Virus record (IMG/VR): IMGVR_UViG_3300021335_000033
Location: 1 to 40,707 of that record
Strand: one strand, 5' to 3'
Source of the DNA: a virus
DNA: 40,707 bases
Part shown: positions 1 to 40,707 of the stretch, piece after piece
Numbering within the stretch: position 1 is the stretch's first letter
How the letters are laid out: every line of letters begins with the position of its first letter
The notes under the pieces: generated by a model
The model's input: only the letters and a program-made list of their open reading frames with translations
Told to the model about the DNA's origin: nothing
Databases searched by the model: none
Position numbers and translations under genes: made by a program

Positions 1-126
1 AGTGGCTTATAGTGCCTCTGGTACTACACTGACGATGACAGGCAACGTAGCAAGCTCAGATGACTTCTATGTGGTGTATCAGGGCAAAGCGGTGGGTACT
101 ATCGTGCCGCCAGATGGTTCTGTGAC
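1..126. repeat. Terminal overlap, copy 1 (matches 40577-40702)
   Basis: Bases 1-126 are identical to 40577-40702. The copies diverge at base 127 (A here, T at 40703). The overlap lies inside a coding gene, not at a likely packaging site, so it looks like circular closure of an assembly rather than the phage's own terminal repeat. A length of 126 would fit a k=127 assembly graph, but that is inference. Confidence 0.95.
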
Positions 127-682
127 ATCAGCCAAGATTGCAGATGGCTCAGTAAGCACAGCTAAGATTGCAGACGATGCTGTGACTAATGCTAAGATTG
201 ACACGGTGGCGGCAAGCAAACTAACAGGTGCGCTTCCAGCTATTGATGGTTCTGCTCTTACAGGGATTATTACTGAGGGGACTTGGACACCGATACTTTC
301 ATTTACAAGCAGTAACGGTGGTCACACACTATCAGCGGCTGTTGGTACATATCAGAAAATAGGTTCATTTGTGTACTTCAATTTCTTTTTAATAATTGGC
401 TCTAAAGGGTCTGCGTCAGGAGACTGTAGAGTAGGTCTGGCTAACTTAAGTTTCACACCAAGAAACACCAGTAGTCTATATCAAATTATAAACGTGGGCT
501 TTAACGGAACTGTTAATGGTCAAGACTTTGAAGGTGAGCGTCCGTATTGGGCACAAGTAGAGCCTAATGACGCTACTTTAAGGATGTTTGCAATGAATGG
601 TAATGGTGGAATAAGCCAACTAAACGCCGTTGATGTACAGAACAACACATCCATTCGTGGCTCTGGCATGATGGCAATATAG
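1..682 (+). CDS. Tail fibre/adhesin protein, 3' part (5' part at 40422-40707)
   Basis: The reading frame is open from the first base and ends at a TAG at 680-682. Its first 126 bases equal 40577-40702 and the frame is the same there, so the gene really starts at ATG 40422 and encodes about 278 residues once the ends are joined. After an N-terminal domain there are three repeats of the type DGSVTSAKIA, common in marine podovirus fibres, then a linker (AIDGSALTG). A C-terminal beta-rich domain starts GTWTP and continues with a Y-x-K-I-G pattern seen in phage receptor-binding tips. The probable role is host recognition. No catalytic motif is visible. Confidence 0.85.
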   Translation, partial: VAYSASGTTLTMTGNVASSDDFYVVYQGKAVGTIVPPDGSVTSAKIADGSVSTAKIADDAVTNAKIDTVAASKLTGALPAIDGSALTGIITEGTWTPILSFTSSNGGHTLSAAVGTYQKIGSFVYFNFFLIIGSKGSASGDCRVGLANLSFTPRNTSSLYQIINVGFNGTVNGQDFEGERPYWAQVEPNDATLRMFAMNGNGGISQLNAVDVQNNTSIRGSGMMAI

Positions 683-691
683 GAGACAGGC

Positions 692-1801
692 ATGGCATTA
701 AGTAAAATACTCCCTGCCTCGCAGGAGCAATATGTAGGTGCGAGAAACCTCATCATCAACGGAAATATGGCTATTGCACAGCGTGGCACGTCAGTCACAG
801 GAGTTTCGGGTGGCGGGTATGAAACCGTTGACAGATTCAGAACTGCATATAATGGCACACCTGACGAATTACGGGTTACACATGAACAAGTTACGGATGC
901 ACCAGACGGATTTTCAAATTCGTTTAAGCTAACGGTAACTACTGAAGAAGGTACACTTGCTACTGACGAAAGAGTCAGACTGCAACAACGCATTGAAGCA
1001 TTTAATCTACAGCATTTAGCCTTTGGCACGAGTAGTGCGTCACCTATCACTTTGTCTTTTTACGTTAAGTCTTCTATTGCTGGAACCTACGGCGTTGAGT
1101 TGGATATTGCGGATGCAAGTAGGTCAGCGGCACAAAGCTACACAATTTCATCTGCTGACACTTGGGAAAAGAAAACCATGACTTTTGCTGGTGACACAGC
1201 GGGTGTTATCAATAATGATAACGGTGAAGGTTTGCAGGTAAGTTGGGTTTTAGCGGCTGGTTCAGACTACACTTCTGGAACATTAGCTACTGCATTTGCT
1301 TCAAGAACTGCTGCAAACCTTGCTCCATCAAATCAGGTAAACTTAATTGGAACTGACAACGCCACTTGGCAACTGACTGGCGTACAGCTTGAAGTAGGCG
1401 ATGTAGCCACGCCGTTTGAACATGAAAGTTTTGCGGCTACTTTGGAGAAATGTCAGCGGTACTTTTATCGCATTGGTGGTAATGAAACGGATGCTCTTGG
1501 CTCCAATGTTGGGCGAATAGCAAGCGGCGTTATGTTTGGCCCAACAAACGCACAGATAATTCGACCTAATTTTGTCACAATGCGTGACGCACCTAATGTT
1601 ACGTTCGATGATGCAGTTGCAAATTATACTGTTATGACGAGCAAAACAACAAATGCAGTTACCTCAATAGTTTCAAACCAATCAACAGCTAGCACAATGT
1701 CAGTTTCTATGACTTGTGGCGCAACAAGCAATGATGGCGATGGTGCTGTTTTAAGAAGCACAAGAGCACAGTCAACTGTTTCTGTGGATGCGGAGTTATA
1801 A
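692..1801 (+). CDS. Tail fibre-like / receptor-binding protein
   Basis: This 369-residue protein starts at ATG 692 behind GGAG (683-686) in the junction GGAGACAGGCATGGC. Near the N-terminus it carries NLIINGNMAIAQRGTS, a signature seen in many marine phage fibre and tail proteins. A long beta-rich region follows, with a pattern resembling carbohydrate-binding jelly rolls (LQQRIEAFNL, ITLSFYVKSS, WQLTGVQLEVG). The motif EKCQRYFYRIGG near residue 250 is typical of the same family. It sits between other fibre genes, so a role in adsorption is inferred. No enzymatic motif was recognised. Confidence 0.7.
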   Translation: MALSKILPASQEQYVGARNLIINGNMAIAQRGTSVTGVSGGGYETVDRFRTAYNGTPDELRVTHEQVTDAPDGFSNSFKLTVTTEEGTLATDERVRLQQRIEAFNLQHLAFGTSSASPITLSFYVKSSIAGTYGVELDIADASRSAAQSYTISSADTWEKKTMTFAGDTAGVINNDNGEGLQVSWVLAAGSDYTSGTLATAFASRTAANLAPSNQVNLIGTDNATWQLTGVQLEVGDVATPFEHESFAATLEKCQRYFYRIGGNETDALGSNVGRIASGVMFGPTNAQIIRPNFVTMRDAPNVTFDDAVANYTVMTSKTTNAVTSIVSNQSTASTMSVSMTCGATSNDGDGAVLRSTRAQSTVSVDAEL

Positions 1802-1803
1802 AA

Positions 1804-1986
1804 ATGAATGAAATTACTTTTACAAGTGTTAAGCATATAGCAGATGAAGATGGAAACAACGCAGGGCTAGTTGCTGTTCACGATGGCAAAACAACAGGTG
1901 TCTCAATGCGGGTCGGCAATTATATGTATGACGAAATCATGCGTCAGGTGGACGCTGGCGACTTAACAATAGAGGATGCTGACTAA
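1804..1986 (+). CDS. Small hypothetical protein in tail-fibre cluster
   Basis: This 60-residue acidic protein starts at ATG 1804 with GGAG about nine bases upstream. Its stop codon TAA overlaps the ATG of the next fibre gene (TAATG at 1984-1988), suggesting coupled translation. It has no membrane segment or known motif. Position suggests a fibre chaperone or minor tail component, but nothing in the sequence proves that. Confidence 0.6.
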   Translation: MNEITFTSVKHIADEDGNNAGLVAVHDGKTTGVSMRVGNYMYDEIMRQVDAGDLTIEDAD

Positions 1987-2828
1987 TGCCCTATATAGGA
2001 AAACAACCTGTCATTGGCGAGTTCGTTGAGCTAGATGCTCTGACTGCCTCTGCCACGGCTGACTATACACTAACCAGAAACGGTGCCGCATATTATCCTG
2101 AGACTGTGAACAACCTACTGGTCAGCATTAACGGCGTGATACAGGCTGGCTCTACCATGAGCCTATCAGGTAACACGCTGACTGTTGGTGCCACGCTATC
2201 ATCATCGGATGTCATAGACTTTGTGCGAGTGTTTGGCAATGTAGGCAATGTGGTTACGCCTACGGATGGTAGTGTGACTGAAGCTAAGATTGGAAGCGGT
2301 GCTGTTACATCAGCCAAGCTAGATACCAACATAGCCATCAGCGGCAACCTCGATGTTGGCAGTATTAGAGCAAGCAACGGCACTGCGGCTATGACTATTG
2401 ATAGCAGTGGGCGTGTGTTACAGCCAGCTAAACCAGCTTTTAGAGGCTCAATAGGAATTGTAGGTAGTACTGATTATACTACGGAAACAGACATAACTGG
2501 TTACACAGAAAGTTTTGACATTGGTGATAACTTTAATCCTACAACAGGAATATTTACTGTTCCTTCAGATGGATTATATCAAATAAACTTTTCGATATCC
2601 GCTGGCTCTGCGCAATCAACAACTAACTTGTATGCGAGACTTTATATTGATGGTACCAGACTATTTAAGTCAAGACATGACCCACAAGGTGGGGCTAGTG
2701 CTACCTTAAATTATTCCTCGGTTCTCAATTTAACAAGTGGTAATGAGTTAAAAGTTTCATTTCAATCTGACACAGACAATACGGTGACCATAGATGGTAT
2801 AGACTTCAGCGGTTACTTAGTAGGATAG
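1986..2828 (+). CDS. Tail fibre protein with C1q-like C-terminal domain
   Basis: A 280-residue protein. The N-terminal part (MPYIGKQPVIGEFV...) resembles that of the 40422/1-682 gene product. It is followed by repeats of the same DGSVTEAKI type (about residues 93-115). The C-terminal 130 residues read like a C1q/TNF-type jelly roll: FTVPSDGLYQINFSI, then LYIDGTRLF, and a terminal GIDFSGYLVG strand. C1q-like folds trimerise and bind ligands, so this is probably a trimeric receptor-binding tip. Fold assignment is from pattern only. Confidence 0.75.
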   Translation: MPYIGKQPVIGEFVELDALTASATADYTLTRNGAAYYPETVNNLLVSINGVIQAGSTMSLSGNTLTVGATLSSSDVIDFVRVFGNVGNVVTPTDGSVTEAKIGSGAVTSAKLDTNIAISGNLDVGSIRASNGTAAMTIDSSGRVLQPAKPAFRGSIGIVGSTDYTTETDITGYTESFDIGDNFNPTTGIFTVPSDGLYQINFSISAGSAQSTTNLYARLYIDGTRLFKSRHDPQGGASATLNYSSVLNLTSGNELKVSFQSDTDNTVTIDGIDFSGYLVG

Positions 2829-2837
2829 GAGACAGAC

Positions 2838-3296
2838 ATGGCTTTAACAAAACTAAACTCTGCTGGTCTACCTGCTGGCTCTGTGTTGCAAGTAGTACAG
2901 GCAACATCAACTGATACAACTGTTGTTACAAATGCTAACACTTATAACGCTGTCGCCGCACCTGTAACCATTACCCCCGCTAGTACATCAAACAAAATAA
3001 TGATAAGCCATTCTGCTGGCGGCATGGTTCAGGGGGATACTGGCGGTATTTACTTTAGATTAAAAAGAGGAAGTACAGTTATTTGGAGTGCAATTCGTTA
3101 TGGGTATAGCAATGTTGCTGACTGGTCGCCATGCCCGTGGAGTATTGAATATGTAGACACACCAGCCACGACATCAGCAATTACTTATACTTTAGAAATT
3201 GCTTCTGAAAAGGGTAGTGTTAGCTTGCGACATAATACTGGTGGTAGTGGCTTAACTTCCACTGCTGTAACCATTGCAAAAGAAATAGCAGGCTGA
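2838..3296 (+). CDS. Small tail fibre-associated protein
   Basis: This 152-residue, beta-rich protein begins MALTKLNSAGLPAGSVLQVV, an N-terminus that recurs in short marine phage tail proteins. It starts at ATG 2838 in a junction (GGAGACAGACATGGC) nearly identical to the one before the 692 gene. Its TGA overlaps the next ATG (TGATG). It is probably a fibre tip or accessory adhesin; no enzymatic motif is visible. Confidence 0.65.
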   Translation: MALTKLNSAGLPAGSVLQVVQATSTDTTVVTNANTYNAVAAPVTITPASTSNKIMISHSAGGMVQGDTGGIYFRLKRGSTVIWSAIRYGYSNVADWSPCPWSIEYVDTPATTSAITYTLEIASEKGSVSLRHNTGGSGLTSTAVTIAKEIAG

Positions 3297-3493
3297 TGAA
3301 GATGTCTATAGAACCAGAACTCAAGGTCCAGATGGAACTTGAAGCTCACGAAAAAGAGTGTGCTGTCAGGTACGAAATGGTACACGGAAAACTAGCCAGT
3401 CTTGATAAACGTATGTGGCGACTGGAAGCAATGATAATGGGGTCAACGATTATAGTTGTTGGCCTTGCATCATCCCTCTTGATGAAGATGTAG
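3296..3493 (+). CDS. Small membrane protein with coiled coil and C-terminal TM
   Basis: This 65-residue protein has a charged helical N-terminal part (ELEAHEKECAVRYEMVHGKL, then ASLDKRMWRLE) followed by one hydrophobic segment (residues 46-63, IMGSTIIVVGLASSLLM). This arrangement is seen in XhlA/holin-associated phage proteins and recurs in marine podoviruses. It is the first gene of a row of membrane and lysis genes, so a lysis role is likely but unproven. It is coupled to the upstream gene by TGATG. Confidence 0.6.
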   Translation: MKMSIEPELKVQMELEAHEKECAVRYEMVHGKLASLDKRMWRLEAMIMGSTIIVVGLASSLLMKM

Positions 3494-3502
3494 GAACGTA
3501 GA

Positions 3503-3985
3503 ATGATTGCAGAAACACTAGCAGGAATTTCCTTAGTTAAGGCCGCAGTAGACCAAATCAAATCTGTAATCAACACCGCAAATGATGTGGGCGAGATAGC
3601 TGGATTTGTTGATAAACTCTTTGAGGGTGAACAGCAAGTCCAGCAAAAGCGTAATAAGAAATCTAATTCTGCTTTCTCCATATCAAGTGTGGCTAAAGAA
3701 ACCATAGACGCAAAGCTTGCTCAAGAGAAGATGAACGAGATGCGTACTCTCATTGATATGAGGTTTGGACACGGTACGTGGCAGTCTATTGTCACAGAAC
3801 GTGCTAAAAGAATACAAGAAGCCAAGGAAGCTGCTATAGAAGCACGTAAGGAAAAGGCAAGAAAACAAGAAGATATGATGGATGCTTTAAGTATCTTAGG
3901 AATTGTAGTTATGTTTATACTACTCATTGTTCTTGCCTTTATGTATATGATGTATAGTGCAGCACAGGCAATAGGAATAAGGTAA
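3503..3985 (+). CDS. Tail-anchored coiled-coil protein, unknown function
   Basis: A 160-residue protein. A long charged helical stretch (about residues 55-125, rich in K, E, R and A) leads to a strong C-terminal membrane segment (about 128-152, ALSILGIVVMFILLIVLAFM). No signal peptide or enzymatic motif is visible. Neighbours are a coiled-coil membrane protein upstream and the probable holin downstream, so it may belong to the lysis or envelope-interacting cassette. A virion role cannot be excluded. Confidence 0.6.
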   Translation: MIAETLAGISLVKAAVDQIKSVINTANDVGEIAGFVDKLFEGEQQVQQKRNKKSNSAFSISSVAKETIDAKLAQEKMNEMRTLIDMRFGHGTWQSIVTERAKRIQEAKEAAIEARKEKARKQEDMMDALSILGIVVMFILLIVLAFMYMMYSAAQAIGIR

Positions 3986-3991
3986 TAAGAT

Positions 3992-4375
3992 ATGATGGGC
4001 ATGGTATTACAGGGGCTATTCGGAGTAGCCTCTAGTGCAGTCGAGGGCTTTGTGGAAACAAAGAAAGCCAAGGCTAAACAGAAATTAGTTAAGATTGAAG
4101 CTGAAACCTCTATCATGGAGAAGCAGATTGCAGGAGAGATTGATTGGGATGTTGAGGCTGTCAAAGGTTCTAAAGAATCGTGGAAAGACGAGTACCTTAC
4201 AATTCTGTTCAGTGTTCCACTTTTACTCTGCTTCTTGCCGTGGACTGTCGAGTATGTGGAGAGGGGCTTTCAAGCACTGGCACAGACACCTGACTGGTAC
4301 AAATATACCCTTGGTGTAATCGTATCAGCTTCGTTTGGTATTAAGGGTGCAACTAAGATGTTTGGTAAGAAGTAA
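3992..4375 (+). CDS. Holin-like membrane protein (resembles the 3-TM GTA-type holin family)
   Basis: This 127-residue protein has an N-terminal amphipathic stretch (GLFGVASSAVEGFVETKKAK), a basic helix, the motif SWKDEYLTILFSVPLLLCFL, and a second hydrophobic region near the C-terminus (YTLGVIVSASFGIKGATKMF). The central W-K-D-E before a membrane segment and the overall plan match the holin family first described from gene transfer agents. It would form inner-membrane lesions releasing the lysozyme encoded at 4592. Its stop overlaps the next start (TAATG at 4373-4377). Confidence 0.65.
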   Translation: MMGMVLQGLFGVASSAVEGFVETKKAKAKQKLVKIEAETSIMEKQIAGEIDWDVEAVKGSKESWKDEYLTILFSVPLLLCFLPWTVEYVERGFQALAQTPDWYKYTLGVIVSASFGIKGATKMFGKK

Positions 4376-4494
4376 TGAAGTATACTTGCAAACACTGTCT
4401 GAACACTCAATACATACCAGAGAAGCTAATGCGTGGCTTTGTTAGAATGTTTTGTTACGTCTGTAGCAATGCAATACCTAAACAGGAGAAGTAG
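4375..4494 (+). CDS. Tiny zinc-ribbon-like protein
   Basis: A 39-residue protein. Two CxxC pairs (YTCKHC near the start, FCYVC near residue 28) could bind one zinc ion. Its ATG overlaps the preceding TAA, and its TAG overlaps the next GTG start (TAGTG), so it lies in a chain of coupled small genes. Function is unknown. Confidence 0.5.
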   Translation: MKYTCKHCLNTQYIPEKLMRGFVRMFCYVCSNAIPKQEK

Positions 4495-4592
4495 TGGAAT
4501 TAGAAATTATAGCTATCTTCCTACAGATACTAACACTCCTAGCAGTATGTGCAAACACTGCAATTAACATCGTATATCGGATGAAGAAGTAA
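4494..4592 (+). CDS. Very small single-TM protein upstream of lysozyme
   Basis: A GTG start at 4494 with a good AGGAG (4484-4488) gives 32 residues, almost all one hydrophobic helix (LEIIAIFLQILTLLAVCA) with a basic tail (YRMKK). The stop overlaps the lysozyme ATG (TAATG at 4590-4594). Position and topology suggest a pinholin, antiholin or lysis regulator. This is inference from context only. Confidence 0.5.
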   Translation: MELEIIAIFLQILTLLAVCANTAINIVYRMKK

Positions 4593-5056
4593 TGTGGAAT
4601 ATGCACAACATAACTACAGAAGAACAAGCGGAGACTAACAGAATGACGCAACTTATAGAACAACTAAAGCGACATGAAGGGCTTAAGCTAGAACCGTACA
4701 AATGCACAGCAGGAAAACTTACAATAGGTATTGGAAGAAATCTGGAAGACGTAGGCATCTCAGAGCAGGAAGCAGAGATGCTACTGCTGAACGACATAGA
4801 GAGAGCAGGGCGGTTACTGAAGGACAAGTTCCCTTGGACAATGCAGTTAGACGAGGTACGTTTCGCAGCCCTTATCAACTTCACCTTCAACGTAGGAATA
4901 GGAACAGTCTCAAAGTTCGTAAACGCAATGGCTCTGCTAAAGGCAGGAAACTTCGATATGGCGGCAGATGAGTTCTTACAGAGTAAGTGGGCTAGTCAGG
5001 TTGGACACAGGGCGTTAGAAGTCAGTGAGCAAATCCGTACAGGAGAGTGGCAGTGA
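4592..5056 (+). CDS. Endolysin, GH24 (T4-type) lysozyme
   Basis: This 154-residue muramidase would cleave the N-acetylmuramic acid-N-acetylglucosamine bond of peptidoglycan. The family core is clear: KRHEGLKLEPYKCTAGKL then TIGIGRNLED, where E of HEG is the catalytic acid (T4 Glu11) and T of TIGIG matches Thr26. The position of T4 Asp20 is a cysteine here (YKC). The C-terminal half has the usual FNVGIG and SKWASQVGHRA patterns. No signal peptide or SAR segment is visible, so it needs a holin. ATG 4592 is coupled to the upstream gene; ATG 4643 is an alternative start. Confidence 0.92.
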   Translation: MWNMHNITTEEQAETNRMTQLIEQLKRHEGLKLEPYKCTAGKLTIGIGRNLEDVGISEQEAEMLLLNDIERAGRLLKDKFPWTMQLDEVRFAALINFTFNVGIGTVSKFVNAMALLKAGNFDMAADEFLQSKWASQVGHRALEVSEQIRTGEWQ

Positions 5057-5268
5057 TAGAAAAACAACAGATGGACTTCCTACACGAAGCGGTTACTAAA
5101 GAACTACTGTTACGTGTACAGAGTGGTGAGGCAACGGCTAGCGAACTATCAGTGGCTGTTAAGTTTCTTAAGGACAATGGCGCAAGCCTAGATGTAATTA
5201 CAGCAGAAAGTCCTATGGCTAACCTACTCAATGACTTACCCTTTGAGGTAGCGGAGAGTATCCAATGA
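5053..5268 (+). CDS. Terminase small subunit (DNA maturase A-like)
   Basis: The best start is GTG 5053, seven bases after AGGAG and overlapping the lysozyme stop (GTGA), giving 71 residues. GTG 5047 is too close to the ribosome site. The sequence is acidic and helical, with LLLRVQSGEATASELSVAVK followed by FLKDNGASLDVI, a pattern typical of small subunits of T7-like terminases. It would recognise concatemer DNA and load the large subunit. Position just upstream of terL supports the call, as gp18 precedes gp19 in T7. Confidence 0.75.
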   Translation: MIEKQQMDFLHEAVTKELLLRVQSGEATASELSVAVKFLKDNGASLDVITAESPMANLLNDLPFEVAESIQ

Positions 5269-5564
5269 CAAACTCAGTTAAGAATACAGCTACTAAGTTA
5301 AATGATAATAGTGAGATTACTATTCCTCTTCGTAATTTAGTATCCATGATTGCTGCTGCAAGCATAGCTACTTGGGCCTATTTCGGGCTGACAGAGCGAA
5401 TATCTTTCTTAGAACACAACCTTGAGTTGACTATGGCAGAAGTAGAAGAGAATGATGAGTGGATTGACCTGTTTAAACCACCGCAGGAAGTACAAGATAC
5501 TGTTAGAAGAGTACATCAATTAGAAATAGAACTAGCTAAAATTAAATTAATACTAGGAAGGTAG
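5265..5564 (+). CDS. Membrane/coiled-coil protein, possible inner-membrane spanin
   Basis: This 99-residue protein has IPLRNLVSMIAAASIATWAY as its only membrane segment (about residues 21-44), followed by a long charged coiled coil (residues 47-99) with no second hydrophobic stretch. The IPLRNL-type segment recurs in marine phages. In T7 the Rz-like spanin gene 18.5 also sits between the two terminase genes and has an N-terminal anchor and coiled coil, so a spanin-like role is plausible. No lipobox partner was found nested in it. It overlaps the small terminase stop by four bases. Confidence 0.6.
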   Translation: MTNSVKNTATKLNDNSEITIPLRNLVSMIAAASIATWAYFGLTERISFLEHNLELTMAEVEENDEWIDLFKPPQEVQDTVRRVHQLEIELAKIKLILGR

Positions 5565-5568
5565 TCAG

Positions 5569-5880
5569 ATGAGAGGACATAACGCTAGTCTAACAGCTAA
5601 GATTGTCACGCTACCTGCTGACCAATCTTGGGTAAAGATACTAGATAGTAACGCTAGTCGTATGTATTTATGTATACAGAATGACCACGACAACCATTCT
5701 ATTACCATAGGGTTTAGTAACGATACTACAGCCCCTACTGCTGGTCTTAGTCTAGACGGTAGTACTACTGTAGGAGATTTAGCAGCTACCTTTCAGTTTA
5801 GTGTTGCACCTATTAATGCTGTGTGGGGCAAAGTAAATGACTTACACGCACATACTGTACAAGTGATATATGATGACTAA
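5569..5880 (+). CDS. Small beta-rich protein, unknown (possible virion component)
   Basis: A 103-residue protein with AGGAAGG before ATG 5569. It is predicted beta-rich, with no membrane segment. The pattern SRMYLCIQNDHDNHSITIGF looks like small phage decoration or tail-accessory proteins. It overlaps the start of the large terminase by 11 bases, so it is cotranslated with packaging genes. Function is not established. Confidence 0.55.
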   Translation: MRGHNASLTAKIVTLPADQSWVKILDSNASRMYLCIQNDHDNHSITIGFSNDTTAPTAGLSLDGSTTVGDLAATFQFSVAPINAVWGKVNDLHAHTVQVIYDD

Positions 5881-7549
5881 CATTCCAGAGCCGTTACACG
5901 ACTTTAGAAACTTTACATACTTAGTATGGCAACACTTAGGACTACCTGAACCCACGCCAGTACAGTACGATATAGCACACTACCTACAGAACAGCCCCAA
6001 GCGTAGCATTATTGAGGCTTTCCGTGGCGTAGGTAAGTCCTACATCACTGCTGCCTACGTGGTCCACCAGCTACTTCTAAACCCCCAACTAAAGTTTATG
6101 GTAGTATCAGCCTCTAAAGCTAGAGCAGATGACTTCTCGACCTTCACACAGCGAATAATCGTAGAACTACCCATATGCCAACACTTAATCGCTAGAGATG
6201 GGCAGAGGTGGTCTAAGATTGCCTTTGATGTAGCACCAGCTAAAGCATCTGGTAGCCCCTCTGTAAAGTCTGTAGGTGTTACAGGACAGCTTACAGGTTC
6301 ACGTGCTGACATTATTATTGCTGATGACGTAGAAGTACCTAATAACTCTATGACACACATGATGCGTGAGAAGCTTGGAGAGACTGTTAAAGAATTTGAC
6401 GCTGTTCTAAAGCCTGACGGTAAGATTATCTACTTAGGTACACCTCAGAATGAGATGTCCTTATACAATGTACTACTTAACCGTGGATACCAGATGAGAG
6501 TGTGGCCCTCACGCTACCCTACTCTAGAACGCTCTGAGAAGGCGTATGGTGGCCGACTTGCTCCTTCCCTGTATGAGACACTACAGAACCAAGGAGAGGC
6601 CGTGTACGGGCTTCCTACGGACCCTAAACGCTTTGATGATGAAGATTTGATAGAAAGAGAGCTTAGTTATGGTAGAAGTGGTTTTGCTTTGCAATTTATG
6701 CTGGATACTAGTCTCAGTGATGCAAACAAATATCCGCTTAAACTGAGTGACCTCATCATCTACTCCTGTGATAAGGAGACTGCACCTGAGAAGATGGTGT
6801 ATGGTGTTATGAAACCCATGCACGACATCCCTAATGTAGGGTTGTCAGGAGATAAGTTCTACGCCCCTGAGGACACTATAGGACGCTCTAAGTATACAGG
6901 TAGCATACTAGCCATTGACCCCTCTGGTAGAGGCTCAGATGAGACTGCATACGCTGTTGTTAAGATGCTTAATGGTTACTTGTATGTGGTAGACGCTGGT
7001 GGTGTAGAGGGTGGGTACACTGATGCTGCACTTCAGCACCTGACAGACCTCGCTAAGATACATCAGGTTAATATGGTACTGATAGAGAGTAACTTTGGTG
7101 ATGGTATGTTTACTGAGCTACTGAAGCCTCACCTGTTGAAGAGTTACCCTGTGGCTACTGAAGAGGTACGTCACAATACACAGAAGGAATCTCGTATCAT
7201 TGATACACTAGAGCCTGTAATGAACCAGCACAGGTTGGTTATAGACCCTAAGGTGATACAGAAGGACTATGATAGTGTGCAGGATATGCCCCCTGAGAAG
7301 GGTATTAAGTATATGCTGACCTATCAGATGACTAGGATTACTAAGCAGAGAGGAGCACTAGCTCACGATGATAGACTTGATGTACTGGCTATGGCTGTAC
7401 AGTATTGGGTAGACCAGATGGCTGCTGATGCTGATGTAGAGATAGCAGTACGTAAGGAAGAATTGTTGGATAATGAGTTAGATAAGTTCATGTCACATAT
7501 GAATGTAGCCTCTGTAAGTAGTAGGCAGGATGGTTGGATAGAAGTCTAA
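5870..7549 (+). CDS. terL: Terminase large subunit (DNA maturase B, T7 gp19-like)
   Basis: This 559-residue packaging motor has an N-terminal ATPase and a C-terminal RNase H-like nuclease. Walker A is FRGVGKSY (about residues 51-58) and Walker B is DIIIADDVE (about 148-156). The nuclease carboxylates are D in LAIDPSGRGSDE (about 350), E in VLIESNFGDG (about 406) and D in AHDDRLDVLAMA (about 500). It would cut concatemers and drive DNA into the prohead through the portal. The stop codon TAA (7547-7549) lies inside a recurrent promoter-like motif. Length matches the T7 family. Confidence 0.96.
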   Translation: MMTNIPEPLHDFRNFTYLVWQHLGLPEPTPVQYDIAHYLQNSPKRSIIEAFRGVGKSYITAAYVVHQLLLNPQLKFMVVSASKARADDFSTFTQRIIVELPICQHLIARDGQRWSKIAFDVAPAKASGSPSVKSVGVTGQLTGSRADIIIADDVEVPNNSMTHMMREKLGETVKEFDAVLKPDGKIIYLGTPQNEMSLYNVLLNRGYQMRVWPSRYPTLERSEKAYGGRLAPSLYETLQNQGEAVYGLPTDPKRFDDEDLIERELSYGRSGFALQFMLDTSLSDANKYPLKLSDLIIYSCDKETAPEKMVYGVMKPMHDIPNVGLSGDKFYAPEDTIGRSKYTGSILAIDPSGRGSDETAYAVVKMLNGYLYVVDAGGVEGGYTDAALQHLTDLAKIHQVNMVLIESNFGDGMFTELLKPHLLKSYPVATEEVRHNTQKESRIIDTLEPVMNQHRLVIDPKVIQKDYDSVQDMPPEKGIKYMLTYQMTRITKQRGALAHDDRLDVLAMAVQYWVDQMAADADVEIAVRKEELLDNELDKFMSHMNVASVSSRQDGWIEV

Positions 7550-7568
7550 AGTTACATCCTAGAGCTAG
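7546..7568 (+). promoter_or_regulatory. Candidate phage RNA polymerase promoter, copy 1
   Basis: The core CTAAAGTTACA matches the four other copies of this motif (13959, 22628, 25709, 38768). It overlaps the stop codon of the large terminase. Just inside is an inverted repeat CCTAG-AG-CTAGG (7558-7569). The location corresponds to the phiOR promoter of T7, which follows gene 19 and serves replication. The promoter role is inferred from recurrence and position. Confidence 0.55.
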
Positions 7569-7697
7569 GGGGGTTAAAGTACCTATAGTATGTATAGAGT
7601 ATTATACCCCTCTTAAGCTTGGCTCTAATCGCTGTAAGACATGACTACTTACTCCTCTTTGTGTATTCACCAAGCTAATTTATACAGAAAAATCTGA

Positions 7698-7733
7698 GGG
7701 GGTATATAATAGTAGTAGAACGCACGTACCCCC
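7698..7733 (+). other. Hairpin with G5/C5 stem
   Basis: GGGGGTA (7698-7704) pairs perfectly with TACCCCC (7727-7733) around a 22-base loop. No T-run follows, so a simple terminator is unlikely. The 5' arm can also pair imperfectly with ATTATACCCCTC at 7601-7612. Confidence 0.6.
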
Positions 7734-7773
7734 ATAACCCTTTAGTATAGCACGACACTTTCAGCCCTGTCAA

Positions 7774-7787
7774 GTCAAACATTTGAC
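7774..7787. repeat. Palindrome GTCAAA-CA-TTTGAC, copy 1
   Basis: The arms GTCAAA and TTTGAC are separated by two bases. The same palindrome with a different spacer occurs at 8105-8118, and a related TGTCA-N6-TGACA element lies at 7816-7831. This looks like a set of binding sites for a dimeric protein; the binder is unknown. Confidence 0.5.
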
Positions 7788-7803
7788 ACTAACAGACACT
7801 TGC

Positions 7804-7851
7804 AGATTCTTTAAGTGTCATCCTTTTGACATGTTAGATTCTTTAAGTGTC
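7804..7851. repeat. 16-base direct repeat, two copies plus partial third
   Basis: AGATTCTTTAAGTGTC occurs at 7804-7819 and 7836-7851, 32 bases apart. A third partial unit TTTAAGTGT follows at 7852-7860. The first copy also forms an inverted repeat with GACACTT at 7795-7801. The pattern is iteron-like. Confidence 0.7.
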
Positions 7852-8048
7852 TTTAAGTGTGACTTAAATGCTGCACGTGTGACATTTTTATCACACTTTG
7901 TCTGTCTCTCTCTATCTGTTTCTTGTATTACTATATAATGTCCTAAAACAATTCCTAACAAATGCACCTGCTATCTATTTATTTTTAACTTTCTTTCTAA
8001 TGTTTTCAGACACTTACAAACTTAATTAACTTTTTATGCATTTTTTAC

Positions 8049-8078
8049 TTGTTTCTCTTTCTCTTGTTGTGCTATACT
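8049..8078 (+). promoter_or_regulatory. Probable host sigma70-type early promoter
   Basis: TTGTTT (8049-8054) is separated by 18 bases from TATACT (8073-8078), close to the TTGACA and TATAAT consensus. It lies upstream of the early gene block and on the same strand. Transcription would start near 8085, just before the palindrome at 8105-8118. No phage-motif copy is nearby, consistent with reading by host polymerase. Confidence 0.5.
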
Positions 8079-8104
8079 GAAAGGGCAAGAGCGACCGACC
8101 CGAT

Positions 8105-8118
8105 GTCAAAAGTTTGAC
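8105..8118. promoter_or_regulatory. Palindrome GTCAAA-AG-TTTGAC, possible operator
   Basis: This perfect inverted repeat extends to TGTCAAA/TTTGACA at 8104-8119. It lies about 20 bases after the predicted early transcription start and repeats the palindrome at 7774-7787. The location would suit a repressor or a host regulator acting on early transcription; no regulator is identified. Confidence 0.45.
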
Positions 8119-8222
8119 ACGCAACAGGTATGTCTTGCAGACGAAAGAGAGAGCATAAGCGGTTTGTCCAACCTTGCTAGTCACACAAGAAGAAGAACAA
8201 GACAACGTAACTGTAACAGCAG

Positions 8223-8240
8223 CTTTTCGAGAGGGGAAAG
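8223..8240 (+). promoter_or_regulatory. Hairpin sequestering the first early ribosome site
   Basis: CTTTTC (8223-8228) can pair with GGAAAG (8235-8240) with one G-T pair. The loop and 3' arm contain the GAGAGGGG ribosome site, three to nine bases before ATG 8243. This may modulate translation of the first early gene. It is weak evidence from base pairing alone. Confidence 0.35.
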
Positions 8241-8242
8241 AT

Positions 8243-8467
8243 ATGTCCAAAGAATATAACGGTTATCCATCGTGGAACACATGGAATGTTAGCTTATGGC
8301 TAAACAACGATGAGACAATCTATAAGTTTTGTAAGGAAGCTTTAAAATTAAAAGGAAGAAGAAAGACTATTGACTTTCTTGTAGAGATGTTTCAAGACTG
8401 TAAAACGCCAGATGGCGCAAGATACAATCGTAGGTCTATAACTATAGCACTAGAGGATATGGAATAA
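8243..8467 (+). CDS. Early conserved small protein (WNTWNV-LWLNND motif)
   Basis: The best start is ATG 8243 behind GAGGGG, giving 74 residues; an upstream TTG (8174) lacks a ribosome site. The N-terminus reads NGYPSWNTWNVSLWLNNDE, a motif seen in many small phage proteins of unknown function. It is the first gene after the putative early promoter and overlaps the next ATG by one base (TAATG). A role in host takeover is inferred from position only. Confidence 0.75.
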   Translation: MSKEYNGYPSWNTWNVSLWLNNDETIYKFCKEALKLKGRRKTIDFLVEMFQDCKTPDGARYNRRSITIALEDME

Positions 8468-9060
8468 TGTCTAAACATAACATCCGCAAGATGTACAAGT
8501 ATGCACTAGCTAACTTGTCACAAGATGAAATAGTACAAGCCTCAGACTGGTATGGTGAAGCACAAAAAGAGGCAAGACAGATAGCAGAAAGACTAGATAT
8601 GCCTGTTTATATTGTTGTAGGTGTTATGGCTAGCCTTAGTCCTAACAACAAATGGGAAAGAAACTTAGTTGACGCTTATGAGCTATGCAAGGCTTTTCAA
8701 GACGGGCAAGGGATGGACACTGTAAAGGTGAGTACCTATCACAAGATGAAGCAAAAAGCATGGGGAATATTAAAAGAGTTTCCAGACTATGAGACAGTGA
8801 TAGTGCGACTGTCTGGAAAGAAGATTATTAGTTTCTTTCGTAATATTATGGGAGAAGACGATATAACTATTGACGGCCATGCTAGAAACATATACTACAA
8901 TGAGAGAGTAGGATTGACTCACGCTAAGACTGGTATAGGTATAAAAGAATATGCCAAGCTACAGAAAGAATATTTGACAGTAGCGAAAGAATATGATTTA
9001 CTAGGAAGACAGATGCAAGCCATCACTTGGGTTGCATGGAAGAAGAAACACAACATATAA
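8467..9060 (+). CDS. Early protein with HhH-GPD DNA glycosylase-like motifs
   Basis: This 197-residue protein belongs to a recurrent but uncharacterised marine phage family. It begins with a helical part (WYGEAQKEARQIAERL), then MASLSPNNKWERNLVDA (residues 54-70), which recalls the LSAQ-type segment of endonuclease III. LSGKKIISFF (115-124) and TIDGHARN (134-141) resemble the LPGVGRKTA and VDTHIFR segments. The spacing from Lys118 to Asp136 is 18, as between Lys120 and Asp138 of endonuclease III. A base-excision or DNA-nicking role is inferred; there is no FeS cluster motif at the C-terminus. Confidence 0.7.
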   Translation: MSKHNIRKMYKYALANLSQDEIVQASDWYGEAQKEARQIAERLDMPVYIVVGVMASLSPNNKWERNLVDAYELCKAFQDGQGMDTVKVSTYHKMKQKAWGILKEFPDYETVIVRLSGKKIISFFRNIMGEDDITIDGHARNIYYNERVGLTHAKTGIGIKEYAKLQKEYLTVAKEYDLLGRQMQAITWVAWKKKHNI

Positions 9061-9074
9061 GAAAGGGTTTCCAG

Positions 9075-9161
9075 ATGGAAAATGATGTAATAGAGTTAGA
9101 ATGGGACGAAGAACAACAGCGTTACTTTGAAGTAGAAGAAGAATATCTATTAGAAAACTAG
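9075..9161 (+). CDS. Tiny acidic protein
   Basis: ATG 9075 opens a 28-residue frame ending at TAG 9159-9161, preceded by AAAGGG at about ten bases. Almost half of its residues are Glu or Asp (for example EVEEEYLLEN). Such acidity would fit a nucleic-acid mimic or inhibitor, but the gene is very short and may not be real. Confidence 0.4.
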   Translation: MENDVIELEWDEEQQRYFEVEEEYLLEN

Positions 9162-9175
9162 AAAGGACTAGAACT

Positions 9176-9379
9176 ATGAAAACTTATACACTTAAACTAT
9201 CCAACAAGACACTAGCAACATACGGTATCCGTCCACGTGTAAAGCTAAACAGGTACGGTATCAGCAAGGGTTCTACATTCTTAGGACTACATGTAGGAAA
9301 GACAAGTCACTACTTATCAGTGCCTATGTGGGTGAAGCGTAGGTTTGGTGGACAACAGGACATAGTAACAACTGATTGA
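9176..9379 (+). CDS. Small basic early protein
   Basis: A 67-residue basic protein with AAAGGA before ATG 9176. It has no membrane segment or recognised motif. Its gene ends just before a strong hairpin (9388-9423), so it may be the last gene of a first early segment. Confidence 0.6.
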   Translation: MKTYTLKLSNKTLATYGIRPRVKLNRYGISKGSTFLGLHVGKTSHYLSVPMWVKRRFGGQQDIVTTD

Positions 9380-9387
9380 CTATAACA

Positions 9388-9423
9388 GGGTGCTAGTGTA
9401 TTCTTCCCGAAGTACTAGCACCC
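9388..9423 (+). other. Ten-base-pair hairpin between early genes
   Basis: GGGTGCTAGT (9388-9397) pairs perfectly with ACTAGCACCC (9414-9423); the 16-base loop contains CTTCCCGAAG. No T-run follows. It could be an attenuator, a transcript-stabilising stem, or an RNase III-type processing site like those between T7 early genes. Confidence 0.65.
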
Positions 9424-9444
9424 AACACAAGAGAGGATAAGACA

Positions 9445-10029
9445 ATGACAGCCACTAAATACGTAGCACTATTTGTAAGAAGTGATAGCGCATATAAAAC
9501 TACAACAGCTTGGGATGCATACGATGCAGACCGTAATGCACTAGGATATTCAGACAGTCTGCCAGTGGTATGTCATCCACCATGTAGAGCATGGGGCAAG
9601 CTATCTCACATGGCAAATCCAAGAGAGGGTGAAGCAGACCTAGCCTTGTGGTCTATTGATAAGATAAGGCAGAACGGTGGTATATTAGAGCACCCTAACG
9701 GTTCAAGGTTATTCGGTAAGCATTTACCAGACGTAGGAGAGACAGACGAATACGGTGGATTTACTATCATGGTAGACCAGTATGACTTCGGGCACGTAGC
9801 ACATAAGAAGACTAAGCTATACATATGCGGTATTGACAAGTCTGACCTGCCTATGCTACCACCAGAGGACAAGACACTACATTATTGTGAGAAGGGTAAG
9901 CTACGCTCTATCTGTGGCAATGTTAAGGGGACTACACGTTGCACTCAGTATCAGCGAGAATATACACCTGACGCACTAATAAAATACTTTGAAACAGTAC
10001 TAGATATAATCACAAGCAAGAAGGGATAA
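9445..10029 (+). CDS. Early protein resembling a cytosine-C5 methyltransferase fragment
   Basis: This 194-residue protein carries VVCHPPCRAWGKLSHM (about residues 41-56) and GGILEHPNGSRLF (about 78-90). The PPC and E-x-P elements in this order and spacing recall motifs IV and VI of C5 cytosine methyltransferases. The usual SAM-binding FxGxG motif is not evident at the N-terminus. Related proteins are common in phages and prophages without known function. It may modify DNA or bases, or be a degenerate relative. Confidence 0.65.
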   Translation: MTATKYVALFVRSDSAYKTTTAWDAYDADRNALGYSDSLPVVCHPPCRAWGKLSHMANPREGEADLALWSIDKIRQNGGILEHPNGSRLFGKHLPDVGETDEYGGFTIMVDQYDFGHVAHKKTKLYICGIDKSDLPMLPPEDKTLHYCEKGKLRSICGNVKGTTRCTQYQREYTPDALIKYFETVLDIITSKKG

Positions 10030-10033
10030 GACA

Positions 10034-10246
10034 ATGAGTGCAAGCAGGAAAGTATTACACCACCACTTAGACTACATTAACAGTAAAGCTAAGACAGCTT
10101 TTGAGCTTAACTTAAACACTCACTATGGGGGCTGGCAACTGACTAGCAACAACGGGTCACACATAGTACAACACAGGATAACATACAAGCAGATGCTAGC
10201 GTACCTACAGGGCATCAAGAAGGGATTAGAATTATGGAACTTATAG
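10034..10246 (+). CDS. Small early hypothetical protein
   Basis: A 70-residue basic protein starting at ATG 10034 right after the methyltransferase-like gene. It has no membrane segment; GGWQLTSNNGSHIVQHRITY is its most distinctive stretch. It overlaps the next small gene by 13 bases. Function unknown. Confidence 0.6.
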   Translation: MSASRKVLHHHLDYINSKAKTAFELNLNTHYGGWQLTSNNGSHIVQHRITYKQMLAYLQGIKKGLELWNL

Positions 10247-10353
10247 GATTAGCACTATGTGTAATGGGGATTGCTTTCTGTCTAGTGTTCATGCTAGCCA
10301 AGGGACTAGACAAGATAGCAGATATGATAGCTAGAGATTTTAAGGAGAGGTAA
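10234..10353 (+). CDS. Tiny membrane protein
   Basis: ATG 10234, after GAAGGG, encodes 39 residues: one hydrophobic helix (LIGLALCVMGIAFCLVFML) and a charged tail (DMIARDFKER). It overlaps the preceding gene and is followed one base later by another start (10355). Possible roles include membrane-directed host inhibition; this is inference. Confidence 0.55.
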   Translation: MELIGLALCVMGIAFCLVFMLAKGLDKIADMIARDFKER

Positions 10354-10354
10354 G

Positions 10355-10531
10355 ATGAATAAGTACAAAGACGATGAAATTGCAGTGGCTTGCATGAAAT
10401 CTGTAGGTAATTGGGATATGGATACGCTATTGCAATTTGCATATGATGAGATGTATCATTACTATACAGAGGTAGCAAAGGCAGACAGCCTTGATGCATT
10501 TATGGCAGACAATCAAGATAAGGATATATAA
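10355..10531 (+). CDS. Small acidic early protein
   Basis: ATG 10355, after GGAGAGG, gives 58 residues ending at TAA 10529-10531. It is acidic and helical (LLQFAYDEMYHYYTEVAKAD), without membrane segments or metal motifs. It is tightly packed with its neighbours, which supports coding. Function unknown. Confidence 0.55.
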   Translation: MNKYKDDEIAVACMKSVGNWDMDTLLQFAYDEMYHYYTEVAKADSLDAFMADNQDKDI

Positions 10532-10532
10532 G

Positions 10533-10718
10533 ATGCAAGATGATTTGTTTGATGAGTTGATGGTGATACTGACAGACTATTTAACAGAGGAACAGGCAAG
10601 CTATTGTGCCAGTCGTATGATAGATTTAATGTCAGACAATGACAACATGCCACACTATGAGGTGACACTTGAGCCAGACTTACAGTTAGTAGTAGACAAT
10701 GAAGATTACACCAGTTAG
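10533..10718 (+). CDS. Small acidic early protein
   Basis: ATG 10533 follows AAGGA closely and one base after the previous stop, giving 61 residues; an upstream ATG at 10491 lacks a ribosome site. Sequence begins MQDDLFDELMVILTDYLTEE and is strongly acidic. No motif is recognised. Confidence 0.55.
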   Translation: MQDDLFDELMVILTDYLTEEQASYCASRMIDLMSDNDNMPHYEVTLEPDLQLVVDNEDYTS

Positions 10719-10755
10719 TAGAGCAGTGATGCAATCGAGAAGGAGAACCAGCAAC

Positions 10756-10941
10756 ATGACACGCAAGACAGAAGAACAAAAGGAACATGATTCATCCTAT
10801 CGCATGGGGTATTACAGGGGCTATCATGGTTTTAATTATGTCAATCCATACCGTAGTTATGATGAAGTGAACATGCACATTAAATACAAGATGGGATATG
10901 TAGAAGGTAAGATGGTGTATCAAAGGGAGAACAAGGAATGA
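10756..10941 (+). CDS. Small early protein rich in Tyr and charged residues
   Basis: ATG 10756 is ten bases after AGGAG, giving 61 residues; ATG 10699 would overlap the previous gene by 20 bases and lacks a good site. The sequence has YRMGYYRGYHGF and YKMGYVEGKMVY, two related G-Y rich stretches. It overlaps the next ATG by four bases (ATGA). Confidence 0.55.
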   Translation: MTRKTEEQKEHDSSYRMGYYRGYHGFNYVNPYRSYDEVNMHIKYKMGYVEGKMVYQRENKE

Positions 10942-11159
10942 CTAGCAAGGTAACTCAGGACATGATTGCTGCCGGATGGACAGCAGTAACATTCAAGCAA
11001 GCATACTGTGAGCTACGCATGAGAATAGAGGACTTGCAATGGCAGGAAGAATATGTTAATCCTAATCTATACACGATGTATGAATACTATAATGAACGTA
11101 TAGCTAACGGTGCTGGTAGTAACATAGCACACTACATAACGAAGGGAGTAAGCAAGTGA
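10938..11159 (+). CDS. Small early hypothetical protein
   Basis: This 73-residue protein starts at ATG 10938 inside the previous stop (ATGA). It is predicted mainly helical, with YCELRMRIEDLQWQEEY in the middle. No known motif. Its TGA overlaps the next GTG start. Confidence 0.6.
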   Translation: MTSKVTQDMIAAGWTAVTFKQAYCELRMRIEDLQWQEEYVNPNLYTMYEYYNERIANGAGSNIAHYITKGVSK

Positions 11160-11344
11160 GCATGGGGTTCAAGAGATGTGGGTACTGTGGTAAGGGTGAA
11201 GCTGAAGCACTCATAGCAGTAGATGGTATGGTAGAATGGTTCTGTCCTGACTGTCTAGCTGAGTGGACTGAGCCAGTACCAGAAGAGTATGAAGTAACAA
11301 CACCTCACAAGCAGTGGATGCTAGAAACATATGGTGATGAATGA
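11156..11344 (+). CDS. Small zinc-ribbon protein
   Basis: GTG 11156 is six bases after GGGAG and overlaps the previous stop (GTGA), giving 62 residues; ATG 11162 is an alternative. CGYCGK (about residues 8-13) and CPDC (about 30-33) form a zinc ribbon, followed by an acidic tail. Such proteins often contact nucleic acid or polymerase. Lying just before the RNA polymerase gene, it could influence transcription, but nothing shows this directly. Confidence 0.6.
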   Translation: MSMGFKRCGYCGKGEAEALIAVDGMVEWFCPDCLAEWTEPVPEEYEVTTPHKQWMLETYGDE

Positions 11345-11490
11345 GTGAAGCAGTAACAATGATATGGATAGTCGGTATGGTATTACTATCCCTGTATGGT
11401 ATGTTGAATGACTATAAAGATATAGCAGTAGCACATACAACTTTAATGTTAGCAGGTGTAGCAGTCATAGGTATTACAGCTATCCTATAG
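11341..11490 (+). CDS. Small two-TM membrane protein
   Basis: ATG 11341 overlaps the previous TGA (ATGA) and gives 49 residues. Two hydrophobic segments (MIWIVGMVLLSLYGML and TTLMLAGVAVIGITAIL) are joined by a short charged loop (NDYKD). It sits just before the RNA polymerase genes. Function unknown. Confidence 0.55.
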   Translation: MSEAVTMIWIVGMVLLSLYGMLNDYKDIAVAHTTLMLAGVAVIGITAIL

Positions 11491-11514
11491 TATATAGTAA
11501 AGGGGGTCTTACTC

Positions 11515-12312
11515 TTGGATGTAACTTTAGAAACAGACGATGACCTATTTGAGCACCAGCTTGAGCTAGAGACAGAGATGCTAACAGGTGGTATCCAACG
11601 GTTCAGAAGGGCAAGAGACAGGTCAGTAGACAAGGGCATGGAATCTAACACGTCTCATGGTAGAGCCATAGTATCAAGAGTGGTAGGCACAGTAGCAGAA
11701 GGATTAAAAGAGTACCTATCACACCCAAGTAATCCATCAAGGGACATCACCTTCAAGCGTGTGCGAGAGATGGATGCAGAACAAGTAGCCTATCTATCAG
11801 TGGTGACACTAGTAGACAGTATCAGTAGAAAGAATACCCTGCTCTATGTAGCCCGTACTATTGGTGCTAACATAGAGATACAGGACAGACTAGACAGGTG
11901 GATACACAGCGAGGGAGACATAGCACGTAACACTATCAAGCAAGCAATGAAGAAGGCCTATGGTGCTAGACGCTATGGACTTACTAACAAGATGAACAAG
12001 GACGGATACAAGGACACTGAATGGGAGAAGTCAGAGCGTGTGCATGTAGGATTTAAGATGGTAGACATCATCATACAGACTACAGGTATCATCAAGCTAG
12101 ACACTCAACAGACTGAACGCAAGCGAAGGGCTACCTATGTAGTACCTAGTGAGGAGACAGTCGAGTGGATTGCAGCTTTCAATCAGTACATAGAAACATC
12201 AAGGCCACGCTACCTACCCTGTGTGATACCACCCAAGAGGTGGACCAGTATCAAGGGTGGTGGGTATCATGGACATGACATAGATGAACTACCTATAGTG
12301 AGGCGCAAATGA
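11515..12312 (+). CDS. T7-type RNA polymerase, N-terminal part (split gene)
   Basis: The start is TTG 11515, eight bases after AGGGGG; no ATG or GTG is available upstream. The 265 residues align with roughly residues 40-300 of T7 RNA polymerase, covering the N-terminal domain, including SERVHVGFKMVDIIIQTTGI (T7: SIHVGVRCIEMLIESTGM) and PPKRWTSIKGGGYHG (T7: PPKPWTGITGGGYWA). The frame ends at TGA 12310-12312. The rest of the polymerase is in the -1 frame starting at ATG 12309. The two parts total 813 residues against 883 in T7. Confidence 0.88.
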   Translation: MDVTLETDDDLFEHQLELETEMLTGGIQRFRRARDRSVDKGMESNTSHGRAIVSRVVGTVAEGLKEYLSHPSNPSRDITFKRVREMDAEQVAYLSVVTLVDSISRKNTLLYVARTIGANIEIQDRLDRWIHSEGDIARNTIKQAMKKAYGARRYGLTNKMNKDGYKDTEWEKSERVHVGFKMVDIIIQTTGIIKLDTQQTERKRRATYVVPSEETVEWIAAFNQYIETSRPRYLPCVIPPKRWTSIKGGGYHGHDIDELPIVRRK

Positions 12313-13955
12313 GTTTGAAGGTACACTTAAACAGACTATCAGACCAAGACTTAACACAAGAGTATGCCTGTCTCAACACACTACAGGACACTGAATGGCG
12401 TATCAATAGCAACGTACTGACAGTACTACGTCAGCTATGGGACAACGGACAGGAGTGGGGTAAGCTACCAGCAAGAGAGGACACACCACTACCAGTCTAC
12501 CCATTCAGTAAAGACCCGAAGGACATGAACGAAGAGGAGAAGCAGGAGTTTAGAACATGGTCACGTAAGCGTAACAACATCTACTCACAGAACAATCGGA
12601 CCATCAGTAAGAGGATACAGGTAGAGCGTACACTTAACATAGCTGAACAGTATGCAGGATATGACAGGTTCTATTACGTATGGCAGAATGACTTTCGTTC
12701 ACGTAAGTATGCAAGCAGTACATTCCTGTCACCTCAATCTGCTGACTGGTCCAAGTCACTACTAGAGTTTGGCTATCCCATGCCTATCAATAATTGGGAT
12801 GATGCTAGGTGGTTGTGTATTCATGGTGCTAACCTGTATGGTAACGACAAGGTATCACTAAATGACAGAGAGACATGGGCTTGGGACTTTGCAGATGAGG
12901 CACAGAGGATTGCTGATAACCCATACGACAATCAAGTATGGCTGGAAGCAGACAAGCCTTATCAATTCTTAGGCTGGTGTTACGAGATGGCAGGGCTGGT
13001 CAGACAGGGGTGGGGATTTGAGACACGACTACCCTGTGCTGCCGATGGTTCATGTAATGGACTACAACACCTGTCTGCTATCCTCAAGGACCAAGCAGGT
13101 GGGCTAGCTACTAACCTAGTACCTAGTAACCTACCTCAGGACATCTACTGGCAGGTAGCAGAGGCCGCAACAGCCAGCGTTAGGGCAGAGGATACTGAGC
13201 TAGCACGTAAATGCCTAGAGTTTGGTATTGATAGGAAGCTAACCAAGCGTCCTGTTATGATTGTACCCTACTCAGGTACGAGACACTCATGCAGAACCTA
13301 CATACAGGAAGCAATAGGTGATAGGATTAAAGAGGGTGCAATCAATCCCTTTGGTGATGACTTGTTTGAGGTTAGCAATTACTTAGCAGGTCATGTGTGG
13401 AACGCTATCAGTGAGGTGATTGTATCAGCACGTAAGGTGATGGATTACGTTAAGACTGTAGCAGATGTGTATGCTGAGAGAGGACAGCACATGGAATGGG
13501 TTACACCTACAGGCTGGATAGTCTTACAGCAGTACAGTGAGACACAACAGAAGCGTATCAAGACACACATCAATGGCGAGGTAGTATCACTATCCTTTCC
13601 TAAGGACAAGGAAGACTCAGTGAACAGGCGAAGGACAGGGCTAGGTGCATCACCTAACTTTATCCACAGCCTAGATGCTGCGGCAATGACCAAGACTATT
13701 AACAAAGCCTACAAGCTAGGCATCCATGACTATGCAATGGTACATGATAGCTACGGTACACACAGTAGCATGATGCCCCTGATGTCAGAGGTACTACGAG
13801 AAGAGTTTGTTAATATGTATGAAGAGAATGATGTCTTGACACAGTTGAGACAACATGCTATCACTACACTAGGGACTCAGGATGTACCTGAACCACCTGC
13901 TAGTGGTAGCCTAAACCTACGTGACGTTTTGAAATCAGATTATTTCTTTGCATGA
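12309..13955 (+). CDS. T7-type RNA polymerase, C-terminal catalytic part (split gene)
   Basis: ATG 12309 overlaps the stop of the first part (ATGA) and has GAGG five bases upstream, so translation could restart. The 548 residues hold the catalytic palm and fingers: Asp246 in AADGSCNGLQH (motif A), Lys313 and Tyr321 in LTKRPVMIVPY (motif B), Asp480 in MVHDSYGT (motif C), and a terminal YFFA like the T7 FAFA end. Catalytic residues are intact. Two conserved glycines differ: DxxGR is DFRSR (128-132), and YG after motif B is YS. It would transcribe the middle and late genes. Confidence 0.93.
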   Translation: MSLKVHLNRLSDQDLTQEYACLNTLQDTEWRINSNVLTVLRQLWDNGQEWGKLPAREDTPLPVYPFSKDPKDMNEEEKQEFRTWSRKRNNIYSQNNRTISKRIQVERTLNIAEQYAGYDRFYYVWQNDFRSRKYASSTFLSPQSADWSKSLLEFGYPMPINNWDDARWLCIHGANLYGNDKVSLNDRETWAWDFADEAQRIADNPYDNQVWLEADKPYQFLGWCYEMAGLVRQGWGFETRLPCAADGSCNGLQHLSAILKDQAGGLATNLVPSNLPQDIYWQVAEAATASVRAEDTELARKCLEFGIDRKLTKRPVMIVPYSGTRHSCRTYIQEAIGDRIKEGAINPFGDDLFEVSNYLAGHVWNAISEVIVSARKVMDYVKTVADVYAERGQHMEWVTPTGWIVLQQYSETQQKRIKTHINGEVVSLSFPKDKEDSVNRRRTGLGASPNFIHSLDAAAMTKTINKAYKLGIHDYAMVHDSYGTHSSMMPLMSEVLREEFVNMYEENDVLTQLRQHAITTLGTQDVPEPPASGSLNLRDVLKSDYFFA

Positions 13956-13958
13956 TTT

Positions 13959-13981
13959 CTAAAGTTACAACCTAGCCAATC
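13959..13981 (+). promoter_or_regulatory. Candidate phage RNA polymerase promoter, copy 2
   Basis: CTAAAGTTACAACCTAGCC begins four bases after the polymerase stop and 50 bases before the SSB gene. It shares CTAAAGTTACAAC with copies 3 and 5 and a following A/C-rich stretch. The position is that of a T7 class II promoter. Confidence 0.65.
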
Positions 13982-14011
13982 GGCAAAACAGAATAGGCAG
14001 AAGGAGTTAAT

Positions 14012-14668
14012 ATGCCAAACATTAAACTAGAAGGTACAGTTGAGTGGGCTAAAGTACATGAGCCTGACACTAAGTTTGTTAAACCACATGGTGAATACTC
14101 AGCTAACATCATCATGTCAGAAGCAGAAGCAACAGTACTATGTGAACAGTTAGAAGTACTAGCTAAACAGAAGCTAGAACAGACTGTCAAGGAAGCACCA
14201 GAGAACAAGCGTAATGCTCTACGTGCTAGCCTGTCCATTGCGACTAACAACAAGGAACACTACGACAGGGACGGTAATCCTACAGGTAATATGTTCTTCA
14301 AGACCAAGCTGGCAGCAGTACGTAAGAAGGATGGGGTAGATGTACGCCAACGTCCTATGGTACTGGATGCTAAGAAACAACCCATTGACCCTAGCATCTT
14401 GATTGGTAATGGCTCTGTAGTAAAGGCAATCATTGACCCTTACCCATACTACATGCCAAGCTCTAAGACAGTGGGTACATCACTACGACTAGTAGCCCTA
14501 CAGGTTATCAAGTTAGAAGAAGGTAGACCAACAGCTATGTCACTCTTGGATGAAGAGGATGGCTATGTTGCAGAAGCAGTAGCCAAAGACAACACTCAAG
14601 AGAGCAGTGCTATGGACATGCTGGATGATAACCTACCTACAGGAAGCTCAGATGAAGGGGACTTTTGA
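14012..14668 (+). CDS. Single-stranded DNA-binding protein (T7 gp2.5-like)
   Basis: A 218-residue protein. The beta-rich core (KLEGTVEWAKVHEPDTKF, then YSANIIMSEAEA) and the strongly acidic C-terminus (DDNLPTGSSDEGDF) match gp2.5-type SSBs, whose tail contacts DNA polymerase and helicase. It would coat single strands during replication and recombination. It has AAGGAG before ATG 14012 and follows a promoter-like motif. Its last 17 bases overlap the endonuclease gene, as T7 gene 2.5 lies near gene 3. Confidence 0.9.
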   Translation: MPNIKLEGTVEWAKVHEPDTKFVKPHGEYSANIIMSEAEATVLCEQLEVLAKQKLEQTVKEAPENKRNALRASLSIATNNKEHYDRDGNPTGNMFFKTKLAAVRKKDGVDVRQRPMVLDAKKQPIDPSILIGNGSVVKAIIDPYPYYMPSSKTVGTSLRLVALQVIKLEEGRPTAMSLLDEEDGYVAEAVAKDNTQESSAMDMLDDNLPTGSSDEGDF

Positions 14669-15020
14669 AGAGGCCGTTCTTTCTGATTTAGATGTACGTG
14701 ACATTTCATATGAGTATGAACCAAGTAAGTTACCATACTTTGTGGAACGTCACTACATCCCTGACCTAGCAGTAGGTGACATGATAGTAGAACTGAAGGG
14801 GTACTTCAGGCAGGATAGCCAGCGTAAGATGAAAGCTATCAAGGCACAGTACCCCGACATGGACATACGATTTGTATTCCAGAAGTCTAGTGCTACTATA
14901 CAGGGAGCTAAGAAAAGGAAAGACGGTAGTAAGATGACATGTGCTGAGTGGGCAGACCGTAATGGTTTCCATTGGGCAGAAGGAACTATACCTAAGGAGT
15001 GGTTAGATGAGTCTTATTGA
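14652..15020 (+). CDS. Endonuclease I, Holliday-junction resolvase (T7 gp3-like)
   Basis: ATG 14652, after AGGAAG, gives 122 residues (T7: 149). TFEEAVLSDL (residues 4-13) matches the start of the T7 fold with its catalytic Glu20. YEYEPSKLPY, IPDLAVGDM and VELKGYF supply the other acidic residues and lysine (Glu35, Asp55, Glu65, Lys67). It would resolve junctions and help degrade host DNA. ATG 14607 is an alternative start inside SSB but lacks homology before TFEE. Confidence 0.9.
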   Translation: MKGTFEEAVLSDLDVRDISYEYEPSKLPYFVERHYIPDLAVGDMIVELKGYFRQDSQRKMKAIKAQYPDMDIRFVFQKSSATIQGAKKRKDGSKMTCAEWADRNGFHWAEGTIPKEWLDESY

Positions 15021-15261
15021 GATACAAGAAGAGTTGGTGTCTGAGGTAGACATCAATGCTGAGATGACAGAGAAGGGACTAGTACTGTCTGTCTTTGTCG
15101 ATGACCAAGAGTTCAATGCTGCCACAGATTGGCGTGACATTGGGCTTGAGATAGCAGGTGATACGCTCACCTACCCTAATCCTGTAGCCAAGGCTATCGC
15201 AAAGCAGATGCGTATTGTCTCTGACTATATCTTAGGAGAGGTAGCTAATGGAAGAGAGTGA
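15007..15261 (+). CDS. Small acidic protein between endonuclease and primase
   Basis: This 84-residue protein starts at ATG 15007 behind AAGGAG, overlaps the endonuclease by 14 bases and the primase-helicase by 14. It is acidic with a helical C-terminus (PVAKAIAKQMRIVSDYILGE). In T7 this interval holds the lysozyme gene 3.5, but this protein has no amidase motif. Function unknown. Confidence 0.6.
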   Translation: MSLIEIQEELVSEVDINAEMTEKGLVLSVFVDDQEFNAATDWRDIGLEIAGDTLTYPNPVAKAIAKQMRIVSDYILGEVANGRE

Positions 15262-16852
15262 GTTCATCAGGCATGAAGCCTGTCCTCACTGTGGTAGTAG
15301 TGATGCCAATGCCTTATACGCAAACGGTAATCACTACTGCTTCTCTTGCCAGACATTCACCAAGGGTGACAACGATGAAGGAGTGATTGCAGTGACAACA
15401 CCAAGTAATGCAGAGTTCTTACCAGTAGAGGTGACAGCACTAGGCAAACGAAAACTAAACGAGAAGACTACAAGACACTGGCAGTATGGACTGAGTACCT
15501 ACAAGGGTGCGAAGGTACAGGTAGCCAACATGTATGACAGGTCAGGCACACTACAGGCACAGAAGATACGCTTCCCTAATAAAGACTTCATGGTTATAGG
15601 GGACATCAAGAGTATTGGATTGTATGGTGAACACCTATGCCGTGACAAGGGTAAGATGATTACCATAGTAGAGGGTGAGTTAGATGCCCTGTCTGTCAGT
15701 CAATGCTTTGACAACAAGTGGCCTGTAGTATCCGTACCTCAGGGTGTACAGTCAGCTAAGAAGGCAGTAGCTAAGAGCCTTGAGTGGTTGTGTAACTATG
15801 AGTCCATCGTGATTATGTTCGATAACGATGAGCATGGTGAGGCAGCAGCCCTTGAGGTAGCTAGCATCCTACCACCTAACAAGGCTAAGATTGCGAAGCT
15901 TCCCCTCAAGGATGCAAGCGATATGGTACAGGCTGGACGCACTAGTGAATTGATTGACGCAGTGTGGGGTGCTAAGACCTACAGACCTGATGGTATCCTA
16001 GCAGGTACTGATGTGTGGGACATCGTGATAGCTAACGATGACAAAGACTCAGTAGCCTACCCATATGTAGGGTTGCAGGATAAGACAGGTGGTTGTCGTA
16101 AGGGTGAGATTGTCACAGTGACTGCTGGCTCTGGAATTGGAAAGTCACAGCTAGCACGTGAGTTCGCTCACTACTTCATTAAGAATGGTGAGACACTAGG
16201 TTACATTGCACTAGAAGAGAACGTGAAGCGTACTGCACTAGGGTTGATGTCGCTGGAACTTAACAAGCCACTACACTTAAGACAAACAGACGTACCACAA
16301 GAGGAGTTACGTGATGCCTTCGATGCAACTGTTGGTTCAGGCAGAGTATATCTGTATGACCATTGGGGTTCTACTGATAGCGACAATCTACTGTCAAAGA
16401 TTAGGTATCTTGTTAGAGGTTGTGGGTGTGACTACATTATTCTTGACCATATTAGTATTGTTGTGTCTGGTCTAGAGGGTGGTGATGAACGTAGGCTAAT
16501 CGACAATACCATGACCAGACTACGTGCTCTGGTTGAGGAACTAAACTGTGGGCTAATACTTATCTCACATCTTAAACGACCATCAGGAGACAGAGGCCAT
16601 GAGGATGGCGCACAAACAAGTATGTCTCAACTGAGGGGTAGTGCTGCCATTGGTCAGCTAAGTGATATGGTCATAGGTCTTGAGCGTAATCAACAGGACA
16701 GTGACAATGCTAACGTCAGTCAGGTGAGGGTGTTGAAAAATAGATGGTCTGGTGAGACAGGCTTATGTTGTTCTTTATCTTATAGTACAACCACAGGACG
16801 TATGACGGAGACATTATTTGATGACGAAGAAGAAGTAGAAATAGAATTTTAA
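15248..16852 (+). CDS. Primase-helicase (T7 gp4-like)
   Basis: This 534-residue fusion has an N-terminal zinc-binding primase domain (CPHCGSSDANAL then HYCFSC), a TOPRIM region (IVEGELDALSVSQ, about 137-149, and IVIMFDNDEHG), and a C-terminal RecA-type hexameric helicase. Walker A is TAGSGIGKSQLA (about residue 293), Walker B is CDYIILDHIS, and LILISHLKRP with SQLRGSAAIGQLSD follows. It would unwind DNA at the fork and lay down primers. Length is close to T7 gp4A (566). Confidence 0.96.
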   Translation: MEESEFIRHEACPHCGSSDANALYANGNHYCFSCQTFTKGDNDEGVIAVTTPSNAEFLPVEVTALGKRKLNEKTTRHWQYGLSTYKGAKVQVANMYDRSGTLQAQKIRFPNKDFMVIGDIKSIGLYGEHLCRDKGKMITIVEGELDALSVSQCFDNKWPVVSVPQGVQSAKKAVAKSLEWLCNYESIVIMFDNDEHGEAAALEVASILPPNKAKIAKLPLKDASDMVQAGRTSELIDAVWGAKTYRPDGILAGTDVWDIVIANDDKDSVAYPYVGLQDKTGGCRKGEIVTVTAGSGIGKSQLAREFAHYFIKNGETLGYIALEENVKRTALGLMSLELNKPLHLRQTDVPQEELRDAFDATVGSGRVYLYDHWGSTDSDNLLSKIRYLVRGCGCDYIILDHISIVVSGLEGGDERRLIDNTMTRLRALVEELNCGLILISHLKRPSGDRGHEDGAQTSMSQLRGSAAIGQLSDMVIGLERNQQDSDNANVSQVRVLKNRWSGETGLCCSLSYSTTTGRMTETLFDDEEEVEIEF

Positions 16853-16870
16853 TCAGTGCGGAGACACGAT

Positions 16871-18580
16871 ATGAAAGTTGCATGGGACATTGAAGCAGAC
16901 CACCTACTGGAAGAAGTATCTAAGGTATGGTGTCATGTCTTCAGAGATGTAGAGACTGATGAGGTATACACCTTTGACCTAACACAGACACAAGAGGCAC
17001 TACAGTTTATTGATAACAACGTGACCCTACTCATAGGACACAACATCATAGACTATGACTTACGTGTACTGAAGAAACTATATAACTACACCTACACTGG
17101 TGAGTTGTTAGATACGTTGGTATACTCTAGGACTATCTGGCCTGACGTAAAGGAGATTGACTTCAAGCTACACAAAGCAGGTGGCATACCACAGAAGATG
17201 ATTGGTAGTCACTCACTTAAAGCTTGGGGCTATAGACTAGGAGAATTAAAAGGTGATTTCAATAACGGTGTTGAGAGCTTCGCAGTATATTCCGATGACA
17301 TGCTCGACTACTGCATACAGGACACGGCTGTTACTGCCAAACTGTATCATAAAATTATGGAGAAAAATTTCAGTGAACAAGCACTAGCCTTGGAAGCTGA
17401 GATACATACCCTACTAGGGGAGCAACAAGAACAGGGCTTCCCCTTTGACAAGGAGAAAGCAGTCGAGTTGTGGTACAAGCTGGCCTCACGTAGGTCAGAG
17501 ATTGAGGATGAGTTAGTCAGTACCTTTGAGCCTACGATTGTAGAGCTTAAGACTAAGACCAAGACTATCCCATTCAACCCTGCATCACGACAGCAGATTG
17601 CTGACCGATTGATGAAGAGAGGTTGGAAGCCTGAGGTATTCACTGATAGTGGTGAGCCTAAGGTGGATGACAACATCCTATCTGGTATTGATATGCCAGA
17701 GGCTAAGATGCTATGTGAGTATCTAATGCTGAACAAACGCATAGGCCAGCTAGCTACAGGTAAGCAAGCATGGTTGAAGATGGAGAAGGAAGGTAAGCTA
17801 CATGGTAGGGTTAATCATATGGGTGCTGTCACTTCTCGTTGCACACATTCTAATCCAAACATGGCACAAATCCCTAGTGTGGGTGCGCCATTTGGTACGG
17901 AATGTAGGTCACTCTTCATAGCACCTAAGGGTTACTCACTACTAGGTGCTGATGCAAGTGGCTTAGAACTACGTTGCCTTGCCCATTACATGGCAGCTTA
18001 TGACAATGGTTCTTATGCTGACGTTGTATTGAATGGTGACATACACACTACTAACCAAGAGGCGGCTGGCCTGACATCTCGTAACCAAGCCAAGACATTC
18101 ATCTATGGATTTCTTTATGGTTCAGGTGATGAGAAGACAGGTAAGATTATAGGTAAGGGTGCGAAGGAAGGTAAGGCAATCAAGAAGAAGTTCTTGAAGA
18201 AACTACCAGCACTTAAGTACCTTAAGGATGCAGTAGCCAGAGCAGCAGAGGACAGGGGTTGGGTCAAGGGATTGGACGGACGTATCATTCCTATCCGACA
18301 CAGCCATGCGGCATTGAACACTCTACTACAGAGTGCAGGTGCTATCATCTGTAAGACATGGTACGTGTACATAGCACGTGCGTTAAAGGAAGCAAACTTG
18401 GACGCACAGATTGTAGCGTTTATCCATGACGAAGTTCAGTTAGTAGTAAAGAAGGGACAAGAAGATGAAACAGGCAGACTTATTCAACGATGTATGCGAG
18501 ACACCGAAGAACACTTCAGCTTCAGATGCAGACTCGACAGTGAATACAAGTACGGAAGTAATTGGGCAGACACACACTAA
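16871..18580 (+). CDS. DNA polymerase, family A (T7 gp5-like)
   Basis: ATG 16871, seven bases after GGAG, gives 569 residues; a GTG at 16856 would add five residues without homology. The N-terminal 3'-5' exonuclease has AWDIEADHLL (Asp6, Glu8), LIGHNIIDYDL and YCIQDTAVTAKLY. The polymerase has LGADASGLELRCLA (motif A), RNQAKTFIYGFLYG (motif B) and FIHDEVQLVV (motif C). It is the replicative enzyme. The last 116 bases are also read in another frame by the next gene. Confidence 0.97.
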   Translation: MKVAWDIEADHLLEEVSKVWCHVFRDVETDEVYTFDLTQTQEALQFIDNNVTLLIGHNIIDYDLRVLKKLYNYTYTGELLDTLVYSRTIWPDVKEIDFKLHKAGGIPQKMIGSHSLKAWGYRLGELKGDFNNGVESFAVYSDDMLDYCIQDTAVTAKLYHKIMEKNFSEQALALEAEIHTLLGEQQEQGFPFDKEKAVELWYKLASRRSEIEDELVSTFEPTIVELKTKTKTIPFNPASRQQIADRLMKRGWKPEVFTDSGEPKVDDNILSGIDMPEAKMLCEYLMLNKRIGQLATGKQAWLKMEKEGKLHGRVNHMGAVTSRCTHSNPNMAQIPSVGAPFGTECRSLFIAPKGYSLLGADASGLELRCLAHYMAAYDNGSYADVVLNGDIHTTNQEAAGLTSRNQAKTFIYGFLYGSGDEKTGKIIGKGAKEGKAIKKKFLKKLPALKYLKDAVARAAEDRGWVKGLDGRIIPIRHSHAALNTLLQSAGAIICKTWYVYIARALKEANLDAQIVAFIHDEVQLVVKKGQEDETGRLIQRCMRDTEEHFSFRCRLDSEYKYGSNWADTH

Positions 18581-19025
18581 GACTTGTAACGTGTGTTCAG
18601 TAGACCTAACACTAGGTAATAACTGGACGCATGGTAATCAGAGGAAGCATGTTTACTTCTGTAGGACTTGTGATGCTACTAAGCGTAAGTACAACCTACT
18701 AAAGCAGAAGGCCAGAGAGATTGGTACTGCTACTTTGAAGGCTTACGATAGTGTCAAAGAGGGTGAGGTCTACATCATTGTTAATAACGCTTGGCCTGAG
18801 TGGGTTAAGATTGGTATGGCTGTTGACTCTGAGGATAGACTTAAGAGTTATCAAACAAGCAGTCCCTTCCGTGACTACATACTTATGTACTCTGTCTATA
18901 CTAAGGACAGACGTAAGACAGAAGCACAGGCACACAGGTCTGCTGAAGTAATAGCAGAGCGTAGAGGTGAGTGGTTCAAGATGTCAGTAGGCGAAGCAAA
19001 GGAGTGTATCCAACATGGACTTTGA
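18465..19025 (+). CDS. Zinc-finger plus T5orf172/GIY-YIG-like protein
   Basis: ATG 18465, after GAAGGGA, gives 186 residues; its first 39 residues lie within the end of the polymerase gene in another frame. A Cys4 finger follows (CNVCSVDL then FCRTC, about residues 41-71). The C-terminal part reads GEVYIIVNN, VKIGMAVDSEDRLKSYQT, KTEAQAH and GEWFKM, the order of GIY-YIG-family motifs with Arg and Glu kept. Such proteins bind or cut DNA and include homing-type endonucleases. Nuclease activity here is inferred. Confidence 0.8.
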   Translation: MKQADLFNDVCETPKNTSASDADSTVNTSTEVIGQTHTKTCNVCSVDLTLGNNWTHGNQRKHVYFCRTCDATKRKYNLLKQKAREIGTATLKAYDSVKEGEVYIIVNNAWPEWVKIGMAVDSEDRLKSYQTSSPFRDYILMYSVYTKDRRKTEAQAHRSAEVIAERRGEWFKMSVGEAKECIQHGL

Positions 19026-19215
19026 TTTCTTCTTTAAGATGGTATGCACCATCAGCTTTGCTGGTGTTACCCTATGTCTCTGCATCAAGTGGATAGTAGA
19101 GTCTTACTTAGATTACCTTCAGGTTACTACAGGTATTAAGATAGCTACCCTGTCACAACTGAAGGACATGCAACAACAAGAACAGGAGATAGACGATGAC
19201 CCTACTGCTTATTGA
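19015..19215 (+). CDS. Small membrane protein
   Basis: A 66-residue protein with AAAGGAG ten bases before ATG 19015. One membrane segment (FFKMVCTISFAGVTLCLCI, then KWIVESYL) is followed by a polar, acidic tail (QQQEQEIDDDP). It overlaps the neighbours on both sides. Function unknown. Confidence 0.6.
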   Translation: MDFDFFFKMVCTISFAGVTLCLCIKWIVESYLDYLQVTTGIKIATLSQLKDMQQQEQEIDDDPTAY

Positions 19216-19912
19216 TGGAGACATCATTGCATACAAGGCGGCTACTTCAGCAGAAAATCCTATTAATTGGGGTGATGGGCTGTGGACACTACATGCTTGG
19301 GAGCCTGATGTAGACGCTAGGATAGAGGAACAGATAGGTAAGCTACTAAGAGAAGCACCAGTACAGGATTGTGTTGTTGCCCTATCTGATAAAGAGAACT
19401 ACCGTAAGGAACTAGTACCATACTACAAAGCTAATCGTAGTAATGTGCGTAGACCCATGCTATTAAAGTATGCAAGGGATTACATAGCTAGTAAGTATAA
19501 CACCATAATCTATAGGAGATTAGAAGCAGATGATGTCTTGGGGATATTGGGTTCTGCGAATCCAGATACTATTATTTGGTCTGAAGATAAAGACCTTCGT
19601 ACTGTACCAGCAAAGCATTGGATTGATGGAGAGGTTGTTACAATCAGCGAAGAAGAAGCTGACTACAATTTCTTTAAGCAGACACTTATTGGAGATAGCA
19701 CCGACAACTACAAAGGATGCCCTGCTGTTGGCCCGAAGACTGCTGATAAGATTCTGGCAGATGGTGATGGTTGGGATGCAGTGGTTCGTGCATTTGTTAG
19801 TAAAGGCTTATCAGAAGAGGTAGCCTTAGAGAACGCTAGGCTAGCACGTATCCTACGTGACGGTGAGTATGATACAGACACAGCAGAGGTGAAGTTATGG
19901 CAGAGCAACTAA
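19196..19912 (+). CDS. 5'-3' exonuclease (T7 gp6-like)
   Basis: A 238-residue FEN/PIN-type nuclease. Active-site carboxylates appear in LLIDGDIIAYKA (near the start), RRLEADDVLGI (about 103-113), WSEDKDLRTV (about 126-135) and IGDSTDNYKGCPAVG (about 164-178), followed by an H3TH-like PKTADKIL. It would remove primers and degrade host DNA to nucleotides. It has AGGAG before ATG 19196. T7 gp6 has 300 residues. Confidence 0.92.
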   Translation: MTLLLIDGDIIAYKAATSAENPINWGDGLWTLHAWEPDVDARIEEQIGKLLREAPVQDCVVALSDKENYRKELVPYYKANRSNVRRPMLLKYARDYIASKYNTIIYRRLEADDVLGILGSANPDTIIWSEDKDLRTVPAKHWIDGEVVTISEEEADYNFFKQTLIGDSTDNYKGCPAVGPKTADKILADGDGWDAVVRAFVSKGLSEEVALENARLARILRDGEYDTDTAEVKLWQSN

Positions 19913-20217
19913 GGCATGAAGAGTACATGAAGCAGAAGCTAGCAGAGATTGAGGAAGCTAGTGTACGCATCAGTGGTAAGATAGACATGGTTAATAGTCC
20001 TGCCCACTACGCAGATAGTAACATTGAAACTATCGACTACATAGTAGATGTGCTAGGTGAGTACGAAGCTATCAGCTATTGTCAGGGTAACGTGATTAAA
20101 TACACAGGCTCACGCCTGATGAAGAAGGGTAATCCTATTCAGGATGCAAAGAAGGCCATCTGGTATCTTAACAAGATGGTAGAACTATTAGAGAAAACTA
20201 AGGGAGTAAACTGGTAA
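19897..20217 (+). CDS. DUF3310 protein (T7 gp1.7 nucleotide kinase-like)
   Basis: A 106-residue protein. The C-terminal 70 residues contain PAHYADSNIETIDYI, AISYCQGNVIKYTGS and DAKKAIWYLNKMVE, the DUF3310 signature. In T7 this domain forms part of gp1.7, a nucleotide kinase that phosphorylates dGMP and dTMP. The kinase role here is inferred by family. It stands in a block of nucleotide-metabolism genes and is coupled to the next gene (TAATG). Confidence 0.85.
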   Translation: MAEQLRHEEYMKQKLAEIEEASVRISGKIDMVNSPAHYADSNIETIDYIVDVLGEYEAISYCQGNVIKYTGSRLMKKGNPIQDAKKAIWYLNKMVELLEKTKGVNW

Positions 20218-20420
20218 TGGATGTAGTAACATTTAGAGTAGATAGGTATGATGATGAGGGTACCTACATTGGACACACTGAACAGGTGTTTGAATGTGAG
20301 GGCTTCCTGTCAGAGATGTTGTCTAACTTCAAGACATTCTTACAGGCAATGACATACAGTTATGTAACATCCGTATACGCAGTGAAGAGCGATGGTGTAG
20401 AGGTAGGTGAAGATGATTAA
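20217..20420 (+). CDS. Small acidic hypothetical protein
   Basis: This 67-residue protein starts at ATG 20217, coupled to the preceding stop. It is beta-rich and acidic (VTFRVDRYDDEGTYIGHTEQ). No motif was recognised. It overlaps the MazG start by eight bases. Confidence 0.6.
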   Translation: MDVVTFRVDRYDDEGTYIGHTEQVFECEGFLSEMLSNFKTFLQAMTYSYVTSVYAVKSDGVEVGEDD

Positions 20421-20736
20421 TTTCTATGAGTATCAACAACGAGCAGTGACTACTGCTGTGTACCCTAAGACTTATAACATCACGTACCCTGCCTTGGGTC
20501 TAGCAGAAGAGGCAGGAGAGGTTTCTGGTAAGGTTGCCAAGATGATGCGTGATGGTATCAAACTAGAAGACCAGAAATCTAAGATTGAAGCTGAGATGGG
20601 TGACGTACTATGGATGCTGGCAGCACTGGCACATGATTGTGGTACATCCTTGCAAGTTATAGCAGAGAAGAACTTAGAAAAACTACAGGCACGACAGCTA
20701 GCAGGTACACTACACGGTGAGGGGGACAACCGATGA
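20413..20736 (+). CDS. mazG: MazG-like nucleotide pyrophosphohydrolase
   Basis: ATG 20413 gives 107 residues; a GTG six bases upstream is possible. The metal-binding helices are clear: LGLAEEAGEVSGKVAKMMRD (E-E-x-x-E) and IEAEMGDVLWMLAALAHD (E-x-x-D). These enzymes hydrolyse nucleoside triphosphates. Phage copies are thought to act on (p)ppGpp or on non-canonical nucleotides. It precedes the RNR gene with an ATGA overlap. Confidence 0.9.
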   Translation: MINFYEYQQRAVTTAVYPKTYNITYPALGLAEEAGEVSGKVAKMMRDGIKLEDQKSKIEAEMGDVLWMLAALAHDCGTSLQVIAEKNLEKLQARQLAGTLHGEGDNR

Positions 20737-22631
20737 TAAGCAATCAACTACCTACAGACTACCAGACTTTTATTGCTACCAGTAGGTATGCACGATGGCT
20801 TGAGGATGAGAACAGACGAGAGACTTGGAGCGAGACAGTAAGTAGATACATCCAGTACATATCAAAGACTGGTCTACCAGAAGAAGAGCTAGCTGAACTA
20901 GAAGAAGCAATCCTAAACCTAGAAGTCATGCCATCTATGAGAGCATTGATGACTGCTGGACCTGCGGCTGACCGTGACAACACCTGTATATACAACTGTT
21001 CATACCTACCAGTGGATAACATTAGAGCCTTTGATGAGGCTATGTTTATTCTACTGTGTGGTACAGGGGTAGGCTTCAGTGTTGAACGACAGGCCATCAC
21101 TAACTTACCTGTAGTACCAGAACACTTTGATACTACCTCTGAAGTAATAGCAGTTAAGGATAGTAAGGAAGGTTGGGCTGTAGCACTACGAGCTTTGATT
21201 ACCCAACTGTATGCTGGCATCATACCTCAGTGGGACTTGTCAGGTATCCGTCCAGCAGGTGCAAGGCTCAAGACCTTTGGTGGTAGAGCATCAGGACCAG
21301 AGCCATTGAATGACCTATTCAAATTTGTGGTAGAAAAATTTAAGACTGCAACAGGACGTAAGCTTACTAGCATTGAGTGTCACGACATCATGTGTAAGAT
21401 TGGTGAGGTTGTAGTAGTAGGTGGTGTACGTAGGTCAGCTATGATTAGCTTATCTAACCTGAGTGATGGACGCATGGCACATGCTAAGTCAGGTAATTGG
21501 TGGGACAACGAGGGGCAACGTGCGTTGGCTAATAACTCTGTTGCCTATACAGACAAGCCAGACATGGAAGGGTTCATGCGTGAGTGGTTGTCACTTGTAG
21601 AATCTAAGTCAGGTGAACGTGGTATCTTCTCACGTACAGCAGCAGACAAACATGTAGAGAAGAACGGACGCAGAGAGACAGGACATGAGTGGGGTACTAA
21701 CCCATGCTCAGAGATTATCTTACGTCCATACCAGTTCTGTAATCTAACTGAGGTTGTAGTACGAGAGAGTGATGACCTCAAGAGTCTTAAGCGTAAGGTA
21801 CGTATGGCTACCATCCTTGGTACAGCACAGTCTACCTTCACTAAGATGCCATACTTGCGTAAGATATGGCAGAAGAATACAGAGGAAGAGAGACTACTAG
21901 GTGTATCACTTACAGGTATCATGGACAATCCTGTACTATCTAAGAACACTGACAGCAAGCGTTGGCTAGCTGAGATGAAGCAGGTGGCTATAGATACTAA
22001 TGCAGAGTATGCTGATAAGCTAGGTGTGCCTGTGTCAGCCGCTATCACCTGTGTAAAACCATCTGGTACTGTGTCACAACTAACAGACACGGCCTCTGGT
22101 ATTCATGCAAGGCATAGTGATTACTACATCCGTACTGTACGTGGTGATAACAAAGACCCACTAACACGGTTTATGCAGGACAGTGGTATACCTGCTGAAC
22201 CATGCGTGATGAAGCCTGATAGTACTACAGTGTTTAGCTTCCCTACTAAGTCACCTACTGGTGCAGTCACACGTGATGATATGACAGCACTAGAACAGCT
22301 AGAGTTATGGAAGACATACGCTCTCAACTGGTGTGAGCATAAACCTTCAGTCACTATCACAGTACGTGATGAGGAGTGGATGTCGGTAGGTGCATGGGTA
22401 TATGCTAACTTTGACATCTGCTCTGGTATTTCATTCCTACCACACAGTGACCACACATATGCACAAGCACCCTATCAGGATATAGACAAGGAAACATATG
22501 AGGAACTCAAGAAACAGATGCCTAGCACGATTGATTGGACAGCACTTTCACTCTACGAGAAGGAAGATACAACAACAGGTGGTCAAACTCTGGCGTGTAC
22601 TGCTGGTGCATGTGAGTTAGTAGACATCTAA
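20733..22631 (+). CDS. nrdJ: Ribonucleotide reductase, class II (B12-dependent, monomeric)
   Basis: A 632-residue enzyme that makes deoxynucleotides from ribonucleotides. It resembles the monomeric Lactobacillus leichmannii type: NTCIYNCSYLP, CGTGVGFSVE, the active-site NPCSEIIL (about residue 323) and TCVKPSGTVSQL. The redox cysteine pair is in CTAGACELVDI at the C-terminus. It is shorter than the 739-residue Lactobacillus enzyme. Similar genes occur in marine podoviruses. The host would have to supply cobalamin. The stop lies inside promoter copy 3. Confidence 0.95.
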   Translation: MISNQLPTDYQTFIATSRYARWLEDENRRETWSETVSRYIQYISKTGLPEEELAELEEAILNLEVMPSMRALMTAGPAADRDNTCIYNCSYLPVDNIRAFDEAMFILLCGTGVGFSVERQAITNLPVVPEHFDTTSEVIAVKDSKEGWAVALRALITQLYAGIIPQWDLSGIRPAGARLKTFGGRASGPEPLNDLFKFVVEKFKTATGRKLTSIECHDIMCKIGEVVVVGGVRRSAMISLSNLSDGRMAHAKSGNWWDNEGQRALANNSVAYTDKPDMEGFMREWLSLVESKSGERGIFSRTAADKHVEKNGRRETGHEWGTNPCSEIILRPYQFCNLTEVVVRESDDLKSLKRKVRMATILGTAQSTFTKMPYLRKIWQKNTEEERLLGVSLTGIMDNPVLSKNTDSKRWLAEMKQVAIDTNAEYADKLGVPVSAAITCVKPSGTVSQLTDTASGIHARHSDYYIRTVRGDNKDPLTRFMQDSGIPAEPCVMKPDSTTVFSFPTKSPTGAVTRDDMTALEQLELWKTYALNWCEHKPSVTITVRDEEWMSVGAWVYANFDICSGISFLPHSDHTYAQAPYQDIDKETYEELKKQMPSTIDWTALSLYEKEDTTTGGQTLACTAGACELVDI

Positions 22632-22650
22632 AGTTACAACATTAGCGAAA
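22628..22650 (+). promoter_or_regulatory. Candidate phage RNA polymerase promoter, copy 3
   Basis: CTAAAGTTACAACATTAGCG overlaps the RNR stop and precedes the structural block, at the place of a T7 class III promoter. Thirteen core bases are identical to copies 2 and 5. Confidence 0.65.
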
Positions 22651-22659
22651 GTTTGCATA

Positions 22660-22842
22660 ATGAAACTATTAGGTAACGACTTTAACATAACGGATGGGTT
22701 AATTAACCATCTTAACTTATTGTATCCTAACAAACTTCCGCACACACAAGTTACTCCTGAGGAACTAGGTTTCCTTAGGGGTCAACAGTCTGTGATACAG
22801 AAGTTAATAGAGTTACAAAACCAAGATTATGAGGAAAATTAA
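22660..22842 (+). CDS. Small hypothetical protein at start of structural block
   Basis: A 60-residue protein with ATG 22660, ten bases after promoter copy 3; its ribosome site is weak. It contains LLYPNKLPHTQVTPEELGFL and GQQSVIQKLIELQNQ. No known motif. The position before the portal suggests a head or packaging role, unproven. Confidence 0.6.
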   Translation: MKLLGNDFNITDGLINHLNLLYPNKLPHTQVTPEELGFLRGQQSVIQKLIELQNQDYEEN

Positions 22843-22843
22843 C

Positions 22844-23074
22844 ATGGGTGGATTAATGGGAAGTCGCAGTCCTGCGCCACTACCGACACCTGCTCGTCCA
22901 GTGACAGCAGTGACGAAGACACCTGACATTGAGTTAGATGATACTGAACTTGAGTCAGAACAGATTAGTAAGAAGCGTAAAGGCAAGAGAGCCTTACGTC
23001 AGGACATTACAAAAGATACAGCAACACAAGTAGCCAGTGAAGGTTCTGGCCTACAGATACCGAAGGGGTCTTAA
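22844..23074 (+). CDS. gp7.3-like small virion protein, paralogue 1
   Basis: ATG 22844, with GAGG nine bases upstream, gives 76 residues. The N-terminus is Pro-rich (SPAPLPTPARPVTAVTK), the middle acidic, the C-terminus basic then Gly-rich (RKGKRAL, EGSGLQIPKG). The next gene has the same plan. T7 gp7.3, a virion protein needed for adsorption, ends similarly (GKKSLS..., SGGGINI) and also lies just before the portal. This link is compositional and positional. Confidence 0.6.
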   Translation: MGGLMGSRSPAPLPTPARPVTAVTKTPDIELDDTELESEQISKKRKGKRALRQDITKDTATQVASEGSGLQIPKGS

Positions 23075-23075
23075 G

Positions 23076-23318
23076 ATGGGTGGAGGACGTAGACGCTCAC
23101 CAGCACCACCACCGCCACCACCACCAGCACCAGTAACTGCTACTACTAAGGGTAGTGACCGTGATAATGATGCGATGGTAGACATTGCAGAGGATGTAAC
23201 TGGTTCAGCTAAACTAGGACGTAGACGTAGAGGCAAACGTGCCTTAGTAGGTCAGTCCAAATCTGCTGCACAAGTAGGTGGTGAAGGTTCATCAGGATTA
23301 AATATTCCGAAGGGATAA
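23076..23318 (+). CDS. gp7.3-like small virion protein, paralogue 2
   Basis: ATG 23076 gives 80 residues. It repeats the plan of the preceding gene: MGGGRRRSPAPPPPPPP, then PVTATTK, an acidic middle, RRRGKRAL and a terminal EGSSGLNIPKG. A run of seven prolines is distinctive. Tandem duplication is evident. The role is presumed to be a minor tail or head component, as for T7 gp7.3. Confidence 0.6.
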   Translation: MGGGRRRSPAPPPPPPPAPVTATTKGSDRDNDAMVDIAEDVTGSAKLGRRRRGKRALVGQSKSAAQVGGEGSSGLNIPKG

Positions 23319-23322
23319 TTAA

Positions 23323-24858
23323 ATGGAAGAAGAAGTAGGTACAGTAGCTAAACGCTACAGTCAGCTTGAGAGTGAGCGTGATACGTTCCTTGAGAGAGGC
23401 CGTGAGGCAGCGAAGCTAACCATTCCTACTCTCATGCCAGAGGAAGGGCATAGTAGTTCATCTACTTATGCTACACCTTATCAAGGCATTGGAGCAAGGG
23501 GTGTAAATAACCTCGCATCTAAGTTGCTTCTTGCTCTACTGCCACCAAACAGTCCGTTCTTTCGTCTGACTATTGATGACTTTGACCTGCAACAGATAGC
23601 AGGTGATAATCGTGGTCAGGTAGAAGAGGGGCTTGCACGTATTGAACGTGCGGCTATGCAAGAAATTGAAGGTAAGTCCATACGTGTCCCTGTATTTGAG
23701 GCACTGAAGTTACTTATTGTTACTGGTAATGCTCTAGTATACATGCCCAAAGAGGGCGGTATGAAGGTGTATAGACCTGACCGTTACGTTACAAAGCGTG
23801 ATTCTATGGGTAACATCTTAGAGATTATCACGAAGGAAAGTGTGTCACCCCTGATGCTTCCTGACGCAGTGAAGGAAATCATCCCACCATCTGACACACC
23901 AGTTAAGAACTATGACCTATATACCTGCGTAAAGACTACTGAAAAAGGGCAGATGGTACATCAGGAAGTGGCTGGTATCGAGGTTCCTAATTCACGTGGA
24001 ACATTCAAGAAGGACAGTAACCCATTCATTCCATTACGTTTTATACGTATTGATGGTGAAGATTATGGGCGTGGTTTTATTGAAGAATACATGGGTGACT
24101 TACGTAGTCTTGAAGCATTGACACAGGCTATCGTACAGGGAAGTGCAGCCTCTTCTAAGGTTCTATTCCTAGTACGTCCTAATGGTCAGACTAAATCAGC
24201 TAACCTAGCCAAGGCTCCTAATGGTGCTTTCTTGACAGGTGATGCTAACGATGTCTCTACACTACAGGTCCAGAAGTCTGCTGACTTCCGTGTAGCACTA
24301 GAGACTATGCGTATGATTAATGATAGACTAGCATCAGCTTTCCTACTTAACAGTAGTGTACAACGTTCAGCAGAACGTGTCACGGCTGAAGAAGTACGCT
24401 TCATGGCACAGGAACTAGAGACTGCACTAGGTGGTGTATACTCAATCCTGTCTCAGGAGTTCCAACTACCTCTTATTAATCTGCTTCTTGAGTCTCTTGT
24501 CAAGCAGGGCAAGATGCCTAAGATGCCTAAGGACAGTGTTAAACCTACTGTTGTTACAGGTATTGAAGCACTAGGTAGAGGGCAAGACCTAAACAAACTC
24601 GCTACATTCTTACAGTATCTTCAGCCACTTGGTCCTGAGGTTATTCAGAGTGAGATGAACTTAGGTGACTACATTGATAGACTAGCCGCATCACTAGGGA
24701 TTGATACTTCTGGCCTGATTAAATCAGCAGAGCAGAAGCAACAAGAACAGATGATGCAACAACAAATGCAACAACAACAAATGTTAGAACAGACAGCCGC
24801 AGGTATGGCACAGAGTGCTGGACCTCAGATTGCAAAGGCTGTGACAGAAGCGGAGTAA
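23323..24858 (+). CDS. Portal protein (head-tail connector, T7 gp8-like)
   Basis: This 511-residue protein has the pattern of T7-type portals: SQLESERDTFLERGREAAKL near the N-terminus, GARGVNNLASKLLLALLPPN (about 50-69), and RVTAEEVRFMAQELE (about 353-367). The C-terminus is a Gln/Met-rich helix (QEQMMQQQMQQQQML). It would form the dodecameric ring through which DNA passes. It is followed directly by the scaffold gene. T7 gp8 has 536 residues. Confidence 0.95.
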   Translation: MEEEVGTVAKRYSQLESERDTFLERGREAAKLTIPTLMPEEGHSSSSTYATPYQGIGARGVNNLASKLLLALLPPNSPFFRLTIDDFDLQQIAGDNRGQVEEGLARIERAAMQEIEGKSIRVPVFEALKLLIVTGNALVYMPKEGGMKVYRPDRYVTKRDSMGNILEIITKESVSPLMLPDAVKEIIPPSDTPVKNYDLYTCVKTTEKGQMVHQEVAGIEVPNSRGTFKKDSNPFIPLRFIRIDGEDYGRGFIEEYMGDLRSLEALTQAIVQGSAASSKVLFLVRPNGQTKSANLAKAPNGAFLTGDANDVSTLQVQKSADFRVALETMRMINDRLASAFLLNSSVQRSAERVTAEEVRFMAQELETALGGVYSILSQEFQLPLINLLLESLVKQGKMPKMPKDSVKPTVVTGIEALGRGQDLNKLATFLQYLQPLGPEVIQSEMNLGDYIDRLAASLGIDTSGLIKSAEQKQQEQMMQQQMQQQQMLEQTAAGMAQSAGPQIAKAVTEAE

Positions 24859-24861
24859 TAG

Positions 24862-25620
24862 ATGGCAGAAGCTATTAACACTTATCAAGAACCTGAACCT
24901 GAATCTCAAGAACATGTAAAAGAAATGCTTGAGAAAGTAGAAGGTAGCCAGCAAGACCCTGAACGTCCTGAATGGCTACCTGAGAAATTTAAGTCACCCG
25001 AAGACATGGCTAAAGCTTACTCTGCATTAGAGACTAAGCTAGGCAAGGGTGACGAGATAGAAGAAACAGAGACAGTAGAAGCTACAGGCAGTGAGTCTGC
25101 TTCTGAGGTGTCTGAACTACTAGATAGTAAGGGTCTAGACTTTGGAGTGTTTGAGGAAGAGTATGCAGAGAATGGTGAATTGTCTGCTGAAGCTTATCAA
25201 GCATTAGAAGAAGCTGGCTTCCCACAGTCTATGGTAGACTCATGGGTAGCAGGGCAGGATGCCTTGGCTACTCAAGTAACCTCTGAGATGTACTCCATCA
25301 CAGGTGGTGAAGAACAATATACTAACATGGTACAATGGGCATCAGATAACTTACCCGACAATGAGATTGATGCTTTTAATGCAACGATGGAATCAAGAGA
25401 CTCTAATGTTATGAGACTTGCCATCCAAGGTCTGAACGCACGTTATCGTTCTGAGGCAGAACCTTCCCTACTACAGGGACAGACAGCTTCTGTATCCTCA
25501 GGTGGGCGTTTTGAAAGTAATGCGGAACTCACTGCTGCTATGAGTGACCCTAGATACGCTAAAGACCCTGCCTACAGGCAACTGGTAGCTAATAAGTTAG
25601 CTAAATCTAGCCTGTTCTAA
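24862..25620 (+). CDS. Scaffolding protein (T7 gp9-like)
   Basis: A 252-residue, very acidic protein with Glu-rich N-terminus (EPEPESQEHVKEMLEKVE), the segment RPEWLPEKFKSPEDMAKAY common to phage scaffolds, and a helical C-terminus (DPAYRQLVANKLAKS). It would guide capsid assembly and leave the prohead. Position between portal and capsid and low complexity support the call. Confidence 0.92.
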   Translation: MAEAINTYQEPEPESQEHVKEMLEKVEGSQQDPERPEWLPEKFKSPEDMAKAYSALETKLGKGDEIEETETVEATGSESASEVSELLDSKGLDFGVFEEEYAENGELSAEAYQALEEAGFPQSMVDSWVAGQDALATQVTSEMYSITGGEEQYTNMVQWASDNLPDNEIDAFNATMESRDSNVMRLAIQGLNARYRSEAEPSLLQGQTASVSSGGRFESNAELTAAMSDPRYAKDPAYRQLVANKLAKSSLF

Positions 25621-25636
25621 CATGTTGCATGGGATT

Positions 25637-25697
25637 GAGGAAGTCTCCTTTCCTTCCTCTCTCCTTCTAAGCACATCTAACTGGTGTTCTTAGAAGG
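25637..25697 (+). other. Two hairpins in the scaffold-capsid leader
   Basis: GAGGAAG (25637-25643) pairs with CTTCCTC (25653-25659). CCTTCTAAG (25663-25671) pairs with CTTAGAAGG (25689-25697), with an inner CAC/GTG. No T-run follows the second. They lie just before promoter copy 4 and may end upstream transcripts partly or be processed. The rest of the 198-base gap holds the promoter motif and the capsid leader. Confidence 0.55.
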
Positions 25698-25708
25698 GGA
25701 AACCCTAC

Positions 25709-25731
25709 TCAAAGTTACTAGACACGACTAC
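25709..25731 (+). promoter_or_regulatory. Candidate phage RNA polymerase promoter, copy 4 (variant)
   Basis: TCAAAGTTACTAGACACGAC is the most divergent copy, sharing AAAGTTAC and a C-rich end. It precedes the capsid gene by about 90 bases, matching the strong phi10 promoter of T7. A small stem (CCCT-TGCG-AGGG, near 25739-25750) follows. Confidence 0.5.
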
Positions 25732-25818
25732 CCCTGACCCCTTGCGAGGGACAATCTGTTGGAGAAAGTATAGTAAAGTTGAGGCACAACTAAAACTTAA
25801 AACTAACGAGGTAATAAA

Positions 25819-26940
25819 ATGGCACAAGCTGCTTCAAATCCGGCCTATAGCGTAAGCTTCCAAGGCCAGAATAACCTCACAGGTGACGTTCGTGACCTCT
25901 TTCTTAAGCTGTACGCTGGAGAAGTCCTGACTGCCTATGAGGAAAAGAAAGTACTATCTGATAAAGTACGTACACGTACAATCAGCAAAGGTAAATCCGC
26001 ATCGTTTCCAATGACTGGACGCGCAACTGCTGAGTACCTGACCCCCGGAAACGAAATCACTGGTGGCTCTATTCGCGCTGGTGAACGCATTGTAACTATT
26101 GATGACTTGCTCATCTCTAGCCAGTTCATTGCTAACATTGATGAAGCAATTAACCACTACGATGTACGTTCCATCTACTCTAAAGAAGCTGGTATTGCAT
26201 TGGCTAACGAAGCTGACCGTAACGTAGCACGTATGCTCGTTAAGGCTGCCCTGTCAACTAACGCCACAGCCGCCGCTGGTCTTATCCAAGACTACAAAGC
26301 ATTTGGTGAAGAAGACTTTACTGGTAACGTCACTGTTGGTACAGCTACTGCTGACCTGCTTGACCCTGCGAAGATTGCTAAAGCTATCTTTGACGCTAAG
26401 AAGACAATGGACATCTCTAACATTCCGTCAGAGAACGCAGTCGTTGTCCTTCCACCAGCACAGTACTATGCACTGATGGATGTAACTGATGGCTCTAAGC
26501 TAACATACATGAACAAAGACTTCGGTGGTAACGGTTCTGTTGCTTCAGGTATGGTTCCAGCTATTGCAGGTATTCCTGTAATCATGTCTAACCATGCTGA
26601 CGTCTCTGCTCTGTATCAGAACTTCACTACAGGTGATGCTGCCGAAGGTAAGACAGCAGACAATGCACCACTAGCAAACACTGCTGGTTCAGGCCGTACA
26701 ACACACTACGACCTACCGACAGCCGCTGTTGATGGGCGTGACATGGTAGCAGAAGCTTCACTGATTAAAGGCTTTGTCTTTACACCAGAAGCAGTAGCTA
26801 CTGTTAAGTTGCTTGACCTTGGCATGGAGTCTGAGTATCAGATTAACCGTCAGGGTACACTCATGGTTGCTAAGTACGCAATGGGCCATAACGTCCTACG
26901 TCCTGCATCATGTATCGCATTGCTTGACGCTAACGCTTAA
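25819..26940 (+). CDS. Major capsid protein (T7 gp10A-like)
   Basis: This 373-residue protein of the HK97 fold type starts at ATG 25819 with AACGAGG upstream. Typical features are the N-terminal FQGQNNLTGDVRDLFLKLYA and VLTAYEEK, and the ISKGKSASFPMTGRA motif (about 54-68). The C-terminal half includes NAVVVLPPAQYYALMD. It forms the icosahedral shell. No second frame-shifted product is suggested: the gene ends at TAA and a terminator follows within 10 bases. Confidence 0.96.
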   Translation: MAQAASNPAYSVSFQGQNNLTGDVRDLFLKLYAGEVLTAYEEKKVLSDKVRTRTISKGKSASFPMTGRATAEYLTPGNEITGGSIRAGERIVTIDDLLISSQFIANIDEAINHYDVRSIYSKEAGIALANEADRNVARMLVKAALSTNATAAAGLIQDYKAFGEEDFTGNVTVGTATADLLDPAKIAKAIFDAKKTMDISNIPSENAVVVLPPAQYYALMDVTDGSKLTYMNKDFGGNGSVASGMVPAIAGIPVIMSNHADVSALYQNFTTGDAAEGKTADNAPLANTAGSGRTTHYDLPTAAVDGRDMVAEASLIKGFVFTPEAVATVKLLDLGMESEYQINRQGTLMVAKYAMGHNVLRPASCIALLDANA

Positions 26941-26949
26941 CATAACAAA

Positions 26950-26984
26950 GGGGAGAGGTTTCTAGAGCCTCTCTCCATTTTATT
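26950..26984 (+). terminator. Rho-independent-type terminator after capsid
   Basis: GGGGAGAGG (26950-26958) pairs along nine positions (one G-T) with CCTCTCTCC (26968-26976) around a nine-base loop, followed by ATTTTATT. It lies just after the capsid stop, the same place as T-phi of T7. It would limit capsid message read-through into the tail genes. Confidence 0.85.
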
Positions 26985-26994
26985 GGATGGTGTT

Positions 26995-27186
26995 ATGAAT
27001 AAATTAAAAATTAAGAAGTCACGTGTAAACGAGGCAGGTAATTACACTAAGCCTACCATGCGTAAGCGTATGTTCAATAGCATTAAAGCTGGAAGCAAGG
27101 GCGGTAACGCTGGTCAATGGTCTGCTCGTAAAGCACAACTACTTGCATCACGTTACAAGAAAGCAGGTGGGGGCTATACATCGTGA
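26995..27186 (+). CDS. Small very basic protein (1 of 4)
   Basis: ATG 26995 gives 63 residues, with KPTMRKRMFNSIKAGSKGG and GQWSARKAQLLASRYK, a pattern that recurs in marine phages and some bacteria without known function. It is strongly basic. It starts a run of four basic small genes between capsid and tail-tube A. A DNA-condensing or head-associated role is inferred. Confidence 0.7.
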   Translation: MNKLKIKKSRVNEAGNYTKPTMRKRMFNSIKAGSKGGNAGQWSARKAQLLASRYKKAGGGYTS

Positions 27187-27419
27187 AGAAGCCTCAGGAA
27201 AGCCTTAAGAAGTGGACCAAACAGAAGTGGCGTACTAAGTCTGGTAAGCCATCTGCTAAGACAGGTGAGCGTTACCTACCAGAGGCGGCTATTAAGTCGT
27301 TGTCTGCATCAGAGTACGCTGCTACTACCAAAGCAAAGCGTGAAGGTTCGCGCAAAGGTAAACAGTTTGTCCGTCAACCCCTCAAGATTGCTAAGAAGAC
27401 AGCACAGTATAGGAAATAA
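27183..27419 (+). CDS. Small very basic protein (2 of 4)
   Basis: GTG 27183 overlaps the previous TGA (GTGA) and gives 78 residues. WTKQKWRTKSGKPSAKTGER then YLPEAAIKSLSASEYAATT is characteristic of a small uncharacterised family seen in phages and some large viruses of eukaryotes. It is rich in Lys and Arg. Confidence 0.7.
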   Translation: MKKPQESLKKWTKQKWRTKSGKPSAKTGERYLPEAAIKSLSASEYAATTKAKREGSRKGKQFVRQPLKIAKKTAQYRK

Positions 27420-27421
27420 TT

Positions 27422-27538
27422 ATGCCACAAGTAGGTTCAAAACATTTTAAGTATACTAAGAAAGGCCAAGAGGCCGCTAAGAAAGAAGCCAAGAAGGTGG
27501 GTAAGCCTGTTCAGAACAAGTATATGAAGAAGAAATAA
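27422..27538 (+). CDS. Tiny very basic protein (3 of 4)
   Basis: ATG 27422, after AGGAA, encodes 38 residues with about 14 lysines (MPQVGSKHFKYTKKGQEAAK at the N-terminus). The pattern is recurrent in marine phages. It is packed between its neighbours with three and one base gaps. Confidence 0.6.
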   Translation: MPQVGSKHFKYTKKGQEAAKKEAKKVGKPVQNKYMKKK

Positions 27539-27539
27539 G

Positions 27540-27794
27540 ATGAGCATTACACACGCAGGAGAAACATTTAGGGGTCTACGGATACCAAAGAGTTCCCCTA
27601 AGGGTAAGAAGTCACATGCTGTGTTAGTAGGCACTAAGGATAAACCTAAAATAATTAGGTTTGGTGAGCGAGGTGCTAAGACTAATCAATCAGCAAAACA
27701 ACGCAAAGCATTTAAGTCTCGTCATGCCAAGAACATAGCCAAAGGACCGTCAAGTGCGGCTTATTGGGCCAACAAGACTAAGTGGAAAGCATAA
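27540..27794 (+). CDS. Small very basic protein (4 of 4)
   Basis: An 84-residue protein. PKGKKSHAVLVGTKDKPKII then RFGERGAK and AFKSRHAKNIAKGPSSAAYW is a pattern common in phage proteins near structural genes. It is basic and carries conserved RHAKN. It ends 12 bases before the tail-tube A start. Confidence 0.7.
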   Translation: MSITHAGETFRGLRIPKSSPKGKKSHAVLVGTKDKPKIIRFGERGAKTNQSAKQRKAFKSRHAKNIAKGPSSAAYWANKTKWKA

Positions 27795-27805
27795 AGGTAA
27801 ACGAT

Positions 27806-28390
27806 ATGGCAGGAACAACACAATTAGATGCAGTGAACACAATGCTTTCTGCCATTGGCGAAGCACCAGTAAGTAGTTTATCCTCTGGTCTTATTGAGGC
27901 AGAGGTAGCTGAAACAATATTAAACACAATAGATAGAGAAGTACAGTCTATGGGCTGGCACTTCAACACAGAATTAAATAAGAGCTTTGCACAGGATACT
28001 AACGGACACATTATATTAGGTACCGACATCCTACGTGCTGACGCTACGCTATCGGCTAATAGTCCTAATCTAGTCCAGCGTGGTCTTAAGATGTATGATA
28101 GGACTAACCACACCTTTGCTATAGGTGCCTCTACTCAGTTAGACATTGTAGTTCAATTAAACTTTGATGACCTACCTGAGGTAGCTAAGAGATATATAGT
28201 ACTGAAGGCTACGAGAGTATTCCAAGACCGTGTGGTTGGTTCTAATACACTACATGATTTTCAAGAACGAGATGAGATGACTGCGCTAATGGAACTCAAA
28301 GAGTTTGACAAGGCCGCAGATGACCATAACATCTTTGATAACTATGACACATACTCTATCATTGATAGGCAGGGTAGGAGAACACTCTAA
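27806..28390 (+). CDS. Tail tubular protein A (T7 gp11-like)
   Basis: ATG 27806 gives 194 residues, starting TTQLDAVNTMLSAIGEAPVS, the usual start of the family. EVQSMGWHFNTELN (about residues 43-56) and KRYIVLKATRVFQDRVVG (about 126-143) are further signatures. It forms the ring below the portal. T7 gp11 has 196 residues. Its stop overlaps the next ATG (TAATG). Confidence 0.95.
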   Translation: MAGTTQLDAVNTMLSAIGEAPVSSLSSGLIEAEVAETILNTIDREVQSMGWHFNTELNKSFAQDTNGHIILGTDILRADATLSANSPNLVQRGLKMYDRTNHTFAIGASTQLDIVVQLNFDDLPEVAKRYIVLKATRVFQDRVVGSNTLHDFQERDEMTALMELKEFDKAADDHNIFDNYDTYSIIDRQGRRTL

Positions 28391-30732
28391 TGGCACTCAT
28401 CAGTCAATCCATACCAAACCTCATCAATGGGGTATCACAACAGCCACCATCCCTACGCCTTAACACACAAGCAGAGGTGCAGGAGAACGGACTATCTAGT
28501 GTGGTATCAGGATTGTCTAAGCGTCCTAGCACTACCCATGTAGCTAACTTAGGTACTATTAGTGACCTAGACAAGGCATTTGTACATACTATCCGTAGAG
28601 ATGAGAATGAGTTTTACTCTATGGTGGTAGATACTGCTGGTGTAATCAGGGTGTTTGACAAGGATGGCACATCCAAGACTGTCACTAACAACGCAGCTTC
28701 TTACTTGTCAGGACTGACTGACCCTAGTAAAGAGCTAGCCGCTGTCTCTATTGCAGACTCTACGTTTATTGTAAACAAGAATACTACAATAGCTAAAGGT
28801 ACGGCTACAGCCTCTACACGTAACCCTGAGGCATTAGTGTATGTCAAACAGGCTGACTACTCTTCTACTTATAGACTGAAACTGACAAAGGGTGGTAGTA
28901 CTGGCACTATTGAATTTGCTACTAAGTCTAGTACACAGTCTAGTACATCACTCACACAGAACGCAGAACGTGGTGCATCAACAGATTTGATTGCTACCAA
29001 CTTACGTAAGTTTAGTAGCGGTACTGTCAGTACAACTTATTATGATAATATCACAAACAGTGGTGCTATCTCAGGACTAGATATAACACGTTACGGTTCT
29101 GTACTATGGATTAGGTCTACTAATAGTACTGACTTTGAAGTAGAAGTAGGTGACTCACACGGTGGGGACCACTTACTTGTATTCAAGGACGAGACACAAG
29201 ACTTTAAGAAACTACCTACTGAGGGACCAGCCAACTTTGTAATCAAAGTATCTGGTGACAATCAGAAAGCACAGGATGATTACTACGTCAAGTTTACTGA
29301 CGAGGGTGTATGGAAAGAAACTGTAGAACCAGCCGCACTAACACAGCTAGACGCATCTACTATGCCTCACAAGCTTATTAAGCTGGCTAGTGGTGACTTC
29401 CAGTTTGACCCTGTAACCTACAAAGATAGAAAAGTAGGTGATGATGACACTAACCCCTTCCCCTCTTTTGTTGACTTTAAGTTAGCAGACATCTTCTTTC
29501 ACAGGAATAGACTAGGTGTACTAGCAGATGAGAATGTAATCTTCTCACGTGCTGGTGAGTTTGAGGAGTTTGACTTCTTCCGTAAGTCTGTACTAACTAT
29601 CGTGGACAGTGACCCTATAGACGTTGCAGTGTCCTCTAACAAGGTTAGTATACTTAAACACGCAGTACCCTTTAACGAGAGCCTACTGCTCTTCTCAGAC
29701 CTTACACAGTTCAAGGTCACTGCTGACCCTGTACTCACACCAGAGACTATTAATGTAGCTAACACTACAGAGTTTGAGGCTAGCCTAAGGGCCAAGCCAG
29801 CACAGTCAGGTAAGTATGTATACTTCGCATCTAAGCGTGGTGCATGGTCTGGTATGTGGGAGTACTTTGTAGACTCTGACACAGATACTAACGATGCTAC
29901 AGAGATTACAGCACACGTACCTGAGTATCTAAATGGTGAGATTAAGAACATTCAAGCATCCTCTAATGAGGACATGATACTTGTACAATCTGACAATGAC
30001 CCTACAGCACTATATGTATATAGATACTACTGGCAGGGCAGGGAGAAGCTACAGGCTTCTTGGTCACGTTGGGTGTTTGGTGGTGATGTCATAGGTTATT
30101 CGTTTAACTTAGCAGATATTACAATACTGCTTAAAAGGGGCAACGACCTGTTCCTAGAGCGTATCAACCTTTCAGTGGACGATGCTACCACCTACACTAC
30201 TGGTGGCTTCTCAGTACACCTAGATAGGCGAGTAATCCTACAATCAGGTGGAACGACTACTCTACCCTACACTGATGCTACTGCTATCTACGTAGACAAG
30301 ACTGGTAAGATTATACCTCTGTCTGCTGTAGCAGGTAAGCTGTCTAATAGTGAGGTAGTGTTTGCTGGCGTACCATTTACATTTAAGTACGAGTTCTCAG
30401 AACCAGTAGTTAAATCAGAAAACAAACCTATTACAACAGGACACCTACAACTAAGAAACTATGCAGTCGTATATGACAAGTCAGGTTTCTTTGAGGTAGA
30501 TGTGACACCACTTAGAAGGACACCCTACACACGACAGTTTACAGGACGTATCGTAGGTGGTGCTACTAACATATTAAATCAGGCCGCTATTGACTCTGGC
30601 ACGTACCGCTTTGGTGTGCTAGGTAAGTCTACTAGTACAACCGTAACTCTAAAGAGTAGTAGTCATCTACCCTGCACATTCCAATCAGCAGAGTGGGAAG
30701 GCTTCTACGTACTACGTTCAAGGAGAATGTAA
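28390..30732 (+). CDS. Tail tubular protein B (T7 gp12-like)
   Basis: This 780-residue nozzle protein starts with SQSIPNLINGVSQQPPSLR, the family hallmark, and shows FHRNRLGVLADENVIFSRAG (about 371-390) and the C-terminal beta-rich domain. It forms the tapered tail end that meets the host surface. T7 gp12 has 794 residues. It is coupled to the next gene by TAATG. Confidence 0.96.
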   Translation: MALISQSIPNLINGVSQQPPSLRLNTQAEVQENGLSSVVSGLSKRPSTTHVANLGTISDLDKAFVHTIRRDENEFYSMVVDTAGVIRVFDKDGTSKTVTNNAASYLSGLTDPSKELAAVSIADSTFIVNKNTTIAKGTATASTRNPEALVYVKQADYSSTYRLKLTKGGSTGTIEFATKSSTQSSTSLTQNAERGASTDLIATNLRKFSSGTVSTTYYDNITNSGAISGLDITRYGSVLWIRSTNSTDFEVEVGDSHGGDHLLVFKDETQDFKKLPTEGPANFVIKVSGDNQKAQDDYYVKFTDEGVWKETVEPAALTQLDASTMPHKLIKLASGDFQFDPVTYKDRKVGDDDTNPFPSFVDFKLADIFFHRNRLGVLADENVIFSRAGEFEEFDFFRKSVLTIVDSDPIDVAVSSNKVSILKHAVPFNESLLLFSDLTQFKVTADPVLTPETINVANTTEFEASLRAKPAQSGKYVYFASKRGAWSGMWEYFVDSDTDTNDATEITAHVPEYLNGEIKNIQASSNEDMILVQSDNDPTALYVYRYYWQGREKLQASWSRWVFGGDVIGYSFNLADITILLKRGNDLFLERINLSVDDATTYTTGGFSVHLDRRVILQSGGTTTLPYTDATAIYVDKTGKIIPLSAVAGKLSNSEVVFAGVPFTFKYEFSEPVVKSENKPITTGHLQLRNYAVVYDKSGFFEVDVTPLRRTPYTRQFTGRIVGGATNILNQAAIDSGTYRFGVLGKSTSTTVTLKSSSHLPCTFQSAEWEGFYVLRSRRM

Positions 30733-31190
30733 TGAAAGGTCATGTGAGGCAGAGTACTCAGGCAGATGTAGATTATCTGATAGATAACTTAAGACCAGAG
30801 GATGCACAGGAAGTGTTAGCTTCGCATGGCAGTACTAGAGAAGCGTTACAGTTAGGCTTAGATGAGTCCACAGAGTGTTGGACTATTGTTGTAACAGAGA
30901 CAGAAGAGATAGCAGGTATCTATGGTGTATGTGAGCAGGACGAACTGACAGCAGTTCCTTGGTTACTCACCACACCTGCTATCCGTAAGGTATGGCTACC
31001 CTTCCTGCGTGGTTCACGTAAATGGGTAGATGAGATGAGTAGTAGATACCCACTTCTAACTAATGCTGTGGATGCAGAATACACATTAGCTATTAATTGG
31101 CTAAAGTTTGTAGGCTTCACATTTATAAAGAAACATGATACGTGGGGTGTAGGAGACAAACCCTTCTTAGAATTTGTGAGGATACGATAA
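30732..31190 (+). CDS. gp13-like (GNAT-fold) virion-assembly protein
   Basis: ATG 30732, six bases after AGGAG and inside the gp12-like stop, gives 152 residues. The length, position and C-terminal pattern (LAINWLKFVGFTFIKKHDTW) match T7 gp13, which looks like an acetyltransferase fold and is needed for internal-core assembly. No clear acetyl-CoA loop was recognised. Coupled to the next gene by TAATG. Confidence 0.8.
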   Translation: MKGHVRQSTQADVDYLIDNLRPEDAQEVLASHGSTREALQLGLDESTECWTIVVTETEEIAGIYGVCEQDELTAVPWLLTTPAIRKVWLPFLRGSRKWVDEMSSRYPLLTNAVDAEYTLAINWLKFVGFTFIKKHDTWGVGDKPFLEFVRIR

Positions 31191-31771
31191 TGGACCCATA
31201 TACTATGCTAACGATAGGTAAATCTGTCGTTGGATTTATGGAAGCTAAGAGAGCAGCTGATGAACAGAACGCTCTACATCAACGTAACTGGCAAGCTTCA
31301 GCACAAGCTAGAGATATACAGATACAAGGCTTAAATAGAAGAGCCATTCAGGAAGCAGAAGCCGCCGCAGGACAGCAGTTTGAACTACAGATTGCAGCCC
31401 TACAGGAAGCAGAGTCTAGAAAAGTAAATGAGTCAGGTTTTGTAGGTCAGACAGAAGCACTAAAGATAGCAGATGTAGAGGCTAGAAAGTTACGTGCTTC
31501 AGATGTAATAGATTATAACGTCAATGCTACATTAGAGCAGATAGAAGACCAGAAGCTAGGCGTAAATGCACAAATGCTTAATCGGATTAACAGCGTACCA
31601 CAGGGACAACAGCCTAGCCTAATAGGACACACTATTGGGGCAGTTGCTTCGGCCTACGCTGCTGAAAAAGATGTAACTGGTAAAAGTTTATTTGGTGGAT
31701 TAAGTAAAGCTAAAGCTGCTCCTAACTTTGTAGCACCTGCTCTAGGTAGCACACCTTCATTGGTAACTTAA
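31190..31771 (+). CDS. Internal virion protein B (T7 gp14-like)
   Basis: ATG 31190 gives 193 residues (T7 gp14: 196). A hydrophobic N-terminal segment (MLTIGKSVVGFMEAKRAADE) is followed by a long Gln/Ala/Glu-rich helix and a Gly/Ala C-terminus. In T7 this ejected protein makes the outer-membrane part of the DNA channel. Order between gp13- and gp15-like genes supports the call. Confidence 0.8.
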   Translation: MDPYTMLTIGKSVVGFMEAKRAADEQNALHQRNWQASAQARDIQIQGLNRRAIQEAEAAAGQQFELQIAALQEAESRKVNESGFVGQTEALKIADVEARKLRASDVIDYNVNATLEQIEDQKLGVNAQMLNRINSVPQGQQPSLIGHTIGAVASAYAAEKDVTGKSLFGGLSKAKAAPNFVAPALGSTPSLVT

Positions 31772-31780
31772 GAGGATACT

Positions 31781-34700
31781 ATGGCACAAAGACCACAAGT
31801 AAGAAAGTTTCAAGGCCCAACACAGGCCAACCTCAGACCAGTAGCGGCACCTGTTGACACCTACGTTAAGCCTGTATCACAACCACAAGGACCAAGCGCA
31901 CTCTCTCAGTTTGTTTCTGCTATAACTCCTGCTATTGAATCGCAAGCACAGGAACGTAAAGTAGCAAGACTTAAACGTGAGAAAGAAATCGCTGATGGCG
32001 TACAGAAGAATAAAGAGTTTCAGTTAAGATTAAAAGCAAAGAAACTCATAGGCGAACTAGGCATGGACTATGCCAAGAATGAGACAGCTTATAAAGAATT
32101 AGACCAAGACGTAGTACGTAATCACTGGCGCACTCAGAAACAAGACTACCTTACTGAGTTAGAAAAAGTAGGTACTGACCCTTTACTAATGCAGACCTTT
32201 GATAATGATTTAGAGTTAGCATTAGAAAGCTTTATGGGTGAGACATTCATACCTGCTAAGTATGAGCATACTCAGGGTGTATTACTCTCTGACTTTGCAG
32301 ATAGTATGCGTGACACTAACCTCAGATTAGAACAAGGTCTTATTTCTAAGCAGGATGCTATCGAAAGCATCAGAGAAGATGTAGCTGGTTTTCACTCAGC
32401 TAATCCTGATTACTTTAACTTTAAAGATAACAAGGTTAATGATGCGTTAGTTAAGTTATCAGAAGATGATGACAATGTATTTTCTGCTGTTACATTATAC
32501 TTACAGAGTTCAGAATCTAAAAATCAGTTAGGTAAGAGTAGGTATTCAGCACAATCTGGAAACATAGAAGCCAAGCAAACTACAGTAATGAAGAAGCGGT
32601 TAAAGGCACAGGCTAAACAAACTGCCTTATCATCAGCTATAACTAATGCTTTTGAAAATCGTAACCCTAGCGCACTTAAAGACCTTACATATACTGACCC
32701 CTCTACAGGAGACATTATACAGTTATCTAATGATGAGGTAGAGCAAGCCTTTATTATAGGTATACAGGGTAAAGGAGTAGGTGAGCAGTTTGCTTTGATG
32801 TCACAGTTAGACTTTGTACCTAAGAATGTGCAGAATGTAGTAACAGACATATCACCTATGCTAACAGGTTCTAAAACACCTACTAGTGTAGAAGACTTAC
32901 AGCAACTTAAGATAGGTCTGGATACTTATGAAGCTTTAAGAAACGCAGGTGTTGACTTATCTTTTATAGATGACGACACAAAAGCACGTTTACAGGCGTT
33001 TAGTGTACTATCTAAAGACATGGCACGTGCTGGTACTAGAACTATAGTATCAGATACTTACGATGAATTTGGAGACTTTAGGGAAACAGAAGTACAGGAC
33101 TTAAATAGTCTTGCTATGCAAATACAGGGTATTGATACTACTCGTACAATGGATGCTAAATTTAAGGAGTCAGTAGGAGATAGTATTACTACTAGCTACT
33201 TTACTAAGGATTTAAGCGATGTCTTTAACAAGGGTGAGATACTACAGAAAGCTCTTAGTGTCGCTAACATCCTTAACCAAGTAGGTGGCTACGAAAGTCC
33301 TGAGGCTGTTGCTGAAGCTGCTTGGAACATTGTAACTACTGACAACCCTATTGTTAAATCAGGGGATGGTACTTCCTACGCTTTTGCAGAACTAAATACC
33401 AATATAGACAAAAGTATGGATGTAGTATCTACTATTAATGAGTACAACACACTGCTACAAAACTCTACGGAATTACAGCAATGGATGTACACTAATAAAG
33501 GTGGGTTGTTACCAGATGAGTTTGCTGTGGGTCTTTATCCAGACCCTAATAATCCTAAGGCAGTGATACTGAAGGCATGGGACAAGAGACAAAGCCCACC
33601 TACTCCTATGGTGTTAGGTGGTAAACTTAGTAAACAATCCTTACTATCTGACAGGAGCCAACTAAATGGTTTAATAGGTCAAGTAGTAACACAGGAAGAC
33701 TTCTCTCCTACGACAACACTAACACCAGACCTTGGTAGTATGAACTCAGGTGCTAGAGATGTTGAGTACCAACTAGGAAAAGTCTCACCTGCTGAGTACT
33801 TAGGTGGTACAGCAGGTCCAGACGTACCTTTCTCTGAATCAGGTATTATGCAAGATGCACAGAAAGCATTAATAGACTTAGGCTTTAGTATGGATAATCC
33901 TATACTACAGTATATGCTAAAGAACACACCAGCCGATGCTATAATGGAAGTAGGTGGCCTATTAAAGGCTGACTTTCTTACTGCAATTCAAGACCTAGCA
34001 GGTACTGGTGAAGTAGCTAAACCTACAACTAATAGTACGATTGACAGTGTTGTAGATACTGTATCATCTATAGCCTCTACCCTAAACCCTGTTACATCTG
34101 CGGCTGCGGCTACCATCATAGAAGATGAGGGATTTAGCTATACACAGTATGATGACATGGGTAAGAACTCAGTAGGTCATGGCTTACAAGTTGAGTCACT
34201 AGAGGCTGATGAACGTGCTTTGATTGCAGACATCAACAACGTACAACCAGAAGAGTCTGAAGCTGTTGTAGCACTAAAGGTACAGAAGACATCTGACTAC
34301 TTTAGTGATGTAGTAGAGGGCTTCCAGAACTTGCCAGAAGCGGCACAGTCTGGTATGATTCAGATGGGCTACCAGTTAGGTAGATTTAACGTCACTAAGA
34401 AGTGGCCTAAGTTTATGGAGTCAATTAAAGAAGCGGCTAAGTACGCTGAAGGTTCTATTGAACAGGCTTCAGCATTAGCAGAAGCTAAGTTTAATATGCT
34501 ATATAATGAAGCTAAAGATGGTACTATTACAGCTACGAAATGGGCTACGCAAACCAAAGACAGAGCTATGAAGGTAGCTTCTGAAGTTGGTGATAGTATG
34601 ATGGAATCAGTGATGCCTTCTGCTCAAGCTTCTACGCTAACAGGGACTACAGTAGATATACCTGTTCCTAAATCTAGACCTAAAAGACCTAAACCAGTAG

Positions 34701-35260
34701 AGATTAAACATGGTGATAGTGTTAAGAATATAGTTCCTGCTCACATGCGTATGTTTGTACAGGACATCTTTGGTTTAGACTTAGACACTGCACGTACTAA
34801 TGATTTCTTTAGTGAGGCTGAAATAAATGCCTTGAAAGATATTACAAAACGTGCTATGACTAGAATGGGTGGTACTACAGGTGATATTGATTATGACCTA
34901 GACTACGCATCAGGACAATCTAATGTCTCCTTTGCAGGTAGTAGTTTGTCTATGGCTGATGAAGAAGGAGCTATACAGAAAACCTTAGGTGATTTTACTT
35001 GGCGCATAAATGACAAAGGCGAAGTAATAATTACAGACCAATATAACTTTAACGATGCTACTAAACTAAAGAAAAGATATAACACAGAGTTAAAGAGGAT
35101 GGGACATATTACTGCATTAGGTGCTAAAGCTGCCGCTAGTATGGTAGGCTTTAATACAGGTGTTGGATTGTATGGCGTACTTAGACGTATAGGAGCTTTG
35201 TATGGTTCTGAAGAAGGACAAGGTGCAAAGTTTGAGATTAATCTAGGTAAATTAACATAA
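31781..35260 (+). CDS. Internal virion protein with embedded GH24 lysozyme domain
   Basis: This 1159-residue protein takes the place of T7 gp15. Most of it is helical and low in recognisable motifs. Residues about 775-900 form a lysozyme-like domain: Glu783 in EDEGFSYTQYDDMG matches T4 Glu11, Asp792 matches Asp20, and Ser797 in NSVGHG stands for Thr26. QMGYQLGRFN and a following ala-rich helix fit the C-lobe. In T7 the wall-degrading domain is a transglycosylase in gp16. It would open peptidoglycan during DNA ejection. Confidence 0.85.
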   Translation: MAQRPQVRKFQGPTQANLRPVAAPVDTYVKPVSQPQGPSALSQFVSAITPAIESQAQERKVARLKREKEIADGVQKNKEFQLRLKAKKLIGELGMDYAKNETAYKELDQDVVRNHWRTQKQDYLTELEKVGTDPLLMQTFDNDLELALESFMGETFIPAKYEHTQGVLLSDFADSMRDTNLRLEQGLISKQDAIESIREDVAGFHSANPDYFNFKDNKVNDALVKLSEDDDNVFSAVTLYLQSSESKNQLGKSRYSAQSGNIEAKQTTVMKKRLKAQAKQTALSSAITNAFENRNPSALKDLTYTDPSTGDIIQLSNDEVEQAFIIGIQGKGVGEQFALMSQLDFVPKNVQNVVTDISPMLTGSKTPTSVEDLQQLKIGLDTYEALRNAGVDLSFIDDDTKARLQAFSVLSKDMARAGTRTIVSDTYDEFGDFRETEVQDLNSLAMQIQGIDTTRTMDAKFKESVGDSITTSYFTKDLSDVFNKGEILQKALSVANILNQVGGYESPEAVAEAAWNIVTTDNPIVKSGDGTSYAFAELNTNIDKSMDVVSTINEYNTLLQNSTELQQWMYTNKGGLLPDEFAVGLYPDPNNPKAVILKAWDKRQSPPTPMVLGGKLSKQSLLSDRSQLNGLIGQVVTQEDFSPTTTLTPDLGSMNSGARDVEYQLGKVSPAEYLGGTAGPDVPFSESGIMQDAQKALIDLGFSMDNPILQYMLKNTPADAIMEVGGLLKADFLTAIQDLAGTGEVAKPTTNSTIDSVVDTVSSIASTLNPVTSAAAATIIEDEGFSYTQYDDMGKNSVGHGLQVESLEADERALIADINNVQPEESEAVVALKVQKTSDYFSDVVEGFQNLPEAAQSGMIQMGYQLGRFNVTKKWPKFMESIKEAAKYAEGSIEQASALAEAKFNMLYNEAKDGTITATKWATQTKDRAMKVASEVGDSMMESVMPSAQASTLTGTTVDIPVPKSRPKRPKPVEIKHGDSVKNIVPAHMRMFVQDIFGLDLDTARTNDFFSEAEINALKDITKRAMTRMGGTTGDIDYDLDYASGQSNVSFAGSSLSMADEEGAIQKTLGDFTWRINDKGEVIITDQYNFNDATKLKKRYNTELKRMGHITALGAKAAASMVGFNTGVGLYGVLRRIGALYGSEEGQGAKFEINLGKLT

Positions 35261-35279
35261 ACAATAACAGGGAACAATT

Positions 35280-35459
35280 ATGATAGATACAGTATTTGGC
35301 TTCTGCGTTTGGATTTTAATACAAGGAGCAGCAGTCTTAGGTATAACCTATCAAGAGATTAATGTTTATATCTTTTGTATTATATGGCCTATCCTTAGTA
35401 TTGGATTGTTCCTTGAAATCTTACGCCTGAGAAGGAAGTTAAATCATGGCAGAGTTTAA
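35280..35459 (+). CDS. Small membrane protein between internal virion genes
   Basis: ATG 35280, after AGGGA, encodes 59 residues with two hydrophobic segments (TVFGFCVWILIQGAAVLGI and VYIFCIIWPILSIGLFLEIL) and a basic end. It overlaps the next gene by 14 bases. Tight packing supports coding. Function is unknown; it may aid lysis or ejection. Confidence 0.6.
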   Translation: MIDTVFGFCVWILIQGAAVLGITYQEINVYIFCIIWPILSIGLFLEILRLRRKLNHGRV

Positions 35460-38400
35460 GAACGATTTGTTTAAGGACTTAAATCTACAGGAGTTGAATG
35501 AGAACACACTTCCCATTGCTTCTACTGTAGATGAAGCTACTCTAACAAAACAACAGATGGCTATGGATAACCAGAAGTCACAGTTCTTCACTAGCTTGGG
35601 TAACTCTATTCAAGAGGAGTGGGTTCTGCCTACTGTTATAAACAACTTCGATAGGATTACTTCAGTACCTAGTGAGCCTATATCTAAGTTTACTCCTGAG
35701 TTAATTAGAGAACTTACAGAAGGACTAGAGGATAGTACTGCTGTACGTGAAGTAATCGAAGATGCTCAGACTAACGGACTGTCTAGTGCTATGCTTACTA
35801 GAGACTCCTATCTTAGAACACAAAAGAACCTACAGCAAATTAGCGCAGATGGATGGTCAGGTGTAACCGCTAATGTATTAGCATCTATGTTTGACCCTGT
35901 AGAGTGGGGAGCAATCTTTGCTTCCTCTGCCGCTGTATCTGCTGTAGGTACTCCTGCCGCAGGTGCAGGTGCTTTTCTAATAGGAGCAGGTAAGCAAGCA
36001 CGTAACGCCTACAGAACAGCTAAAGTAGCGGCTATAGGCGGTGCAGAGCTAGCTGCCTTTGAAGCTATTAGAGCTAAGTACAGGTATGACATTGACGGAA
36101 ACGATGTACTAGTAGCCGCTGGTTTAGGTGCTGGTATAACAGGTGGTATAGATGCCGCTACTACTGCATTTATTAGAGCAGGACATCGTTCTCGCATTGC
36201 TGGTAAAGTAGCTAGGGGTGAGACACTTACAGACGTAGAGAAGCGTTTTCACGATGAGTACAATGTAGATGCACTTGCTGTTAAGATGATTAACAAAGAA
36301 CTAGAGGGTGATAAGTTTATAGAATCTATAGACGGTATACCTACTAGGGCGGCAGCATCTGCTACAGACGAGACAGCAGTACAGGCAATGCCTAAGATTG
36401 CTGGATGGAATATGTTTGGACTACGTAACATTCTATCTGCTGGCGCACAGACAGCTAACTCTGAACTAGGTTGGATTAGATATACTTCTAGTCTACTAGG
36501 TCAGAACAGTGCTGGTTACAAGGGTGGTACACTTGCTACCAATGTATCAGCCTCTGAGATAGGTGAGATGTTACAACTAAAGTATCGTAACAGGCTTGCA
36601 AATGTACTACCTACTTCACAAGCTTTGTGGAAGAAAAACACTGGCAGAACTGTAGAAGAATTTAATGCTTTAATGAGTAGGTATGTACGAGGTATTGATA
36701 CTGACGTACCTGCTGAAGTAGCACAGGCAGCCGAAGCTGTAAAGAAAGTACAGCGTGAAATAGCTGAAGAAGCTGTTAAGTACGATGTAGCTGGCTTTAG
36801 TATGGATATGTTAAACGGACAGCCTAACTACATGTCACGTATCTTTAATGATGAGAAGATTAGACTTACTATGTCTAGACTAGGTGATGATGCTGAGTTA
36901 CAAATATCACAGCTAGTAGAAGAAGCTATCCGTAAAGGTCAGCCTAACATCGAAGAGAATGTTAAGCAATGGTTAGTAAAGCGTAGTAATGGTAAGCGTA
37001 AGGGTACACCTGAACAAGTTAAAACGTACATCTCTCGTATTGCAAAGGCATATACTAAATCTATTACTGACCCTAAGTTGGGTAAGATGGGCCATGCTGG
37101 TGCCAATGAGATGAACCTTGAAGACCTATCAGACATTCTCACAGCCGCAGGTTTTAAGGCAGATGAGGTTGACGGTATTACAGAACTTATGACACGTACT
37201 AACATACCTAAGGCCCACAAGAGAGCTAGGAACCGTATGGTACTAGATGAGGGTGCAGTACTTGCTCTACGCAACGCTGACGGTTCTATCGAAGAGTACA
37301 GGTTTAGTGACTTACTAGAAGAAGATGCTGAACAACTAGTTAATAGTTACATCTTTCAACTATCAGGTGCTATTGGCCTTGCTCGTAATGGTATTAATAC
37401 TAATGCACCTAACTCTGGCTTTGAGGCTTTACTGAAAAAGATTACTGACGAAGCTAAGTCAAAGCCTCTTGTAGACCAAGAGAAGGTTAGGTCTGAGATA
37501 GCATCCCTTCAGTTTATGTACGATGGTATTACAGGCAGACTAGCACAACGTGAAGAAGTTAGTAATAGAACACGTGACCTTGCTATTGGTTTCAGAGCGT
37601 ACAGCTTTGCTGTTAATATGGGCATGTCAGGTATGTCAGCTATTATGGAACTAAGTAACGTACTCTTTGAGTATTCGTTTAAGACTGTTCTTAAGTCAGC
37701 CCCTGAGTATAACGCTCTTATGCGTAAGCTAGGTCAGGGTCAAGCTGATGATGAGTTGTTGTCAGAGATGATTGATGCTTTTGGACTAGGTGAAGAAGTA
37801 GCCTTAGGTAAGTGGCAGAACGTAACACGTTATGATATAGATGACATTGGTTCTACTATCTCACCTGAACGTGCTTGGCCTGACAAGAAGGGTTGGAGTA
37901 CTAAAATATTACAGGGTACTCAGACACTACAGAAGAATGTAGCTTACTGGTCAGGGCTGACTGGTGTTACACAGACACTACGTAGAATGAGCATGAGACA
38001 CTTTGTTAATGAGTGGGCTTTAGAGGGTATACCTTTTACACTTACTAAGAGACAACAGCTAGGTCTTTCAGAAGATATGGCTGGTAGAATACAAGCTATC
38101 ATGCGTAGTAATATAGTAGAGAAGAACGCTAACGGTACAGTTAAGAAGTTAAACTTAGACCAGTGGGACAGTGAAGTACGAGATGCTTTTCAGGCCGCAG
38201 GTTTTAAGGACGCTAGACAGAACGTACAGGAAGCTAACATAGCATCTACAAACAAGTTTATGCGTACTGAGTTTGGTAAGACATTCTTTCAGTTTCTTAG
38301 CTTTACAATGTCCTCTATGGAACAGCAGACACAACGACTAGGTGTACGTGCTAGAAGAGGAGATGTAGGTGTAGCCAAGGTACTAACGTCAGCCGCCTTT

Positions 38401-38766
38401 ATGGGTGGTTTAATGTATGCTACACGTATTCAATTAAATGCTATGGGACGTAGTGACGCTGACGAGTACATCAAAGAGAACATGTCCCCCGAAAGGTGGG
38501 CAGCAGGAGCATTAAATCAGATTGGTGCTGTATCCTTGTTTAGTTACATCTTACAGTTAAGCTCTGGTGCTATGAATGGTAATAGCTATGCTATCACCCC
38601 ACCTGCTTTTTCTCTAGTTCAAGCTGGACTAAAATCAGGTAAGAATATATGGGATGGTGACATGACAGAATCTGAATATAGAACTCTGTTACGTGTTCTT
38701 CCTTTACAATCTTTGTATGGGGCAAGGCAAGTTATTAACGGTGTAGCTAACGAGTTTGCTAACTAG
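35446..38766 (+). CDS. Internal virion protein D-like (T7 gp16 position)
   Basis: This 1106-residue protein has an N-terminal charged region, two hydrophobic Gly/Ala-rich stretches (about residues 143-178 and 222-240: SAAVSAVGTPAAGAGAFLIG, VLVAAGLGAGITGGIDAATT), and a long helical C-terminal region ending in FAFLQFLSF-type and transmembrane-like segments. Position before the tail fibre matches T7 gp16, an ejected channel protein. The transglycosylase motif of gp16 was not seen; a lysozyme domain occurs in the previous virion protein instead. Confidence 0.8.
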   Translation: MAEFKNDLFKDLNLQELNENTLPIASTVDEATLTKQQMAMDNQKSQFFTSLGNSIQEEWVLPTVINNFDRITSVPSEPISKFTPELIRELTEGLEDSTAVREVIEDAQTNGLSSAMLTRDSYLRTQKNLQQISADGWSGVTANVLASMFDPVEWGAIFASSAAVSAVGTPAAGAGAFLIGAGKQARNAYRTAKVAAIGGAELAAFEAIRAKYRYDIDGNDVLVAAGLGAGITGGIDAATTAFIRAGHRSRIAGKVARGETLTDVEKRFHDEYNVDALAVKMINKELEGDKFIESIDGIPTRAAASATDETAVQAMPKIAGWNMFGLRNILSAGAQTANSELGWIRYTSSLLGQNSAGYKGGTLATNVSASEIGEMLQLKYRNRLANVLPTSQALWKKNTGRTVEEFNALMSRYVRGIDTDVPAEVAQAAEAVKKVQREIAEEAVKYDVAGFSMDMLNGQPNYMSRIFNDEKIRLTMSRLGDDAELQISQLVEEAIRKGQPNIEENVKQWLVKRSNGKRKGTPEQVKTYISRIAKAYTKSITDPKLGKMGHAGANEMNLEDLSDILTAAGFKADEVDGITELMTRTNIPKAHKRARNRMVLDEGAVLALRNADGSIEEYRFSDLLEEDAEQLVNSYIFQLSGAIGLARNGINTNAPNSGFEALLKKITDEAKSKPLVDQEKVRSEIASLQFMYDGITGRLAQREEVSNRTRDLAIGFRAYSFAVNMGMSGMSAIMELSNVLFEYSFKTVLKSAPEYNALMRKLGQGQADDELLSEMIDAFGLGEEVALGKWQNVTRYDIDDIGSTISPERAWPDKKGWSTKILQGTQTLQKNVAYWSGLTGVTQTLRRMSMRHFVNEWALEGIPFTLTKRQQLGLSEDMAGRIQAIMRSNIVEKNANGTVKKLNLDQWDSEVRDAFQAAGFKDARQNVQEANIASTNKFMRTEFGKTFFQFLSFTMSSMEQQTQRLGVRARRGDVGVAKVLTSAAFMGGLMYATRIQLNAMGRSDADEYIKENMSPERWAAGALNQIGAVSLFSYILQLSSGAMNGNSYAITPPAFSLVQAGLKSGKNIWDGDMTESEYRTLLRVLPLQSLYGARQVINGVANEFAN

Positions 38767-38767
38767 C

Positions 38768-38790
38768 CTAAAGTTACAACATTGACCAAA
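38768..38790 (+). promoter_or_regulatory. Candidate phage RNA polymerase promoter, copy 5
   Basis: CTAAAGTTACAACATTGACC begins two bases after the preceding stop and 38 bases before the fibre ATG. It shares 16 consecutive bases with copy 3 and lies where T7 has phi17. Confidence 0.65.
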
Positions 38791-38805
38791 TCAGAAGGAT
38801 AAGCA

Positions 38806-40026
38806 ATGGCTTTTTCATATCATAACTATACAGGGGATAACAGTACTACTACGTTCAACATCCCCTTTACATACACTGACACTAGCGAACTTAGTGTAAC
38901 GGTAGACGGTGTGGCTGAGACTGGCCTTACTTTTCCTTCTACCTCTACAGTAACTCTGACCTCTGCACCTGCGTCTGGTACGCTAGTACAAGTCAGACGT
39001 ACTACTAGTCTTACAGCACGTGCAGTAGACTTTGCCTCTGGCTCAGTACTGACAGAGGAAGACTTAGATGACTCTAACATTCAGGTCTTCCATGCGGCTC
39101 AAGAGGCTGTGGACACAGCAGGTGACGCTATCACCCTTGATGCTACTGACAGGTGGGATGCAGGTGGTAAGGTTATTAAGAACGTAGGTTCTCCTGTAGC
39201 TGACACTGACGCAGTTAATAAAGCTTTCATCTCTACTAACCTACCTAACATTACTACAGTGGCAGGTATTAACACAGAAGTAACAACAGTAGCAGGTATT
39301 GCTAGTGATGTCACAGCCGTAGTAGCTGACCAAGCAGACATTGGTACAGTGGCTACAGACATTGCTAACGTAAATGCAGTAGGTACTAACATTACAAGTG
39401 TAAACACTAACGCTACTAATATCACAGATATTCAGAACGCATCAGCTAACGCTACAACAGCTACAACACAGGCTGGTCTGGCCTCTGGTTTTGCTGATGA
39501 GGCTGAAGCATGGGCGCAGAAGATAGACGGTGAAGCACAGACGGGTGAGGGTTACTCATCTAAGGCTTGGGCAGTAGGTGATAACGGTGGAGTAAGTAAC
39601 TCTGCTGGTGCTGGCAATGCTAAAGATTGGGCTACTGAGACAACCACTACTGTAGACACTAATGAATATTCAGCAAAAGAATATGCTATTGGCGCACAGC
39701 GTAGAGGACAGGCTGGTGGTGGTTCTGCAAAAGATTGGGCTACCTACGTCAATGGTGAAGACACCGTTGATGGTACTGGCAAGTCAGCTAGGTATTGGGC
39801 GCAAAAGGCACAGGACTCTAAAACAGAGTTTTCTAACATATATCATGGTGAATCTTCCACTGCCCCCACTGGCTCTGAGGTAGGTGCTGGCGACCTCTGG
39901 TTCGACTCAGGTAATAACGTCTTAAAATTCTATAACAACAATAATCAATGGGTAGCGATTGAGGCTGTAGATACATCCAGCTTTGCATCAACATCCTTTT
40001 CATTGGCTATGTCAATCGCCCTTTAG
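38806..40026 (+). CDS. Tail fibre, T7 gp17 N-terminal-type attachment protein
   Basis: A 406-residue protein. The first 150 residues match the virion-attachment domain of T7-like fibres (FNIPFTYTDTSELSVTVDGV, LTEEDLDDSNIQVFHAAQEA). A coiled, repeat-rich middle (VAGINTEVTTVAGIASDV) and AKDWAT repeats follow. The short C-terminus lacks a big receptor domain, so host binding is probably shared with the fibre genes downstream (40422 and 692-3296). Confidence 0.9.
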   Translation: MAFSYHNYTGDNSTTTFNIPFTYTDTSELSVTVDGVAETGLTFPSTSTVTLTSAPASGTLVQVRRTTSLTARAVDFASGSVLTEEDLDDSNIQVFHAAQEAVDTAGDAITLDATDRWDAGGKVIKNVGSPVADTDAVNKAFISTNLPNITTVAGINTEVTTVAGIASDVTAVVADQADIGTVATDIANVNAVGTNITSVNTNATNITDIQNASANATTATTQAGLASGFADEAEAWAQKIDGEAQTGEGYSSKAWAVGDNGGVSNSAGAGNAKDWATETTTTVDTNEYSAKEYAIGAQRRGQAGGGSAKDWATYVNGEDTVDGTGKSARYWAQKAQDSKTEFSNIYHGESSTAPTGSEVGAGDLWFDSGNNVLKFYNNNNQWVAIEAVDTSSFASTSFSLAMSIAL

Positions 40027-40035
40027 GAGTAACAA

Positions 40036-40410
40036 ATGGCTAACACTAAATTTACAAGATACGCCATGTCTGGTGTAGGCACATCAGATGCGTCTGCCCC
40101 TAATGGTGTTGATTTCGATACTACAGATACCATTGTGGGTATCCATCTTGCTAACAGAGTAACCAATTCAATCCTCGTTGATGTTTATATAACAGACTAC
40201 AACGATGACAACGATGATGACCCTTCAGACAATACTAAGTACTACCTTGTAAAGGGTGCGCCTATCGCCGCTGGCGGTGCGTTACAAGTCTTAGATGGTG
40301 GAGCAAAATTAGTCGTTAAAGACGGCGACCGTTTATGGGTCAAGTCAGATACTGCAAGTTCATTAGACGCATGGGTGTCTGTTGTTGATGACATCAGTGA
40401 CCCTGTATAG
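40036..40410 (+). CDS. Small conserved tail-fibre cluster protein
   Basis: A 124-residue beta-rich protein between two fibre genes, with MANTKFTRYAMSGVGTSDAS, IVGIHLANR and an Asp-rich stretch (YNDDNDDDPSDN). It may be a connector or adhesin subunit in the fibre. Function is unproven. Similar short proteins recur near fibres in marine podoviruses. Confidence 0.65.
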   Translation: MANTKFTRYAMSGVGTSDASAPNGVDFDTTDTIVGIHLANRVTNSILVDVYITDYNDDNDDDPSDNTKYYLVKGAPIAAGGALQVLDGGAKLVVKDGDRLWVKSDTASSLDAWVSVVDDISDPV

Positions 40411-40421
40411 AGGAGTAGACA

Positions 40422-40707
40422 ATGGGATATGTAGGTAATCAAACTACAACTGCGTTTACTTCGATGACTAAGCAGGACATCACAGGAAACGGTGGACCAA
40501 ACTATACACTGTCTCATGCTGTAGCCAATGCTAACGAGATTGAAGTATTCGTGAATAACGTCCGTCAGGAGCCTACAGTGGCTTATAGTGCCTCTGGTAC
40601 TACACTGACGATGACAGGCAACGTAGCAAGCTCAGATGACTTCTATGTGGTGTATCAGGGCAAAGCGGTGGGTACTATCGTGCCGCCAGATGGTTCTGTG
40701 ACTAATG
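40422..40707 (+). CDS. Tail fibre/adhesin protein, 5' part (continues at 1-682)
   Basis: ATG 40422 follows GAGGAG. The N-terminal domain (MGYVGNQTTTAFTSMTKQDI, ITGNGGPNYTLSHAVANANE, EVFVNNVRQEP) runs into the sequence present at 1-682. The window ends after TNAK-type bases; joined to base 1 it gives about 278 residues. From 40703 on, the bases differ from 127 onward in a way equal to a 60-base in-frame deletion. Confidence 0.85.
   Translation, partial: MGYVGNQTTTAFTSMTKQDITGNGGPNYTLSHAVANANEIEVFVNNVRQEPTVAYSASGTTLTMTGNVASSDDFYVVYQGKAVGTIVPPDGSVTN
40577..40702. repeat. Terminal overlap, copy 2 (matches 1-126)
   Basis: Identical to bases 1-126. The five bases after it (TAATG) match 187-191, not 127-131, which marks an alternative path through the tail-fibre repeat. 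Confidence 0.95.

Follow-up and report, generated by a model that had tools for sequence, protein, structure and literature searches.

The closest described systems to the protein considered here are the archaeal and bacterial Ogg2 8-oxoguanine glycosylases/lyases, represented by MjOgg (PDB entries 3knt and 3fhf), T. maritima Ogg (3n0u) and SsOgg (3fhg). In MjOgg, Trp198 stacks on 8-oxoG, and Asp194 has its structural counterpart in OGG1 as Gln315, a residue that bonds to N1 of 8-oxoG (PMC3397491). The pairs of base-reading and base-stacking residues are Gln315/Phe319 in OGG1 and Asp218/Trp222 in AGOG, while the distinction between 8-oxoG and G in Ogg2 comes from a strictly conserved C-terminal Lys (PMC3397491). 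The window analysed here, which is the whole of a 40,707 bp IMG/VR virus record, encodes at 8467–9060 (+) a 197-amino-acid protein of the DUF7178/PHROG 3842 family, which is predicted, on the basis of Pfam, PHROG, AlphaFold2, Foldseek and a profile comparison, to be an OGG-like HhH-GPD DNA glycosylase/AP lyase. In its predicted overall fold and its length of about 200 amino acids the protein is like Ogg2, and in both there is no Fe–S cluster; an aligned Asp, a DxH motif and a Trp at the position of the stacking Trp are shared. DUF7178 differs from Ogg2 in that its hairpin is two residues shorter, a Gln replaces Asp194 and the C-terminal Lys sensor is not conserved; it also has a Trp28-Tyr29 pair and an LSP...W..N signature of its own, and is phage-borne.

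The open reading frame, as well as the peptides LSGKKIISFF and TIDGHARN that the original prediction had quoted from it, is present as described. The translated protein matches DUF7178 in Pfam (E = 1.9e-35) and PHROG 3842 (E = 5e-51), both of which are families without an assigned function. The reading frame is real, and its dN/dS ratio among close relatives is about 0.05 (range 0.04–0.09), which points to strong purifying selection on the protein.

The AlphaFold2 model, which was built with 77 relatives, is all-helical (pLDDT 95.7, pTM 0.90), and the model and its Foldseek matches indicate the two-domain HhH-GPD fold; the helix formed by residues 118–127 is followed by a loop leading to Asp136, which lies immediately before a helix formed by residues 137–144. 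When the model was compared with the PDB using Foldseek, all of the best 50 matches were OGG-type HhH-GPD 8-oxoguanine glycosylases/lyases, the closest being archaeal/bacterial Ogg2 (MjOgg with a probability of 1.00, an E-value of 4.5e-3 and TM-scores of 0.56–0.59; T. maritima Ogg with a TM-score of 0.62), with SsOgg, human and mouse OGG1 and Pa-AGOG also among them. A search against endonuclease III, MutY and AlkA had been proposed as the check on the fold; the HhH-GPD class was recovered, but none of these three enzymes appeared among the best 50 matches. The relation is remote, as no PDB match fell below an E-value of 0.001 and the best TM-score was 0.62. Sequence searches of the PDB, for which either the protein alone or a 77-row profile was the query, gave no match. 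Comparison with OGG1 and AGOG, which was made by fold and from the literature, places the Gln184/Trp188 pair of DUF7178 at Gln315/Phe319 of OGG1 and at Asp218/Trp222 of AGOG; OGG1 contains an extra N-terminal A-domain, whereas DUF7178 does not. Among viral models, the fold is shared by S-CBP42 (TM-score of 0.90) and by many large phage proteins.

The DUF7178 profile was also aligned using hhalign with collected profiles of Ogg2, endonuclease III, MutY and AlkA, with 100 column shuffles as the null. The score with Ogg2 was 35.7, compared with a shuffled maximum of 23.2, and that with endonuclease III (a profile of the E. coli sequence and 22 genome sequences) was weaker at 27.2, compared with a shuffled maximum of 18.3; the scores with MutY and with AlkA, the latter a profile of only three sequences, were within the shuffled null. 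In 40 of 40 jackknifes, Phe123, Asn126, Asp136, His138, Gln184 and Trp188 were aligned with Phe134, Asn137, Asp147, His149, Asp194 and Trp198 of MjOgg, the query sequence of which is identical to PDB entry 3fhf over 207 residues. In 30 of 30 jackknifes with endonuclease III, Lys119 and Asp136 were aligned with its Lys120/Asp138 pair. The predicted structure, the fold search, the profile scores relative to their nulls and the residue invariance described below all support an HhH-GPD fold with a conserved Lys/Asp pair, as had been proposed.

Across 100 diverse relatives, some of which are near-duplicates, Trp28, Tyr29, Leu57, Ser58, Trp63, Asn66, Lys119, Phe123, Asp136, Gln184 and Trp188 are invariant. 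Trp28-Tyr29 (8548–8553, +) are candidate pocket or DNA-contact residues. The segment L57-S-P-N-N-K-W-E-R-N66 (8635–8664, +) probably corresponds in place to the LSAQ segment of endonuclease III, to which it had been likened; an L-S-x-x element is indeed found there, but the family has its own signature, L-S-P-x-x-x-W-x-x-N, in which the Leu, Ser, Trp and Asn are invariant and the Pro is found in 98 of the 100 relatives. In the model and the alignments, helix 108–115, a short turn and helix 118–127 form the putative helix–hairpin–helix (8788–8847, +), the hairpin of which is shorter than LPGVGRK; its turn retains Gly117 in 96 of 100 relatives, and the second Gly of G-x-G is missing.

The catalytic pair had been named as Lys118/Asp136. 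Asp136 (8872–8874, +), the proposed GPD aspartate, and a Lys are both invariant (100/100), and the fold obtained is not one unrelated to HhH-GPD, but the invariant Lys is Lys119 (8821–8823, +) and not Lys118: position 118 is Lys in only 14 of the 100 relatives, Pro in 43 and Gln in 26. In the alignment with Ogg2, Lys118 rather than Lys119 was placed on Lys129 in 34 of 40 jackknifes. Lys119, which is at the start of the second HhH helix, is provisionally taken as the catalytic, Schiff-base-forming lysine because the hairpin is shorter and Lys118 is not conserved. The spacing of 18 residues between Lys and Asp, which had been likened to that of endonuclease III, was therefore counted from the wrong Lys; from Lys119 the spacing is 17 in the window protein and in 48 of 100 relatives and is 18–21 in the rest, and it was rejected as a diagnostic feature on account of this variation across the 100 relatives. 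The argument from the residue pair itself stands, as the invariance of Lys119 and Asp136 goes beyond a chance likeness.

In the proposed base pocket, Gln184 (9016–9018, +) takes the place of MjOgg Asp194, the equivalent of the base-reading Gln315 of OGG1, and Trp188 (9028–9030, +) takes the place of the stacking Trp198. The last residue of DUF7178 is variable, being Lys in 14 of 76 complete relatives, and the C-terminal Lys of the Ogg2 type is thus not conserved. With Trp188 and Gln184 invariant and no such Lys, the pocket appears, as judged from sequence, to be of a type for guanine-like bases without the known 8-oxoG sensor. Trp28, Tyr29 and Trp63 are candidates for the residue that occupies the site of this lysine. 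Its absence directs attention to the base whose removal would benefit a phage.

The fold class, the invariance of Lys119, Asp136, Gln184 and Trp188, and the profile likeness to both Ogg2 and endonuclease III are computed results; the activity, substrate, timing and purpose that we infer are the following. DUF7178 is probably an OGG-like, phage-specific enzyme that is both a DNA glycosylase and an AP lyase; it would act early, and its target would most likely be guanine that is damaged or modified in the phage DNA entering the cell. The fold and the chemistry, taken by themselves, are assigned with good confidence, whereas 8-oxoG itself as the substrate is a tentative assignment that we consider possible but doubtful. 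DNA would be bound through the helix–hairpin–helix and the base would be flipped into the pocket, where Gln184 may read its edge and Trp188 may stack on it. Lys119, helped by Asp136, would then attack C1', the base would be released via a Schiff base, and this Schiff base could lead to a strand nick by β-elimination. The substrate is most likely to be an oxidized or otherwise modified guanine-type base, and the purpose is most likely to rid the entering phage genome of these bases before it is replicated. The aspects that are new here are the tested OGG-like, rather than endonuclease III-like, class, the correction of the catalytic lysine to Lys119, the correspondence of the base pocket and the lack of the sensor. 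Hundreds of marine and soil phages carry a DUF7178 gene, and an OGG-like label with named residues makes its function testable at the bench.

A further proposal, which we regard as rather unlikely, is that an OGG-type phage branch, the domain of which is also found in large multidomain phage proteins, has switched its target from 8-oxoguanine to a guanine that the host modifies. Such a mark might be a defence mark on phage DNA or a self mark of the host, and its excision, if this is true, would be counter-defence or selective attack. The possibility that the enzyme excises phage-DNA bases modified by a host defence system, or self marks made by the host, and not oxidized bases, is unlikely. 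It would agree with the restriction of the family to phages and its rarity in hosts, as well as with a guanine-type pocket that lacks the 8-oxoG sensor, but no direct evidence for it was found, and no link to a defence or counter-defence gene was noticed.

According to the original prediction, the protein was to be modelled on endonuclease III, as an early enzyme that could damage host DNA or excise the modified bases of competing phages. The superfamily chemistry is indeed the same, the Lys/Asp pair aligns with that of endonuclease III and the gene lies upstream of the RNA polymerase gene. However, the C-terminal [4Fe–4S] pattern of endonuclease III, C-x6-C-x2-C-x5-C, is found in none of the 76 complete relatives, the closest structural matches belong to the OGG type and Lys is conserved at position 119 rather than 118, so that endonuclease III is not retained as the model. 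Apart from the position of the gene, we found nothing in favour of an attack on the DNA of the host or on rival phages. The genes around DUF7178 are not conserved, and the window already has a T7-type endonuclease I gene (14607–15020). An attack on host DNA would require a self mark, but thymidylate synthase, ThyX and 5-hmdU kinase, which would protect the phage's own DNA, were not seen in a motif scan of the window; this absence is based on motif patterns together with domain searches that covered the main open reading frames. We consider this reading improbable.

The phage amino acid:DNA transferase ADDT has been described as glycosylase-like, and it is phage-borne like DUF7178. The protein might instead use a glycosylase-like scaffold to modify bases, comparable to the amino acid:DNA transferases found in phages that hypermodify thymidine. 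Phage enzymes of this kind are known (PF18724; M6 gp51), and the next-but-one gene downstream has a predicted fold like that of C5-cytosine methyltransferases. However, the profile score of DUF7178 with the PF18724-type ADDT was 11.3, compared with a shuffled mean of 14.2, and thus showed no profile similarity; in addition, both lyase residues are conserved, and the same motif scan of the window showed no homologues of 5-hmdU kinase or thymidylate synthase. A base-modifying role is therefore very unlikely, and hypermodification of the ADDT type was rejected on the profile score. A non-catalytic DNA-binding protein that keeps only the HhH-GPD scaffold, as might be suggested by the shortened hairpin and by HhH domains often being only DNA-binding, is highly improbable, as none of the 100 sequences departs from Lys119, Asp136 or the pocket residues, while the adjacent position 118 varies freely.

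The same window encodes a T7-like terminase, RNA polymerase, endonuclease I, primase-helicase, DNA polymerase A and a B12-type ribonucleotide reductase. The DUF7178 gene is placed between the terminase and RNA polymerase genes, upstream of the T7-like RNA polymerase. The interval from terminase to RNA polymerase is the usual site of T7-type early genes, and this position suggests that the OGG-like protein would be expressed early; a search for sigma-70 promoters upstream of the gene showed no excess over shuffles. A 74-amino-acid DUF7249 reading frame lies upstream (8243–8467, +) and shares one base with the start of the DUF7178 gene, and the two are likely to be on one transcript. DUF7249 is not a conserved partner, being near DUF7178 in two of 89 loci, and PHROG 12600, the family of the next-but-one gene downstream, was near it in none of the 89, so that no conserved gene neighbourhood was found. 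A relative of the DUF7249 protein lies directly upstream in locus L182, and PHROG 12600 is present on three further contigs bearing DUF7178, outside the 89-locus count.

The PHROG 12600 protein of the window (9445–10029, +) comprises 194 amino acids and has an unknown function and no Pfam match. Its predicted fold (pLDDT 88.9) gave C5-cytosine DNA methyltransferases as the listed PDB matches (M.HaeIII, 1dct, E = 9.7e-5, probability 1.00). Where the methyltransferases have PCQ and ENV it has invariant HPPC and EHP, and its N-terminal strand contains an invariant DS-Y-K rather than a clear SAM-binding glycine motif. The T7-like RNA polymerase is encoded as two overlapping reading frames (11515–12312 and 12309–13955, +) that match adjacent halves of PHROG 414. 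The same split is found in a relative (L046, 4218–5087 and 5089–6738, with 53% and 66% identity), which indicates that the split in the window is not a sequencing error. A split RNA polymerase is reminiscent of phage N4, in which RNA polymerase II has two subunits.

The recurrence of the family in phages with an unknown function, as originally stated, was borne out well beyond the window. Using tblastn, DUF7178 was found at below 60% identity in 138 phage records, including those of roseophages (SIO1 gp9), cyanophages, Anabaena phage A-4L, a Maribacter phage, phages of Mycobacterium, Gordonia, Streptomyces, Microbacterium and Rhodococcus, and others. In IMG/VR, 365 confirmed places were found in one scan and at least 568 in another, while scans started from single distant members gave few loci. 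Bacterial homologues are very rare: a pattern scan that covered 84,980 species genomes gave five places; the seed genome was alone in being positive among the 296 genomes of its phylum, and bacterial homologues were dropped as a guide to function because they are too rare. A literature search did not find DUF7178 by name. Some phage records already label members as glycosylase, DNA glycosylase or N-glycosylase/DNA lyase. Only DUF7178 matched the family members convincingly: Pfam HhH-GPD (PF00730) gave no match over the cut-off in the window, and NCBIfam gave a weak N-glycosylase/DNA lyase match for one member only (E = 0.16).

Several members differ in form or annotation. In cyanophage NATL2A-133 (L095, 5255–5623 and 5716–5877) DUF7178 is annotated as two reading frames and matches in two pieces, which suggests that it is frameshifted, decayed or split there. 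The homologue in Tunturiibacter phage Tunturi_3 (L094, 3956–4552) is publicly annotated as a portal protein, which appears to be a mis-annotation. BFVD matches place the fold inside other large phage proteins, some of which are named polyvalent; in the parts of the polyvalent-protein paper covered by a term search, no DNA glycosylase domain was found (PMC5512222). The genomes of the Microbacterium phages Cece and A3Wally (L083 and L096; roughly 190 kb) each have two places that match DUF7178, possibly representing a second copy, and a 2039-amino-acid protein of virus Rctr197k (L086, 671–6787) carries DUF7178 at least twice, alongside inorganic-pyrophosphatase-like and 2'-5' RNA ligase domains.
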